Source: a virus. From it: 49,906 bases of DNA. A program made the translations under genes and the position numbers. The notes under the pieces are model-generated. The model saw only the letters and a list, made by a program, of their open reading frames with translations, was not told the origin of the DNA and did not search any database. Location of the stretch: the IMG/VR virus record IMGVR_UViG_3300035698_011250, positions 1-49,906 of that record. One strand, 5' to 3'. Positions 1 to 49,906 of the stretch are shown piece by piece (within the stretch, counting starts at the first letter, position 1; each line of letters opens with the position of its first letter).

Positions 1-117
1 AGAAATCAATTAACCAATACTACTCCCGGAAGAGCATTTGAGACAGCAGAAAAACATTTCGAGAAGGCTTTTTATTTTTATACCAGAGCAAAAAAATTAT
101 TGGATAAATTAAAATAG
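1..117 (+). CDS. 3' end of an unrecognised gene
   Basis: Frame 1 is open from the window edge and ends at TAG 115-117, giving 38 residues, with no start visible. The peptide is helical and basic toward its end (AEKHFEKAFYFYTRAKKLL). The next gene follows after 10 bases, so it belongs to the same co-directional block. No function can be assigned. Confidence 0.55.
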   Translation, partial: RNQLTNTTPGRAFETAEKHFEKAFYFYTRAKKLLDKLK

Positions 118-127
118 GAGATATACA

Positions 128-382
128 GTGAAAAAATCAGAATTAAGAGAAATGATACGAGAGGAATTGGCGAACATTAAAGAAGGTCGGTTCCCAAAAA
201 AAGCAATGGATTATAATAAAGTAAAAGACCCAGATGGATTTTGGAAATGAACTATAGAAAATGTAAAAAGGTCTGCTGGATTATCTTGGGGAAGACAAAC
301 CGAAATTGGCGATATAATTATGTGATTAAATATGGCGGCAATAAGATGAAATGCTTTTGAAGCAGACAGAGTGAACAAATAA
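128..382 (+). CDS. Leader-bearing small protein (putative head-internal protein)
   Basis: 84 residues from GTG 128 after an AGGAG site. It starts with the shared leader (V/M)KKSELREMIREELANIKE followed by G, so an IKE|G cut site sits at residue 19. Three UGA codons are read as Trp (after FWK, in IIMW and in IRWN); under the standard code the gene would stop at codon 41. The part after the leader resembles nothing I recognise. The stop TAA directly abuts the next ATG at 383. Head cargo is an inference from the leader alone. Confidence 0.75.
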
Positions 383-691
383 ATGGCAGTAAAAACAAAG
401 ACAATTATTAAAATAGTAATAGGGGTGTTTATAGTTGTAGCAATTATAGTATTCCTTCCACAAGCAAATATTAATAGTTTATTGATAAAGAAAAAGAAAA
501 AGAAGATTAAGAAAATTAAAAAAGATATAGAAGAACTTGAGGAAACTAAAAAAGATAATGAAGAAGATATTGAAGACACTAACAAAAATATTGAAGACCT
601 TGAAGAAGAGCTTGGCAATATTGAAACTTCGGTAGATACAACCGATATAGATGAAACAATAGATTTTTTGAAAGACTTTATAGGAGAATAA
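383..691 (+). CDS. Membrane-anchored coiled-coil protein
   Basis: 102 residues. Residues 7-26 form one strongly hydrophobic segment (IIKIVIGVFIVVAIIVFL). A run of lysines at 37-47 then acts as a positive-inside flank, and residues 48-85 are a Glu/Asp-rich heptad-like coil (EELEETKKDNEEDIEDTNK). The topology is N-terminal anchor plus long charged coil. That would fit an inner-membrane spanin-like or lysis-associated protein, but there is no specific match. It has no Trp. The start is the ATG abutting the upstream stop. Confidence 0.7.
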   Translation: MAVKTKTIIKIVIGVFIVVAIIVFLPQANINSLLIKKKKKKIKKIKKDIEELEETKKDNEEDIEDTNKNIEDLEEELGNIETSVDTTDIDETIDFLKDFIGE

Positions 692-693
692 TT

Positions 694-969
694 GTGAAAA
701 AATCAGAATTAAAACAAATGATAAGAGAAGAGTTGCAAAAGTTAGATGAGAGAAAATTAGCTGGAAAGGAACTTATAGATGCTATTAGAAATGTTTATGA
801 CCAGAAGCAAGCTCAAAAGATAAATGGCAGTATGGTAGATTTATTTACAGCCAGTGCTATTATTAAAGTTTATGATAGTATAAGTGAAAAGAATAAAGCG
901 AATTTGGCTTCTATGACACTTCCAAAAATAGTTAACATAACTTGGAAGTTAATCAATAAGGTTTCGTAG
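694..969 (+). CDS. Leader-bearing small protein
   Basis: 91 residues from GTG 694, preceded by AGGAG. The leader KKSELKQMIREELQKLDE occupies residues 2-19, with a possible LDE|R cut. The rest is a compact helical domain (DAIRNVYDQKQAQKINGS, then VDLFTASAIIKVYDSI). From memory it resembles small conserved proteins of marine T4-like phages, but I know of no assigned function. Its single Trp is TGG. Confidence 0.8.
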   Translation: MKKSELKQMIREELQKLDERKLAGKELIDAIRNVYDQKQAQKINGSMVDLFTASAIIKVYDSISEKNKANLASMTLPKIVNITWKLINKVS

Positions 970-978
970 GAGACTAAA

Positions 979-1218
979 ATGAAAACAATAAAATTCATAG
1001 ACTTAATAAAAGAAAGTAAAACTGAGTTTGCTATTTGGGGAATTCCGCCGGGAGAAAGAGACGAACAATTATTGTTTACAAAGGCAAAGACTCCGAAAGA
1101 AGCAGAGAAAATGAAAGATATCCTTACTAAAAAACATAAGTGTAAAAATGTTCGTATTCAAGTTATAGATTTTGGTAGTGACATTTCTAAAGATTGAAAA
1201 AATATGGTTAAGAGGTAG
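979..1218 (+). CDS. Small protein with variant FxxLIKE leader
   Basis: 79 residues from ATG 979 to TAG 1216-1218, reading UGA 1195 as Trp near the C-terminus (SKDWKNMVKR). It begins MKTIKFIDLIKESKTEF, unlike the KKSEL leader but also ending in an IKE|S site at residue 12. This style recalls the T4 capsid-targeting sequence. The remainder looks like a small alpha/beta fold (residues 18-70). Function unknown. Confidence 0.75.
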
Positions 1219-1227
1219 GAAAATAAA

Positions 1228-1440
1228 ATGAAAAAATCAGAGTTAAAGCAGATAATAAAAGAAGAGATTCTTAAAGAAAGGCAAGTTTTTAAAACTGGCG
1301 AGTTTGAATATATAGCAAGTGCGGCTCAGGATTTGGAAGATTATAGTTCTGTATTTCCGCCAGCAATTGAAAAAAAACTCAAAAAATACTCTAAAGAAAT
1401 ACTAAAATTTGTAGATGATTATGGTTTTGAAGAGCGCTAA
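1228..1440 (+). CDS. Leader-bearing small protein
   Basis: 70 residues starting MKKSELKQIIKEEILKER, with a predicted LKE|R cut at residue 17. The remaining 53 residues are acidic and helical (ASAAQDLEDYSSVFPPAIEK). It has no Trp. The start is supported by AGG upstream and by the constant leader. Function unknown. Confidence 0.75.
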   Translation: MKKSELKQIIKEEILKERQVFKTGEFEYIASAAQDLEDYSSVFPPAIEKKLKKYSKEILKFVDDYGFEER

Positions 1441-1465
1441 AAAACAAGAAATATAGGAAAATAAA

Positions 1466-1699
1466 ATGAAAAAATCAGAATTAAGACAGATGATTAGAGA
1501 AGAGATGGACGAAGCATCTATTAAAAGAATCAGGATATACATGGGGAAAAGTAGTGTAGTATATGACAGCGGATTTAAGGTATCAAGTGATGACAAAACG
1601 ATACATATTTACAATAAAGGTGGTTCTGCCATTATTTATGCAAACGATATTAAAAAACAAGAAACAGCTAATGGGCTACTTAATATTTTTTTAAAGTAA
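1466..1699 (+). CDS. Leader-bearing small protein
   Basis: 77 residues starting MKKSELRQMIREEMDEASIK, with a possible MDE|A cut at residue 16. The C-terminal 60 residues look beta-rich (IRIYMGKSSVVYDSGFKVSS, then TIHIYNKGGSAIIYAND). No recognised domain and no Trp. Confidence 0.75.
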   Translation: MKKSELRQMIREEMDEASIKRIRIYMGKSSVVYDSGFKVSSDDKTIHIYNKGGSAIIYANDIKKQETANGLLNIFLK

Positions 1700-1709
1700 A
1701 GAGGAAGTA

Positions 1710-2150
1710 ATGAAAAAGTTTATATTAATATTATTATCATTGTGTTTGTTTGGATTTACTTTTGCTAACGAAATACCAACATTGATTGATAGTACAAATA
1801 TGGAAGTGGACAGCACAACGGTTGAAAATACTGGGCCAGTGTTCTATCCATTTTCACCAGAAGAGTTAAAAGAGTTGGCTGTCAAGGTAGATAGCCTACA
1901 ACAGTCTAACAAAATAAAAGATGAACTAATAGAGCAGTATAAATTTCAAATAAGAAATTATCAAGTATTGGCAGAAACTGATTCAACTTTGCTTACGTAT
2001 AAAGATAAACAAATTTCTGCCTTAGAAGATTTGAACAAGTTGCAAAAGAGAACTTGATGAGAAAAATATGACCAATGAGTTTACTATATATTCGGAGCAG
2101 GAAGTATTATATTGGCGTCTTGAGTTGTCAGCAATACAGTTGGAGAATAA
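1710..2150 (+). CDS. Secreted/membrane coiled-coil protein with C-terminal anchor
   Basis: 146 residues. It has a clear signal peptide at residues 1-19 (KKFILILLSLCLFGFTFA), then a Ser/Thr-rich stretch, then a coiled coil at about 53-112. Read with UGA as Trp, the frame continues past codon 115 into WVYYIFGAGSIILASWVV, a convincing transmembrane segment, and stops at TAA 2148. Four UGA codons (2055, 2058, 2076, 2121) lie in this tail. Under the standard code the protein loses its anchor. The arrangement could suit a spanin-like or envelope protein; the role is unknown. Confidence 0.75.
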
Positions 2151-2151
2151 A

Positions 2152-3759
2152 ATGACTGAACAAGAAAAACAAGAAGCGAGAGAATTAATAAAGAAAGAAT
2201 ATGTTAGGTGTGCAGAAAGCCCAGCATATTTTATGAAAAAATATTGTAGAATTATGCATCCCACAAAAGGATTGCTGAGGTTTGATTTGTTTGAATTTCA
2301 GGAAAAAACGTTAGAAGAATTTTTAGCACATCCTTGAAATATTATATTAAAGGCTAGGCAGTTAGGTATATCGACATTGGTATCTGCTTATGCCGTATGA
2401 TTGATGATGTTTAATGATGACAAAACAGTTTTAATCATAGCAAATAAATTAAAAGTTGCCAAAAATATGATTAAAAAAATATCCACAATTTATATTAATT
2501 TACCCACTTGACTACAAAGAACAATTCAAGATAAAAATGGTAATTTACCAGAAGATAATAAAACTAAAATAACATTTTCTAATGGCTCAAATGTAACCGC
2601 TGAAGCCGCAACGGATGATGCTGGTCGTTCGGAAGCATTGTCATTATTGATATGAGATGAGTGTGCAATTGTAAAAGAAAACCTAGCAAGAGAAATTTGA
2701 ACATCAGCAAATAACACATTGAATACCGGTGGTGACTGTATCATACTTTCAACCCCGAAAGGTGTTGGAAATCAATTTCATGATTTATGAGTTGGTGCGG
2801 AAGCGGACGATAATAAATTTCATACAATTAGACTTCCATGGCACGTTCACCCAGAAAGAGATGAAAAGTATAGAAGTGACCAAGACAAAGAATTGGGACC
2901 TAAAAGGGCATCACAAGAAAATGATTGTTCATTTTTAACATCTGGCGATTCCGTTGTAGAATTAGAAATAATAGAAAAGCACAGAGAAGACCATGCCATC
3001 GACCCGATAGAAAAGAGATATGCGAATAGATTTTGAATATGAAAGTATCCAGAGCCCAATCACACGTATATAGTATCTGTTGACGTTTCTAGGGGTGATA
3101 GTGAAGACAAATCGGCATTTCATATATGAGACATAGAAACACTAGAGCAGGTCGGTGAGTACGTTGGTTTAATAGACCCATATGACTTGGGTGTTTGAAC
3201 TGTTAGCGTTTCAATGGAATATAATAATGCGTTGTTGGTAATTGAGAATAATGGGTTGGGATATGCGGCCGTTGAGGGTGCGTTACAAAAGAAATATAAT
3301 AATCTATATTATACAGACAAATCAGGGAAAAATGTTGATACTTCAAAGAAGATACAAAGCATGTTAAAAAGTAATACAGATAAAACTCCCGGATTTACTA
3401 ACTCAATGAAAATAAGGCCACTGATGATAAATAAAATGGAAAGATTCTTTAGAGAGGGTTCGATTATAGTTCATTCAAATAGATTGTTAAATGAATTATT
3501 AACATTTGTGTATAAGACTGGCGGGAAACCTGAGGCGTTACAGGGGAAACGTGATGACTTAGTGCTGTCTGCCGCAATAGGATTGTATGTTAGAGATACT
3601 GCGATTACTCTATTGCAGGAGAGCGTAAAGTCAACCAAGAGAATGTTAAAATATACCGGAAAAGTTTCATCAAGGGGTATGTATAATAGCGACGGTTCGG
3701 ACGACCCATGGAAAACTTCGGTTGGTGGACAATTAATGAATTTAAGAGATTTTTTATAA
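2152..3759 (+). CDS. terL: Terminase large subunit (T4 gp17-like)
   Basis: 535 residues. This is the ATP-driven DNA-packaging motor with a headful nuclease. The ATPase domain shows a Walker A-like LKARQLGIST near residue 70 and a Walker B LLIWDECAIV near residue 168. The C-terminal RNase H-like nuclease shows VSVDVSRGDSEDKSAF, VIENNGLG and a terminal RDDLVLSAA. Ten UGA codons must be read as Trp, including the RFWIWKYPEP stretch before the nuclease, where related terminases carry Trp. ATG 2152 follows GGAG. The portal gene begins 21 bases downstream, the classical order. Confidence 0.95.
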
Positions 3760-3780
3760 AATAAATAGGATGGTAAGAAA

Positions 3781-6700
3781 ATGGCACAAGAGACAAGTAA
3801 TTTTTATAGAGGATTAAGGAGACTTTTTTCTAATAATGTTATTGTAAGATATGTTGGGAAAAGAAAGGTTAAGGTTATTGATACTGATGGTTTTCAAATA
3901 AGGCAGGGTGATACCGGCACTTATTCTAGAATGAGAACTTATGCTAAAACTCAGAACGCTTTAACAGCTACCTATAGAGCAGATAGACAGTTACTATATA
4001 ATGACTATATGGTTATGGATAGAGACCCAATTCTTTCATCTGCATTAGACTTATATGCGGAAGACTCTACCGCCAAAGATGAATTTGGAGACGTTTTGAC
4101 AATTACAACGGATGATAAGAATATTGAAGATATATTACAAAACTTGTTTTATGATATATTAAATATTGATTTTAATTTATGAAGTTGAATAAGAAATATG
4201 TGTAAGTTTGGGGATGCTTTCCTGTATCTTGAATTACATAAAGATTTGGGCATAGTTAATATAAACATATTATCACCCTATGAAGTTGAAAGACTTGAAG
4301 GTGAAGACGAAGATAATCCATACTTGGTTCAGTTTGTAATTGCTGGTGATAAAAATAGTATGTTAGAAGAATTTCAAGTTGCTCATTTTAGATTGTTAAG
4401 TGATGTATTTTTATTCCCTTATGGCAGAAGTATGCTTGAAGGTGGTAGAAAAGTTTGAAAACAATTGTCATTAATGGAAGATGCTATGCTTATTCATAGA
4501 ATAATGAGGGCTCCAGAAAAGAGAATTTTCAAAATAGATGTTGGGGCATTAGCACCAGACGAAATTGACAATCACATGGAAAATATTATATCAGGCATGA
4601 AACGTACCCCACTAATTGACCAGCAAACAGGCGACTATAATTTAAAGTTTAATATGATGAATATTAACGAAGACTTTTTCTTTCCGGTTCGTGGTGGAGA
4701 TAGTGGTACAGAAGTTGATACATTAAGTGGCATGGAATATGCTATAATTGATGACATTGAATATTTACAAAAGAAACTGTTTGCATCATTAAGAATCCCA
4801 AAAGCTTTCTTAGGATACGAAGAAGAAATTGGATGTGTTGTTCCGGAAACTGAAATTAAATTAATTAACGATGAAATAAAAACTGTTAAAGACTTGATTG
4901 AGGACTATGAAAGTGGAATTAAAAATTATGTTTATTCTATTAATGAAGAAAATGAAATTGTACCCGGCGAAATATCTTGAGCTGGATATACAAAAAGGGA
5001 TGCGGAATTAATCCGTGTAAATTTAGACAACAATAGACATATTGATTGTACTCCTGACCATAAATTTTTAACGAGGGATGGGGAATGAGTTGAGGCGCAA
5101 AATTTAGCAGAAAATCAATCATTGATGCCTTTATATTTAAGCGAAACAACACAAAAAAATAAAAACGGATATACTACGGTGTACAATCCTAAAACTAACA
5201 AATATAAAGAAGTTCATAGAATTATCGCAGAATATTATAATATGATAAAACGTGGCAATGGTAAGGTTGTTCATCATAAAGATTTTAATAAGAAAAATAA
5301 TTATCCAGAAAACTTTGATTGTTCGATGAACTTTTTTGAACATAGACAATATCATAGTCAATTAACAGAAAAAACAATTAACTCTCCAGAAAACATAAAG
5401 AAAAGAATTACTGATGAAAATTGAATTAAATCTGCCATTAAAGGTGGAAGAAAGGGCGGGCTTAAATCTGCCGAGAAACTTGTTGCTTGGACAGAAAAGA
5501 ATGGGGTGTGGAATAAAGGAATCTTAAACGGCGATACAAAAGTTTGTAAGAATTGTGGTGATGAATTTTATGCTATGAAGTCGAAAACATCTCAAGCATG
5601 TTGTTCTAGAAAGTGTAGTGACGAATATTGTGTTGGCGGAAAAAGATATAATACAAAATATTTAATTGACCATAATTTATTAATTGAAACTGCAAAAAAA
5701 TGTAATTCATTTAAGTCTTTAGAAGAAGAATTAGGCAATATTGATAGGAATACATTGAATAGAGTTTTTAAGGCTAATAACATTGATAAGGTAGATTTTA
5801 TATTTAACCATATGCCTCTTGCTTTGGAAAACAAAAATTTCATGCAAAACTATAGAAAGTATGAAGCAAAATATATGAACCATAAAGTTGTTAGTGTGGA
5901 ATTTTTAACTGAGTACAGGAACACTTGCGACATTACAATTGATAGGTACCACAATTTTGCTACAAATGCTGGGGTTATTATTCATAACTCTAAGGCAACT
6001 TTGGCTAGTGAAGATTTAAGATTTGCTGGCACAATTGAAAGAATACAGAAAATTATAGTTTCTGAATTAACAAAAATGGCAGTAATTCATCTTTATTCAC
6101 AAGGATATAAAAACAAAGACCTATTAAACTTTGAAATCTCATTAACTAATCCGTCAGTTGTTTTTGAAGAACTGAAAATTGAATTATGAAATTCAAAAAT
6201 CGCACTTGCGGGGGATATGTTGGATAGTAATTTGTTAGCAAGTGAATTTATATATGAGCAAATATTAAATCTAAATGAAGAGGATATTGAAATAAACAGA
6301 AAGGGAATTGTAGAAGACAAAAAAAGAAAATTTAGATATGAACAGATAGAGCAGGACGGAAGCGACCCAGCTATTGAAGCAAATAAACCTGTCGGAGATG
6401 ATGAAGATAGTGGGATTAGTTGAGATGAAAATGTAGATGATAAAGATGACGACGATGATACTGATTCTGATAGAGAAACGAAAAGAAATGAAAAGAAAAG
6501 AAAGATTGATACAATGTTAGGAGTTGATGATATGAAAGATTCTCATAAATTTAGTAAGGCTGACATTACACATAAATATAAAGGTGGCAGTGCATTATCG
6601 TTGGAAGGTACTGTTAATGATGTATTTGAAGAGACAGACGAAGAGATTCAGAGACTGGAAGAGTTTAACGAAAAAAGACTTCATGACAAATGGAAATTTT

Positions 6701-6804
6701 TAAGTCGTCTTGAAACAATATTACAATATTCAAAAGAAGAAAGTGACAAAGATTTAATAAAAGAGGTCTTAAAAGGCGAAAAAGATAAAATAATGTTAAA
6801 ATAA
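3781..6804 (+). CDS. 20: Portal protein (gp20-like), interrupted by an intein
   Basis: One open frame of 1007 codons with eight UGA codons read as Trp. Removing the 385-residue intein (4834-5988) leaves a 622-residue portal, somewhat longer than T4 gp20. Diagnostic stretches are LWSWIRNMCKFGDAFLYLEL, KVWKQLSLMEDAMLIHRI with RAPEKRIFKIDVG, and SKATLASEDLRFAGTIERIQ after the intein. The Trp in KVWKQ is conserved in the family and is encoded by UGA here. The C-terminal ~150 residues are acidic and charged, and could be a portal extension. The ATG follows a weak AGG site. Confidence 0.95.
4834..5988 (+). mobile_element. Intein with HNH homing endonuclease in the portal gene
   Basis: In-frame 385-residue insertion. 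It starts at Cys1 (CVVPETEIKL) after ...YEEEIG and ends VIIHN, followed by Ser+1 of the portal. Splicing block B is CTPDHKFLTRDGEWVEA. The C-terminal blocks are CDITIDRYHNFATNAG and VIIHN. Between them lies an HNH-type nuclease (VVHHKDFNKKNNYPENFD with later H..Q.H) and a Cys-rich zinc-binding segment (CKNCGDEF ... CCSRKCSDEYC). It sits directly before the highly conserved KATLASEDLRFA motif, typical of intein targeting. Several UGA codons read as Trp lie inside it. Confidence 0.93.
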
Positions 6805-6816
6805 TTGTAGAAAATT

Positions 6817-6830
6817 ATATTTATATAAAA
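6817..6830 (+). promoter_or_regulatory. Putative phage promoter motif ATATTTATATAAAA
   Basis: First of six intergenic copies of ATATTTATATNNAA. It lies in the 61-base gap after the portal gene, 36 bases before the next ATG. T4 late promoters are likewise a single AT-rich octamer at -10 without a -35 box. Promoter function is inferred from recurrence and placement only. Confidence 0.5.
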
Positions 6831-6865
6831 TAGTACAAATTCAAAAATAATTTGGAGAAAGAGAT

Positions 6866-7744
6866 ATGAAAAGTATTAAACACTTAAAGTTGAGAAATAC
6901 TGGACTGATATATGAAACTTTGTTAAGGCAAATCACAATAGATGCGTTAGAGGGGAAGCTGGATTCTCCCGTCTTCAATATATTGAGAGAATATTTTAGT
7001 AAAGGCACATTATTGACAGAAGAGTTAGGCCTGTATAATAGTATAATGGAATATAAATCCAAAAAAGAAGAAAAGGTAGAATTTTTTCTTAAAACGGCAA
7101 TAAAATTACGTAAGCAAATTAATGAAACAATCTTGGCAAAGGAAAAGTATAATGTTATAAAAACAATCAAAGAACATTATGACTTAGAATCTTTATTTAA
7201 TGCCAAAATTAGTAATTATAAGGTGTTAGCATCTATATATAAACTATTTGAATCGGAATTACATTCAAATGTACATTACAATCCTACTTCCGTTGTACAA
7301 ACAAGATATACCATTATTGAACATATTACAAATCCAATTGATATTACCGGCGATGAAGAAATTGATTTAATGATTGAAAAATACAAACAACAAGATAAAG
7401 AAATCAGAGTAATTGCTTATAATATGTTAATTGAAAAATTCAACAAAAAATATTCTATTCTTAACGAAAATCAAAAATGTCTTCTTAGAAAATATATTGA
7501 TAGTATGTCCAATGCTTCGACTCTTAAAGAATATGTTGAGTCTGAGGTTGTTAAGATTACTGAAACTTTGAAAGGTCATTTGTCTAAAATTGACGATGAA
7601 GTAGTCAAAATTAAACTTACAGAGCTTTTAAAGCATACCGAGAGTCTGAACAGAGGAAAGAGAGTTAAAGACTCTCAGATTACAAATTTGATGAAGCTGT
7701 ATGAACTAGAAAAAGAAATTCATAATACGTTAGGAGATAAATAA
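6866..7744 (+). CDS. Unrecognised helical head-region protein
   Basis: 292 residues, almost entirely predicted helix, rich in Lys/Glu/Leu and without Trp. It has no leader, signal peptide or membrane segment. It lies between the portal and prohead-protease genes, where T4 encodes the small prohead core proteins gp67 and gp68, so a head-assembly role is likely from position. It is much longer than those, and I see no sequence similarity. ATG 6866 follows GGAG in AATTTGGAGAAAGAGAT. Confidence 0.85.
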   Translation: MKSIKHLKLRNTGLIYETLLRQITIDALEGKLDSPVFNILREYFSKGTLLTEELGLYNSIMEYKSKKEEKVEFFLKTAIKLRKQINETILAKEKYNVIKTIKEHYDLESLFNAKISNYKVLASIYKLFESELHSNVHYNPTSVVQTRYTIIEHITNPIDITGDEEIDLMIEKYKQQDKEIRVIAYNMLIEKFNKKYSILNENQKCLLRKYIDSMSNASTLKEYVESEVVKITETLKGHLSKIDDEVVKIKLTELLKHTESLNRGKRVKDSQITNLMKLYELEKEIHNTLGDK

Positions 7745-7745
7745 G

Positions 7746-7805
7746 ATGAAGAGGTCAGAATTAAGACAATCATTAAAAGTATTCACCGGAAGGAATAGTA
7801 AATAA
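7746..7805 (+). CDS. Orphan 19-codon leader peptide
   Basis: A 19-residue ORF, MKRSELRQSLKVFTGRNSK, that stops at TAA 7803-7805. It carries the start of the KKSEL-type leader but no cargo, and ATG of the next gene follows at once (7806). It is either a decayed leader gene or a leader whose cargo frame was lost or replaced. The start overlaps the end of the upstream gene's ribosome-binding context. Expression is unproven. Confidence 0.4.
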   Translation: MKRSELRQSLKVFTGRNSK

Positions 7806-8072
7806 ATGAAATCTTTTTTAAGAGAAATTAGTACAACGGGTGATGTTGCTGGATATGAAACGCCATTTGCTTTTTCAACTAAAGGCCCAAATTCTAAACG
7901 TCTTAAAGATATTAGAAAGTGAATGAAGGTTTTCGGCTGAGAGTTGGCAAGAAATACAGACTTAAATGAAGCATTAGAGCCAGACGACTATAGAAAAATC
8001 AAAGAATTAATTCGGGCTGAAATAGCAATAGTAATGTTTGATTTATTCAAAAAAAGAAAGGCATGGATGTAA
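7806..8072 (+). CDS. Small head-region protein
   Basis: 88 residues with two UGA codons read as Trp (RKWMKVFGWEL). Starts MKSFLREISTTGDVAGYETP; a Gly/Pro-rich N-terminal third is followed by helices (DDYRKIKELIRAEIAIVMFD). It sits between portal and protease genes. I do not recognise a family; a minor prohead or structural role is possible from position. Confidence 0.7.
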
Positions 8073-8113
8073 GTTAAACAATTCCAACAATAAAATTTAT
8101 AGGAGAAATAAAA

Positions 8114-8572
8114 GTGAAAAAGTCTGAATTAAAGATAATGATAAAAGAAGAAATCCAACTCTTAAAAGAGGGGTACACACTATATTGAGGCAAAAGCGCA
8201 GAGCCATTTACAGACGACGAATGAAAAAAATTATTAGTACAAGTGAAGAAGATTCTTGCTATAGCGAAAAAGAAAGGAATTATAATTAGAGACGGAAATG
8301 GAAAAGGCAAACCAATAATTGATAATGAAAAAATTGTCTTAAATGGAGATGGTGAGGGTGAAGAAGATTTAAGCCATGAAACTTTTTATTTTACAAAAAA
8401 ACAAGATGAATGAGAATTTACAAAGACTAACAGAAAACCATATGACGCCGTAGTCTCTTCAATTCTATACGTTGCACAGAAGATTAATCCATCTATAGGA
8501 GCTCGTGGTGATGACGGGAAAAGTTCTATAAAAATGGGCGGGACTGAAGGCTGAGACAATCAATATTATTAA
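8114..8572 (+). CDS. Leader-bearing protein, unknown cargo
   Basis: 152 residues from GTG 8114 after AGGAG. The leader KKSELKIMIKEEIQLLKE precedes GYTLYW, giving an LKE|G cut at residue 19. Four UGA codons are read as Trp (YWGKS, DEWKK, DEWEF, GWDNQ). The cargo (about 133 residues) is soluble alpha/beta with an acidic middle. No family recognised. Confidence 0.8.
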
Positions 8573-8591
8573 TAAAAATTAGGAGAATATT

Positions 8592-9221
8592 ATGAAAATA
8601 AGAGTGAAAGAAGTTCGTGCTTGAATGAAAGCTTTGGATGAAAATAAATGGCGTAAAATGTATAGTGTTGATGCTAGAAGAGTGGCGCATTTTGCTAAGA
8701 ATATAGTTGAAGGTGAAGAATTAGCCTTACCAACTTACTTACAAAGAAAAATTGAAGGATACGAATATAAGAGAGAAAAGAAAATGGCAACAGAATATGC
8801 TAAAGTTTTCAAGAGAAAAATAAAAGAAGACCAAAAGGCTCAGAGAATTAAAGAATCTAATGAAAATGTAATTAGAGAAATGATTAGAGGAATCATCGAA
8901 GAAGTAAGTGGTCACACAACATGCCCAATGGACAAGAAAGGTAAAAAATGGCAAAAGAATAAAAAATTACCTAAAGGAATGACTCAGGCAGAATATGATG
9001 TTAAATCCAGAAAGTCCGAATCCCAAGATAAACTTAGAGCTATGATTGGAGAAATTATTAAAGAAGAGACTGAATATCAAAAATTCTTCAAAACTGTTTT
9101 AGATAAATTTGATGTTAAATCACCAAATTCACTAAGCGATGAAAAGAAAAAAGAGTTCTTTGATTATATTGAAAAAAATTGAAACAGTAAAGATGAAAAA
9201 GGCAAAGACGGACCTAAATAA
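8592..9221 (+). CDS. Basic helical head protein with internal leader-like segments
   Basis: 209 residues reading UGA as Trp near the start (VRAWMKALDENKW) and near the end (EKNWNSKD). Residues 1-85 are strongly basic and helical. Two internal segments, REMIRGIIEEVSG (about residue 97) and LRAMIGEIIKEETE (about residue 150), copy the pattern of the N-terminal leaders, including the IKE|E site. The last 50 residues (QKFFKTVLDKF...) are paralogous to the broken gene at 14393. Its place just before the protease gene suits a prohead core protein processed into pieces; this is inferred. Confidence 0.75.
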
Positions 9222-9241
9222 GTCAATCAGGGAGAAATATA

Positions 9242-9859
9242 ATGAATAATTCACAATTACTTATAGATACAATGATATTTAGTGTTCCTAGGGACGCCAT
9301 AAATGAGGCAACTAACAGGCCTGATAATAGATTCATTGTGAAAGGTAAAGTACAATCAGCGGACAAGTTAAATCAAAATGGCAGGGTTTATCCTTATGAT
9401 ATACTTATGAAAGAAGCTAAGAAATATAAAGATTCTTATATAAAAGAGAGTAGAGCTATGGGCGAGTTAGACCATCCAGACTCTTCTGTAATAAATCTTG
9501 GTAATGTTTCTCATAACATTATTGATTTACATTGAGAGGGAAAGGATTTAATAGGTACGATTGAAGTATTAGGAACTCCTGCTGGTAATATTTTAAAAGA
9601 ATTATTTAAAGCCGGGATTAACTTGGGAATATCTTCAAGAGGATTGGGTTCTATTAAAAGAGACCAAAACGAAAATGCTGATTATGTTCAGGAAGATTTT
9701 GAATTAATATGTTGAGACTTTGTATCTAATCCTTCTACTTTTGGCGCATTTATGAAACCTATTAAAGAGGGCGTAGAAAATACACAAGAAGGGTATCAAT
9801 GCGGTAAGTGGTGTAAAGTTAGTTATATTATTACTGAATTATTACCCAACCTAAAATAG
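9242..9859 (+). CDS. 21: Prohead core protease (T4 gp21-like)
   Basis: 205 residues, close to T4 gp21 (212). This serine protease family matures the prohead by cutting after (L/I)xE. Visible motifs are NGRVYP (about residue 41), the His-bearing GELDHPDS (about residue 78) and the nucleophile region GISSRGLGS (about residue 132), then FELICWDFVSNPSTFGAFM. Two UGA codons are read as Trp. ATG 9242 follows GGAG. It is surrounded by leader-bearing genes that end in candidate cut sites, which suggests it processes them. Confidence 0.93.
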
Positions 9860-9870
9860 GAGACGTCATA

Positions 9871-10167
9871 GTGAAAAAATCAGAACTAAAGCAAATGATA
9901 AAAGAAGAACTTCTAAAGGAAGGTGCTAAGGAAAGAAGTGCTATAGACGCCGCCAAAGGTCTTTTGTATATAATAAGAGATTTTAAGAATGCTGTCAACG
10001 GCAAGAATGGCGGCGACGTTAAACATTCCCAGAGTAAATTTGTAACCGATATTCTTGATAAGATGGATAAACAAGCGGCCAAGATTGACAGTGCTATTAT
10101 TGGAGACAATATAAAATTATATTTCAAAACTGATTTAGGTAAGAAGATAGACAGAATAAGCAGATAG
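9871..10167 (+). CDS. Leader-bearing small protein
   Basis: 98 residues from GTG 9871, 11 bases after the protease gene and preceded by AGGAG. The leader KKSELKQMIKEELLKE is followed by GAKERS (LKE|G at residue 17). The cargo (~80 residues) is basic and helical, with an RSAIDAAKGLLYIIRDFKN segment. It has no Trp and no recognised domain. Confidence 0.8.
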   Translation: MKKSELKQMIKEELLKEGAKERSAIDAAKGLLYIIRDFKNAVNGKNGGDVKHSQSKFVTDILDKMDKQAAKIDSAIIGDNIKLYFKTDLGKKIDRISR

Positions 10168-10181
10168 TTGGAAAATTAATT

Positions 10182-10454
10182 GTGAAGAAATCAGAATTGA
10201 GAAAATTGATAAGTACGCTAGTGCATGAAATTACAGAAGAGCGTGATTATAAAGATGAATATAAAAAGTTTCAATCATCAGACAAAATGAAAAAATATAG
10301 AGCCGAGTTAAACAAATATAATCGCAAGAAAGGTACTTATGGAAACGGCGATAAAAAAGATGCTTCTCACAAGGGTGGCAAAATTGTTGGATTTGAAGAA
10401 GAGTCAAAAAACAGGGGCAGAAAAGAAAAGAGCAGATTAAAGAAGAAAAAATAG
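10182..10454 (+). CDS. Leader-bearing, Lys/Arg-rich protein
   Basis: 90 residues from GTG 10182. The leader is a variant (KKSELRKLISTLVHEITE|E). The cargo is very basic: KKYRAELNKYNRKKGTYGNG, DASHKGGKIVGF and a final run of lysines. It probably binds DNA or RNA, which suits a protein packed with the genome. The GTYGNGD..DASH..G segment looks familiar from hypothetical proteins of other T4-like phages, but I cannot name a function. Confidence 0.8.
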   Translation: MKKSELRKLISTLVHEITEERDYKDEYKKFQSSDKMKKYRAELNKYNRKKGTYGNGDKKDASHKGGKIVGFEEESKNRGRKEKSRLKKKK

Positions 10455-10466
10455 GAGATATCTGAA

Positions 10467-10706
10467 ATGAAGAAAGCAGAATTAAAAGCAATAATTAGAG
10501 AAGAAATACAGAGTATCTTAAAAGAGAAAGAAGAAGCTCCAGAAACCTATGTATCAAAGACAGCAAAAGGATTTACTTTAATTCACAAAGGCATACCAGT
10601 AATGTCATCAGACAGAACAATGAATGATGTGGAAAAAATGGCAAAAAAAATGAAATTAACAATTAGTCCCAAACTATGAAATAATGGAAAATGAGAGAAA
10701 TTATAA
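10467..10706 (+). CDS. Leader-bearing small protein
   Basis: 79 residues; leader MKKAELKAIIREEIQSILKE with an LKE|K site. Two UGA codons near the C-terminus (PKLWNNGKWEKL) are read as Trp, moving the stop to TAA 10704-10706. That stop overlaps the ATG of the next gene by one base, and this tight TAATG junction supports the UGA reading. The cargo has a short beta-alpha unit (YVSKTAKGFTLIHKG). Unknown function. Confidence 0.8.
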
Positions 10707-11425
10707 TGAAAAGGTCAGAATTAAGAAATATAATTGAGGAAGAAATATTGCGTATTATTGAGGGGGGGCAATCTGCCGGGAAACTTGAAATAGCAAAAAT
10801 AAATTATAATACAGCCGAAAAGTTTATGGAACAAGTAGGCTTATTAGACCAAATAGATAATTTTGCTGATAAGTTTTCTTATGCCCAAAAATTAGCAAAT
10901 TTGGGAAAAACTAAAAGAAAAGATATGCCAGTAATTGATGACCCAGATGTTAAAAGATTTCAATCAAGATTGAAGCATGGAACTCTTGATATTAATGAAC
11001 CATTTTCGCCAGATACAGACCCATCAGACCCATGGCCCAAAGGGTTGAATGGATTTGACGCCAAAGATTTTGTTCAAAGGGGACTTAAAGATGGCAGTAA
11101 AAAAGATGATGTAATTGGAATTACAATAAAAAAAATGCCAGTTGGGCAATTAAAACCAATACAGAAACAAATGTATTTTGACAAATCAATGTATGAAACG
11201 GCAAAAAGTGGTGTTAAAAATACATTAAATTGATTGGGCAATAAAACATTTTTTATAACAAGTGCTGATAATTTTATTATTGACGGGCATCATAGATGAT
11301 TGAGTGGTATAGTATTAGACCCAAATTTAAAAGTAAATACGTTATCTATTGACATGCCTATTAAAGAATTACTTCCAATGGCAACAGCCTATGGTGACGC
11401 AATTGGTAACAAGAGAAATGCTTAG
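10706..11425 (+). CDS. Leader-bearing protein with ParB/sulfiredoxin-like DGHHR domain
   Basis: 239 residues starting MKRSELRNIIEEEILRIIE|GGQ. After the leader comes a region of about 130 residues, then VGQLKPIQKQMYFDK and, at residues 191-199, IIDGHHRWL. DGHHRW is the phosphate-binding/catalytic signature of ParB N-terminal nuclease/CTPase-type and related domains. The Trp following Arg is UGA 11297; another UGA lies at 11231. I infer a head-packaged protein acting on DNA or a nucleotide after delivery. Partition ParB is unlikely, since no HTH domain or parA partner is visible. Confidence 0.8.
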
Positions 11426-11438
11426 GAGATAAACTAAA

Positions 11439-11861
11439 ATGAAAAAATCAGAATTAAGAGAAATGATAAGGGAAGAGATTCAAAAGATGAATGAAAAAAA
11501 GAAAACTATAAAGGGATATTCACTAGTAATGATGCCGGCAGTTGGTGACAAAATAGAAATGAAAACTTCACATGGCGGTATACAAGGAACAATTTATTGA
11601 GTCTCTCCATTAAAACACACGTTTAAGTTAGAGGATGATTATGGAAACAAAAATGAAAAAGAGTTTTCTACGAAAAGTTTCAAAAAAGCAAAAATTGTAA
11701 GAGAAGAGATTCGAAAAGTTGGTGAAGCCAAAAATCTTGTTCCGTATAATTTTGAATGTATGGAGTGTGGCAAAAAATTTAGCAAAAAAACTATACCCAA
11801 AAGTATGGAGATTAGGTGTCCAAGATGTAAGGGTTATGACGTAGAGCCCACAGAATTTTAG
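11439..11861 (+). CDS. Leader-bearing protein with C-terminal zinc ribbon
   Basis: 140 residues; leader MKKSELREMIREEIQKMNE|K. Residues 25-80 form a small beta-rich domain (MMPAVGDKIEMKTSHGGIQG, one UGA Trp in IYWVSP) that looks SH3/KOW-like. The C-terminus holds a four-Cys zinc ribbon: C107-x2-C110 and C127-x2-C130. Such ribbons bind nucleic acid or proteins. If packaged, it could be delivered to the host; that is inference. Confidence 0.78.
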
Positions 11862-11874
11862 GAGAATATAAATT

Positions 11875-12534
11875 ATGTCAGGAATGTTTAGATACGAGTA
11901 TGAATTAAATGCCGCTCAACTTGATAAATTCATCAAATTATATAAGAAGGATTATCCCAAAGTCATTGTAAGTCCCAAACCAAAAGATGAAATGATTTAT
12001 GCATTTGAAAAGGGTGCAAAAGAGTTAAGTTGAAAATATGACGAAGATGATATGGTGCTATATATTGATGAGCCAATAAGAAACTTTTTCTTTAAGAAAT
12101 TTTTAACCAAAGAAAATATAAAATATGGAGATGATAATATGTCTATAAACGAAAAAGAAGTAAAGCAACTTGCTACAGAAATTATGAGCGAAGGTTGCGA
12201 TAGGAAAAAGAAAGTAAAAGTAAAAAAAGAAGGTAAATGAAATGAACTACCAATAAAGGAGAGATACGCTTTATTATCAAAGGTAATATTTGATACAAAA
12301 GATTTAACTCATATTGGCGCAGAAGTTGCCACTCTTACCGAAAAAATCTCCAATCAAATAGTAGAACAAAGTGATGGTGATTGGTTCGACAAACATACTC
12401 TAAAAAGAAATGCTACAGAGATTACTAGAAAAGGTCAAGAATTTCATAAAAGTTCGGCAGAATTAAAAAGTGTTTTTGAAAGGATGCAAGCTTTATATGA
12501 AGAAATTGGAATGTTAATAGAAAGATATTTATAG
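11875..12534 (+). CDS. Two-part protein with possible internal start
   Basis: 219 residues in one frame with UGA Trp at 12031 (KELSWKYD) and 12238 (GKWNELP). Residues 1-88 form one unit (MSGMFRYEYELNAAQLDKF). From ATG 12139, preceded by GGAG in TATGGAGATGATAAT, a second unit of 131 residues begins MSINEKEVKQLATEIMSEG and ends in long helices (TEKISNQIVEQSDGDWFDKH). It could yield both a long and a short product. No family recognised. Confidence 0.75.
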
Positions 12535-12543
12535 GAGTTTACA

Positions 12544-12855
12544 ATGGTTTTAAAAGAAAACGAAACTAAGCCAAAGGAAATAAAAAGACAACCAGCCAAA
12601 GTGGTGAAACCAAAAGTTGTAAAAACGGTAGAACAAATACAATCAAGTTTAAGAAATTTGGAAGAAATAAAAGATATTTTGGTTAAATTAGACAGAGGCG
12701 AAATTGGATTTTATACAAAGCAAAATACACAAATATTTTCATCACCATTTGGGAAGACAATATTCCCATTAGATATTGAGGGTAGGGCAATGGGATTTTT
12801 GAAAGAAGTATTAACTAAGAGACGTGATGAATTAACTAAATTTATTACAGAATAA
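12544..12855 (+). CDS. Unrecognised small protein
   Basis: 103 residues after AGGAG. A Lys/Pro-rich, probably disordered N-terminus (residues 1-35) is followed by a helix (IQSSLRNLEEIKDILVKLDR), a short beta segment (IGFYTKQNTQIFSSPFGKTI) and a last helix. No Trp, no leader, no match. Confidence 0.75.
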   Translation: MVLKENETKPKEIKRQPAKVVKPKVVKTVEQIQSSLRNLEEIKDILVKLDRGEIGFYTKQNTQIFSSPFGKTIFPLDIEGRAMGFLKEVLTKRRDELTKFITE

Positions 12856-12870
12856 AGGAGAATTAATATA

Positions 12871-13206
12871 ATGAAAGAATATAATTTTATAAGTTTACTG
12901 GGTGAATCATTTAATGCCGGAGTAATATTAAAACAATTAGGTGGTAATAAATTTATTGCTATGACGGGAGCCAAACAATTTGCCCAAGATAAACAAAAAA
13001 GGATGATTGCTTTTAAGATTGGTGGTGGTGCAAAGAATAGTATTAATTATATTCGTATTACATTAACTCCAATGGATTTATATAATATTGAATTTATTAA
13101 AATTCGTGGAAGCAAAATAACCGTTGTTAAAGCAGTTAATGGCGTTTATAATGACCAATTACAAAAAATATTTACACAATATACTGGGTTTGACACTCAT
13201 TTATAA
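12871..13206 (+). CDS. Conserved phage protein of unknown function, variant leader
   Basis: 111 residues. The N-terminus MKEYNFISLLGESFNAG resembles the FxxL(I/L)xE leader style, with a possible LGE|S site at residue 12. The body (KFIAMTGAKQFAQD ... INYIRITLTPMDLYNIEF ... TQYTGFDTHL) belongs, from memory, to a compact protein family often seen in phage genomes and without known function. No Trp. The ATG follows AGGAG. Confidence 0.8.
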   Translation: MKEYNFISLLGESFNAGVILKQLGGNKFIAMTGAKQFAQDKQKRMIAFKIGGGAKNSINYIRITLTPMDLYNIEFIKIRGSKITVVKAVNGVYNDQLQKIFTQYTGFDTHL

Positions 13207-13217
13207 GGAGTAATATA

Positions 13218-13754
13218 ATGAAAAAATCAGAATTAAGACAATTAATAAGAGAAGAGATACGAAAATTAAATGAGGGCGCTGATTGAATAATTTTACAATC
13301 TTTGCCGGGAAACAAATGAGCAGTAGATTCCTTTCGTGGCAATATATTCCTATGAAACGATTTAAGTGGGGATGATTTTGCGGTAAACTCAAGAGAATGA
13401 AAAAAAATATATAAAAAATTAAATTCAAAAGACAAGAAGACCGTTGATTCCGTAGTGAAGGGTGTAGGAGAGGGTATTAAAGAACTTGCTGAGTCTAAAA
13501 AAACATTCAAAGACGGCACTGATACCTTGGCCGCTGATATAACAAGTAAGGGTAAAGAAACAATAATCAAATATTATTTAGACGAAGATGACGAGAAAAT
13601 TTTTGAACCAGTTACCAAAAAAATGCTTAGACAAATTAAGAAAGATATTGGTGGCGGATTTACTTTTATGACAAATGTTGGACTTGAACTTCATTCCAAA
13701 GAAGTTAAAAATAATAAATGAGAAGATATAAAAATAATACGTGGTAGAAAGTAG
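13218..13754 (+). CDS. Leader-bearing protein, Trp-rich N-terminal half
   Basis: 178 residues; leader MKKSELRQLIREEIRKLNE|G. Five UGA codons are read as Trp (ADWIIL, NKWAVD, FLWNDL, REWKKI, NKWEDI), so only residues from about 80 on would be visible under the standard code. The middle is helical (VVKGVGEGIKELAESKKTFK). The C-terminus is alpha/beta (FTFMTNVGLELHSKE). No family recognised. Confidence 0.78.
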
Positions 13755-13765
13755 GAGACCTGTAA

Positions 13766-14032
13766 ATGAAACAATCTGAATTAAGAGAAATAATAAGAGA
13801 AGAAATTCAAAATATTAAGGAAGGAAAATATCCTAAGGCATCTTATAGATGAACAAAGGACGCAAAATATAATTTTAGAATATTTATGAATGGCGGCGAA
13901 AAGCACGATACTGATTATTACACTTTACCAGATGCAAAAAAGATGAAAAAGATTTTAGACAAAGATAAAGAAACATATTCAATTTGAGTTTGAAATGAAA
14001 AGGGCGAAGGCTCCGAAGCAAAAAACATATAA
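13766..14032 (+). CDS. Leader-bearing small protein
   Basis: 88 residues; leader MKQSELREIIREEIQNIKE|GKYPKASY. Three UGA codons are read as Trp (YRWTKD, SIWVWNEKG), and under the standard code the gene would be only ~29 codons. The cargo looks like a single small beta-sheet domain (YNFRIFMNGGEKHDTDYYTL). The IKE|GKYPK junction is close to that at 128 (IKE|GRFPK), so these two are near paralogues at the start. Confidence 0.72.
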
Positions 14033-14045
14033 ATGGGAAAATAGA

Positions 14046-14393
14046 ATGAAACAATCTGAATTAAGAGAAATGATAGTTGAACAATTAAATAATTTATTTG
14101 AAGTAAAATATATTACAGTAAATATGTTAAAATCAAATGCTGGTAATGATTTGAGGATATGATTATCTTCAGATAAAACAGCAATATATCTTGATAATAT
14201 TACAGATGCAAGAGTGCCAGTCCCTTATTGGAAATTGTTGAAAGATTTACAGAAAGAGTTTGGTAATTTGGAAGTCGTTAAAGGTGATGGCAAATGAATT
14301 AAGGCAGATGATATGGTAGTTTTATATCAATTAGATGATGAACCAATAGATGAAAAGGAATTAGAAAAATTTTTTAAAAAAAGGAAAAAATAA
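14046..14393 (+). CDS. Leader-bearing small protein
   Basis: 115 residues; leader MKQSELREMIVEQLNNLFEVK, with no clean (I/L)xE|G site (LFE|V is the nearest). Two UGA codons are read as Trp (LRIWLSS, GKWIKAD) beside one TGG. It ends at TAA 14391-14393 overlapping the next ATG by one base. The acidic C-terminal tail (DEPIDEKELEKFF) ends in lysines. Unknown function. Confidence 0.72.
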
Positions 14394-14653
14394 TGAAACA
14401 ATCAGAATTAAGAGAAATAATTAGAGAAGAAATTAAGTTAATTAAAGAATTTATGACTGTACCTCCCACTCAACTTTAAAAATTTCGCAAAACTGTTTTG
14501 GATAAACTTGGTGTTAAATTTGAAAAAGATTTAAGTAGTAAGCAGAGAAAAGAATTTCAAAAAGAAATAGATAAATGATTCAGTTCTGGCAAATGAAGGA
14601 AAACTATGAGTAAGGCAGAATTGGCAAAAGCCTGAGATATAAAATTTAGATAA
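14393..14653 (+). pseudogene. Leader-bearing gene broken by in-frame TAA
   Basis: ATG 14393 gives MKQSELREIIREEIKLIKE then FMTVPPTQL and stops at TAA 14477-14479. In the same frame the sequence continues KFRKTVLDKLGVKFEKDLSS to TAA 14651, using UGA as Trp three times. The paralogous tail of the 8592 gene reads YQKFFKTVLDKFDVK, so the TAA stands exactly where that protein has Gln (CAA to TAA, one base change). The 28-residue product would be little more than the leader. A nonsense mutation is the simplest reading; a sequencing error is possible. Confidence 0.7.
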
Positions 14654-14673
14654 ATATATAAGGAAATAATATA

Positions 14674-15546
14674 ATGAAGAAATCAGAACTAAAAGGAATG
14701 ATAATAGAAGTTTTCTCTGAATCCAGCGGAGCAATGGACCTTAAAGATATTAGAAAAAAAGCAAAACAACTGGGGTTAACAATTAAAACAAGTTCAGTAA
14801 GCTGGGGTTATGCGGCTACCTTATTTGATACAAAAAGTAATTTATCAACCAAAGGAAATGTTTGGAAAAAAAGCCCAGAGGTTGACGATTTCCTAAAGCG
14901 AGTTAAAGAGTTAAAGAAATTTGTTGGAAAAAATCCTGTAGAGCTTAAGGGCGAAAAAGTGTCTGGGTTACAAGAGGGAACTATTAATGAAGTAAGTAAA
15001 ATGGAAATTGGGGAATTTTACAAACAAGTGTTTCAGTCAGGAGATGAATTATATTTTTACCCTGTATCAAAATTTAAGAATGGTAACTTCAAAGGATATA
15101 AGTTTGATGTAACTCCGGGGAATAGACTTAAAGGGAAACCTAAACAAATCAGTGTAACTAAGGGTTCTATTAATTTATGAAGAAAAGTTGACAAACTTGA
15201 CCCCAAAATAAAACAAAAATTTTCGCCAGTTATGATTGAAGAGTTAAGTGAAGTGTCAATAAATAAAGGTGTATGGTTAAGCCCATCTACGTTTGCAAAC
15301 AAAAAACTTCTTGAAGCTGGAGAATTTCATCTTAAGGGAATCGTTGCTGAATTAAAGCCAGATAGCAAAACACTTTGGTTGATGCCAAACAAGGGTGCAA
15401 AAGATTGAAAAAAAGAAATAGAATTATTAAAGAAATACTTTGGAAATATCAAAGTTAATCATAGAGAAATGGATTCAGTTGAAATTAAATTACCACAAAA
15501 GACTGACAAGGTGGAATTAGAGTTAGTTTTAACTGGGAAAATGTAG
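14674..15546 (+). CDS. Large leader-bearing protein
   Basis: 290 residues starting MKKSELKGMIIEVFSESSGA, the most divergent leader. Three UGA codons read as Trp carry it through to TAG 15544. Residues 25-95 (IRKKAKQLGLTIKTSSVSWG) form a helix-sheet domain. A central LQEGTINEVSKMEIGEFY could be an internal cut site (LQE|G, INE|V) starting a second domain, residues 108-290, with beta-rich sequence (DELYFYPVSKFKNGNFKGYK). It may be two domains processed apart. No family recognised. Confidence 0.75.
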
Positions 15547-15565
15547 ATACTAAGGAGATAATAAT

Positions 15566-16252
15566 ATGGAAGCAATCTTGAAAGTAGTGGCAACTACTGA
15601 ATTTTGAAAATTTGTTGGTGCGATTGTTGCGTTAATAACTGCTATAACTGTTCTTTATATAAAAAATCGTTCATTAATTGAGGATAAGCTAAAGAATGTA
15701 ATTAAAAGAGATGTTGAAAGCAAACTTACGGACATTTCAACTAGAGTAGGAAATGTTGAGGGAGAGCTTGAAACGCTTAACAAAGCAATTGCAGAAAATA
15801 CGAAAATAACGGCTGACGTCAAATCAAAGAAAGAAGCTTATGAATTATTAGAACAAGCCGTGAATGGTTCATTAGAATATATATTAGATGTTAAGTTAAG
15901 GGAATTTATTATTGTTAAGACAAAATCAATAATACAATTTGCTTTAGATTTATTTGATGTGGATTTAAGCCAAGCAACAGATTTACAAATAATAACAAAG
16001 ATTGATTCTGAAAAGAATTTAATTGCCAAAAGAGGTGAAGAAATATTGGGTGCCGAATTTATGGAAATGTTTTACGGCTCAGTTCATGGAGCGGCAACTG
16101 ATTGATATAAAAGAGACATTCTTAATATACTTCATTGTAATATTAATTATAAGACAGAATCAATAAGGGCGAAAACAGAAGTTTTTTTGAGAGATACTGT
16201 CAGGTCATTAATGGCCGAATATGATAAGTATAAAAAAGAAAAAGGATTGTAA
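15566..16252 (+). CDS. Membrane-anchored coiled-coil protein
   Basis: 228 residues. A single hydrophobic segment lies near the N-terminus (FVGAIVALITAITVLYI, residues 15-31), then a coiled coil (residues 40-90, KLTDISTRVGNVEGELETLN) and a helical C-terminal domain. UGA is read as Trp at 15604 (before the membrane segment) and 16103. Short N-terminus, anchor and long soluble tail resemble phage inner-membrane proteins, but I cannot assign a role. ATG 15566 follows AGGAG. Confidence 0.78.
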
Positions 16253-16263
16253 AAGGAGTTTAC

Positions 16264-16476
16264 ATGAAACCAAATTATCAACAAGACGGGCGAACAGTAG
16301 AAGTTCAAAATGGAAATGTATCAAGTGCATTGGCGAAGTTAAAAAGACAATTAAAAGCTAACAATTTATTTATTGAATTAAAGAAAAATTCTGAATACAA
16401 AAAACCTTCATTATTAAGGAAAGAAAAAAAGAATATTGGCAAAAGGCGTGAAAAATTCAAAGACAAAAATAACTAA
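16264..16476 (+). CDS. rpsU: Phage-encoded ribosomal protein bS21
   Basis: 70 residues, the normal bS21 length. The pattern VEVQNGNVSSALAKLKRQLK then FIELKKNSEYKKPSLLR and a basic tail matches bacterial S21 (V.V..ne....AL..fkR, ..ev.....yekPs..rk). S21 sits on the 30S platform near the mRNA exit and the anti-Shine-Dalgarno region. Phage-borne S21 is known from other large phages and is thought to enter host ribosomes to favour phage mRNA. Here it is the last gene before a strong terminator. AGGAG precedes the ATG. Confidence 0.85.
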   Translation: MKPNYQQDGRTVEVQNGNVSSALAKLKRQLKANNLFIELKKNSEYKKPSLLRKEKKNIGKRREKFKDKNN

Positions 16477-16494
16477 TTTAACTAGAAAGCTTAT

Positions 16495-16549
16495 TAAAAA
16501 ATACCCAAAAAAAATACGAAAAAAAGTGTCTTTTTGGGTATTTTTTTTT
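16495..16549 (+). terminator. Rho-independent terminator after the bS21 gene
   Basis: A 15-bp stem (AAAAATACCCAAAAA / TTTTTGGGTATTTTT) around a ~20-base loop runs into a T tract ending near 16549. It closes the early head-gene operon before the scaffold-capsid unit. Confidence 0.85.
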
Positions 16550-16568
16550 GAAAAAAAATGATAAAAAG

Positions 16569-16582
16569 ATATTTATATACAA
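16569..16582 (+). promoter_or_regulatory. Putative phage promoter motif ATATTTATATACAA
   Basis: Copy of the recurrent motif, directly after the terminator and 143 bases upstream of the scaffold gene. The long leader (16583-16724) contains nothing else I can recognise beyond the AGGAG at the scaffold start. Its placement between a terminator and the scaffold/capsid genes supports a promoter role. Confidence 0.55.
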
Positions 16583-16724
16583 GAATAATTCTTTTGAATT
16601 ATAGGAAAATATACTAAACCCTATTGTAGTATAACAATTTATATAACAACCAAAAATTAAGATTACTAATAATCTTATGAAATTTTTCAATCCAATAATA
16701 TGAAAAAATTTTAGGAGAAAAGCA

Positions 16725-17879
16725 ATGGGTAAAAAGAAAAAAGAAGGTTCATTAGAACTTATTGATGAATGCATAACAGACGCTAAAGCAGTTATGGCTA
16801 TTTCTCTTTTCAATGCTCAAGAAAAGCTTAAAGAAAGATTTACACCTCAATTAAAATCATTAATCGCTAAAAGATTACAACAAGAAGAAGAAGAAATTGA
16901 TGATGATGAAGAAGAAATTGATGATGTAGAAAATGATGAAGCTTTTGATGATATTGAAGACGAAGAAGAAGTTGAAATTGAAGACGACGCTCTAGATGCA
17001 CCAGTTGATGATGTTGAAGATGATGAAGAAGTTGGGGAAGATGAAGGCGAAGAAGATGTTGATATTGACCTCGATATTGAAGACGATGAAGACGAAGCAA
17101 TTGATGACTTGGAAGATTCCGAAATGGACATTGATGTAGATGGTGTTGATGACGCTGATGATAGTGAAATTAATATTGATTTAGGCGATGAAGAAGAAGA
17201 ATTTGAAGATGATGACGAAGATGAAGAAATTGATTTAGAGTCAATTATGAAAGAAATGGACGGCTATGACGATGAAGAAGAAGAAATTGATATTGAAGAC
17301 GATGAAATCGAAGATGAAGAAGACATTGATATTGATTTAGAAGACGACGAAGAAGACATTGATATTGAAGAAGGCGAAGAAGAAATTGATATTGAAGATG
17401 ACGATGAAGACATTGATATTGATTTAGACGACGAAGAAGAAGTTGAAGAGAATCTCGAACAAGGTGATTTAAAACTTGAAAACGAGAAACTTACAGCGGA
17501 ATTGAGAAAATATAAAGATGCCACCTCTATCTTTAGAGAAAAAATTGCAGAACAAAAATTTGTGCAGGCTAAATTACTTTATGTCAATAATATGCTAAAA
17601 CGTAAACATCTTTCTGAAGTTCAAAAGTACAAAATAGTCGAAGCTTTCGATAGAGCAAAAAGTATTAATGATATTAAATTAATCTATAAAACTCTACATG
17701 AAGCTTATAAAGAGAAACAAAAGAAACTGAAAGAAACAAAGAAAAGAAATCTTAAAGAAGGAGTTGGCTCAAAAGCAATTCTTGTTAATAAGAGAAAACG
17801 AACAATCGTAGAAAATAAAGTATCTAATCCAATGATGGATAGATACCAAGTTTTAGCAAACATAAAGAAAAGAAAATAG
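16725..17879 (+). CDS. Acidic prohead scaffold protein (gp22-like)
   Basis: 384 residues and no Trp. Residues 1-57 are helical. Residues ~58-245 are nearly all Asp/Glu/Ile (repeats of EEIDIEDDE type). Residues 250-384 are a basic coiled coil (KLENEKLTAELRKYKD ... SEVQKYKIVEAFDRAKSIND) ending NPMMDRYQVLANIKKRK. The C-terminal part and the position immediately before the capsid gene fit T4 gp22, the core around which the head assembles. RNLKE|GVGS near residue 345 is a plausible protease site. The acidic insert is much longer than in T4 and may act as a DNA mimic or charge spacer. Confidence 0.85.
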   Translation: MGKKKKEGSLELIDECITDAKAVMAISLFNAQEKLKERFTPQLKSLIAKRLQQEEEEIDDDEEEIDDVENDEAFDDIEDEEEVEIEDDALDAPVDDVEDDEEVGEDEGEEDVDIDLDIEDDEDEAIDDLEDSEMDIDVDGVDDADDSEINIDLGDEEEEFEDDDEDEEIDLESIMKEMDGYDDEEEEIDIEDDEIEDEEDIDIDLEDDEEDIDIEEGEEEIDIEDDDEDIDIDLDDEEEVEENLEQGDLKLENEKLTAELRKYKDATSIFREKIAEQKFVQAKLLYVNNMLKRKHLSEVQKYKIVEAFDRAKSINDIKLIYKTLHEAYKEKQKKLKETKKRNLKEGVGSKAILVNKRKRTIVENKVSNPMMDRYQVLANIKKRK

Positions 17880-17889
17880 GAGAAAGACA

Positions 17890-19491
17890 ATGGGAAAAAA
17901 TTTATCTAATGTAAAGAGACTTGTTGAAAGTAACGACCCACATAAATCCAAAATGAAACAAGCACAACTTTTGGCAACAAAATGGGAAGAAACAGGTCTT
18001 TTAGAAGGATTAGAAGGATATGAACGTAGTAATATGGCTATTCTTCTTGAAAACCAAGCTAGAGAACTTATCAAAGAATCTACAACAACTGGCAATACAG
18101 CAGGTTCTGAAGAATGGTCTGGCGTGGCTCTTCCTTTAGTAAGAAGAATTTTTGGTGAATTACCTTCAAAAGAATTTGTAAGTGTACAGCCAATGAATCT
18201 TCCTTCAGGACTAGTGTTCTATATTAATTTCAAATATGGAACAACAAAAAACCCTTATACAGATGGAGACAATATTCATGGTGTTACTTCTGGGTCTGTT
18301 AATGCACCTTACGGTGGATTTTATGGCGCAGGTAGATTCACTTATTCATCTAATAATTTCACATCAGCCGCACAAACTGTAGATACTGGTTCAGCAATTA
18401 GCTGGGCTGACGTTAGTTATGACGCTGATTTATCGGCTTCTATATCCGCAACTACTTCAGAAACTGGTATCTTTAAAGTAGCAGTTCCTCTTTCTGCATT
18501 AACAAGCTATGATAAAGAAGGAATTAGAGGCTTTGCAATTTCCGGTAGTGGCACAGGAGCAATTTTCGACGAATATTATCCACAATTTACAAAAATTGTA
18601 GGAACTGACATTCAATTTATCGTATCTGCTTCAACTGTCTTAACACAAGGTAGTTCAAGTTTATATGCATTCTATCAAAAACAACCTACAGCGGCAGACA
18701 GAGGTGACTTTGAAGAAAACACAACAAATACTCCAATCTCAATTCCTGAAATTGACATTGAATTCAAGTCAGAGCCAATCGTGGCAAAGACTAAAAAATT
18801 AAAAGCCGTATGAACACCTGAAATTAGTCAAGACCTTCAAGCGTATCATGCTATTGATGCAGAAGCAGAATTAACAACTATGTTGTCTGAACATGTAACA
18901 ATGGAAATTGACCTTGAAATACTTGATATGTTGATGGTTGACGCTGATTCAACTGAATACTGGTCAGCAAACCCGGGAGTTGAATATAATTCTAATACAG
19001 CTACATTTGAAACTAACTCACAATATTATATTTCTGACAAATCAACTTGGTACCAAACTCTTGGTATTAAACTTCAAAAATTATCTAATCAAATTCACTC
19101 CAAAACAATGAGAGGTGGAGCTAACTTTATAGTTGTTTCTCCTGATGTTGCTACAATCATTGAAAGTATGCCGGGATATAACGCTGATACAGACGGTAAT
19201 CAAATGCAGTTTGCTATGGGTGTTAAGAAAATAGGTGCTTTGAACAACAGATTAACTGTTTACAAAAATCCTTATATGAAAGAAAATGTAATACTTATCG
19301 GTTATCGTGGTAGTACATTCTTAGAAACAGGAGCTGTGTTCGCACCATATGTTCCTCTAATAATGTCTCCACTAATTTATGACCCTGATACATTCGTTCC
19401 TCGTAAAGCTGTTATGACCAGATACGCTAAAAAAATGGTCAGACCGGAATTTTACGGGAAATTAATTGTTCATGGATTAAATACCGTATAG
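17890..19491 (+). CDS. 23: Major capsid protein (gp23-like)
   Basis: 533 residues, with one UGA (18811, VWTPEIS) read as Trp among six Trp codons. Under the standard code it would be cut at residue 307. The N-terminal LLENQARELIKE|STTT places a predicted prohead-protease cut after E63, matching the cut after residue 65 of T4 gp23. EEWSGVALPLVRRIFGEL, the LSEHVTMEIDLEILDML helix and GGANFIVVSPDVATIIESMP are typical of gp23 (HK97 fold). It starts 10 bases after the scaffold gene with AGGAG and ends before a terminator. Confidence 0.95.
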
Positions 19492-19509
19492 GCTTAACTT
19501 ATTATACAA

Positions 19510-19538
19510 AGGGCAGTTGAGAGACTGCTCTTTTTTTT
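19510..19538 (+). terminator. Rho-independent terminator after the capsid gene
   Basis: An 8-bp stem AGGGCAGT / ACTGCTCT (one G-U pair) with a 6-base loop is followed by eight T. It isolates the highly expressed capsid gene from the homing endonuclease behind it. Confidence 0.88.
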
Positions 19539-19555
19539 ATACAAATTAATATAAA

Positions 19556-19588
19556 TTTACCATAAAATTCACTTTTTTTACCATAAAA
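19556..19588 (+). repeat. Direct repeat TTTACCATAAAA, 21-bp period
   Basis: Two identical 12-base copies at 19556-19567 and 19577-19588 lie on the same helix face, two turns apart, upstream of the GIY-YIG gene. This could be a regulatory binding site. No protein is known for it. Confidence 0.5.
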
Positions 19589-19631
19589 CTAATTAAGCTA
19601 ATATATATAGTAAAGAGATAAGGAGATTATA

Positions 19632-20330
19632 ATGATAATTTATAAGATAACAAATTTACTGAATGGGAAAATGTATATTGGTAAGGATAAAAATAATGAT
19701 AAAAATTATTATGGCTCAGGTAAAGCATTATTAAGGGCAATAAAAAAATATGGGAAAGAAAACTTTAAAAAAGAAATTATTGATGAATGCAATTCGTATG
19801 GCGAAATGAATGAAAGGGAAATTTATTGGATAGATTACTATAATGCCGTTGAATCAAGAAAATATTATAATATGAAAGATGGAGGGGATGGTGGTGATTG
19901 CCCACAATGTCATACAAAAGAATTTGTTGGGAAAATGAGAGACTTATCATTGGGAGAAAATAATTCAATGTATGGCAAGAACCATAAAGAAAAATCAAAA
20001 CAATTAATGAAAATGAGAGCTGTTGGCCGTTATACTCTAGAATGGTTTATAGAGCGGTACGGAGAAGAGGGACACCAAATGTGGAAAGAGCGGAACAAAC
20101 AACTTTCAGAGAATCGCATGGGTAGTAATAATCCTTTTTATGGCAAAAAATTTGATTATGAAAAGCATCCCATGTATAGGGAGATAGATAGGGAAAAACT
20201 ATTTGAATTTGTAAAGGACGGATTAACATTAAAAGAAATGGGCAAGAAATTTAATTGTTCGGGGTATTGTATAAGTGAAAAAATAAAGCATTATTGGGGA
20301 TGTTCAATTAGAGACCTAAGAGAGATGTAA
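19632..20330 (+). CDS. GIY-YIG homing endonuclease with NUMOD motifs
   Basis: 232 residues. The catalytic domain is at residues 1-90: IYKITNLLNGKMYIGKDKNN (the GIY..YIG pair), an Arg-bearing LLRAIKKYGKENFKKEII, and ReIYWIDYYNA. Residues 105-130 and 160-180 carry NUMOD3-type DNA-binding repeats (GENNSMYGKNHKEKSK, GSNNPFYGKKF). The C-terminus is a small HTH (TLKEMGKKFNCSGYCISEKI). All Trp are TGG. It is free-standing between the capsid gene and the neck genes, the usual niche of Seg-type endonucleases of T4-like phages. It has its own AGGAG. Confidence 0.92.
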   Translation: MIIYKITNLLNGKMYIGKDKNNDKNYYGSGKALLRAIKKYGKENFKKEIIDECNSYGEMNEREIYWIDYYNAVESRKYYNMKDGGDGGDCPQCHTKEFVGKMRDLSLGENNSMYGKNHKEKSKQLMKMRAVGRYTLEWFIERYGEEGHQMWKERNKQLSENRMGSNNPFYGKKFDYEKHPMYREIDREKLFEFVKDGLTLKEMGKKFNCSGYCISEKIKHYWGCSIRDLREM

Positions 20331-20344
20331 ATATTAAAAATTCA

Positions 20345-20366
20345 TTTCAGATAAAACTATCTGAAA
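20345..20366 (+). terminator. Hairpin after the homing endonuclease gene
   Basis: A perfect 9-bp stem TTTCAGATA / TATCTGAAA with loop AAAC, followed by an A/T stretch without a clean T run. It probably ends the endonuclease transcript, but only as a weak terminator. Confidence 0.5.
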
Positions 20367-20380
20367 AATATACATTTTCT

Positions 20381-20394
20381 ATATTTATATAAGA
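20381..20394 (+). promoter_or_regulatory. Putative phage promoter motif ATATTTATATAAGA
   Basis: Copy of the recurrent motif, 15 bases after the hairpin and 25 bases before the ATG at 20419. It would restart transcription for the neck genes. Confidence 0.55.
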
Positions 20395-20418
20395 CAGATT
20401 GTGTATAAGGAGAAAAAT

Positions 20419-20706
20419 ATGAAAATATATAAATTTTCAAACTTAATAAAAGAATTCATGAATAATAGTAAGTTTTATATTGCAATTTATTCAAAAGCAA
20501 AAACTAAGAAAAAGCTTATAGAAATAGTCAAACTGAGTCCAGAAAATCCTCCAGTAGATATGAGCCAAGGAATGCCCGGAGGACCCGTCGGAACGCCAGA
20601 AGAAATAAGAAAGCATTTCAAAATGACGAATCTAATAGTATATGGGCCAAATAGTAGTTATACGGCAAATTTAATATATAAAAAAGGTCAATGAACTGTA
20701 AAGTAA
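20419..20706 (+). CDS. Small protein with FxxLIKE leader
   Basis: 95 residues; ATG 20419 is 6 bases after AGGAG (20408-20412), so the earlier GTG at 20401 is not used. UGA 20692 read as Trp extends it to TAA 20704 (QWTVK). The N-terminus MKIYKFSNLIKEFMNN parallels that at 979 (IKE|F here). A Pro/Gly-rich middle (PPVDMSQGMPGGPVGTPEE) is flanked by beta segments. Unknown function. Confidence 0.72.
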
Positions 20707-20723
20707 TAAATAGGAGATAGGGT

Positions 20724-21908
20724 ATGGGCACACCACAAGCAAAAATTTGAGAAGGAAGTCCGGGAACAATAATTGGTGCAACTCCATTTGGGTTATTCGA
20801 TACACAAAGTTCATTTCAAAGTGATGGTCCTAAGTTTGCCAATTATGCGGCGGGCAAATTAGGATATCCCACAATAGAAGTTGAATTGACTTCTGAGTCT
20901 CTTTATAGTTCATTTGAAGAGGCGACAATGGAATATTCAAGACAAGTAAATGAATTTAATATTAGGGAGAATTTAATTAATTTACAAGGTGCTCCGGCAT
21001 CTTCTAATTTTACTCATAATAATGTTGCTATGAATACAACAAATCTATCTCAAATTATTAGAATAGCAAGGCCTTATGGTACAGAAGCTGGTAGCGGCGG
21101 AAACATTCCGATTTATGAGGGGTATATTACAACTACAGGTAGTGTTCAAGATTATGATATAGACGCATTATGAACAAGTGTTTCGGAAAGTGGGAATACT
21201 ATAGAAATTAAGAGAATATATCATTATAGAACTCCCGCAATGACAAGGTATTTTGACCCCTATGCCGGTTCTGGGTTGGGGACGCAAGGCTTATTGGATG
21301 GATTCGGGTTCGGAAGAATGTCGCCGGCAATCAGTTTCACGTTAATGCCAATTTATTCTGATTTATTAAAAATACAACAAATAGAGATGAGCGATGATGT
21401 CAGAAAATCAGCATATAGTTTTCAAATTAGACCATTAAATAAATTAAGATTATTCCCAATACCAACATCAGAATTTAAGGTATGATTTGATTATATTATT
21501 AAAGAAGATAGGGACGACCCATATGGCAGAGGATATACGGGCTCACTAGCAAGCGGGACTGGTTCGGTTGCGGACTTTTCAAATGCAGGATTTGATTGAA
21601 TGGATTACAATAATATTAATGCAGTTGGCAAGCAATGGATATTTTCTTATGGGTTTGCCTGTGCCAGAGAAAGACTTGGTTATGTTAGAAGTAAATATAG
21701 CGGAATACCAATTCCAGATGGCGAAGTTAATCTTGACGGCGACACATTGCGTTCAGAAGCGGAATCTGATAAAGGAATATTAATAGAGCAGTTGAGGGAA
21801 AGTTTGGAAGAGTCCGGTAAGAGAAGACAAATGGAAAAAAGTCAAGAAGAGTCTGAGTTTTTAATGGAAACTTTAAAGAAAATACCCACTAAGATTTATA
21901 TAGGGTAA
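20724..21908 (+). CDS. Neck/head-completion protein (gp13-like)
   Basis: 394 residues, whole only with five UGA codons read as Trp (among them AKIWEG, DALWTSV, FKVWFDY, FDWMDYN). The C-terminal region NAVGKQWIFSYGFACARERLGYVRSK ending YSGIPIPDGEVNLDG, with FRIRPLNKLRLFPIP-type upstream sequence, resembles the T4-family neck protein gp13, which joins the portal vertex to the tail. The resemblance is from memory of the family. It is longer than T4 gp13 (309). AGGAG precedes the ATG. Confidence 0.75.
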
Positions 21909-21920
21909 GAGAATAAAATA

Positions 21921-22682
21921 GTGAAAAAATCAGAAATTAGGAGAATGATAAGAGAGGAAATAAAAAAAACACTTAATGAGGAAAGTGATTCTTTCGAAAT
22001 GAACCCCAAAGTAATAGGCAATATGTATAAGTCTTTTAATAAGAAATATTTCAATAATGAATTAAAGACTTATCCTATTTTTGTGAAGAAACTAAAAGCT
22101 GTTTCTGGCAAGGTTGTTTCGATAGGTATTAGGTCGGACCCAAGTACTTGAGTCATAAAGGAAATTGTATTTTCTAATGTTATAAATTTTACAAAAGATG
22201 AAATGATGGGTGTTATACTTCATGAAATGATTCATGTGAAGTTAATAGAAAACAACATAGACGACGTAAAAGTTCAGCATGGCGTAGCCTTTAGAGACGA
22301 ACTAAAAAGATTGCAAAAGAAAACGCCGTTTAATATTCCGCTTACGCAAGACATTACGAATAGAAATGTAAATACCGATATAGTTAAAAAGAAAAAGCAA
22401 GTTGTAGTTTTTACAAGAGCAAAGGGAGTATATAACGGTGTAAAGGTCTTTAATATTAAATTACAAGATATCGTAAAAAATGGGCTAAAACATTTTCCAG
22501 AACGCTGACTAGAAGTAACTAAGCCGTTAATTGTAGTTTCAGATAATGTAGAGTTGCAAAAATATCCAAGTAAAAGAAAATTTAGTGTTAAAACTTTTGG
22601 CGGAGGTTATCAAATTGACCATAAATTAGCGAAAAGTATCGTTGATAACGGCGAAGTAATATGAGATTATAAAAAGGAATAA
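21921..22682 (+). CDS. Leader-bearing SprT-like zinc metalloprotease
   Basis: 253 residues from GTG 21921. The leader KKSEIRRMIREEIKKTLNE|E is followed at residue ~40 by NKKYFNNELKTYPIFVKKL, the N-terminal signature of SprT/Spartan proteases. Then HEMIH at residues 101-105 with a third zinc ligand at H120 (VQHGVAF). UGA codons 22149, 22506 and 22662 are read as Trp. SprT-like enzymes degrade DNA-bound proteins in eukaryotes; bacterial ones are poorly known. Set among neck genes but with the head leader, it is a candidate packaged protease. Confidence 0.85.
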
Positions 22683-22687
22683 AACAA

Positions 22688-23176
22688 ATGCCATTATTTA
22701 ATAGGTTAAGAGACATATCTTTATTTGACCATTTTAATAGAGAGTTGATAAAAGATATTATAGATACTTCGGTAACTGTATATAAAATAAATGCTTACGA
22801 AACAAAAGAAGATTTATACGGCGAAACGTTAAGACGAGTTTATTTTCCAGATGTATCTGTTGCGGGGTTAATTGAGCATGACCCTCCCGATTACGAAAAT
22901 GATGATTTTGGGATTGATGTTATTCAGAGTATTACTATTAAATTTCACAAGAATAGTTTAGAAGATTATGATTTATATCCAGAAGCTGGTGATATAATTG
23001 TTTGAAATGAACATTCTTTTGAAATTACTGCGGCAGTTGAAGACCAATTTGTAGGCGGGCAAACCGATAGAAAACATTCAATATTATGTCAATGTGCCAG
23101 AGTTAGGGAATCACTTGCAAGAGTTGAAGAGATTCAAGAGGCAGTTGCACAAGCGGCAGATAGCCTATATACATAA
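22688..23176 (+). CDS. Neck/head-closure protein (gp14-like, tentative)
   Basis: 162 residues with UGA 23003 read as Trp (DIIVWNEHSFEI). The sequence LIKDIIDTSVTVYKINAYET ... VAGLIEHDPPDYENDDFGID ... YPEAGDIIVWNEHSFEIT looks like a beta-rich connector protein. In T4-like phages the gene after the gp13 homologue is the neck protein gp14; the assignment rests on position and general look. It starts 5 bases after the protease gene. Confidence 0.6.
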
Positions 23177-23198
23177 TAAAATTAGGATATAAATAATT

Positions 23199-23942
23199 AT
23201 GGAAAAGAACAGAGCAAACGATGTAAGTAAAAGGGATGAGGATAATTTCCAAGATTTCAAAGTAGACTTATATGATATGGATGGTTCTATAAAATATTAT
23301 TTCGATAATGTTATATTACCAAAAGTTGAAACAGGATACGGATTAATTGATGTCCCAATTATTTATGCAGGGCCAGATAGATGGGCCTCTATTAAAAAAT
23401 ATGGTTTATTTAGAGGAAAACAGGGCAAAATACAATCTCCAATGATAACCTATAAGAGGACTGGTATATCTAAAAATACTGACATGCCTGTCAATAAAAT
23501 TAGTGCTGAAAATCCGCAATTATTTTATACATATCGACAAAAGTATAATAAGAAAAATAGATATTCGCAATTTTCTAAATTAACTGGTATAACGGAACCT
23601 TCAAAAGAATATCATAAAGTAGTTATCCCGGATTATGTGGTTTTGTCATATGATATTATTATATGAACAGACCATTTATCTCAAATGAATAAAATAATTG
23701 AAACTATGAATTATTATGCTGGGAGTTATTGGGGAACAAAAAAATGAAGATTTAAGTCCAAGATAGATGACTATTCAGATTCATCAGAAGTTAGCAGTGA
23801 TTCTGCTAAAATTATAAAGTGAAATTGTTCATTAACATTAAATGGATATATTGTTCCAGACATTTATGCTGAACATTTACCAAATACAACTGTTTTTTCG
23901 CCTGATACTATAGTTGTAGATTTTGACACATCGGGTACGTAA
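23199..23942 (+). CDS. Tail-completion/sheath-stabiliser protein (gp15-like, tentative)
   Basis: 247 residues, close to T4 gp15 (272). UGA codons read as Trp extend the frame past residue 155 (IIIWTDHLSQMNKIIETMNY). The pattern DVPIIYAGPDRWASIKKYG, RGKQGKIQSPMITYKRTG, then NY..G.YWG recalls the proximal tail-sheath stabiliser of T4-like phages. It follows the neck genes as gp15 does. No sheath or tube genes follow here, so the tail module must lie elsewhere. Confidence 0.65.
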
Positions 23943-23995
23943 GAAGATTTATATAATAAAAAAACTATAATTTTTTATTTAATGTATTGGAGGTT

Positions 23996-24037
23996 TGGAA
24001 GGTACATTATAGCAATACAACTATATCTACCCTTCCA
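23996..24037 (+). other. Stem-loop upstream of the fibre gene
   Basis: TGGAAGG (23996-24002) and CCTTCCA (24031-24037) form a 7-bp stem with a 28-base loop in the 126-base gap before the fibre gene. No T run follows, so it is more likely a leader structure than a terminator. A degenerate promoter-like ATTTATATAATAA lies just upstream near 23947. Weak evidence. Confidence 0.3.
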
Positions 24038-24068
24038 TATATAGCCAATCCAATGCCGGAGAAAAAAT

Positions 24069-26858
24069 ATGCCTAATGAATTTAAGATAAAACATGGACT
24101 GATAGTTGAAGACGGAATAGTTAGTGCATCAGGCCAATTATATGTTCCAAATATGGAAGACACTGGTACAACAAATGAAGTATTAGTGTTAGAGGCTGAT
24201 GGACAAATTAAAACTAAAACTGCGGCATCAAGTTCTGGTTCGTCAGGTACTTCCGGCAGTAACGGAAGTTCTGGTAGCAGTGGAACATCAGGAAGCTCAG
24301 GAAATTCAGGCAGTTCTGGGACAAGTGGTAGTTCTGGAACAAGTGGAAGCTCTGGTTCATCTGGAACAAGCGGCAGTTCGGGAACGAGTGGAAGTTCAGG
24401 AACAAGCGGTTCATCGGGAACATCGGGAAGTTCAGGTACTAGTGGTTCTTCAGGTAGCTCAGGAACATCGGGAAGTAGTGGTTCAAGTGGCACAAGTGGT
24501 AGTTCAGGAACATCGGGCTCTAGCGGAAGTAGTGGTACATCAGGTAGTTCAGGTTCATCTGGTAGTTCAGGAACAAGTGGTTCTTCTGGAAGTAGTGGAA
24601 GTAGTGGTTCGTCAGGAACGTCTGGTAGTAGTGGTTCATCTGGAACCTCAGGAAGTAGTGGCTCATCAGGTACTTCGGGTAGTTCTGGCACAAGTGGCGC
24701 AACTGGTGGCGTGGGAAGCTCAGGTAGTAGTGGAAGTTCAGGAACATCTGGCAGTAGTGGTTCATCAGGGACTTCTGGAGCAACGGGTGGTACTGGAAGT
24801 AGTGGTAGCTCAGGAACAAGTGGTTCTTCTGGAAGTAGTGGAAGCAGTGGAACGAGTGGTAGTTCAGGGAGTTCAGGTTCAAGCGGAACATCGGGAAGTT
24901 CAGGTAGTTCAGGAACAAGTGGTTCCAGTGGCAGTTCGGGCAGTTCAGGTTCTTCTGGTTCAAGCGGGAGCAGTGGTACTTCTGGCAGTTCTGGTTCTTC
25001 GGGCTCAAGCGGTTCTTCGGGAACATCAGGTTCTTCAGGTAGTTCAGGAACGAGCGGAGCAACAGGGGGAGTAGGTACTTCGGGAAGCAGTGGCTCATCT
25101 GGTACTTCAGGAGCAACTGGTGGAACTGGTAGTAGTGGTAGCTCAGGTACATCTGGCTCTTCTGGCTCATCTGGGACAAGTGGAAGTAGTGGAAGCTCTG
25201 GGACGTCTGGAAGTTCTGGTACAAGTGGTAGTTCTGGAAGCTCAGGTTCTAGTGGTACATCTGGAAGTTCGGGAACATCAGGAGCAACTGGGGGAACGGG
25301 AAGTAGTGGTTCAAGCGGAAGTTCAGGAAGTAGTGGTTCATCAGGTTCAAGCGGAAGTTCAGGAAGTAGTGGTTCGTCAGGAACATCGGGAGCAACTGGA
25401 GCCGTGGGTTCAAGTGGTAGTTCTGGAAGCAGTGGAACGAGTGGTTCTTCAGGTACTTCGGGAGCGACGGGTGCGGTAGGAAGCAGTGGTAGTTCAGGTT
25501 CAAGTGGTAGTTCTGGAAGCTCAGGAACATCTGGCTTAAGTGGCTCATCGGGAAGCTCTGGAACATCAGGAAGTAGTGGTACTTCTGGTAGTAGTGGTTC
25601 TAGTGGTAGCTCAGGTTCTTCGGGTAGTTCGGGGTCTTCAGGAGCAACAGGTGGTACTGGAAGTAGTGGTAGTTCTGGTTCTTCGGGAGCGACTGGTGGT
25701 ACTGGTTCAAGTGGCAGTTCAGGGACATCGGGGAGTAGTGGTTCTTCAGGAGCAACGGGGGGAACAGGTTCAAGTGGTTCTTCAGGTTCAAGTGGTTCTT
25801 CGGGAGCAACGGGGGGAACGGGTAGTTCTGGCTCTAGTGGTAGTTCAGGGACAAGCGGGGCGACTGGAAGCAGTGGAAGCTCAGGAAGCTCAGGAACATC
25901 GGGGCTTGGCACTTCTGGTTCAAGTGGAACAAGTGGGTTAGCTATTGGCGACGGGCAATGCGGGAATTATGCATTAAGTTCTGGCGTAACTATAGCAACA
26001 ATTCCTTTAGTAAATTCGGCAAGTGACGCAACATATAAAATATTAGGAGCTATAATAAATGAAACGGATGCAACTTCATCTGTTTATGATTTTGTTGTAA
26101 CCAATAGAACAATTTCAAACTTTGATGTAGAATTTAGTGGCGAAACAGACACTGCAAATTATATACTATCTTGGCTCGCAACGTCTGACGGGTTAAGCGG
26201 TACGTCTGGAACATCGGGCATAGGAACGTCGGGTAGTTCTGGAACATCTGGGACAAGTGCCCCGGGCCTTACATCTGGTACTTCTGGCACAAGTGGAAGT
26301 AGTGGTTCAAGCGGTTCATCAGGTACAAGTGGAACTGGAACCTCGGGAACGAGTGGTGTAACAGGTTCATCTGGTTCATCAGGAAGTTCTGGAACATCTG
26401 GTGCTGGTGGTAGTGGAAATTTTGATTACTTCAGAGCATCCTTAGATTCTACTGGACAGGTTACAACGGCAACATACGCCGATGTGATTGGATGGGATGA
26501 GGACCATGCAGATACTCCGTTTACTTTTGTCGAAGCAACTGGAGAATTGGAATTCAATGAAACTGCTTTGTATATGGTAACTGTTGGGATTGAGGGAACA
26601 AATGACGGAACAGTTAGAATTCAGCTTGATGTTAGAATTACAATTGATACAGGTGGTGGACACGCAGCTGATGCTGAATTAGAATGGCATAATTATGTAA
26701 TGAGAGATGCAACCTATAAACAGGGTGGGTTAACGCAAACTTTCCTTCGTGAATTTAGCGATGGTGATAAAATTATAGTTCAAGTACAAGATGTCGGTAC
26801 TAGTGCAACTATTGCTCAAGATGAAGCTAGAATTTATGCTGTTAAATTAGCGTATTAA
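24069..26858 (+). CDS. Collagen-like Gly-Ser-Thr repeat tail fibre
   Basis: 929 residues. The N-terminal 53 residues (PNEFKIKHGLIVEDG...) resemble fibre attachment starts. Residues ~54-625 are almost pure G-S-S/T triplets interrupted by GATGGVG/GATGGTG blocks, i.e. Gly every third residue as in collagen-like fibres. A globular insert (~626-700) and a shorter repeat (about 715-780) follow. A ~145-residue C-terminal head (NFDYFRASLDSTGQVTTATY ... EARIYAVKLAY) looks like a C1q/TNF-type beta jelly roll, probably the receptor-binding tip. All Trp are TGG. The Ser/Thr density makes it a possible target of the glycosylation genes at 41-48 kb. Confidence 0.88.
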   Translation: MPNEFKIKHGLIVEDGIVSASGQLYVPNMEDTGTTNEVLVLEADGQIKTKTAASSSGSSGTSGSNGSSGSSGTSGSSGNSGSSGTSGSSGTSGSSGSSGTSGSSGTSGSSGTSGSSGTSGSSGTSGSSGSSGTSGSSGSSGTSGSSGTSGSSGSSGTSGSSGSSGSSGTSGSSGSSGSSGSSGTSGSSGSSGTSGSSGSSGTSGSSGTSGATGGVGSSGSSGSSGTSGSSGSSGTSGATGGTGSSGSSGTSGSSGSSGSSGTSGSSGSSGSSGTSGSSGSSGTSGSSGSSGSSGSSGSSGSSGTSGSSGSSGSSGSSGTSGSSGSSGTSGATGGVGTSGSSGSSGTSGATGGTGSSGSSGTSGSSGSSGTSGSSGSSGTSGSSGTSGSSGSSGSSGTSGSSGTSGATGGTGSSGSSGSSGSSGSSGSSGSSGSSGSSGTSGATGAVGSSGSSGSSGTSGSSGTSGATGAVGSSGSSGSSGSSGSSGTSGLSGSSGSSGTSGSSGTSGSSGSSGSSGSSGSSGSSGATGGTGSSGSSGSSGATGGTGSSGSSGTSGSSGSSGATGGTGSSGSSGSSGSSGATGGTGSSGSSGSSGTSGATGSSGSSGSSGTSGLGTSGSSGTSGLAIGDGQCGNYALSSGVTIATIPLVNSASDATYKILGAIINETDATSSVYDFVVTNRTISNFDVEFSGETDTANYILSWLATSDGLSGTSGTSGIGTSGSSGTSGTSAPGLTSGTSGTSGSSGSSGSSGTSGTGTSGTSGVTGSSGSSGSSGTSGAGGSGNFDYFRASLDSTGQVTTATYADVIGWDEDHADTPFTFVEATGELEFNETALYMVTVGIEGTNDGTVRIQLDVRITIDTGGGHAADAELEWHNYVMRDATYKQGGLTQTFLREFSDGDKIIVQVQDVGTSATIAQDEARIYAVKLAY
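24228..25935 (+). repeat. 9-base-period coding repeat (SSG/TSG triplets)
   Basis: About 1.7 kb built from permuted 9-base units such as GGAAGTAGT and GGTTCATCA. Synonymous codons for Ser and Gly vary from unit to unit, which keeps the DNA from being identical while the protein period stays fixed. Such arrays change length by slippage or recombination. Confidence 0.9.
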
Positions 26859-26873
26859 ATATACAATATTAAG

Positions 26874-26887
26874 ATATTTATATAAAA
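26874..26887 (+). promoter_or_regulatory. Putative phage promoter motif ATATTTATATAAAA
   Basis: Copy of the recurrent motif 51 bases before ATG 26938. Between them lies a hairpin (GCTCATTAAAATGAGC, 26902-26917) that may shape the leader or end upstream transcription. Confidence 0.5.
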
Positions 26888-26937
26888 AATAAAATTTCTT
26901 GGCTCATTAAAATGAGCGTCCAAAATGGAGAAGAAAA

Positions 26938-28269
26938 ATGGCAAAGTTTAGAAAACAAAATTTACTAATAGATAATGACCAATTTATATACTTCGGAAAT
27001 GAAGATAGTGCAAGTATGCATGGTGCAACTAATATTACAGAAAATTTAGTAATATTAAAAGGGGTGTTAAACATTACAAACGCTGTTGACGAAAATCCAA
27101 TAGTTATGCAACCAATAGATTCATCTTCGGGAGATGGTGAATTTAGTATGGGGGATAATAGAAGTTATGGGTTTAGTGTAATTGCAAAAAACCATGTAAT
27201 GGAATTAGCATTAAACAATACGACTAGTGGAAGTTTTTCAATAGGCGAACAAGGTGTGGTCGTTACTAGTCAAAATATAATAATTAATGATAACAAAAGA
27301 TTACTAGGAACATCATCTTGAGCAGAATCTTCTTCATATGCAACCAATGCTGGGGGTTCAGATTATCAAGATATATTTAATGGCATTCTGAATAGCCCGT
27401 CATTTGGGTTTTACCCAATGGTAGCCGTTAATGGTAATGTTGGTTCTCAAGAATTAATAGAAGCTCCTATTTCTTTTATATCTGAATCTAGTGCCGGAGT
27501 ACGAGTAGTTCGTATTGAGGCTGACGGACTGTATATTTCTGCACGAACTGGCGGTGATGGGACAATGTTATTTATACCGCCAAGTGGTTCAAATAATGAA
27601 GGAACATTTGCAATTCAAAATAGTAACCTTGCTGGGGATGGATATATACTTCGTGCTGGGCTTACCGAAGGCGAAGAATATTTTAGTTTCAATGGTGGCG
27701 GAGATATAAATAATCAATTTTTAATAGATGCAAATGGTGATGTAGGCGTTAGTGGTTCATTATCAGTTAGTTCTTCGGCAGTTTCAACTTCATTCTTTAT
27801 GGGTGGAAATGTTGGCATAAATGATAATAACCCGTTAGGAAGATTTTCCGTTAATTATGGGTCTGGACCAAGTTTAACTGGGTTAATAGATGCGGTTGGA
27901 GAAGGATATGGCGATATATTAGAGGTTGATGAGTGGACTGGAACAATAGTATCTGGTTCATTAGTATTTTTATTATCAGACGGTACTTGAAAAAATACTG
28001 ATACTTCACATGAAGATTCTGGCTCAGATAGTTTGATGGGTGTTGCAGTAATAGACAATAAAGTTTTATTAAAAGGATTTATATATACAACAGCAATAGG
28101 TGGAACGGCAAATATTGGTGATAAAATATTTGCATCTGGTTCTGGAGCTTATAGTGCTTCAGCAGATGAGGTTTCTGCTCATTGAAATAGAGTACTAGGT
28201 TATAGAGTTGGTGGAACTGAAAATCAAATATATTTTAATCCTTCAAATGATTGAAGTGTTAATAGTTAA
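26938..28269 (+). CDS. Tail-fibre/structural protein
   Basis: 443 residues, with UGA read as Trp at four sites (GTSSWAESS, GTWKNTD, SAHWNRV, NDWSVNS). It is rich in Gly/Ser/Asn with short beta repeats (MGDNRSYGFSVIAKNH, FSIGEQGVVVTSQNIIINDN, FAIQNSNLAGDGYILRAG), as expected for a beta-helical or beta-prism fibre. The later part (GDILEVDEWTGTIVSGSLVF ... VLLKGFIYTTA) resembles small beta domains of phage fibres. Specific family not recognised. Confidence 0.75.
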
Positions 28270-28286
28270 TAAGGATATATAGAATT

Positions 28287-29309
28287 ATGTCTATAGATAA
28301 AATAAATGGATTAACAATAAGTAGTTTAAGTAAATTTAATGGATTGTTATTGAGCAATTTGGCGAAAATTAATGGATTAGACATAGTAACTACTGTTTTT
28401 GAATTAATAGCTGTTGGTAGTGAAGTTGGACATGGTGGAACTGGTATAAATGAACAATTTTGGGGTTGGGGATATAATGAAGTCGGCGATATTGGAGATA
28501 ATACAAGTGTTAGTAAACGAACTCCAGTTGCAGTTTGCGGTGGACATACATTTTGTACAATTGGTGCGATAAAAGATGCGGCATTTGGAATAGATATAAA
28601 TGGGCAAACTTGAAGTTGAGGTTCGAATTCATATTCAAAACTAGGACAGGGTGCAGTAACTCCCACAAGCACTCCAAAAACGATATATGGTACTCACACT
28701 GCAATTGGTTTGGGAAGCTATCGTTTTGGTTTTGGACTTGTAGATAATAGTGGACAAGCCTGATATTGGGGTGATAACCCGGCCGGTCAAATAGGTGATA
28801 ATACAACAACGGCCAGAAACACTCCAGTTGCCGTCTGTGGAGGTCATACTTTTTGTAAAATAGGTATAGGAAGATGGGTTGCATCATTTGGAATAGATAT
28901 AAATGGCCAAGGGTGAGGTTGAGGTCAAGGTGTTATTGGTCAATTAGGAGATAATACAACTATAGACAGATGTACACCGGTTGCAATTTGTGGGGGGCAT
29001 ACTTTTTGTGATATTGCGGGTGGACTTTTTGGTTGTCATGCTATAGATATACATGGACAGCTTTGGGGTTGGGGTTATAATAATTGTGGAACAATAGGGA
29101 ACAATACAATTATTAGTAAACGAACCCCAGTTGCAACTTGTGGAGGACATAGTTTTAAGCGGGTTGCAACTGATGAAAATTGAATTTTAGCAATAAAAGA
29201 AAATGGCGAAATGTGAGCATGAGGTCGCAATAATAATGGTCAACTGGGAGATAATACGACAACAAGCAGACTAACTCCAGTATTAGTATGCCAAACATAT
29301 ATACCATAA
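28287..29309 (+). CDS. RCC1-repeat beta-propeller protein, single propeller
   Basis: 340 residues. The N-terminus carries a repeated DKINGLTISSLSKFNG, NLAKINGLDI motif common in phage virion proteins. Then six visible RCC1 blades follow, each with WxWGxNxxGQLGDN, a spacer, TPVAVCGGHTFC and (A/G)IDI.G. RCC1 propellers have seven blades; the N-terminal strand region may complete the ring. About nine UGA codons fall on the RCC1 Trp positions, making this strong proof of the code. Likely a virion-surface adhesin, by position and lack of other domains. Confidence 0.85.
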
Positions 29310-29323
29310 AATAGGAGACCAAA

Positions 29324-29989
29324 ATGTCAGAAATATACTCATTAACGGGTTCGTTATTAGATGCAAGTTTAGCTAGGGGTGATGCAAATTGAGGAAATAC
29401 ATGAAGCGGCTCGGACGCCGAAAAATCTTCCTCAGGGGCTTCAGAATTTCGAGTTAGTGCTGTTTCGGGATATGTAATTGATAGAGGTTATTTTTGTTTT
29501 GATTTATCACCATTAACTAGTAGTATTATTACAACAGTTACGGCATCTGTAGAACTATATTGAACTGAGGCCGGCTTTAGCGGTGATGATGGGTGAATAT
29601 ATTATTTATTCAATAATACTGATTTGATTGGAGATTTTGATTTAGAGTCATATTCGCAAAGGGGAGTTTATGGGTTTGGAGATTATAATATATTTAAGCA
29701 AGCCGCAGGCTATAAAACATTTGAAGCTTCTACGGCTGGTTCAAATGATAATATTAAAGATTATATAAATGCTAATAGTGGTTCTTACGCATTTATGTTA
29801 ATAAGTGACCCTGATAAAACGAATACGGCCCCCGCAGGTGAAAATGTCGCACGCTGGTATGCCACAGCTCATGCAACTTATAAGCCAAGACTTCAAATAG
29901 AGTATACAACTGGAAGTGCTTCAACAGCAAGTTATTTAAGTTTTCAGTTAGGTGGATATAGTCGGTTGGCAAATATAGAAATGAATTAA
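29324..29989 (+). CDS. Beta-sandwich fibre-associated protein
   Basis: 221 residues with five UGA codons read as Trp. The fold pattern (IDRGYFCFDLSPLTSSIITT, VTASVELYW, then YKPRLQIEYTTG near the end) resembles DNRLRE/carbohydrate-binding-like beta sandwiches found in surface proteins. The same pattern recurs at the C-terminus of the 30283 protein (YRGFLFFDTSGISGSVSSAK, EPYLEITEG). Probably an accessory tip or decoration protein; function inferred. Confidence 0.65.
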
Positions 29990-30009
29990 AAAATTAAAAA
30001 AATATATAT

Positions 30010-30023
30010 ATATTTATATGAAA
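30010..30023 (+). promoter_or_regulatory. Putative phage promoter motif ATATTTATATGAAA
   Basis: Copy of the recurrent motif, 24 bases before ATG 30047, with AGGAG between them. It follows a short AT-rich intergenic run. Confidence 0.5.
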
Positions 30024-30046
30024 TAAAATAAAAGGAGAAAGTAAAA

Positions 30047-30265
30047 ATGGGAAATGAACTTGAATTAGCAACACAAGTAAAATTAGAAGAACTAATTACA
30101 GCAGGAATAATCTTAAATGGTAATATTACAGGAATTGACGAGTTACACAAAACTGGTAAAGCAGTAGTGTACAAAGTTAATGGTGATATTGTAGAAGAAA
30201 AAATGTTTTATCTTTATGATGTAGCTGGTACTATTACATATAAAGAATTATCATTATTATCATAA
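30047..30265 (+). CDS. Small conserved protein (paralogue of 32490)
   Basis: 72 residues, no Trp. ELITAGIILNGNITGIDELH, KTGKAVVYKVNGDIVEEKMF and AGTITYKELS match, residue for residue in many places, the product at 32490 (NMITAGTLLDGNIIGISEER, KTGKAIVWMYNAIDDVVELR, DTLTYKEMS). The two genes flank the 30283 fibre gene, so a duplication is likely. Function unknown; perhaps a small assembly factor. Confidence 0.75.
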   Translation: MGNELELATQVKLEELITAGIILNGNITGIDELHKTGKAVVYKVNGDIVEEKMFYLYDVAGTITYKELSLLS

Positions 30266-30282
30266 AAATAAGGAAGTAAGTA

Positions 30283-32274
30283 ATGAATGAAATAGTTACA
30301 CCAAGAAGTAGATTTCAACAGACTGTAGTAAAACCTAATGGTGATAAAGTTATTAGGTGTTTTGGGTTATCAAATCCTCTATACTTTAGAGATAAAAATG
30401 ATAACGGAATACTAAAATCTGTTGATGTCGCCAACGAAAAAACACTTACCAAAAGTAATATAGGCAAATACAAACTTCGTGAAAATGGAATATGTTCTGT
30501 TGGTATTAGAGATTTTTCAAATATAGAAAATGCAACTGGGAAGTATGCAGACAAACAATATAAATTTCTTGGACTACGACCTGAAATGACTGATGGCGAA
30601 GAACAACTTGAATTTTCAATAGAAGATATTATTTTTGATGGTGTTTCTCAGGATATTGTTTTAGACAAGTATGGTTCAAAGAAAAGAGAAATAGATGTTG
30701 GGAATATAATCATTAAACCTCGTAATGGTGGGATTAGACAATTAGTTCGTGCTGATAATTGTTCTAAAGATTTTGCTATTAAATATAAATTACATCTTGA
30801 GGGGTTAAGGGTTCGCAATGCAAAGGTTAATCATGTTAAGAAAACTATCAGGGAATCTTATGATTTAGAATTTAATAATGTAGGTTCCGGCAATGGTATT
30901 GATATTGTTAATAAAATGATGCAAGACCATAATAAACCTATATTCTCTATAGGATTTGTTGAAGATGAATATTTAATCATGAGTGCAAACTATGATGTTG
31001 ATTTTGAGTTCAATCCAAAAGATATTGAGCATTATTCAAAGTCTAAAGAAACAACTCCCGGCTCTTCAATGTTTGTTAAAGATGGCATCTTAATAAGAAT
31101 CTCAGGAATGGAAGATAATAAAGAAGATACAGAATTATTGCTACATAAAATAGTTACAGACACTCTTGCTTTTTTTAATATTAATGTAACCTATAAGGAT
31201 AATTACTATTATGTTAATGAGAAAAAGATTGGTGGATTTGCAAGAACTCACAGCACAAGAGAAGATTTTTTTGCTTATATTAATACTTCTGATATTACTT
31301 ATATAGCCCCAATATTTAAGCGAAAAACATTTGAAGATGTTGGCTATATTAATGTTTCTTCTAATCTTTTAATTACTGAGATAGAATATAAGTTTCATAA
31401 TATAAATTATTTAACTGGTATGTCTATTACTGGCGAGTATTATGAACCAGACCGAGCAAAAAATTTTATAATTGAGGATTTAGATGGTAACTTCAAATTC
31501 AGAATAGCTTACCCAAAACTTATTGATAGTGTAGGAAACTTCCTACACTGTAGGAATATTCACACACTAAAAGATAATGAAGATGGCACGTTGGAATACG
31601 TCAAATATCCTTCAACTATGGGACAGCTTAATATTGATAAAACAAATTTCATTGATGCTGATACTTATTATGGTAGTGACTCGGATGGGCATATCTACCG
31701 GTTTGCCGATTGGCAAATTGCTCATGATTCAACAACCGGAGATAATGTTCAGGATACCAGTGGCCCAAGGTGTCAATCAACGACAAACAGCAAGAAAGGT
31801 GATGCTATATATAGGGGGTTTCTATTTTTTGATACAAGTGGAATATCTGGCTCTGTTTCTTCTGCCAAATTATATCTAAAAGAAATATCCCATGTAGACA
31901 CTCCAACTGTTATAGTCCCAAAGGGAACACAAGCAGACCCTCTTACTACTTCTGATTTTGGTTCATTTTCTGGAAGTAGCTATGGGAGCATAACACCATC
32001 AGCCGCAGATACGTGGTATAATACATTATTTAATGCTACTGGTATTGGAGATGTAAATACTTCTGGAACAACTAAATTGTGTTTAAGAGAAGAAGTAGAT
32101 TATGATGATGCGGCGCCTTCAGTCGATACATCCGTTCTTGTTACGTTTTACGGAAACGAATCAACAGGCAACGAACCTTACCTTGAAATTACTGAGGGTG
32201 GCGGGACAACTGTCGCAATAGTTTCAATAAAGGGAAACACAAAAATAAATGGAGTTTTTAATATAGGAAGTTAA
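30283..32274 (+). CDS. Large fibre/adhesin protein
   Basis: 663 residues, with Trp encoded only by TGG. Residues 1-400 form an unrecognised alpha/beta region (VVKPNGDKVIRCFGLSNPLY ... IIKPRNGGIRQLVRAD ... YLIMSANYDVDFEFNP). Residues ~460-640 are a beta-sandwich (DADTYYGSDSDGHIYRFADW, YRGFLFFDTSGI, AKLYLKEI, DTSVLVTFYGNES, EPYLEITEGG) of the same type as the 29324 protein. The protein ends in a short TKINGVFNIGS motif. Likely a tail-associated surface protein. Confidence 0.7.
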   Translation: MNEIVTPRSRFQQTVVKPNGDKVIRCFGLSNPLYFRDKNDNGILKSVDVANEKTLTKSNIGKYKLRENGICSVGIRDFSNIENATGKYADKQYKFLGLRPEMTDGEEQLEFSIEDIIFDGVSQDIVLDKYGSKKREIDVGNIIIKPRNGGIRQLVRADNCSKDFAIKYKLHLEGLRVRNAKVNHVKKTIRESYDLEFNNVGSGNGIDIVNKMMQDHNKPIFSIGFVEDEYLIMSANYDVDFEFNPKDIEHYSKSKETTPGSSMFVKDGILIRISGMEDNKEDTELLLHKIVTDTLAFFNINVTYKDNYYYVNEKKIGGFARTHSTREDFFAYINTSDITYIAPIFKRKTFEDVGYINVSSNLLITEIEYKFHNINYLTGMSITGEYYEPDRAKNFIIEDLDGNFKFRIAYPKLIDSVGNFLHCRNIHTLKDNEDGTLEYVKYPSTMGQLNIDKTNFIDADTYYGSDSDGHIYRFADWQIAHDSTTGDNVQDTSGPRCQSTTNSKKGDAIYRGFLFFDTSGISGSVSSAKLYLKEISHVDTPTVIVPKGTQADPLTTSDFGSFSGSSYGSITPSAADTWYNTLFNATGIGDVNTSGTTKLCLREEVDYDDAAPSVDTSVLVTFYGNESTGNEPYLEITEGGGTTVAIVSIKGNTKINGVFNIGS

Positions 32275-32306
32275 AAATAATAAATTAAAACAAAGGAGAA
32301 AAAATT

Positions 32307-32465
32307 ATGTGAAAGAAAAATTTAGAGATTATTTATGTAAGTGCAGTTAGTTCAGAGAAATTACAAGAGTTAGTACAATTAAAATTAGATGAAGATTATA
32401 AACCCTATAGTGGTTTATATATAAAAGGTGATACATTTGTAAAAGAAATGTGAAAATACAAATAA
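32307..32465 (+). CDS. 52-residue protein (DUF1737-like pattern)
   Basis: MWKKNLEIIYVSAVSSEKLQ ... LKLDEDYKPYSGLYIKGDTF, ending KEMWKYK. Both Trp codons are UGA, one of them the second codon, so under the standard code there is no gene here at all. AGGAG is well placed upstream. The pattern of Val-Ser, then eLv...L.e.y.PysGl resembles the DUF1737 small-protein family. Role unknown. Confidence 0.6.
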
Positions 32466-32489
32466 AAAGAAAAATAGGAGAAATAAAAA

Positions 32490-32738
32490 ATGGGAATTTT
32501 TGAAGAAAGATGTAATACACTGTTAGATAATATGATAACAGCAGGAACATTATTAGATGGAAATATTATAGGTATTTCTGAAGAACGTAAAACAGGAAAA
32601 GCAATAGTTTGAATGTATAATGCAATAGATGATGTAGTAGAATTAAGAGATTTTTTCTTATATGTAGTTGCGCCAGATACATTAACATACAAAGAAATGT
32701 CAGACCAAAGAACTATTACTAATGGACAACCTGCTTAA
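32490..32738 (+). CDS. Small conserved protein (paralogue of 30047)
   Basis: 82 residues; UGA 32610 is read as Trp in AIVWMYNA, where the paralogue has Tyr (AVVYKVN). AGGAG precedes the ATG. It lies between the 30283 fibre gene and the second RCC1 gene. Function unknown. Confidence 0.72.
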
Positions 32739-32744
32739 TAAATT

Positions 32745-34934
32745 ATGGGGCTATTACACGCTAAAATTTATAAAGGTCGGCTAAGATGTTTTCATATATT
32801 AGATGCACCACTACCACCTCAGATATTGTTTGTATCTTCTGGAGCGGAGAGTGGGGCGTTATTATATGAAGATGATGCTTGAACTTGGGGGAGAAATTCT
32901 GCTGGTTGTTTAGGTGATAATTCAACAACTAGTAGATTAGCTCCAGTTGCAGTTTGTGGTGGACATAATTTTGTAAAAGTACAATTTGGGCATACAATAT
33001 GTATAGCACTCGATACGGCGGGAAATGCTTGAACTTGAGGTAGCAATCAATATGGTAAATTAGGAATTAATTCAACAACAAGCAGACGAACCCCCGTTGC
33101 AGTTTGTGGTGGGCATACATTTTGTGAAATTTCCACACATAGATATAATTCGGCGGGGATAGACATACATGGTCAAGCTTGAGCATGAGGCTATAATAGT
33201 ACTGGTCAATTAGGAATTAATTCAACAACAAGCAAAAACACCCCGGTGGCAGTTTGTGGTGGGCATACATTTTGTGATATTAATTGTGGCCAAAATTTTA
33301 TTGGAGCTGTAGATATTAATGGTGTTGCTTGAATGTGAGGTAGAAATGATAATGGCCAATTAGGAGATAATACAACAATAGACCAATGTACTCCAGTTGC
33401 AGTTTGTGGTGGGCATACATTTGCCATAATATGAACTGGATGAATACACACTATTGCTTTAGATTCTAATGGTAAATTATGAGCCTGAGGAGCTGGTGGG
33501 GAGGGCAGATTGGGAGATAATACAACAGCGGGCCAATGTACTCCAATTGCAGTTTGTGGTGGGCATGTATTTTGTCAAGTTGGAATTTCATATTATTCTA
33601 CATATGGAGTTTGTACAGACGGTACTGGTTGGGCGTGAGGATATAATGTTAGTGGTGAATTGGGCGACAATACAACTGGAACAAAGAGTACTCCAATTGC
33701 AGTTTGTGGTGGACATTACTTTAGACAATTGGATGGCGGCTCAACTCACGTATCTGGAGTTGATAGCGATAATATAGCGTGAGGTTGGGGGGCCAATACT
33801 TATGGACGGTTAGGCGATAATTCGTTGGACGCAAAATGTACACCAGTTTTAATTTGCCAAACATATGTGCCGCCACCCCCTGTAATTGCAAGTATATTAA
33901 TATCTAGGTGGAATTTATTGTATAATAATGTAGCTTGGGGATGAGGTACCAATACTTATGGTCAAATAGGCGATAATACAACTACAAGCAAATTAACTCC
34001 AGTTTCAATTTGTGGCAATCATACTTTCTGCAAAATAAAGGGGGGTGGAGGTAATTCTATAGCTATTGACACAAATGATGTTATTTGAACATGGGGTGAC
34101 AATACTTATGGTCAAATCGGTAATAATACTATTGGAGGAAATCAGTTAACCCCCACAACCATATGTGGTAGTCATACATTCTGTCATATTGGTGTGGCGA
34201 ATGGCTTATACATTGGGATTGATAATCGTGATATAAGTTGAGCATGAGGTAAAGCTGATTATAATGGAACTGGACTTGGAGTTGATGTTTGCACTCCAAC
34301 TTTGATACATGGTACGCATACATTCTGTAAAATTGGTGATAATATGGGTGATGCATGTATAGCATTGGACAATTATAACTTTGCTTGGGCTTGAGGGAAG
34401 AATTTTGCTGGTGGATTGGGTACTGGCGGTATAACTGATAAATGAACACCAACTAAAGTTTGTGGTGGACATACATTTTGCGAAGTTGATTCTGCTACTA
34501 TACATTCGGCAGCAATTGATATACATGGAAAAGCCTGAGCTTGAGGCGGTAGTAGTTTAAATGGTGATAATAATTCATTACTGGATAGATATACTCCAGT
34601 TGAAGTATGTGGCGGTCATTCATTTATAAAACTTTCAATAGGTATCTCTTTTACTGCGGCATTAAAAGATAATGGAGAAGTTTGGTGTTGGGGATTTTCT
34701 AATCGTGGAGAATTAGGCAATAACTCTATAACTAGTGAAATTGGATTAACGCCAGTTCAAGTATGTGGCGGGCATACTTTTTGCAAAATAGCAGCTGGTT
34801 CAGAAAATTGTATCGCCGCAGACGTTAATGGTACTGTATGGGCATGGGGTAGAAATATAGAAGCACAACTTGGAGATGGAACACTAGTAGATAAAATAAC
34901 TCCAGTATTAGTATGTCAAACATATATACCATAA
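32745..34934 (+). CDS. RCC1-repeat protein, two seven-bladed propellers
   Basis: 729 residues. Fourteen RCC1 blades are visible by their WxWG motifs: seven from about residue 41 to 368, a proline linker (YVPPPPVIAS), and seven more to the end. Most first Trp residues of each WxWG are UGA and many second ones TGG. Blades share the CGGHTFC motif, so a conserved Cys pair per blade may form disulfides or bind metal. The ending VCQTYIP equals that of the 28287 protein. A cell-surface-binding virion protein is the likeliest role; chromatin regulation as in eukaryotic RCC1 is not implied. Confidence 0.85.
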
Positions 34935-34950
34935 ATAGGATTAATATAAA

Positions 34951-37900
34951 ATGAGAATGAAATTAGCCGCAAATAAAGCACATGTTAAATATTTAAAATG
35001 AATAACAATAATAAATTATAATCAAATGGTTATAGGTGGCGATTATTCTTCTTATATGTTGACTAAGCGGGCTATGCCTTGAGCTTGAGGGTCAGCATTG
35101 AATGGGGCTTTAGGCAATAATTTAAATACCGGAAATGAATATTCGCCAGTTGCTATTTGTGGCAATCATAGTTTTTGCGATATAGTCGGAGAAAATGAAG
35201 CAGTATTAGCAATTGATATAAATGACAATTTATGAGCATGGGGAGATAATGATTGGGGTGCAATAGGTGACAATACAATAATAAGTAGGTTAACCCCAAT
35301 TTTAGTTTGTGGTAATCATAAAGCTTCTAAAATAGGAATGGGGCTTAATTTTAGTTTAGCAATAGATACAAATGGACAGGCTTGAGCTTGAGGCAGTAAT
35401 GGTTCTGGTCAATTAGGAGTTCCTACATTTGAGTCAGCATTAACCCCCATTGTAGTTCAAGGTGGACATACATTTTGTGAGATTTCAGCACAACATTATG
35501 GAACAATTGCAATAGATATACATGGACAGGCTTGAGCTTGGGGTAGTAATGATTATGGTGAATTGGGTATAGGAAATGAAGATTGAACGTATAATCTAAC
35601 TGCGGTTTGTGGAAATCATAGTTTTTGCAAAGTTGCTGGAAATTATTATCACAAACTAGCGTTAGATACGGATAAAAAGACTTGAGCTTGGGGTTATGGT
35701 ACTTATGGTCAATTGGGGAACAATTCTGACGCAGGTAACCTAAATACTCCAATTGAAGTATGTTGTAACCACACATTTTGTGAACTTGCTGGAGGGGCCA
35801 AACATTCGTTGGCAATAGATATTAGTGGCCTTGCTTGAGGATGAGGGTATGGTTATTATGGTCAATTAGGGAACAATTCTGATGGAGATAACTGAATTCC
35901 AGTTACTGTATGTGGTGGACATTCATTTTGTAAAGTAGCGGCGGGTTATGGTTTTTCTGTTGGCATAGACACAGCTGGAATTGCCTGAGCTTGGGGGTAT
36001 GGTGGATGGGGCCAATTAGGTAATAACAATTCTGATAATGAATGAACCCCTGTTAAAGTTAATGGTAGTCATAGTTTTTGTGAAATAGCGGTGGGCAATA
36101 ATCATGTCATAGCAATAGATAAAACTGGTTTAGGATGGGCTTGGGGCGATAATACTTATGGTACGTTGGGTGATGGCACAAATACAAACCAATGTACCCC
36201 GGTATCTATGTGTGGAAATCATAGTTTTTGTGAAATAGCGGCGAATGAAATTAACTCAAATGCAATAGATATAACTGGTTCTGGTTGAGCTTGGGGGGAA
36301 AATTATCAAGGTTCATTGGGTATAGGAAATGAAGATGATGTATGTGTACCAACAGCAGTTTGTGGAAATCATAGTTTTTGTAAAATTACGTTTGGACAGG
36401 ACCATGCTGTAGCAATAGATATAGCTGATTCAAGTTGAGTTTGGGGGACTAATTTTGAAGGACAATTGGGAGTTAGTACAAATGATAGTGCTTTGACCCC
36501 AATTATGGTTTGTGGTGGACATACATTTTGCGAAATAGCTGGAGGTGCATATACTGCATTAGCAATAGATAAAGATAGCATAGGTTGAGCTTGGGGCGAT
36601 AATCAGCATGGGCAATTAGGAGATAACACAGAAACTAATACATTTTTACCAGTAGCCATATGTGGAAATCATAGTTTTTGTGAAATTGAAGGTTCACGTT
36701 ATGCATCATATGGGGTAGATATAACTGGTTTGGGTTGAGCTTGAGGCGCTAATTCTTATGGAGAATTGGGTATCAATTCAACTACTTGTATAAGTACGCC
36801 AATATTGATACATGGCGGCCATACATTTAAAGAAATAAAGGCTAGATATTATCATGTATTGGGTTTAGATATAAATGGTTCTGCTTGAGCTTGGGGGAGA
36901 AATGATTATGGACAATTGGGTGATAATTCAACGATTTCTATAAGTACACCCGTTCCAGTTTATGGTGGACATACTTTTTGCACAATTGGAGTAGGCCAAT
37001 ATCATTCGTTAGCAATTGATATTAATGACCAAGCTTGAGCTTGGGGAAATAATGACGAAAACCAATTGGGGATTTATACAAATTTTGTTGGTGAGCCAAT
37101 ATATAGTTTGAGTGTTGGGGTTGACAATAGTAATATGTTATATAATGGAGTATATTGAAATTGAGGGTCTAATGTTTATGGTCAATTAGGAACTGGAGAT
37201 ACGGAGTCAATTAATTCTCCAATTACTGGGTTAGACAGGTACAATGATACAAAAACACCAATAGAAGTTGGGGCAAAGTCAATGAAAAAAACATTTTGTC
37301 AAGTAAAAGCCGGAATGTACCATATAGTGGCATTAGATATACATGGACAAGCATGAGCATGGGGGTATAACAATAGCGGTAGGCTGGGAAATGATTCTAC
37401 AACTGACGTATGTACGCCAGTTGCAGTTTGTGGTAATCATACATTTTGTTCCATTTGAGTAGGTGCGGCTAGTAGCTTTGGCATTGATAAAGATAATAAG
37501 ACATGAGCTTGAGGCGCTAATGTCGATGGTTATTTGGGGATAGGCTCCGTAACCAATGAATATACACCAACAGAAGTTTGTGGTGGCCATACATTTTGTC
37601 AAATAGCGGGTGGCGGGAATGCCACCCGCTGAACATTAGCAATAGATAATCACGGTATATGTTGGGCTTGAGGAAATAATGAAATTGCTACATTGGGGAA
37701 TAATGAATCAGGGATAAATTGTTCTGAAACCGTTCCTGTTGCAGTATGTGGCGGGCATAATTTCTGTAAAATAGCCGCCGGACAGTCTGTATCTGTAGGA
37801 ATAGATACGGCTGGATTAGCCTGAACATGGGGCCAAAATTTTAATGGGAGTCTTGGAACTGGTGATGCTTGAGAACAAAGATGTCAATTAACTCCCGTTA

Positions 37901-38232
37901 CAGTTTACGGGGGACATAGTTTTTGCGAGGTATCAAAATTTGGAGATGGGGCGGTAATTGTAATTACCAAAAATGGAAGAGCTTGGGGTTGAGGGCCAAA
38001 TGACCATGGAAAAATAGGCAATAATAATATAAATTGAAGAAATACTCCGGTTGCAGTATGTGGAAATCATACTTTTTGCCAAATTGCGGCTGGCCCAAGT
38101 CATACTATAGCACTTGATAATAATGATATTATGTGAGCATGGGGATGAAATTATTCGGGCGGATTGGGGGCCGGCAATGCTTCGATATGCGAAATAACAC
38201 CCATATTAGTTTGTAAGACATATATACCATAA
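34951..38232 (+). CDS. RCC1-repeat protein, three seven-bladed propellers
   Basis: 1093 residues carrying 21 visible WxWG blades, exactly three times seven. Typical blades read AWAWGxNxYGQLG, TPVxVCGNHSFCEIA, AIDIxG. A break in the pattern (residues ~700-770, YSLSVGVDNSNMLYNGVYWN then KTPIEVGAKSMKKTF) separates the last propeller. Blades within this gene carry mainly the CGNHSFC form, whereas the 32745 gene carries mainly CGGHTFC, so blades have been homogenised within genes. Trp is encoded mostly by UGA. Ends VCKTYIP. Likely the largest adhesin. Confidence 0.85.
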
Positions 38233-38248
38233 AAAGGATTAATGAAAA

Positions 38249-38866
38249 ATGAGAAAAAGGTTAATAGTATTGGGAAGTCCAAGAAGTGGCACTTCATTAG
38301 TTACAAATTTAATAGGTAGTGCCGGATACGATACTGATTGTTTTGGCAAAAGATTATTATTAAAGGCAAACCAACATAATAAAAATGGATTTTATGAAAG
38401 AGCTGATATATGATTTGTAAATACAATGTTAATGAGATTATCAAAAATAAAAGATTATACAAAACATTATGATAAATTTTCAAAGGATATTGATTGCACA
38501 AAAATAAAAAGAAAACAAAATATAGAAAATGAATTAAATAATTATAACCATTGAGTTATTAAAGACCCAAAATTTATAGTATTTTTACCTTTATGAAACT
38601 TACAAAAGATAAATATAATATCTGTTGTAAGAAATCCAGAAGATGTTAGAAAATCATTAATAGAATTTTGAGCAAAACATTTTGAAGATAAAAATAGATT
38701 TAACGAATTCTACAAATACTGCATAGAAAGACAACAAGAATATTTAAAACAATATGGCGGAATAGAAGTAAAATATGAAGATATATTAAAAAAAAATGTT
38801 AATAATTTAGAAGAATATATTGGTGACAAAGTAGATAAAAATTTAATTAAAGATAATGAAAAATAA
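38249..38866 (+). CDS. Sulfotransferase-family protein
   Basis: 205 residues, invisible under the standard code because of four UGA codons (ADIWFVN, NHWVIKD, LPLWNLQ, IEFWAKH). The 5'-phosphosulfate loop is RLIVLGSPRSGTSLVTNLIG at the N-terminus. The 3'-phosphate motif is IISVVRNPEDVRKSLIEFW near residue 130. These are the PAPS-binding signatures of sulfotransferases, which add sulfate to sugars, lipids or tyrosines. It stands at the head of the glycan-modification cluster, so a sugar substrate is plausible. Confidence 0.85.
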
Positions 38867-38889
38867 ATTATATTTAGAGAAAAATAATA

Positions 38890-38903
38890 ATATTTATATA
38901 TAA
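38890..38903 (+). promoter_or_regulatory. Putative phage promoter motif ATATTTATATATAA
   Basis: Copy of the recurrent motif 25 bases before ATG 38928, with the strongest ribosome site of the window (TAGGAGGT) in between. It would drive the glycosyltransferase cluster. Confidence 0.55.
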
Positions 38904-38927
38904 AAGAATAACCCTTTAGGAGGTTGC

Positions 38928-40544
38928 ATGAAACAGAAGTTAGCAGTTGTTACAGTATGTGTTGGAGATTACTACAACGAATTAGCAAAATACACCCACC
39001 CATCAATTAAAAAATATGCCAATAAGATAAATGCAGAATTTATCGTTATAGGTAATGACAATCCAGACTATATCACTCAAAAATATAACAAGTTTGAAAT
39101 ATTCAATTTACTAAACAAGTATGATAGACTTATCTATTTAGATACTGATATAATAGTAAGAGATGATTGCCCAGATTTATTTGAAGTCGTTCCAAAAACA
39201 AAATTGGGTATGTATAATGAAGCAATGTTAGGCGAACGATTTAGTTATTTACGAGATGCTTCAGACGTCTATCAAGAACCATTAAAAGATTGGGATAATA
39301 AGTTTTACAATTCTGGTGTAATGGTTATTTCAAGAATGCATAAGGGAGTATTTAGATTGCCTAAAATGGCTGATATAATTGAAACAGACCAACCTTGGAT
39401 AAATTTAAGAATACAGAATGATAAGATTGAAATGTTTGATTTGGGTTATAAATTTAATCGTATGAGTGAGTTTGACAAACATATAGGAATTAATAGATTA
39501 GATTCTTATATTATTCATTATGCAGGCGCACCACAAGACCAAATATTTCCAATTTTAATAGGTGACATTAAGACGTTAGCGGATATGTCACCAGACTATA
39601 ATTTTGAACAAGATATTGCAATTAGTATATCGGCAGGAATGGGAGACCAATTATGTTCTGAACCTGTAGTAAGATATATTAGAGAGGAAGTTTATCCAAA
39701 TGCAAACATTCATGTTATATCACATCACAAAAGATTATTTCAACATATAGAAGGTGTTCAGGTTTACAATTATGAGGAGTGGCAGGGATTGCAAAGTGCT
39801 GTAAAAGTAATGAGAACTTGTCCTGACGATAATGAATCAGAACATCACCTATCACATGCATTATTTCACCCAACAGATTTTGCGGCAATGTCAACGATTA
39901 AAATGACAATTCCAAATTTGAAGAAGACAATTAAATTAGAAGTTAAAGACGAAGATATTGAAGAAATTGAGAGAATATATGATGAGGATGTTGATTTTGA
40001 AAACATGATACTAGTTCATGCGGGCAAATGGTGGCCAAGCAAAACATTTCCAATTGAATGGTGGCAAGAGATTATTGACGAGTTGTCTAAGACACATACA
40101 ATAGGATTGATTGGCAAAACAATAGATGAAAAGCAGGGGTATCAAGATATTGACTGCCCGGAAAATGGATATGATTTTAGAGATAGGACTTCACTAGGTG
40201 CATTAATAGCATTAATAAGTAAAGCCAAAATAACCCTAACAAACGATTCCTCCCCGGTTCATATTGCGGGTGCGTTTGATAATTGGATGATAACTATTCC
40301 AACTTGTAAACATGCAGACCATATATTGCCATTTAGAAATGGAAGCCAATATTATAAAACGTTAGCGTTAACTAAAAAATTAACAATTACTGACCAAGAT
40401 ATTACGCCAACTAATTTTGATGTTGAAACGATTGATTTAGTTCCTTCAGGAAATATTTATGATTATATACCTGATGTCAATGAAGTTATAAAGTGGACAG
40501 ACGAAATTATGAGCAATCCAACAATGACTGGTATAAAAATATAA
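38928..40544 (+). CDS. Bifunctional glycosyltransferase: GT8-like plus GT9-like
   Basis: 538 residues. Residues 1-230 look like a GT8-type nucleotide-sugar transferase: KYDRLIYLDTDIIVRDD (DxD metal site) and KFYNSGVMVIS. Residues ~235-500 resemble GT9 (heptosyltransferase family): ISAGMGDQLCSEPVVRYIRE, ILVHAGKWWPSKTFP, LTNDSSPVHIAGAFD. All ten or so Trp codons are TGG, unlike its neighbours. Adds sugars to a glycan or protein; the acceptor is unknown. A GT9 half fits ADP-heptose or a related donor. Confidence 0.85.
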   Translation: MKQKLAVVTVCVGDYYNELAKYTHPSIKKYANKINAEFIVIGNDNPDYITQKYNKFEIFNLLNKYDRLIYLDTDIIVRDDCPDLFEVVPKTKLGMYNEAMLGERFSYLRDASDVYQEPLKDWDNKFYNSGVMVISRMHKGVFRLPKMADIIETDQPWINLRIQNDKIEMFDLGYKFNRMSEFDKHIGINRLDSYIIHYAGAPQDQIFPILIGDIKTLADMSPDYNFEQDIAISISAGMGDQLCSEPVVRYIREEVYPNANIHVISHHKRLFQHIEGVQVYNYEEWQGLQSAVKVMRTCPDDNESEHHLSHALFHPTDFAAMSTIKMTIPNLKKTIKLEVKDEDIEEIERIYDEDVDFENMILVHAGKWWPSKTFPIEWWQEIIDELSKTHTIGLIGKTIDEKQGYQDIDCPENGYDFRDRTSLGALIALISKAKITLTNDSSPVHIAGAFDNWMITIPTCKHADHILPFRNGSQYYKTLALTKKLTITDQDITPTNFDVETIDLVPSGNIYDYIPDVNEVIKWTDEIMSNPTMTGIKI

Positions 40545-40554
40545 AGAGGTGTTA

Positions 40555-41067
40555 ATGAACTATAAAGCAATGATGAGTCCTAAAGAAATTGCATTTATAG
40601 AAAAATATCTCACCAAGGACAAGGTTATGTTAGAGTGGGGTGCTGGTGGTTCTACTTTATATTTTTCTCAATTAGTAAAAGAATATTATTCAATTGAACA
40701 TAACCCAATTTGATGAAGTAAGATAAAAAATTCTGCAAGATATTTAGAAAAAAATAATATCAATATCTTTAATGCAAAAAATGATATGAAATTCACAATA
40801 CCGTCAGAATATAATCAGTTTAAGAAATACATAAATTATATAGATAAGATTGGTATATCTAAATATGATATAATATTAATAGATGGTAGAGCAAGACAAT
40901 GGTGTGCCGAAAAAGCATTAAAATATATTGATAGCAATTCTATAATTTTTATTCATGATTACTTTAACAGAGATAGATACAAAATTATTGAAAAATGATA
41001 CAACATTATGGATGGCATTGAAGATACAGAACAAACAATTGTTGCATTGAGAAGTAAGGAGCATTAA
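40555..41067 (+). CDS. Class I SAM-dependent methyltransferase-like protein
   Basis: 170 residues. MLEWGAGGSTLYFSQLVKEY is motif I of a class I methyltransferase, SIEHNPIWWSKI is motif II with two consecutive UGA codons for the Trp pair, and KYDIILIDGRARQWCAE is the acidic motif IV region. IFIHDYF follows. The stop TAA 41065-41067 overlaps the next ATG by one base. It probably methylates a sugar or precursor made by the cluster. Confidence 0.75.
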
Positions 41068-41999
41068 TGATAGTAATTACCGGCGGACTTGGGTTTATTG
41101 GCAGTCATTTAGTTAAAAAATTAAATGACGAAGGCATAGAAGATATAATAATTGTAGAAAGAAATTTGCAGTATAATTATAAACAAGATAAATTTGACAA
41201 CATCAAAGGTTGCAAATATAAAGATATAATGAGTGGTATTGGATTTAATAATTATGTAATGCGTGATAGACCCAAGATAGATTGTGTTATACATTTGGGT
41301 GCAAATTCATCTACAATGGAAACTGATGGACTAAAAATAATAGAAAACAATTACGAACTTTCCAAAAAAGTATTGACATACTTTCACGAACACGGAACAA
41401 AAGTAATTTTTGCCTCAAGTGCTTCTGTATATGGTCCCGATTGCAAACAATTCTCCGAAGATAAGGGTAGCAAATATCCCGGCAATTATTATGCTATATC
41501 TAAACAATTGGTTGATAATTTTATAGAAAGAAAAAAATACAAGGATGTTATAAGTTTAAGGTTTTTTAATGTATACGGCATTAACGAAAAATATAAATAT
41601 GAAATAGCATCAGTTCCTTATCAATTATGACAACAGTACAAAAGAAACAAAACTGTTAAATTATTTGAGGGAAGCGAAAAGTTTTATAGAGATTTTGTTT
41701 ATGTAGAGGATGTAGCCAATGTTATTTATTATTTTATGAATACAGAGTACTGCGGAATTTTTAATGTTGGAACCGGAAAGGCAAGAAGTTTTGTAGATAT
41801 ATATAATTGCATAAAGAAAGTTGCTCCTGATTGTAAGTTAGAATATATTCCATTTCCTGAAAAACTAAAGAAACATTACCAGAAATTTACCGTAGCAGAT
41901 GTAACGAAGTTAAGACAGGCCGGATACCATGATGAATTTATTACATTAGAAGAAGGCATCAAAAAACAATATGAAAAATTTGTATTGGAAACTAATTAG
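41067..41999 (+). CDS. hldD: ADP-glyceromanno-heptose 6-epimerase
   Basis: 310 residues, the same length as E. coli HldD. The Rossmann motif is TGGLGFIGSHLVK, with LGANSSTMETDG, FASSASVYGPD and the catalytic YYAISK. The C-terminal half is nearly diagnostic: KLFEGSEKFYRDFVYVEDVA, GIFNVGTGKARSF, LEYIPFPEKLKKHYQKFTVA. One UGA is read as Trp (QLWQQYK). The enzyme converts ADP-D-glycero- to ADP-L-glycero-manno-heptose, the donor for heptosyltransferases. No other heptose-synthesis gene (gmhA, hldE) is seen, so the precursor would come from the host or elsewhere in the genome. Confidence 0.9.
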
Positions 42000-42008
42000 G
42001 AGTTGATT

Positions 42009-43610
42009 ATGGATAATAAAATTAACAATTTGGAATTTATTCATAATCCATTCATTCATGAATTTTCATTAATTGAGACATTAGTTTATTTTGATAGACC
42101 ATTATGTGTACTTTTAAAAAATAAAGCACATCAGTTTTATCTTGCACATTTTACAGTCATTGATACAGATAAAGAATTCTGGTACATTGTTCCGATTAAT
42201 AAGGGAAGATTGAGTAGATTGTTAGTTGGAAAAATACCTTTGATTGATGCCTTGTCTCATGTAGATGCTGAATTTCGAATGCTAGGAGTTTTAGAAGTTC
42301 GAGATAGTAATCAATTTAGTTTCTCAAAAGTTGCCAATTATGTTGATATTGAGGAACTATCAAATCTACCAAACAAAAATTTCTCATTTTGGCAAGATGA
42401 ATTTAGTGATGTTTTAACTCATGAATTAGACAGTATAACTGAAGTTTGTTCTCAGAACATGACTGAAGTAATTGATATTTATTTTAGAGATGTAATTCTG
42501 TCAAAATTGCCTGCTCATAATCTGTCCTTAATAATTGATTCTGTACAAAGATTACTTACAAATTTAACTAGTAATATTGCTGAGAAATATCAACTTGGTA
42601 AAGGAGGGCTGACCAAAAAAAAAGATTCTGATAGTTTAATAGTTATAAATGGATTCGCTAATACAAAAAAAAAAGTAAATATATTGATTGAATGTGTTAA
42701 ACAATTTCAAAAAGCAAAACATGAAGTTTTATTAATTGCACAACACCCAGTTTCCAAAGAAATACAAAGTATGGTTGATTATTATATATATGACAGTAAA
42801 GACATAAAAGTAAGTGTTGGTTCGACATGATATAAAAGCAGTAATTTTTATTTTGAGACATATCCTATTCCAACATATTCTTATTCTGTTTTTGTTGTAA
42901 TGAGGCATGGAGTTATTTTCGCAAAAAGTTTAGGCAAAAAATATATGTATTATTTTGATTATGATACATGAATTGCCGAAACAGATATGTTAAAACTTGA
43001 TGAAATAAAAACCACACTAAAAGAGCAAAAATTATTTGGTGCCATTCATACATTTATGCAAGGACCGTACCACGCTGAAAAAAGTATGGCGGTAACTCAC
43101 TTTATAATGGATGTTGACTATTTTTATAATAAGGCGTATCCTATCATAGATACTGAAAAATATTTGAAAATTGGTACGATGGCAGAATCTTTTTGTCGCA
43201 ATTTAATAGAAGACGATATTGCCAATTTTTTTCAATTAGGGCCACCAAACGCAGTAACAGATGAAACAACAATATTGACAGATAGTAGAATTAACATAAC
43301 TACATCTAATGATTACTCACAACTTAAATATGTGTTTGCTAATGATGAAAATGATATTAAATATCTTGTTCTAATTAGTGAAAGAAAAAATTCAGAAGTA
43401 TTTAAGATTACGGTTGACGGCGATAGTCATAGCATATCATTGGACAATATGTGTGGCGATTTTATAAAAATAAATAATGATATAAAAAAAGTTAATATTA
43501 AAGTTGACAATATGAATATAGATTTAGATTTAGATATTATTGAAGGAAAAGTTATAATTTATAATGAAGAGCTAAGGGGGAAAACGTCATGAATGAATCC
43601 AATACAATAA
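42009..43610 (+). CDS. Unrecognised protein of the glycan cluster
   Basis: 533 residues. ATG 42009 lies six bases after AGGAG (41998-42002). UGA codons 42828, 42969 and 43590 are read as Trp; the last moves the stop to TAA 43608, overlapping the next gene by 22 bases. Residues 1-120 (FIHNPFIHEFSLIETLVYFD RP..., EFWYIVPINKGR) resemble an uncharacterised bacterial domain seen with surface-structure genes. The middle (LIVINGFANTKKKVN, EVLLIAQHPVSKEI) looks glycosyltransferase-like. The last ~150 residues look beta-rich. Confidence 0.7.
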
Positions 43611-46600
43611 TTAAAGCACATACGAGTTATATAGGACATACTGGTTACAATAGACATGCTCAAAATTTTTTTAAAGAGCTTAATAAATTAATACCAGTTA
43701 AAATAAGAAATTTTACAGCAGACCCAAAATATACACCTACAACAGAAGATAAGAAATTATTAACAGAACAAAGTTTCTGAGATAATGGTAAATTAAAAAC
43801 TTTTCCATCATTTACGCCTTATGACTTTAGCAAAGATGATGTTATTAATATTGTTTTAAATGAAACAAATCATCATTATTTTTATGATAAATATGAAAGT
43901 CCGGCAATAGCTTATAATGTATGAGAATCAACTTTACAGCCTGAACAATATTTTAATGAATTAAAAAAATTCGACCAATTATGAGTTCCATCTGAATGGC
44001 AAAAACAATGTTCTATTGAACAAGGATTTCCGGCAGAGAAAGTAAAAGTTGTACCAGAGGGAGTTAATGCTAATATATTTTATCCAGATGATTCTTTATA
44101 TTTAAAAACAAATACCTGAGATAGCCCTTTTAAATTTTTAATATTTGGTAGATGAGACTACAGAAAATCAATAAAAGAAATGATTGAAATATTTTTAAAA
44201 ACTTTTATTAAAGAAGAAAATGTTAAATTAATAATTTCTGTTGATAATCCGTATTCTATAGATGGTATGAAAACTACTGAAGAAAGACTAAAGCATTATG
44301 GGTTAGAAGACGATAGAATTGAAATACTTCATTTTCCAGATAGACAAGATTATATTAATTATATGAAAACTGGACATGTATTTCTTTCTTGTGCAAGAGG
44401 TGAAGGTTGAAATCTTCCATTAATAGAGGCAATGGCTTGTGGAACGCCATCAATATATTCTAATTGAGGAGCCCAATTAGAGTTTGCAAATGGAAAGGGA
44501 ATACCAGTTGACATAATTGATGAAAGACCCGCAATAAATGGAAAGGATAAGATGTACACACAAAACGATATTTCGGGAAATTATTGTGAGCCAGACTTTA
44601 ATGATTTATCAAAAAAGATGAGAAATGCGTACGAACATTATAAATATCATAAAAATAAAGCCTTAGAAGATTCTAAAATAATTAGAGAAGAATTTTCTTG
44701 AGAAAGGGTGGCGAAAAAAGCATATGAGATTATAGAGAATGATTTTATAAAAAAAGATAATGAAAATATTGAATGTTCAAAAGATACAAAGGCTTGTGTA
44801 AAGTCATTTTTAATACAAGAAAAAACCCCCAATTGCTGTATATCAAAGCTGAAAGAAATAATGCTCTATGTTTCTGATTTATTCGAAAAAAATGGCATTA
44901 AATATTGGCTTGATTTTGGCACATTGCTTGGCGCTTATAGGGAGGGTAAAATCATAGAAACAGATTATGATATAGATTTTGGTGTATTGAAATCTGAATT
45001 GCCCAAAATAAGAAGCTTAAGGGAAGAAATAGAAAGTGCTGGCTATTATTTTAATGATTTAGTTGATGACTCCGGCATTTTGGATGAAATGAAAATTCAA
45101 TATAGTGCAATAAATGGATTGCATGTTGGACTTTATTTTTGAGAAGAGAGTGGCGATTATTATACAACAAACTCTATAATAGCAAATGTATTGAATCATG
45201 GAAAAGTTCCTAAAGAAAGTATAAGAAATTTAAGTGCGATAAAGTTTTATAATAAAACAATGCCGATACCAAGCAATTCAACAGAGATATTGAAACAGTT
45301 ATATGGTTCGACATTTATGATTCCCTTGGCAAAATCCTTACAGCACATGACGGTTGAAAGTTATAATATGCATCCAGATGTGTACGAAATTATTGATATA
45401 AATTTTACCAGTAATACTATTAAACTTGGAAGGTCTAGAGTAATAATTAATAAATCAAAATATATTTTTAAGAGTTTTGATGAAGCTGAGATTTTACATG
45501 AATTTGATTTAGATGAAACTGGAAAACCAACAAATGCCTCATTTTCATATACACTAAAGTGTTCTAAAAATTTTTTAACATACAAAGGAATGACAGTTAT
45601 TATTTTGGATGAAGCCGGTAATATAATATTCAAAGAAAAACTCGATTTCTCTAAAATATTTGATTTATTATATGAAAACATTTCTCACAATTCCGTTAAT
45701 GATGATGGATATAATCTTATCAAAAAAGAAATTGTTACGGATAATATATATGGTAAATATTTTGATGTTGAAGATGATGATATTGTTGTAGATGTGGGGG
45801 CAAATGTAGGACTATTTTCATTAAACTGTTTGAGAAAGAATATTAGTAAGTGTTATTCAATTGAACCCGGGAAGCAGATATTTAAGGATTTGAGGAAGAA
45901 CATTAATAACAGTTTGGGAAGTGAAAAATTTGTGTTGATTAATTCTGGGATTTCTAATAATACTGGCGAAGGATTTTTGAATTCTGATGGCGGAATAGGG
46001 GCAAGTATTTCCAACCATGGTGTTAAAATTGATACAATTACATTCAAAGACTTTATAAACGATTATAATATAGAAAAAATTGATTTCTTGAAATGTGACT
46101 GTGAAGGCGGCGAATATGATATTTTTAATGCGAAAGAAAACTTTGACTTTATTAAAAACAATGTAAAGAAAATTGCAATGGAATTGCATATTCGAGGAAA
46201 CAAGCAAGCATTATTAACTCTTATTGATAATTTAGAAAAGATGGGATTCAATGTATACCAAACATCAATTGATAATTATCCAATAAAATTAGATACAGAA
46301 AATGTTAATTATTACACTGAAATTCATATATTCGCTAATAAGAGAAAAGAGTTTGACATTGGTAATTTTTTAGAAGAATTTCTTCAACACTATGGCGGCG
46401 ACAATTCAGATAATAGAGTTGAATATTATAAATATGTTATTCCAAAATTAATTTCTAAAAATAGACCGATACATGTAGTAGAGACTGGGACAATGCGGGG
46501 TGAATTAAAGGATGGTGTTAGTGCATTTACATATATATTTGGCAAACTTATAAAGGAATATACTGGTGGGAAAATAATAACAATAGATAATAATATTGAT

Positions 46601-48616
46601 AATCTAAACAGGTGCAAAAAAAGCACAAGTTCATTTTCCGATGTCATTGAGTATGTACATTCTGATTCAGTACAATACTTAAAAAATATGACGGACAAAG
46701 ATGTCAATAATATTGATTTATTTTTTCTTGATTCTTATGACTTAGATGTTACGGCACCAGAAAAATCACAAATTCATCATCTTTCAGAATTCGAGGCAAT
46801 ATATAAAAGAGTGAATGAAAATGCAATCATAAGCATTGACGATAATTTCCTGCCAAATACGGCGATTGAGTGAAAAATGATGGATAATGAAACTGGCGCC
46901 GTTCTTAATACAACAACGATTCACACGGGGGATAAAATTATTGGTAAGGGTACGATGGTTGACACATTTTTAGATAAAACTGAATGAAGGCGTATCAGGG
47001 GAATAGAAAAGGAATACTGTAGAAATGTTTTTGCTTATGAATTTGATAAAGATAAGGAAAAGGAGAAAGATGTGAAAAATGACATTAAGGTAAATTTTAT
47101 AAATGGGCCAACTGTAGAAATACTTGGAGAAGATAAGAAAAATTACAAAGTAAACTTTTTTGATTTCAATAGGGGTGAAACGGTTCATTCTGGATATATA
47201 AAAAACAACGAGTGGATTTCTGCTAATAGAGAATATTTTACAAATTATTTAATAACAGTGGAAGAAGATGAAAAAGTTATATTCAGTCATAAATTTAATG
47301 CAAAAGGAAAAAGAGTTTATATAGCATTTGAAAGTAAATCATTAGGTGATACAATTGCTTGGTTTCCTTATATAGAAGAATTTAGAAAAAAGCATAATTG
47401 CCAATTAATAATATCTACATTTTGGAATAATTTATTTGAAAAAGAATATCCAGAAATAGAATTCGTAAAACCAGCAACGGAAATTCATGGGGTATATGCG
47501 ATGTATAAGGTTGGCTGGTTTAGTGATGATAAAAATAAAAATCCAAGAAATGTGAAAACAATTCCATTACAACAAACGGCAACAGATATATTAGGGTTGG
47601 AATATAAAGAAATAAAGCCCAAAATTACAATACCAAAAAGTGATGGCGAAAGTCATATAAAATATGCCTGTATTGCCCCACATGCAACAGCACAATCGAA
47701 ATATTGGAATTATGAAAATGGCTGGAATGAAGTTGTAGAATTTCTGAATAAATCAGGCTATCGAGTTGTGCTTATATCAAAAGAAAAAGAACCATTTGGT
47801 AATGGCAAATATATGAATTATAATCCTAAAAATGTATTAGATTATAGCGGTGACAGACCTATAGAAGAACGAATTACTCAATTAGTAAATGCAAATTTCT
47901 TTCTTGGTGTTGGGTCTGGACTATCTTGGCTTGCATGGGCTGTTGGAACTCCTGTAATAATGATTTCTGGATTTAGTGAAAAGTTTTGTGAGTTTCAAAC
48001 AAATAATTTTAGAATAATAAATGAAAATGTATGTCATGGATGCTTTAATGATATACATTGTAATTTTGATGCGGGTGATTGGCTGTGGTGTCCGAGACAT
48101 GAAAATACTAACAGAATGTTTGAGTGTACCAAAAATATTACGCCAGACAAAGTAATACAAACAATCAAATTATTAATATCAACATTATATTTGGACAATG
48201 TAACTAAAGTTGGTGCGGTAGAAGATAAAGATTTAGATGATTTTATAAATGATATTGCAGATGGTTTGCAATCAATATCATCTAAAGATACGGACGGTGA
48301 ATTTGTAGATATTGTTGACGCTAATTTTGAGGAATTAATAGATAATAATTGTGATGCTGATGAAGAGCCAATAGATTTTATTAAATCACAGTTTGATAGG
48401 CGGTTAAGGTTTTATGGTTATACTCAATTTGCTATTGACCAACTTTCAAAAAAGAATGGTTACTATCCGTCAGAAAGGGAAACGTCAATAAATGAAGAAT
48501 TTAATCTTGAAATATTAGATGAACATTTAACGGCTATAGAAAAACAAGAAGATATGATTAAATGGCATTTATCAGCTATGAATAAGTTTATTAAGGAATA
48601 TGAAAAGAGTAAATAA
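43589..48616 (+). CDS. Five-domain glycan enzyme: GT4, LicD-like, FkbM, methyltransferase, O-heptosyltransferase
   Basis: 1675 codons without TAA or TAG. Domains: residues 1-385 GT4/GT1-type glycosyltransferase (IFGRWDYRKSI near 186, GEGWNLPLIEAMACGTPS near 273); 410-610 LicD-like transferase (WLDFGTLLGAYREG, TDYDIDFGV); 720-930 FkbM methyltransferase (VVDVGANVGLFSLN, IEPGKQ, KCDCEGGEYD); 955-1150 second class I methyltransferase (VVETGTMRGE, LFFLDSYDLD, ISIDDNF); 1162-1675 autotransporter-type O-heptosyltransferase (ESKSLGDTIAWFPYIEEF, APHATAQSKYWN, GVGSGLSWLAWAVGTPVIM, Cys motif CHGCFNDIHCNF ... WLWCPRH). About ten UGA Trp codons lie in the first four domains and none in the last. An AGGAG site precedes an in-frame GTG at 47072, so the last domain may also be made alone. 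Confidence 0.85.
47061..47074 (+). promoter_or_regulatory. Internal ribosome-binding site and GTG start for the heptosyltransferase
   Basis: AGGAG at 47061-47065 with a 6-base spacer to GTG 47072, in frame inside the 1675-codon gene. Two UGA codons (46871, 46982) lie shortly upstream. If UGA is not read, translation ends there and this start would supply the heptosyltransferase separately. Confidence 0.5.
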
Positions 48617-48626
48617 TTAAATAAGT

Positions 48627-49028
48627 AAGCAGACAGATAAAACAAAGGAAATAAGGAGAAAGAAAGATGGCAGATAGGCTAAAAATACAATGGAGATGGT
48701 ATGACGGAATAAGAGATAAAATGATATATTCCGAAAAAGAATTTTGTGATATTAGGTCAATTGAAACTAATAGTGCAATTTTAGAAACGACTTATGAGGT
48801 TGCTGTTGATGATTTTGATGAACAGTATATAACAATTAGCAAAGTTGGTATTGGGCATGACGATTTTATTCGATATAAAACAATAGAGATTACTTTTACT
48901 AATGGTGAGAAAAAATTTATTGCGTTTTCGGATATAGCATATTTATGTAATAATGAAGGAAAAACAATAACTATATATAAAGCATTAAATAGTTAAAAAT
49001 GATAAATAAGTAGATTATCTGTCTGCTT
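48627..49028 (+). repeat. 14-bp perfect inverted repeat around a small gene
   Basis: AAGCAGACAGATAA (48627-48640) and TTATCTGTCTGCTT (49015-49028) are exact reverse complements, flanking the 48667 gene with 374 bases between them. Similar AAATAAGTA sequence lies just outside both arms. They could pair in the transcript, or mark the ends of a small inserted unit. The right arm has no T run. Confidence 0.7.
48667..48996 (+). CDS. Unrecognised small protein
   Basis: 109 residues after AAGGAG; both Trp (IQWRWYDG) are TGG. Predicted beta-rich with an acidic middle (YEVAVDDFDEQYITISKVGI, KTIEITFTNGEKKFIAFSDI). No leader, signal or membrane segment. It stands alone between the glycan cluster and the tRNA, framed by inverted repeats. 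Confidence 0.75.
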   Translation: MADRLKIQWRWYDGIRDKMIYSEKEFCDIRSIETNSAILETTYEVAVDDFDEQYITISKVGIGHDDFIRYKTIEITFTNGEKKFIAFSDIAYLCNNEGKTITIYKALNS

Positions 49029-49180
49029 AAATTTATTAAAATAATTTTGAGTTTTTGTATATATAGATATATATAAGTGAGTACGAATCAGTCGCATTAT
49101 AGGGGTGAGAAAAATAGTAAAAAAAATTTATGTTTTGTTTTATACACACATATATATTAAACATAAAAAGAAGACAATAT

Positions 49181-49495
49181 AGGTGCGTGGTGTAACGGTA
49201 ACATGGTGGCCTTTAGCTGTATAATAAATTGGAGCGTATATATAGAAATATATATATTGTATTCTCTCAAATTCGGGGAACCCTGTAAAATGGCAATCCC
49301 GAGCTAAGCCTTATAATTTATAAGGAAAGTGTAGAGACTTGACGGGAGAACATCTAAGTTATTTTAATTATAATATGATGATGAGAAAGTCCAGATTACA
49401 AACAGTGTTAAATCTGGTAGTGAAAACTATAGTGATAAGCAAAGCCATACGGGTCCAACCGGTCGATGAGGGTTCGAATCCTTCCGTGCCTGCCA
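49181..49495 (+). tRNA. trnW: tRNA with anticodon UCA (reads UGA), intron-containing
   Basis: Exons 49181-49213 and 49440-49495 join to an 89-nt tRNA. The acceptor is AGGTGCG / CGTGCCT with G73 and an encoded CCA. The D arm is GTGT-AACGGTA-ACAT, the anticodon stem GTGGC / GCCAT, the loop CTT|CAAA giving anticodon UCA, and the T arm GAGGG-TTCGAAT-CCTTC. A1-U72, G2-C71, G3-C70 and G73 are Trp identity elements, and loop CUUCAAA equals that of Mollicute tRNA-Trp(UCA). This agrees with UGA replacing conserved Trp across the window. The variable region (49449-49467) is 19 nt, unusually long for tRNA-Trp and more like Ser or Sec tRNAs, so charging with Trp is likely but not proven. Confidence 0.85.
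49214..49439 (+). ncRNA. Group I intron (IC3-like) in the anticodon loop
   Basis: 226 nt inserted between U34 and C35. The last exon base is U and the last intron base is G, as group I splicing requires. Exon CTT can pair with GAG at 49232-49234 (P1 with a U-G pair). Core segments are TCTCAAATTCGGGGAACCC and GGCAATCCCGAGCTAAGCC (49265-49310), GTGTAGAGACTTGACGGG (about 49329-49346) and ATGAGAAAGTCC (49381-49392). The P9 hairpin is CCAGATT / AATCTGG (49391-49417). Core and position closely follow the cyanobacterial tRNA-Leu(UAA) intron. There is no endonuclease ORF. Confidence 0.9.
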
Positions 49496-49595
49496 AGTAT
49501 GAAGCGTTTCAAACTGTTGGTAACTAAGCGTCCAACCACTGGACAAAACCTTTCGGTGTATAGGATAACCGACATTTTGTTTAAGGAGAGTTAAT
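49496..49595 (+). other. Short intergenic leader
   Basis: Contains a small hairpin GTCCA-ACCAC-TGGAC (49530-49544) and the ribosome site AAGGAG before 49596. I see no second tRNA and no promoter motif here. Upstream of the tRNA (49029-49180) is AT-rich sequence with TATATATA runs but nothing assignable. Confidence 0.35.
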
Positions 49596-49784
49596 ATGAT
49601 TACTTTGGGCGTAAGTGCTTGTGTTTTTATACTATTTTTATTTTCATTAAAATGATTTAACAAAGCAAGAAAGAAAACTGGAACTGGAAATATAGGCGAG
49701 GCACTTGTTAGCGTTGGATGCGTAGTTGTTTCATTTTCAGTTTTTGTAACATTATTTATTGTTGGCCTAGTAAGTATATTTTAA
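49596..49784 (+). CDS. Small two-helix membrane protein
   Basis: 62 residues. Segment 1 is VSACVFILFLFSLKWF (the Trp is UGA), then a polar loop with NKARKKTGTGN, then segment 2 VSVGCVVVSFSVFVTLFIVG. Two hairpin membrane helices and this size fit a holin-like or other small phage membrane protein; nothing more specific can be said. AAGGAG precedes the ATG. Confidence 0.65.
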
Positions 49785-49814
49785 GGAAGTAATATAGAAA
49801 AGAGAGGGAATGTT

Positions 49815-49906
49815 ATGAAGTTGCTCATAAAATTGCTCGGGAGATTCAACTCAGAGCAAATAAAAAGGATTATAGAATTAATTAAATCCATACTAAAAGA
49901 CCCAAC
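49815..49906 (+). CDS. 5' end of a small gene, cut by the window edge
   Basis: From ATG 49815 the frame reads MKLLIKLLGRFNSEQIKRII and stays open to the last base, giving 30 codons. The start is an amphipathic helix. The upstream AGAGAGGGAA is a moderate ribosome site. An overlapping ATG at 49810 leads only to a 6-codon ORF. Confidence 0.5.
   Translation, partial: MKLLIKLLGRFNSEQIKRIIELIKSILKDP

Follow-up and report, generated by a model that had tools for sequence, protein, structure and literature searches.

A phage tRNA gene with a UCA anticodon split by a group I intron and with CCA in a second hairpin

The split tRNA gene and its group I intron

The window (the whole stretch of DNA that was analysed) is a virus record of 49,906 bases, in which ARAGORN in intron mode reported one tRNA gene, at 49181-49495, with the anticodon tca and a 226-nt intron between gcctt and caaag; default ARAGORN, run on the whole window without the intron option, called 0 tRNAs. 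The gene and its parts lie on the plus strand. Its 5' exon (49181-49213), delimited by ARAGORN and by compensatory changes in a relative described below, comprises (i) the 5' part of the acceptor stem (49181-49187), (ii) the D arm (49190-49204), and (iii) the 5' half of the anticodon arm, hereafter arm 1, with GTGGC at 49206-49210 and C32, U33, and U34 at 49211-49213. The 3' exon (49440-49495) opens with C35, A36, A37, A38, and GCCAT, followed by a further hairpin (arm 2), the T arm (49468-49484), the 3' part of the acceptor stem (49485-49491), G73 (49492), and an encoded CCA (49493-49495).

Joined, the exons give the anticodon loop CUU|CAAA and hence the anticodon UCA, and ARAGORN called the spliced 89-mer as a tRNA without the intron option. 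An earlier note, which had advised an Rfam covariance-model search for group I introns and tRNAscan-SE on the spliced sequence, was exact in its coordinates, loop, and lengths. Its complete tRNA stands, but the cloverleaf is not an ordinary one, since a 19-nt region with a small hairpin separates the anticodon arm from the T arm. The tRNA is best named tRNA-Trp(UCA). Bacterial tRNA-Trp identity comprises G73, A1-U72, G2-C71, G3-C70, G4-C69, G5-C68, A9, and the CCA anticodon (PMC9976931); the window tRNA carries the first four of these elements and departs from the remainder with U.G at 4-69, G.U at 5-68, G at base 9, and UCA as its anticodon, CCA being found in arm 2 only. A promoter and terminator scan gave no excess over shuffles, and a search of 49100-49600 against the Rfam models at E 0.1 returned no match besides the intron.

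The intron (49214-49439) contains no ORF and ends in a terminal G at 49439. Positions 49213-49411 match the group I intron model RF00028 with 50.9 bits, above the cut-off of 50 (E 9.7e-14 in one search and 4.1e-12 in another). In an alignment of 17 viral tRNA introns, which recovered P2, P3, P4, P5, P6, P8, and P9, the consensus core has 44 pairs, with 96% of cells paired and compensatory changes at 29 pairs. Over its full length, the window intron can be aligned to the introns of viral Leu(UAA), Arg, and Lys tRNAs, and its shared core and anticodon-loop site suggest an IC3-like subgroup. The alignment places P2 at 49238-49255; P3 at 49263-49268 with 49344-49349, enclosing P4, P5, and P6 (49263-49349); P4 at 49273-49278 with 49297-49302; P6 at 49303-49312 with 49322-49330; P8 at 49350-49380, between the strands of P7; and the inner hairpin of P9 at 49417-49430. 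P7, the G-binding helix, was read by hand following the group I scheme as a pseudoknot of GACT (49336-49339) with AGTC (49388-49391), spanning 49336-49391. The P9 region (49395-49436) is closed by an outer helix, read from the sequences, of ATTAC (49395-49399) with GTGAT (49432-49436).

The splice junction CUU|CAAA follows from the 7-nt loop and the terminal G, which leave no alternative, and the internal guide sequence at 49229-49234, TTG|GAG, fixes it independently through 6/6 pairing with CTT|CAA. The GAG half pairs 3/3 with the 5' exon CTT (P1), placing a U.G pair at the splice site, and the TTG half pairs 3/3 with the 3' exon CAA (P10). Many further viral tRNA introns have a P10 half that varies with the anticodon (Leu AAA, TTT or ATT; Arg CTA, TAG; Ala GCA, TGC; Thr GTA, TAC), and a few fit incompletely. 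Further support for the splice rule comes from a natural empty-site allele among the relatives, L356, which equals the spliced L270 base for base. The closest relative, L177 (identical to L211 and L212), is diverged, and its intron, of 222 nt, occupies the same position and scores 67.5 bits against RF00028; its acceptor, anticodon, and T stems differ from those of the window tRNA with pairing kept, and its outer P9 helix is ACCAC/GTGGT. The model, the covarying core, the U.G pair, and the guide for both exons bear out the group I core with U at the 5' site and a terminal G that the earlier note had described, and ARAGORN, RF00028, and the guide agree in placing the intron inside the UCA anticodon, after U34 and before C35.

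Bacterial group IC3 tRNA introns (cyanobacterial tRNA-Leu(UAA), Azoarcus pre-tRNA-Ile) share this core and a guide on the CUU loop, and the cyanobacterial tRNA-Leu(UAA) intron also occupies the site between bases 34 and 35; the window intron differs in its host gene, which encodes the tRNA-Trp(UCA) that a phage uses to read UGA. According to a 2014 review (PMC3984707), the group I introns of phages are found preferentially in conserved protein genes.

UGA as a tryptophan codon in the phage genes

The window genes from 2068 to 48996 on the plus strand, among them terminase, a portal with an intein, protease, capsid, and fibres, are read with UGA as Trp. With TGA taken as sense, 46 ORFs (a count that also includes ORFs upstream, from position 128) hold 163 TGA and 103 TGG codons and end in 34 TAA, 12 TAG, and 0 TGA stops. 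Relatives with the standard code show W on average in 49% of cases at the TGA sites, with Tyr next at 9%, and in 70% at the TGG sites; ten TGA sites have W in every standard-code relative. The in-frame UGA codons, the absence of UGA stops, and the Trp conserved in relatives confirm the code that the earlier note had assumed. Coding coverage rises when TGA is read as sense and changes little when TAG is so read. This coverage comparison was also used to read the code of further contigs, in which a Terminase_6N search gave no matches.

UGA is unevenly distributed in G015, a presumed sister phage that shares its sample of origin with G001 (capsid protein 87% identical). NAD-related genes and the gene of a CCA-adding enzyme lie in the part of the G015 contig where TGA:TGG is 11:113; the ratio is 81:82 in the other part, whose genes include ribonucleotide reductase, DnaB helicase, and tail sheath (p = 2.5e-14). 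Code 4 phages with Sup-TCA tRNAs (PMC7886860, PMC12386605, PMC11210395) share with the window UGA = Trp and a phage UCA tRNA, and in them UGA is likewise depleted in part of the genome. Unlike theirs, the window gene is intron-split and missed by default tRNA search, and its variable region has a CCA hairpin.

Several further features of these genes were observed. Of three window proteins (28287-29309, 32745-38232) with matches to the RCC1-repeat (regulator of chromosome condensation) family, two (729 and 1093 aa) account for 56 of the 163 in-frame UGA codons. A glycosyltransferase gene at 38928-40544, with 9 TGG and 0 UGA codons among UGA-rich neighbours, was perhaps recently acquired. Inserted in frame in the T4-like portal gene (3781-6804) is an intein (Pfam Intein_splicing, residues 360-736) that contains an HNH endonuclease, and a free-standing GIY-YIG homing endonuclease gene (19632-20330; 0 UGA codons) adjoins the capsid gene. 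Another free-standing GIY-YIG homing endonuclease gene, with seven UGA codons, lies just downstream of the intron-split tRNA of the presumed sister phage (L219:8365-9192).

Intron distribution and the question of regulation

The IC3-like intron pattern occurs in at least 119 viral contigs; where ARAGORN could call the tRNA, the matches listed fall in many isotypes, among them Leu, Arg, Thr, Ala, and Lys. Across L092-L210, such introns were seen in tRNAs of many isotypes (also Phe and Asn) that are invisible without the intron option. ARAGORN's tRNA-Trp(UCA) call in L162 was rejected as a misplaced junction, the splice rule fitting tRNA-Lys better. An exact-core search for the window intron in viral contigs, its own record left out, gave no matches, and the wrongly spaced pattern RGYGAAARYYRNAGNGNNNAAGYAAA gave three, with no tRNA seen at any of them. 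When introns were sought by a terminal AAG followed by CAAA, 115 stretches were retrieved. Beyond the L177 group, intron-split UCA tRNAs are present in L238/L261, L264, L270, L282, L285/L305, L287, L295, and L300. They belong to several unrelated UGA-recoded phages, all of the contigs sampled being UGA-recoded by the coverage comparison. The intron cores of L238, L264, L270, L282, L285/L305, L287, L295, and L300 differ from that of the window; in L238, L264, and L270, the P7 strands appear to have been swapped by compensation, and Rfam found no group I intron in the searched stretch of L238.

Some of these relatives have longer introns. In the four cases read, introns of 566-605 nt contain a gene for a PD-(D/E)XK-like protein, and two of these were checked against Pfam; the match is to PDDEXK_5 (E 1.5e-16), and the nearest solved chain, a weak hit (E 0.002), is 2ost, which we take to be I-Ssp6803I. 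The 629-nt intron of L295 encodes a weakly HNH/endonuclease VII-like protein. Through this protein, the introns of the relatives resemble I-Ssp6803I-type homing tRNA introns (tRNA-fMet, Synechocystis), whereas the window intron has no ORF and its target is a UCA anticodon loop. Since the window intron has no endonuclease gene, the mobility suggested for this copy rests on its relatives.

Of 62 contigs, 58 gave a call for a tRNA-Trp(UCA) that is built alike but lacks the intron, and the coverage comparison showed the sampled phages with such an intronless gene to be UGA-recoded as well; the intron is therefore optional. Attempts to trace the tRNA via capsid neighbours were unsuccessful, the contigs being fragments. 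The earlier note had proposed that splicing gates the switch to UGA = Trp, an autocatalytic RNA thereby controlling the code. In such a scheme, slow or conditional self-splicing would deliver the UCA tRNA late and time the translation of UGA-containing lytic genes. Because the intron splits the anticodon, UGA is indeed unreadable before splicing, and introns recur in the UCA tRNAs of several phage lineages; the avoidance of UGA in one part of the G015 contig would also fit a delayed tRNA, and theta ribozymes, which lie next to suppressor tRNAs, have been put forward as a means of controlling recoding (PMC10879173). However, ordinary viral tRNAs of many isotypes carry the same kind of intron, and intronless alleles are common in UGA-recoding phages, one of them (L356) with a mature sequence identical to that of its intron-bearing counterpart (L270), so that recoding is independent of the intron. 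Moreover, the UGA-rich part of G015, with its ribonucleotide reductase and DnaB, holds more than late genes, and we saw no sequence sign of conditional splicing. We therefore consider such a gate unlikely. Splicing would be needed to make the tRNA, but regulation by it is not supported by the sequences compared, and recoding does not appear to depend on the intron.

A passenger needs fewer assumptions than a gate to explain an optional intron, and the intron is best read, from its distribution, as a tolerated mobile element. It would be a member of a mobile tRNA intron family that targets CUU anticodon loops and thus most likely a splicing-neutral passenger and no regulator. Theta ribozymes are also self-acting RNAs required for, or placed at, the maturation of recoding tRNAs, but these HDV-like ribozymes process the 3' end, and 99.7% of their suppressor cases are amber (PMC10879173), as opposed to the group I intron in an opal suppressor of the window.

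The second arm and its CCA

In the spliced window tRNA, the stretch from arm 1 to the T arm is 19 nt long and reads A CGG GUCCAA CCG GUCGAU. Comparison with L177 and the wider family places arm 2 (the "variable arm") at 49450-49461, as CGG-GUCCAA-CCG, whose loop segment UCCAA has the Trp context U33-CCA-A37. In L177, arm 2 is TCC-GTCCAA-GGA, with all three pairs changed on both sides and an identical loop, and in the intronless L395, a UCCG/CGGA stem surrounds GUCCAA. In most relatives, the arm-2 stem has 4-6 bp and the loop is CUCCAAA or GUCCAAA, which is the anticodon loop of tRNA-Trp; the window arm, with 3 bp and a 6-nt loop, is short and mimics a Trp anticodon arm less than the full arm (5 bp, 7-nt loop) of the relatives. 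The 47 distinct arm-2 stems are paired at 88% of their positions, versus 48% in shuffles (sd 3%, maximum 57%). In a BLAST search of one family tRNA against phage genomes, the segment from arm 2 to the 3' end aligned to canonical tRNA-Trp at 80-90%, and the 5' part likewise aligned to tRNA-Trp. The two-armed build is also borne out by deletions in silico: removal of arm 1 gave tRNA-Trp(CCA) in 38/55 sequences and removal of arm 2 gave tRNA-Trp(UCA) in 40/55, both totals including five intron-bearing sequences with a wrong 5' exon that failed both deletions. G73 is present in 57 of 57 family tRNAs and A1-U72 in 41 of 57.

The 62-contig set had been selected for TCCAA, a selection from which the nine two-armed UCA tRNAs found through their introns (window, L177, L238, L264, L270, L282, L287, L295, and L300) are free. 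UCCA is present in arm 2 of 9/9 of these, which are partly related, so that counts overstate their independence, and in 1/90 variable regions of Leu, Ser, and Tyr tRNAs. Arm 2 is not universal, as the intron-split tRNA of L285/L305 is class I and has none.

Bacterial TrpRS recognises C34, C35, and A36, together with G73 and A1-U72 (PMC9976931), and a UCA anticodon means that C34 is lost. No TrpRS gene was found in the 15 contigs searched, which are fragments, and a host enzyme therefore probably charges the tRNA. These observations suggest a division of labour, in which the reading of UGA would fall to arm 1 and recognition of the tRNA by the host TrpRS would be aided by arm 2. In its general form, that of a two-headed tRNA-Trp in UGA-recoding phages whose UCA arm decodes and whose CCA variable-region arm is an identity element for the host TrpRS, we put the proposal forward tentatively, as a reading with a real chance of being correct. 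The published structure of E. coli TrpRS (PMC12135181) suggests that the enzyme need not tell C34 from U34 and might accept the latter, which makes a second arm less necessary; arm 2 may thus be dispensable for charging. Even so, the loop is kept as its stem changes, and this has to be explained.

A possible parallel was seen in Phass-1 (OQ749652, 62442-62532; L455:12440-12532), a phage with UAG = Gln, whose UAG suppressor has a tRNA-Gln-like body and a variable arm, CCC-UCUGAA-GGG, with CUG, a Gln anticodon, in its loop. By analogy with this one example, keeping the cognate anticodon in a variable arm might be a general principle.

The two arms could also compete for the anticodon position, the tRNA being charged in one fold as tRNA-Trp(CCA) and reading UGA, perhaps UGG, in the other. 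In relatives, either single-arm deletion leaves a complete cloverleaf. Arm 2 of the window is too short for an anticodon-arm role, though, and the window tRNA without arm 1 was not called as a tRNA, which makes a dual fold improbable here.

tRNA-Sec has a 13-bp acceptor/T branch (8/5 in bacteria) and a 6-bp D stem. A tRNA-Sec-like molecule, charged by SerRS and reading UGA as Sec or Ser, is a very remote prospect despite ARAGORN's tRNA-SeC label under the standard code, a long variable arm and G73 that are SerRS elements (PMC7609411), and real selC genes that can match the same pattern, because the window tRNA has a 7/5 acceptor branch, a 4-bp D stem, and A1-U72, the family tRNA body aligns to tRNA-Trp, and the UGA codons fall at conserved Trp positions, where Ser has a mean share of 6%, which refutes a Sec or Ser meaning of the codon.

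Overall, we consider it likely that the locus encodes a UGA-reading tRNA-Trp(UCA) split by a self-removing passenger group I intron, with arm 1 decoding and arm 2 keeping CCA. The primary transcript would carry the ORF-less IC3-like intron between U34 and C35; the guide UUG|GAG would align CUU with CAA, and the intron would remove itself in vivo to leave a UCA tRNA with which the phage could read UGA as tryptophan. The tRNA, with its two anticodon-like hairpins, would descend from tRNA-Trp, the UCA of arm 1 decoding UGA and the CCA kept in the variable region probably aiding the host TrpRS.

Bacterial tRNA group I introns, phage opal suppressor tRNAs, and suppressor-associated ribozymes are already known separately; in the open-access literature, we found no report of an intron-split phage suppressor tRNA, nor one that describes a tRNA bearing a second anticodon arm. 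An opal suppressor tRNA was detectable in 11 of 73 predicted code-4 phages, and some of the remainder infect hosts that use code 4 themselves (PMC11210395); undetected, divergent suppressors have been suggested as one reason for the missing tRNAs (PMC7886860). Intron-split genes, such as the one in this window where default ARAGORN drew a blank, are one concrete and searchable answer to the missing suppressors. If the old anticodon is indeed kept in a second arm, the meaning of a codon would have been changed with the host synthetase left unchanged, and the two-armed tRNA would be a natural design for UGA suppressors that is directly testable.
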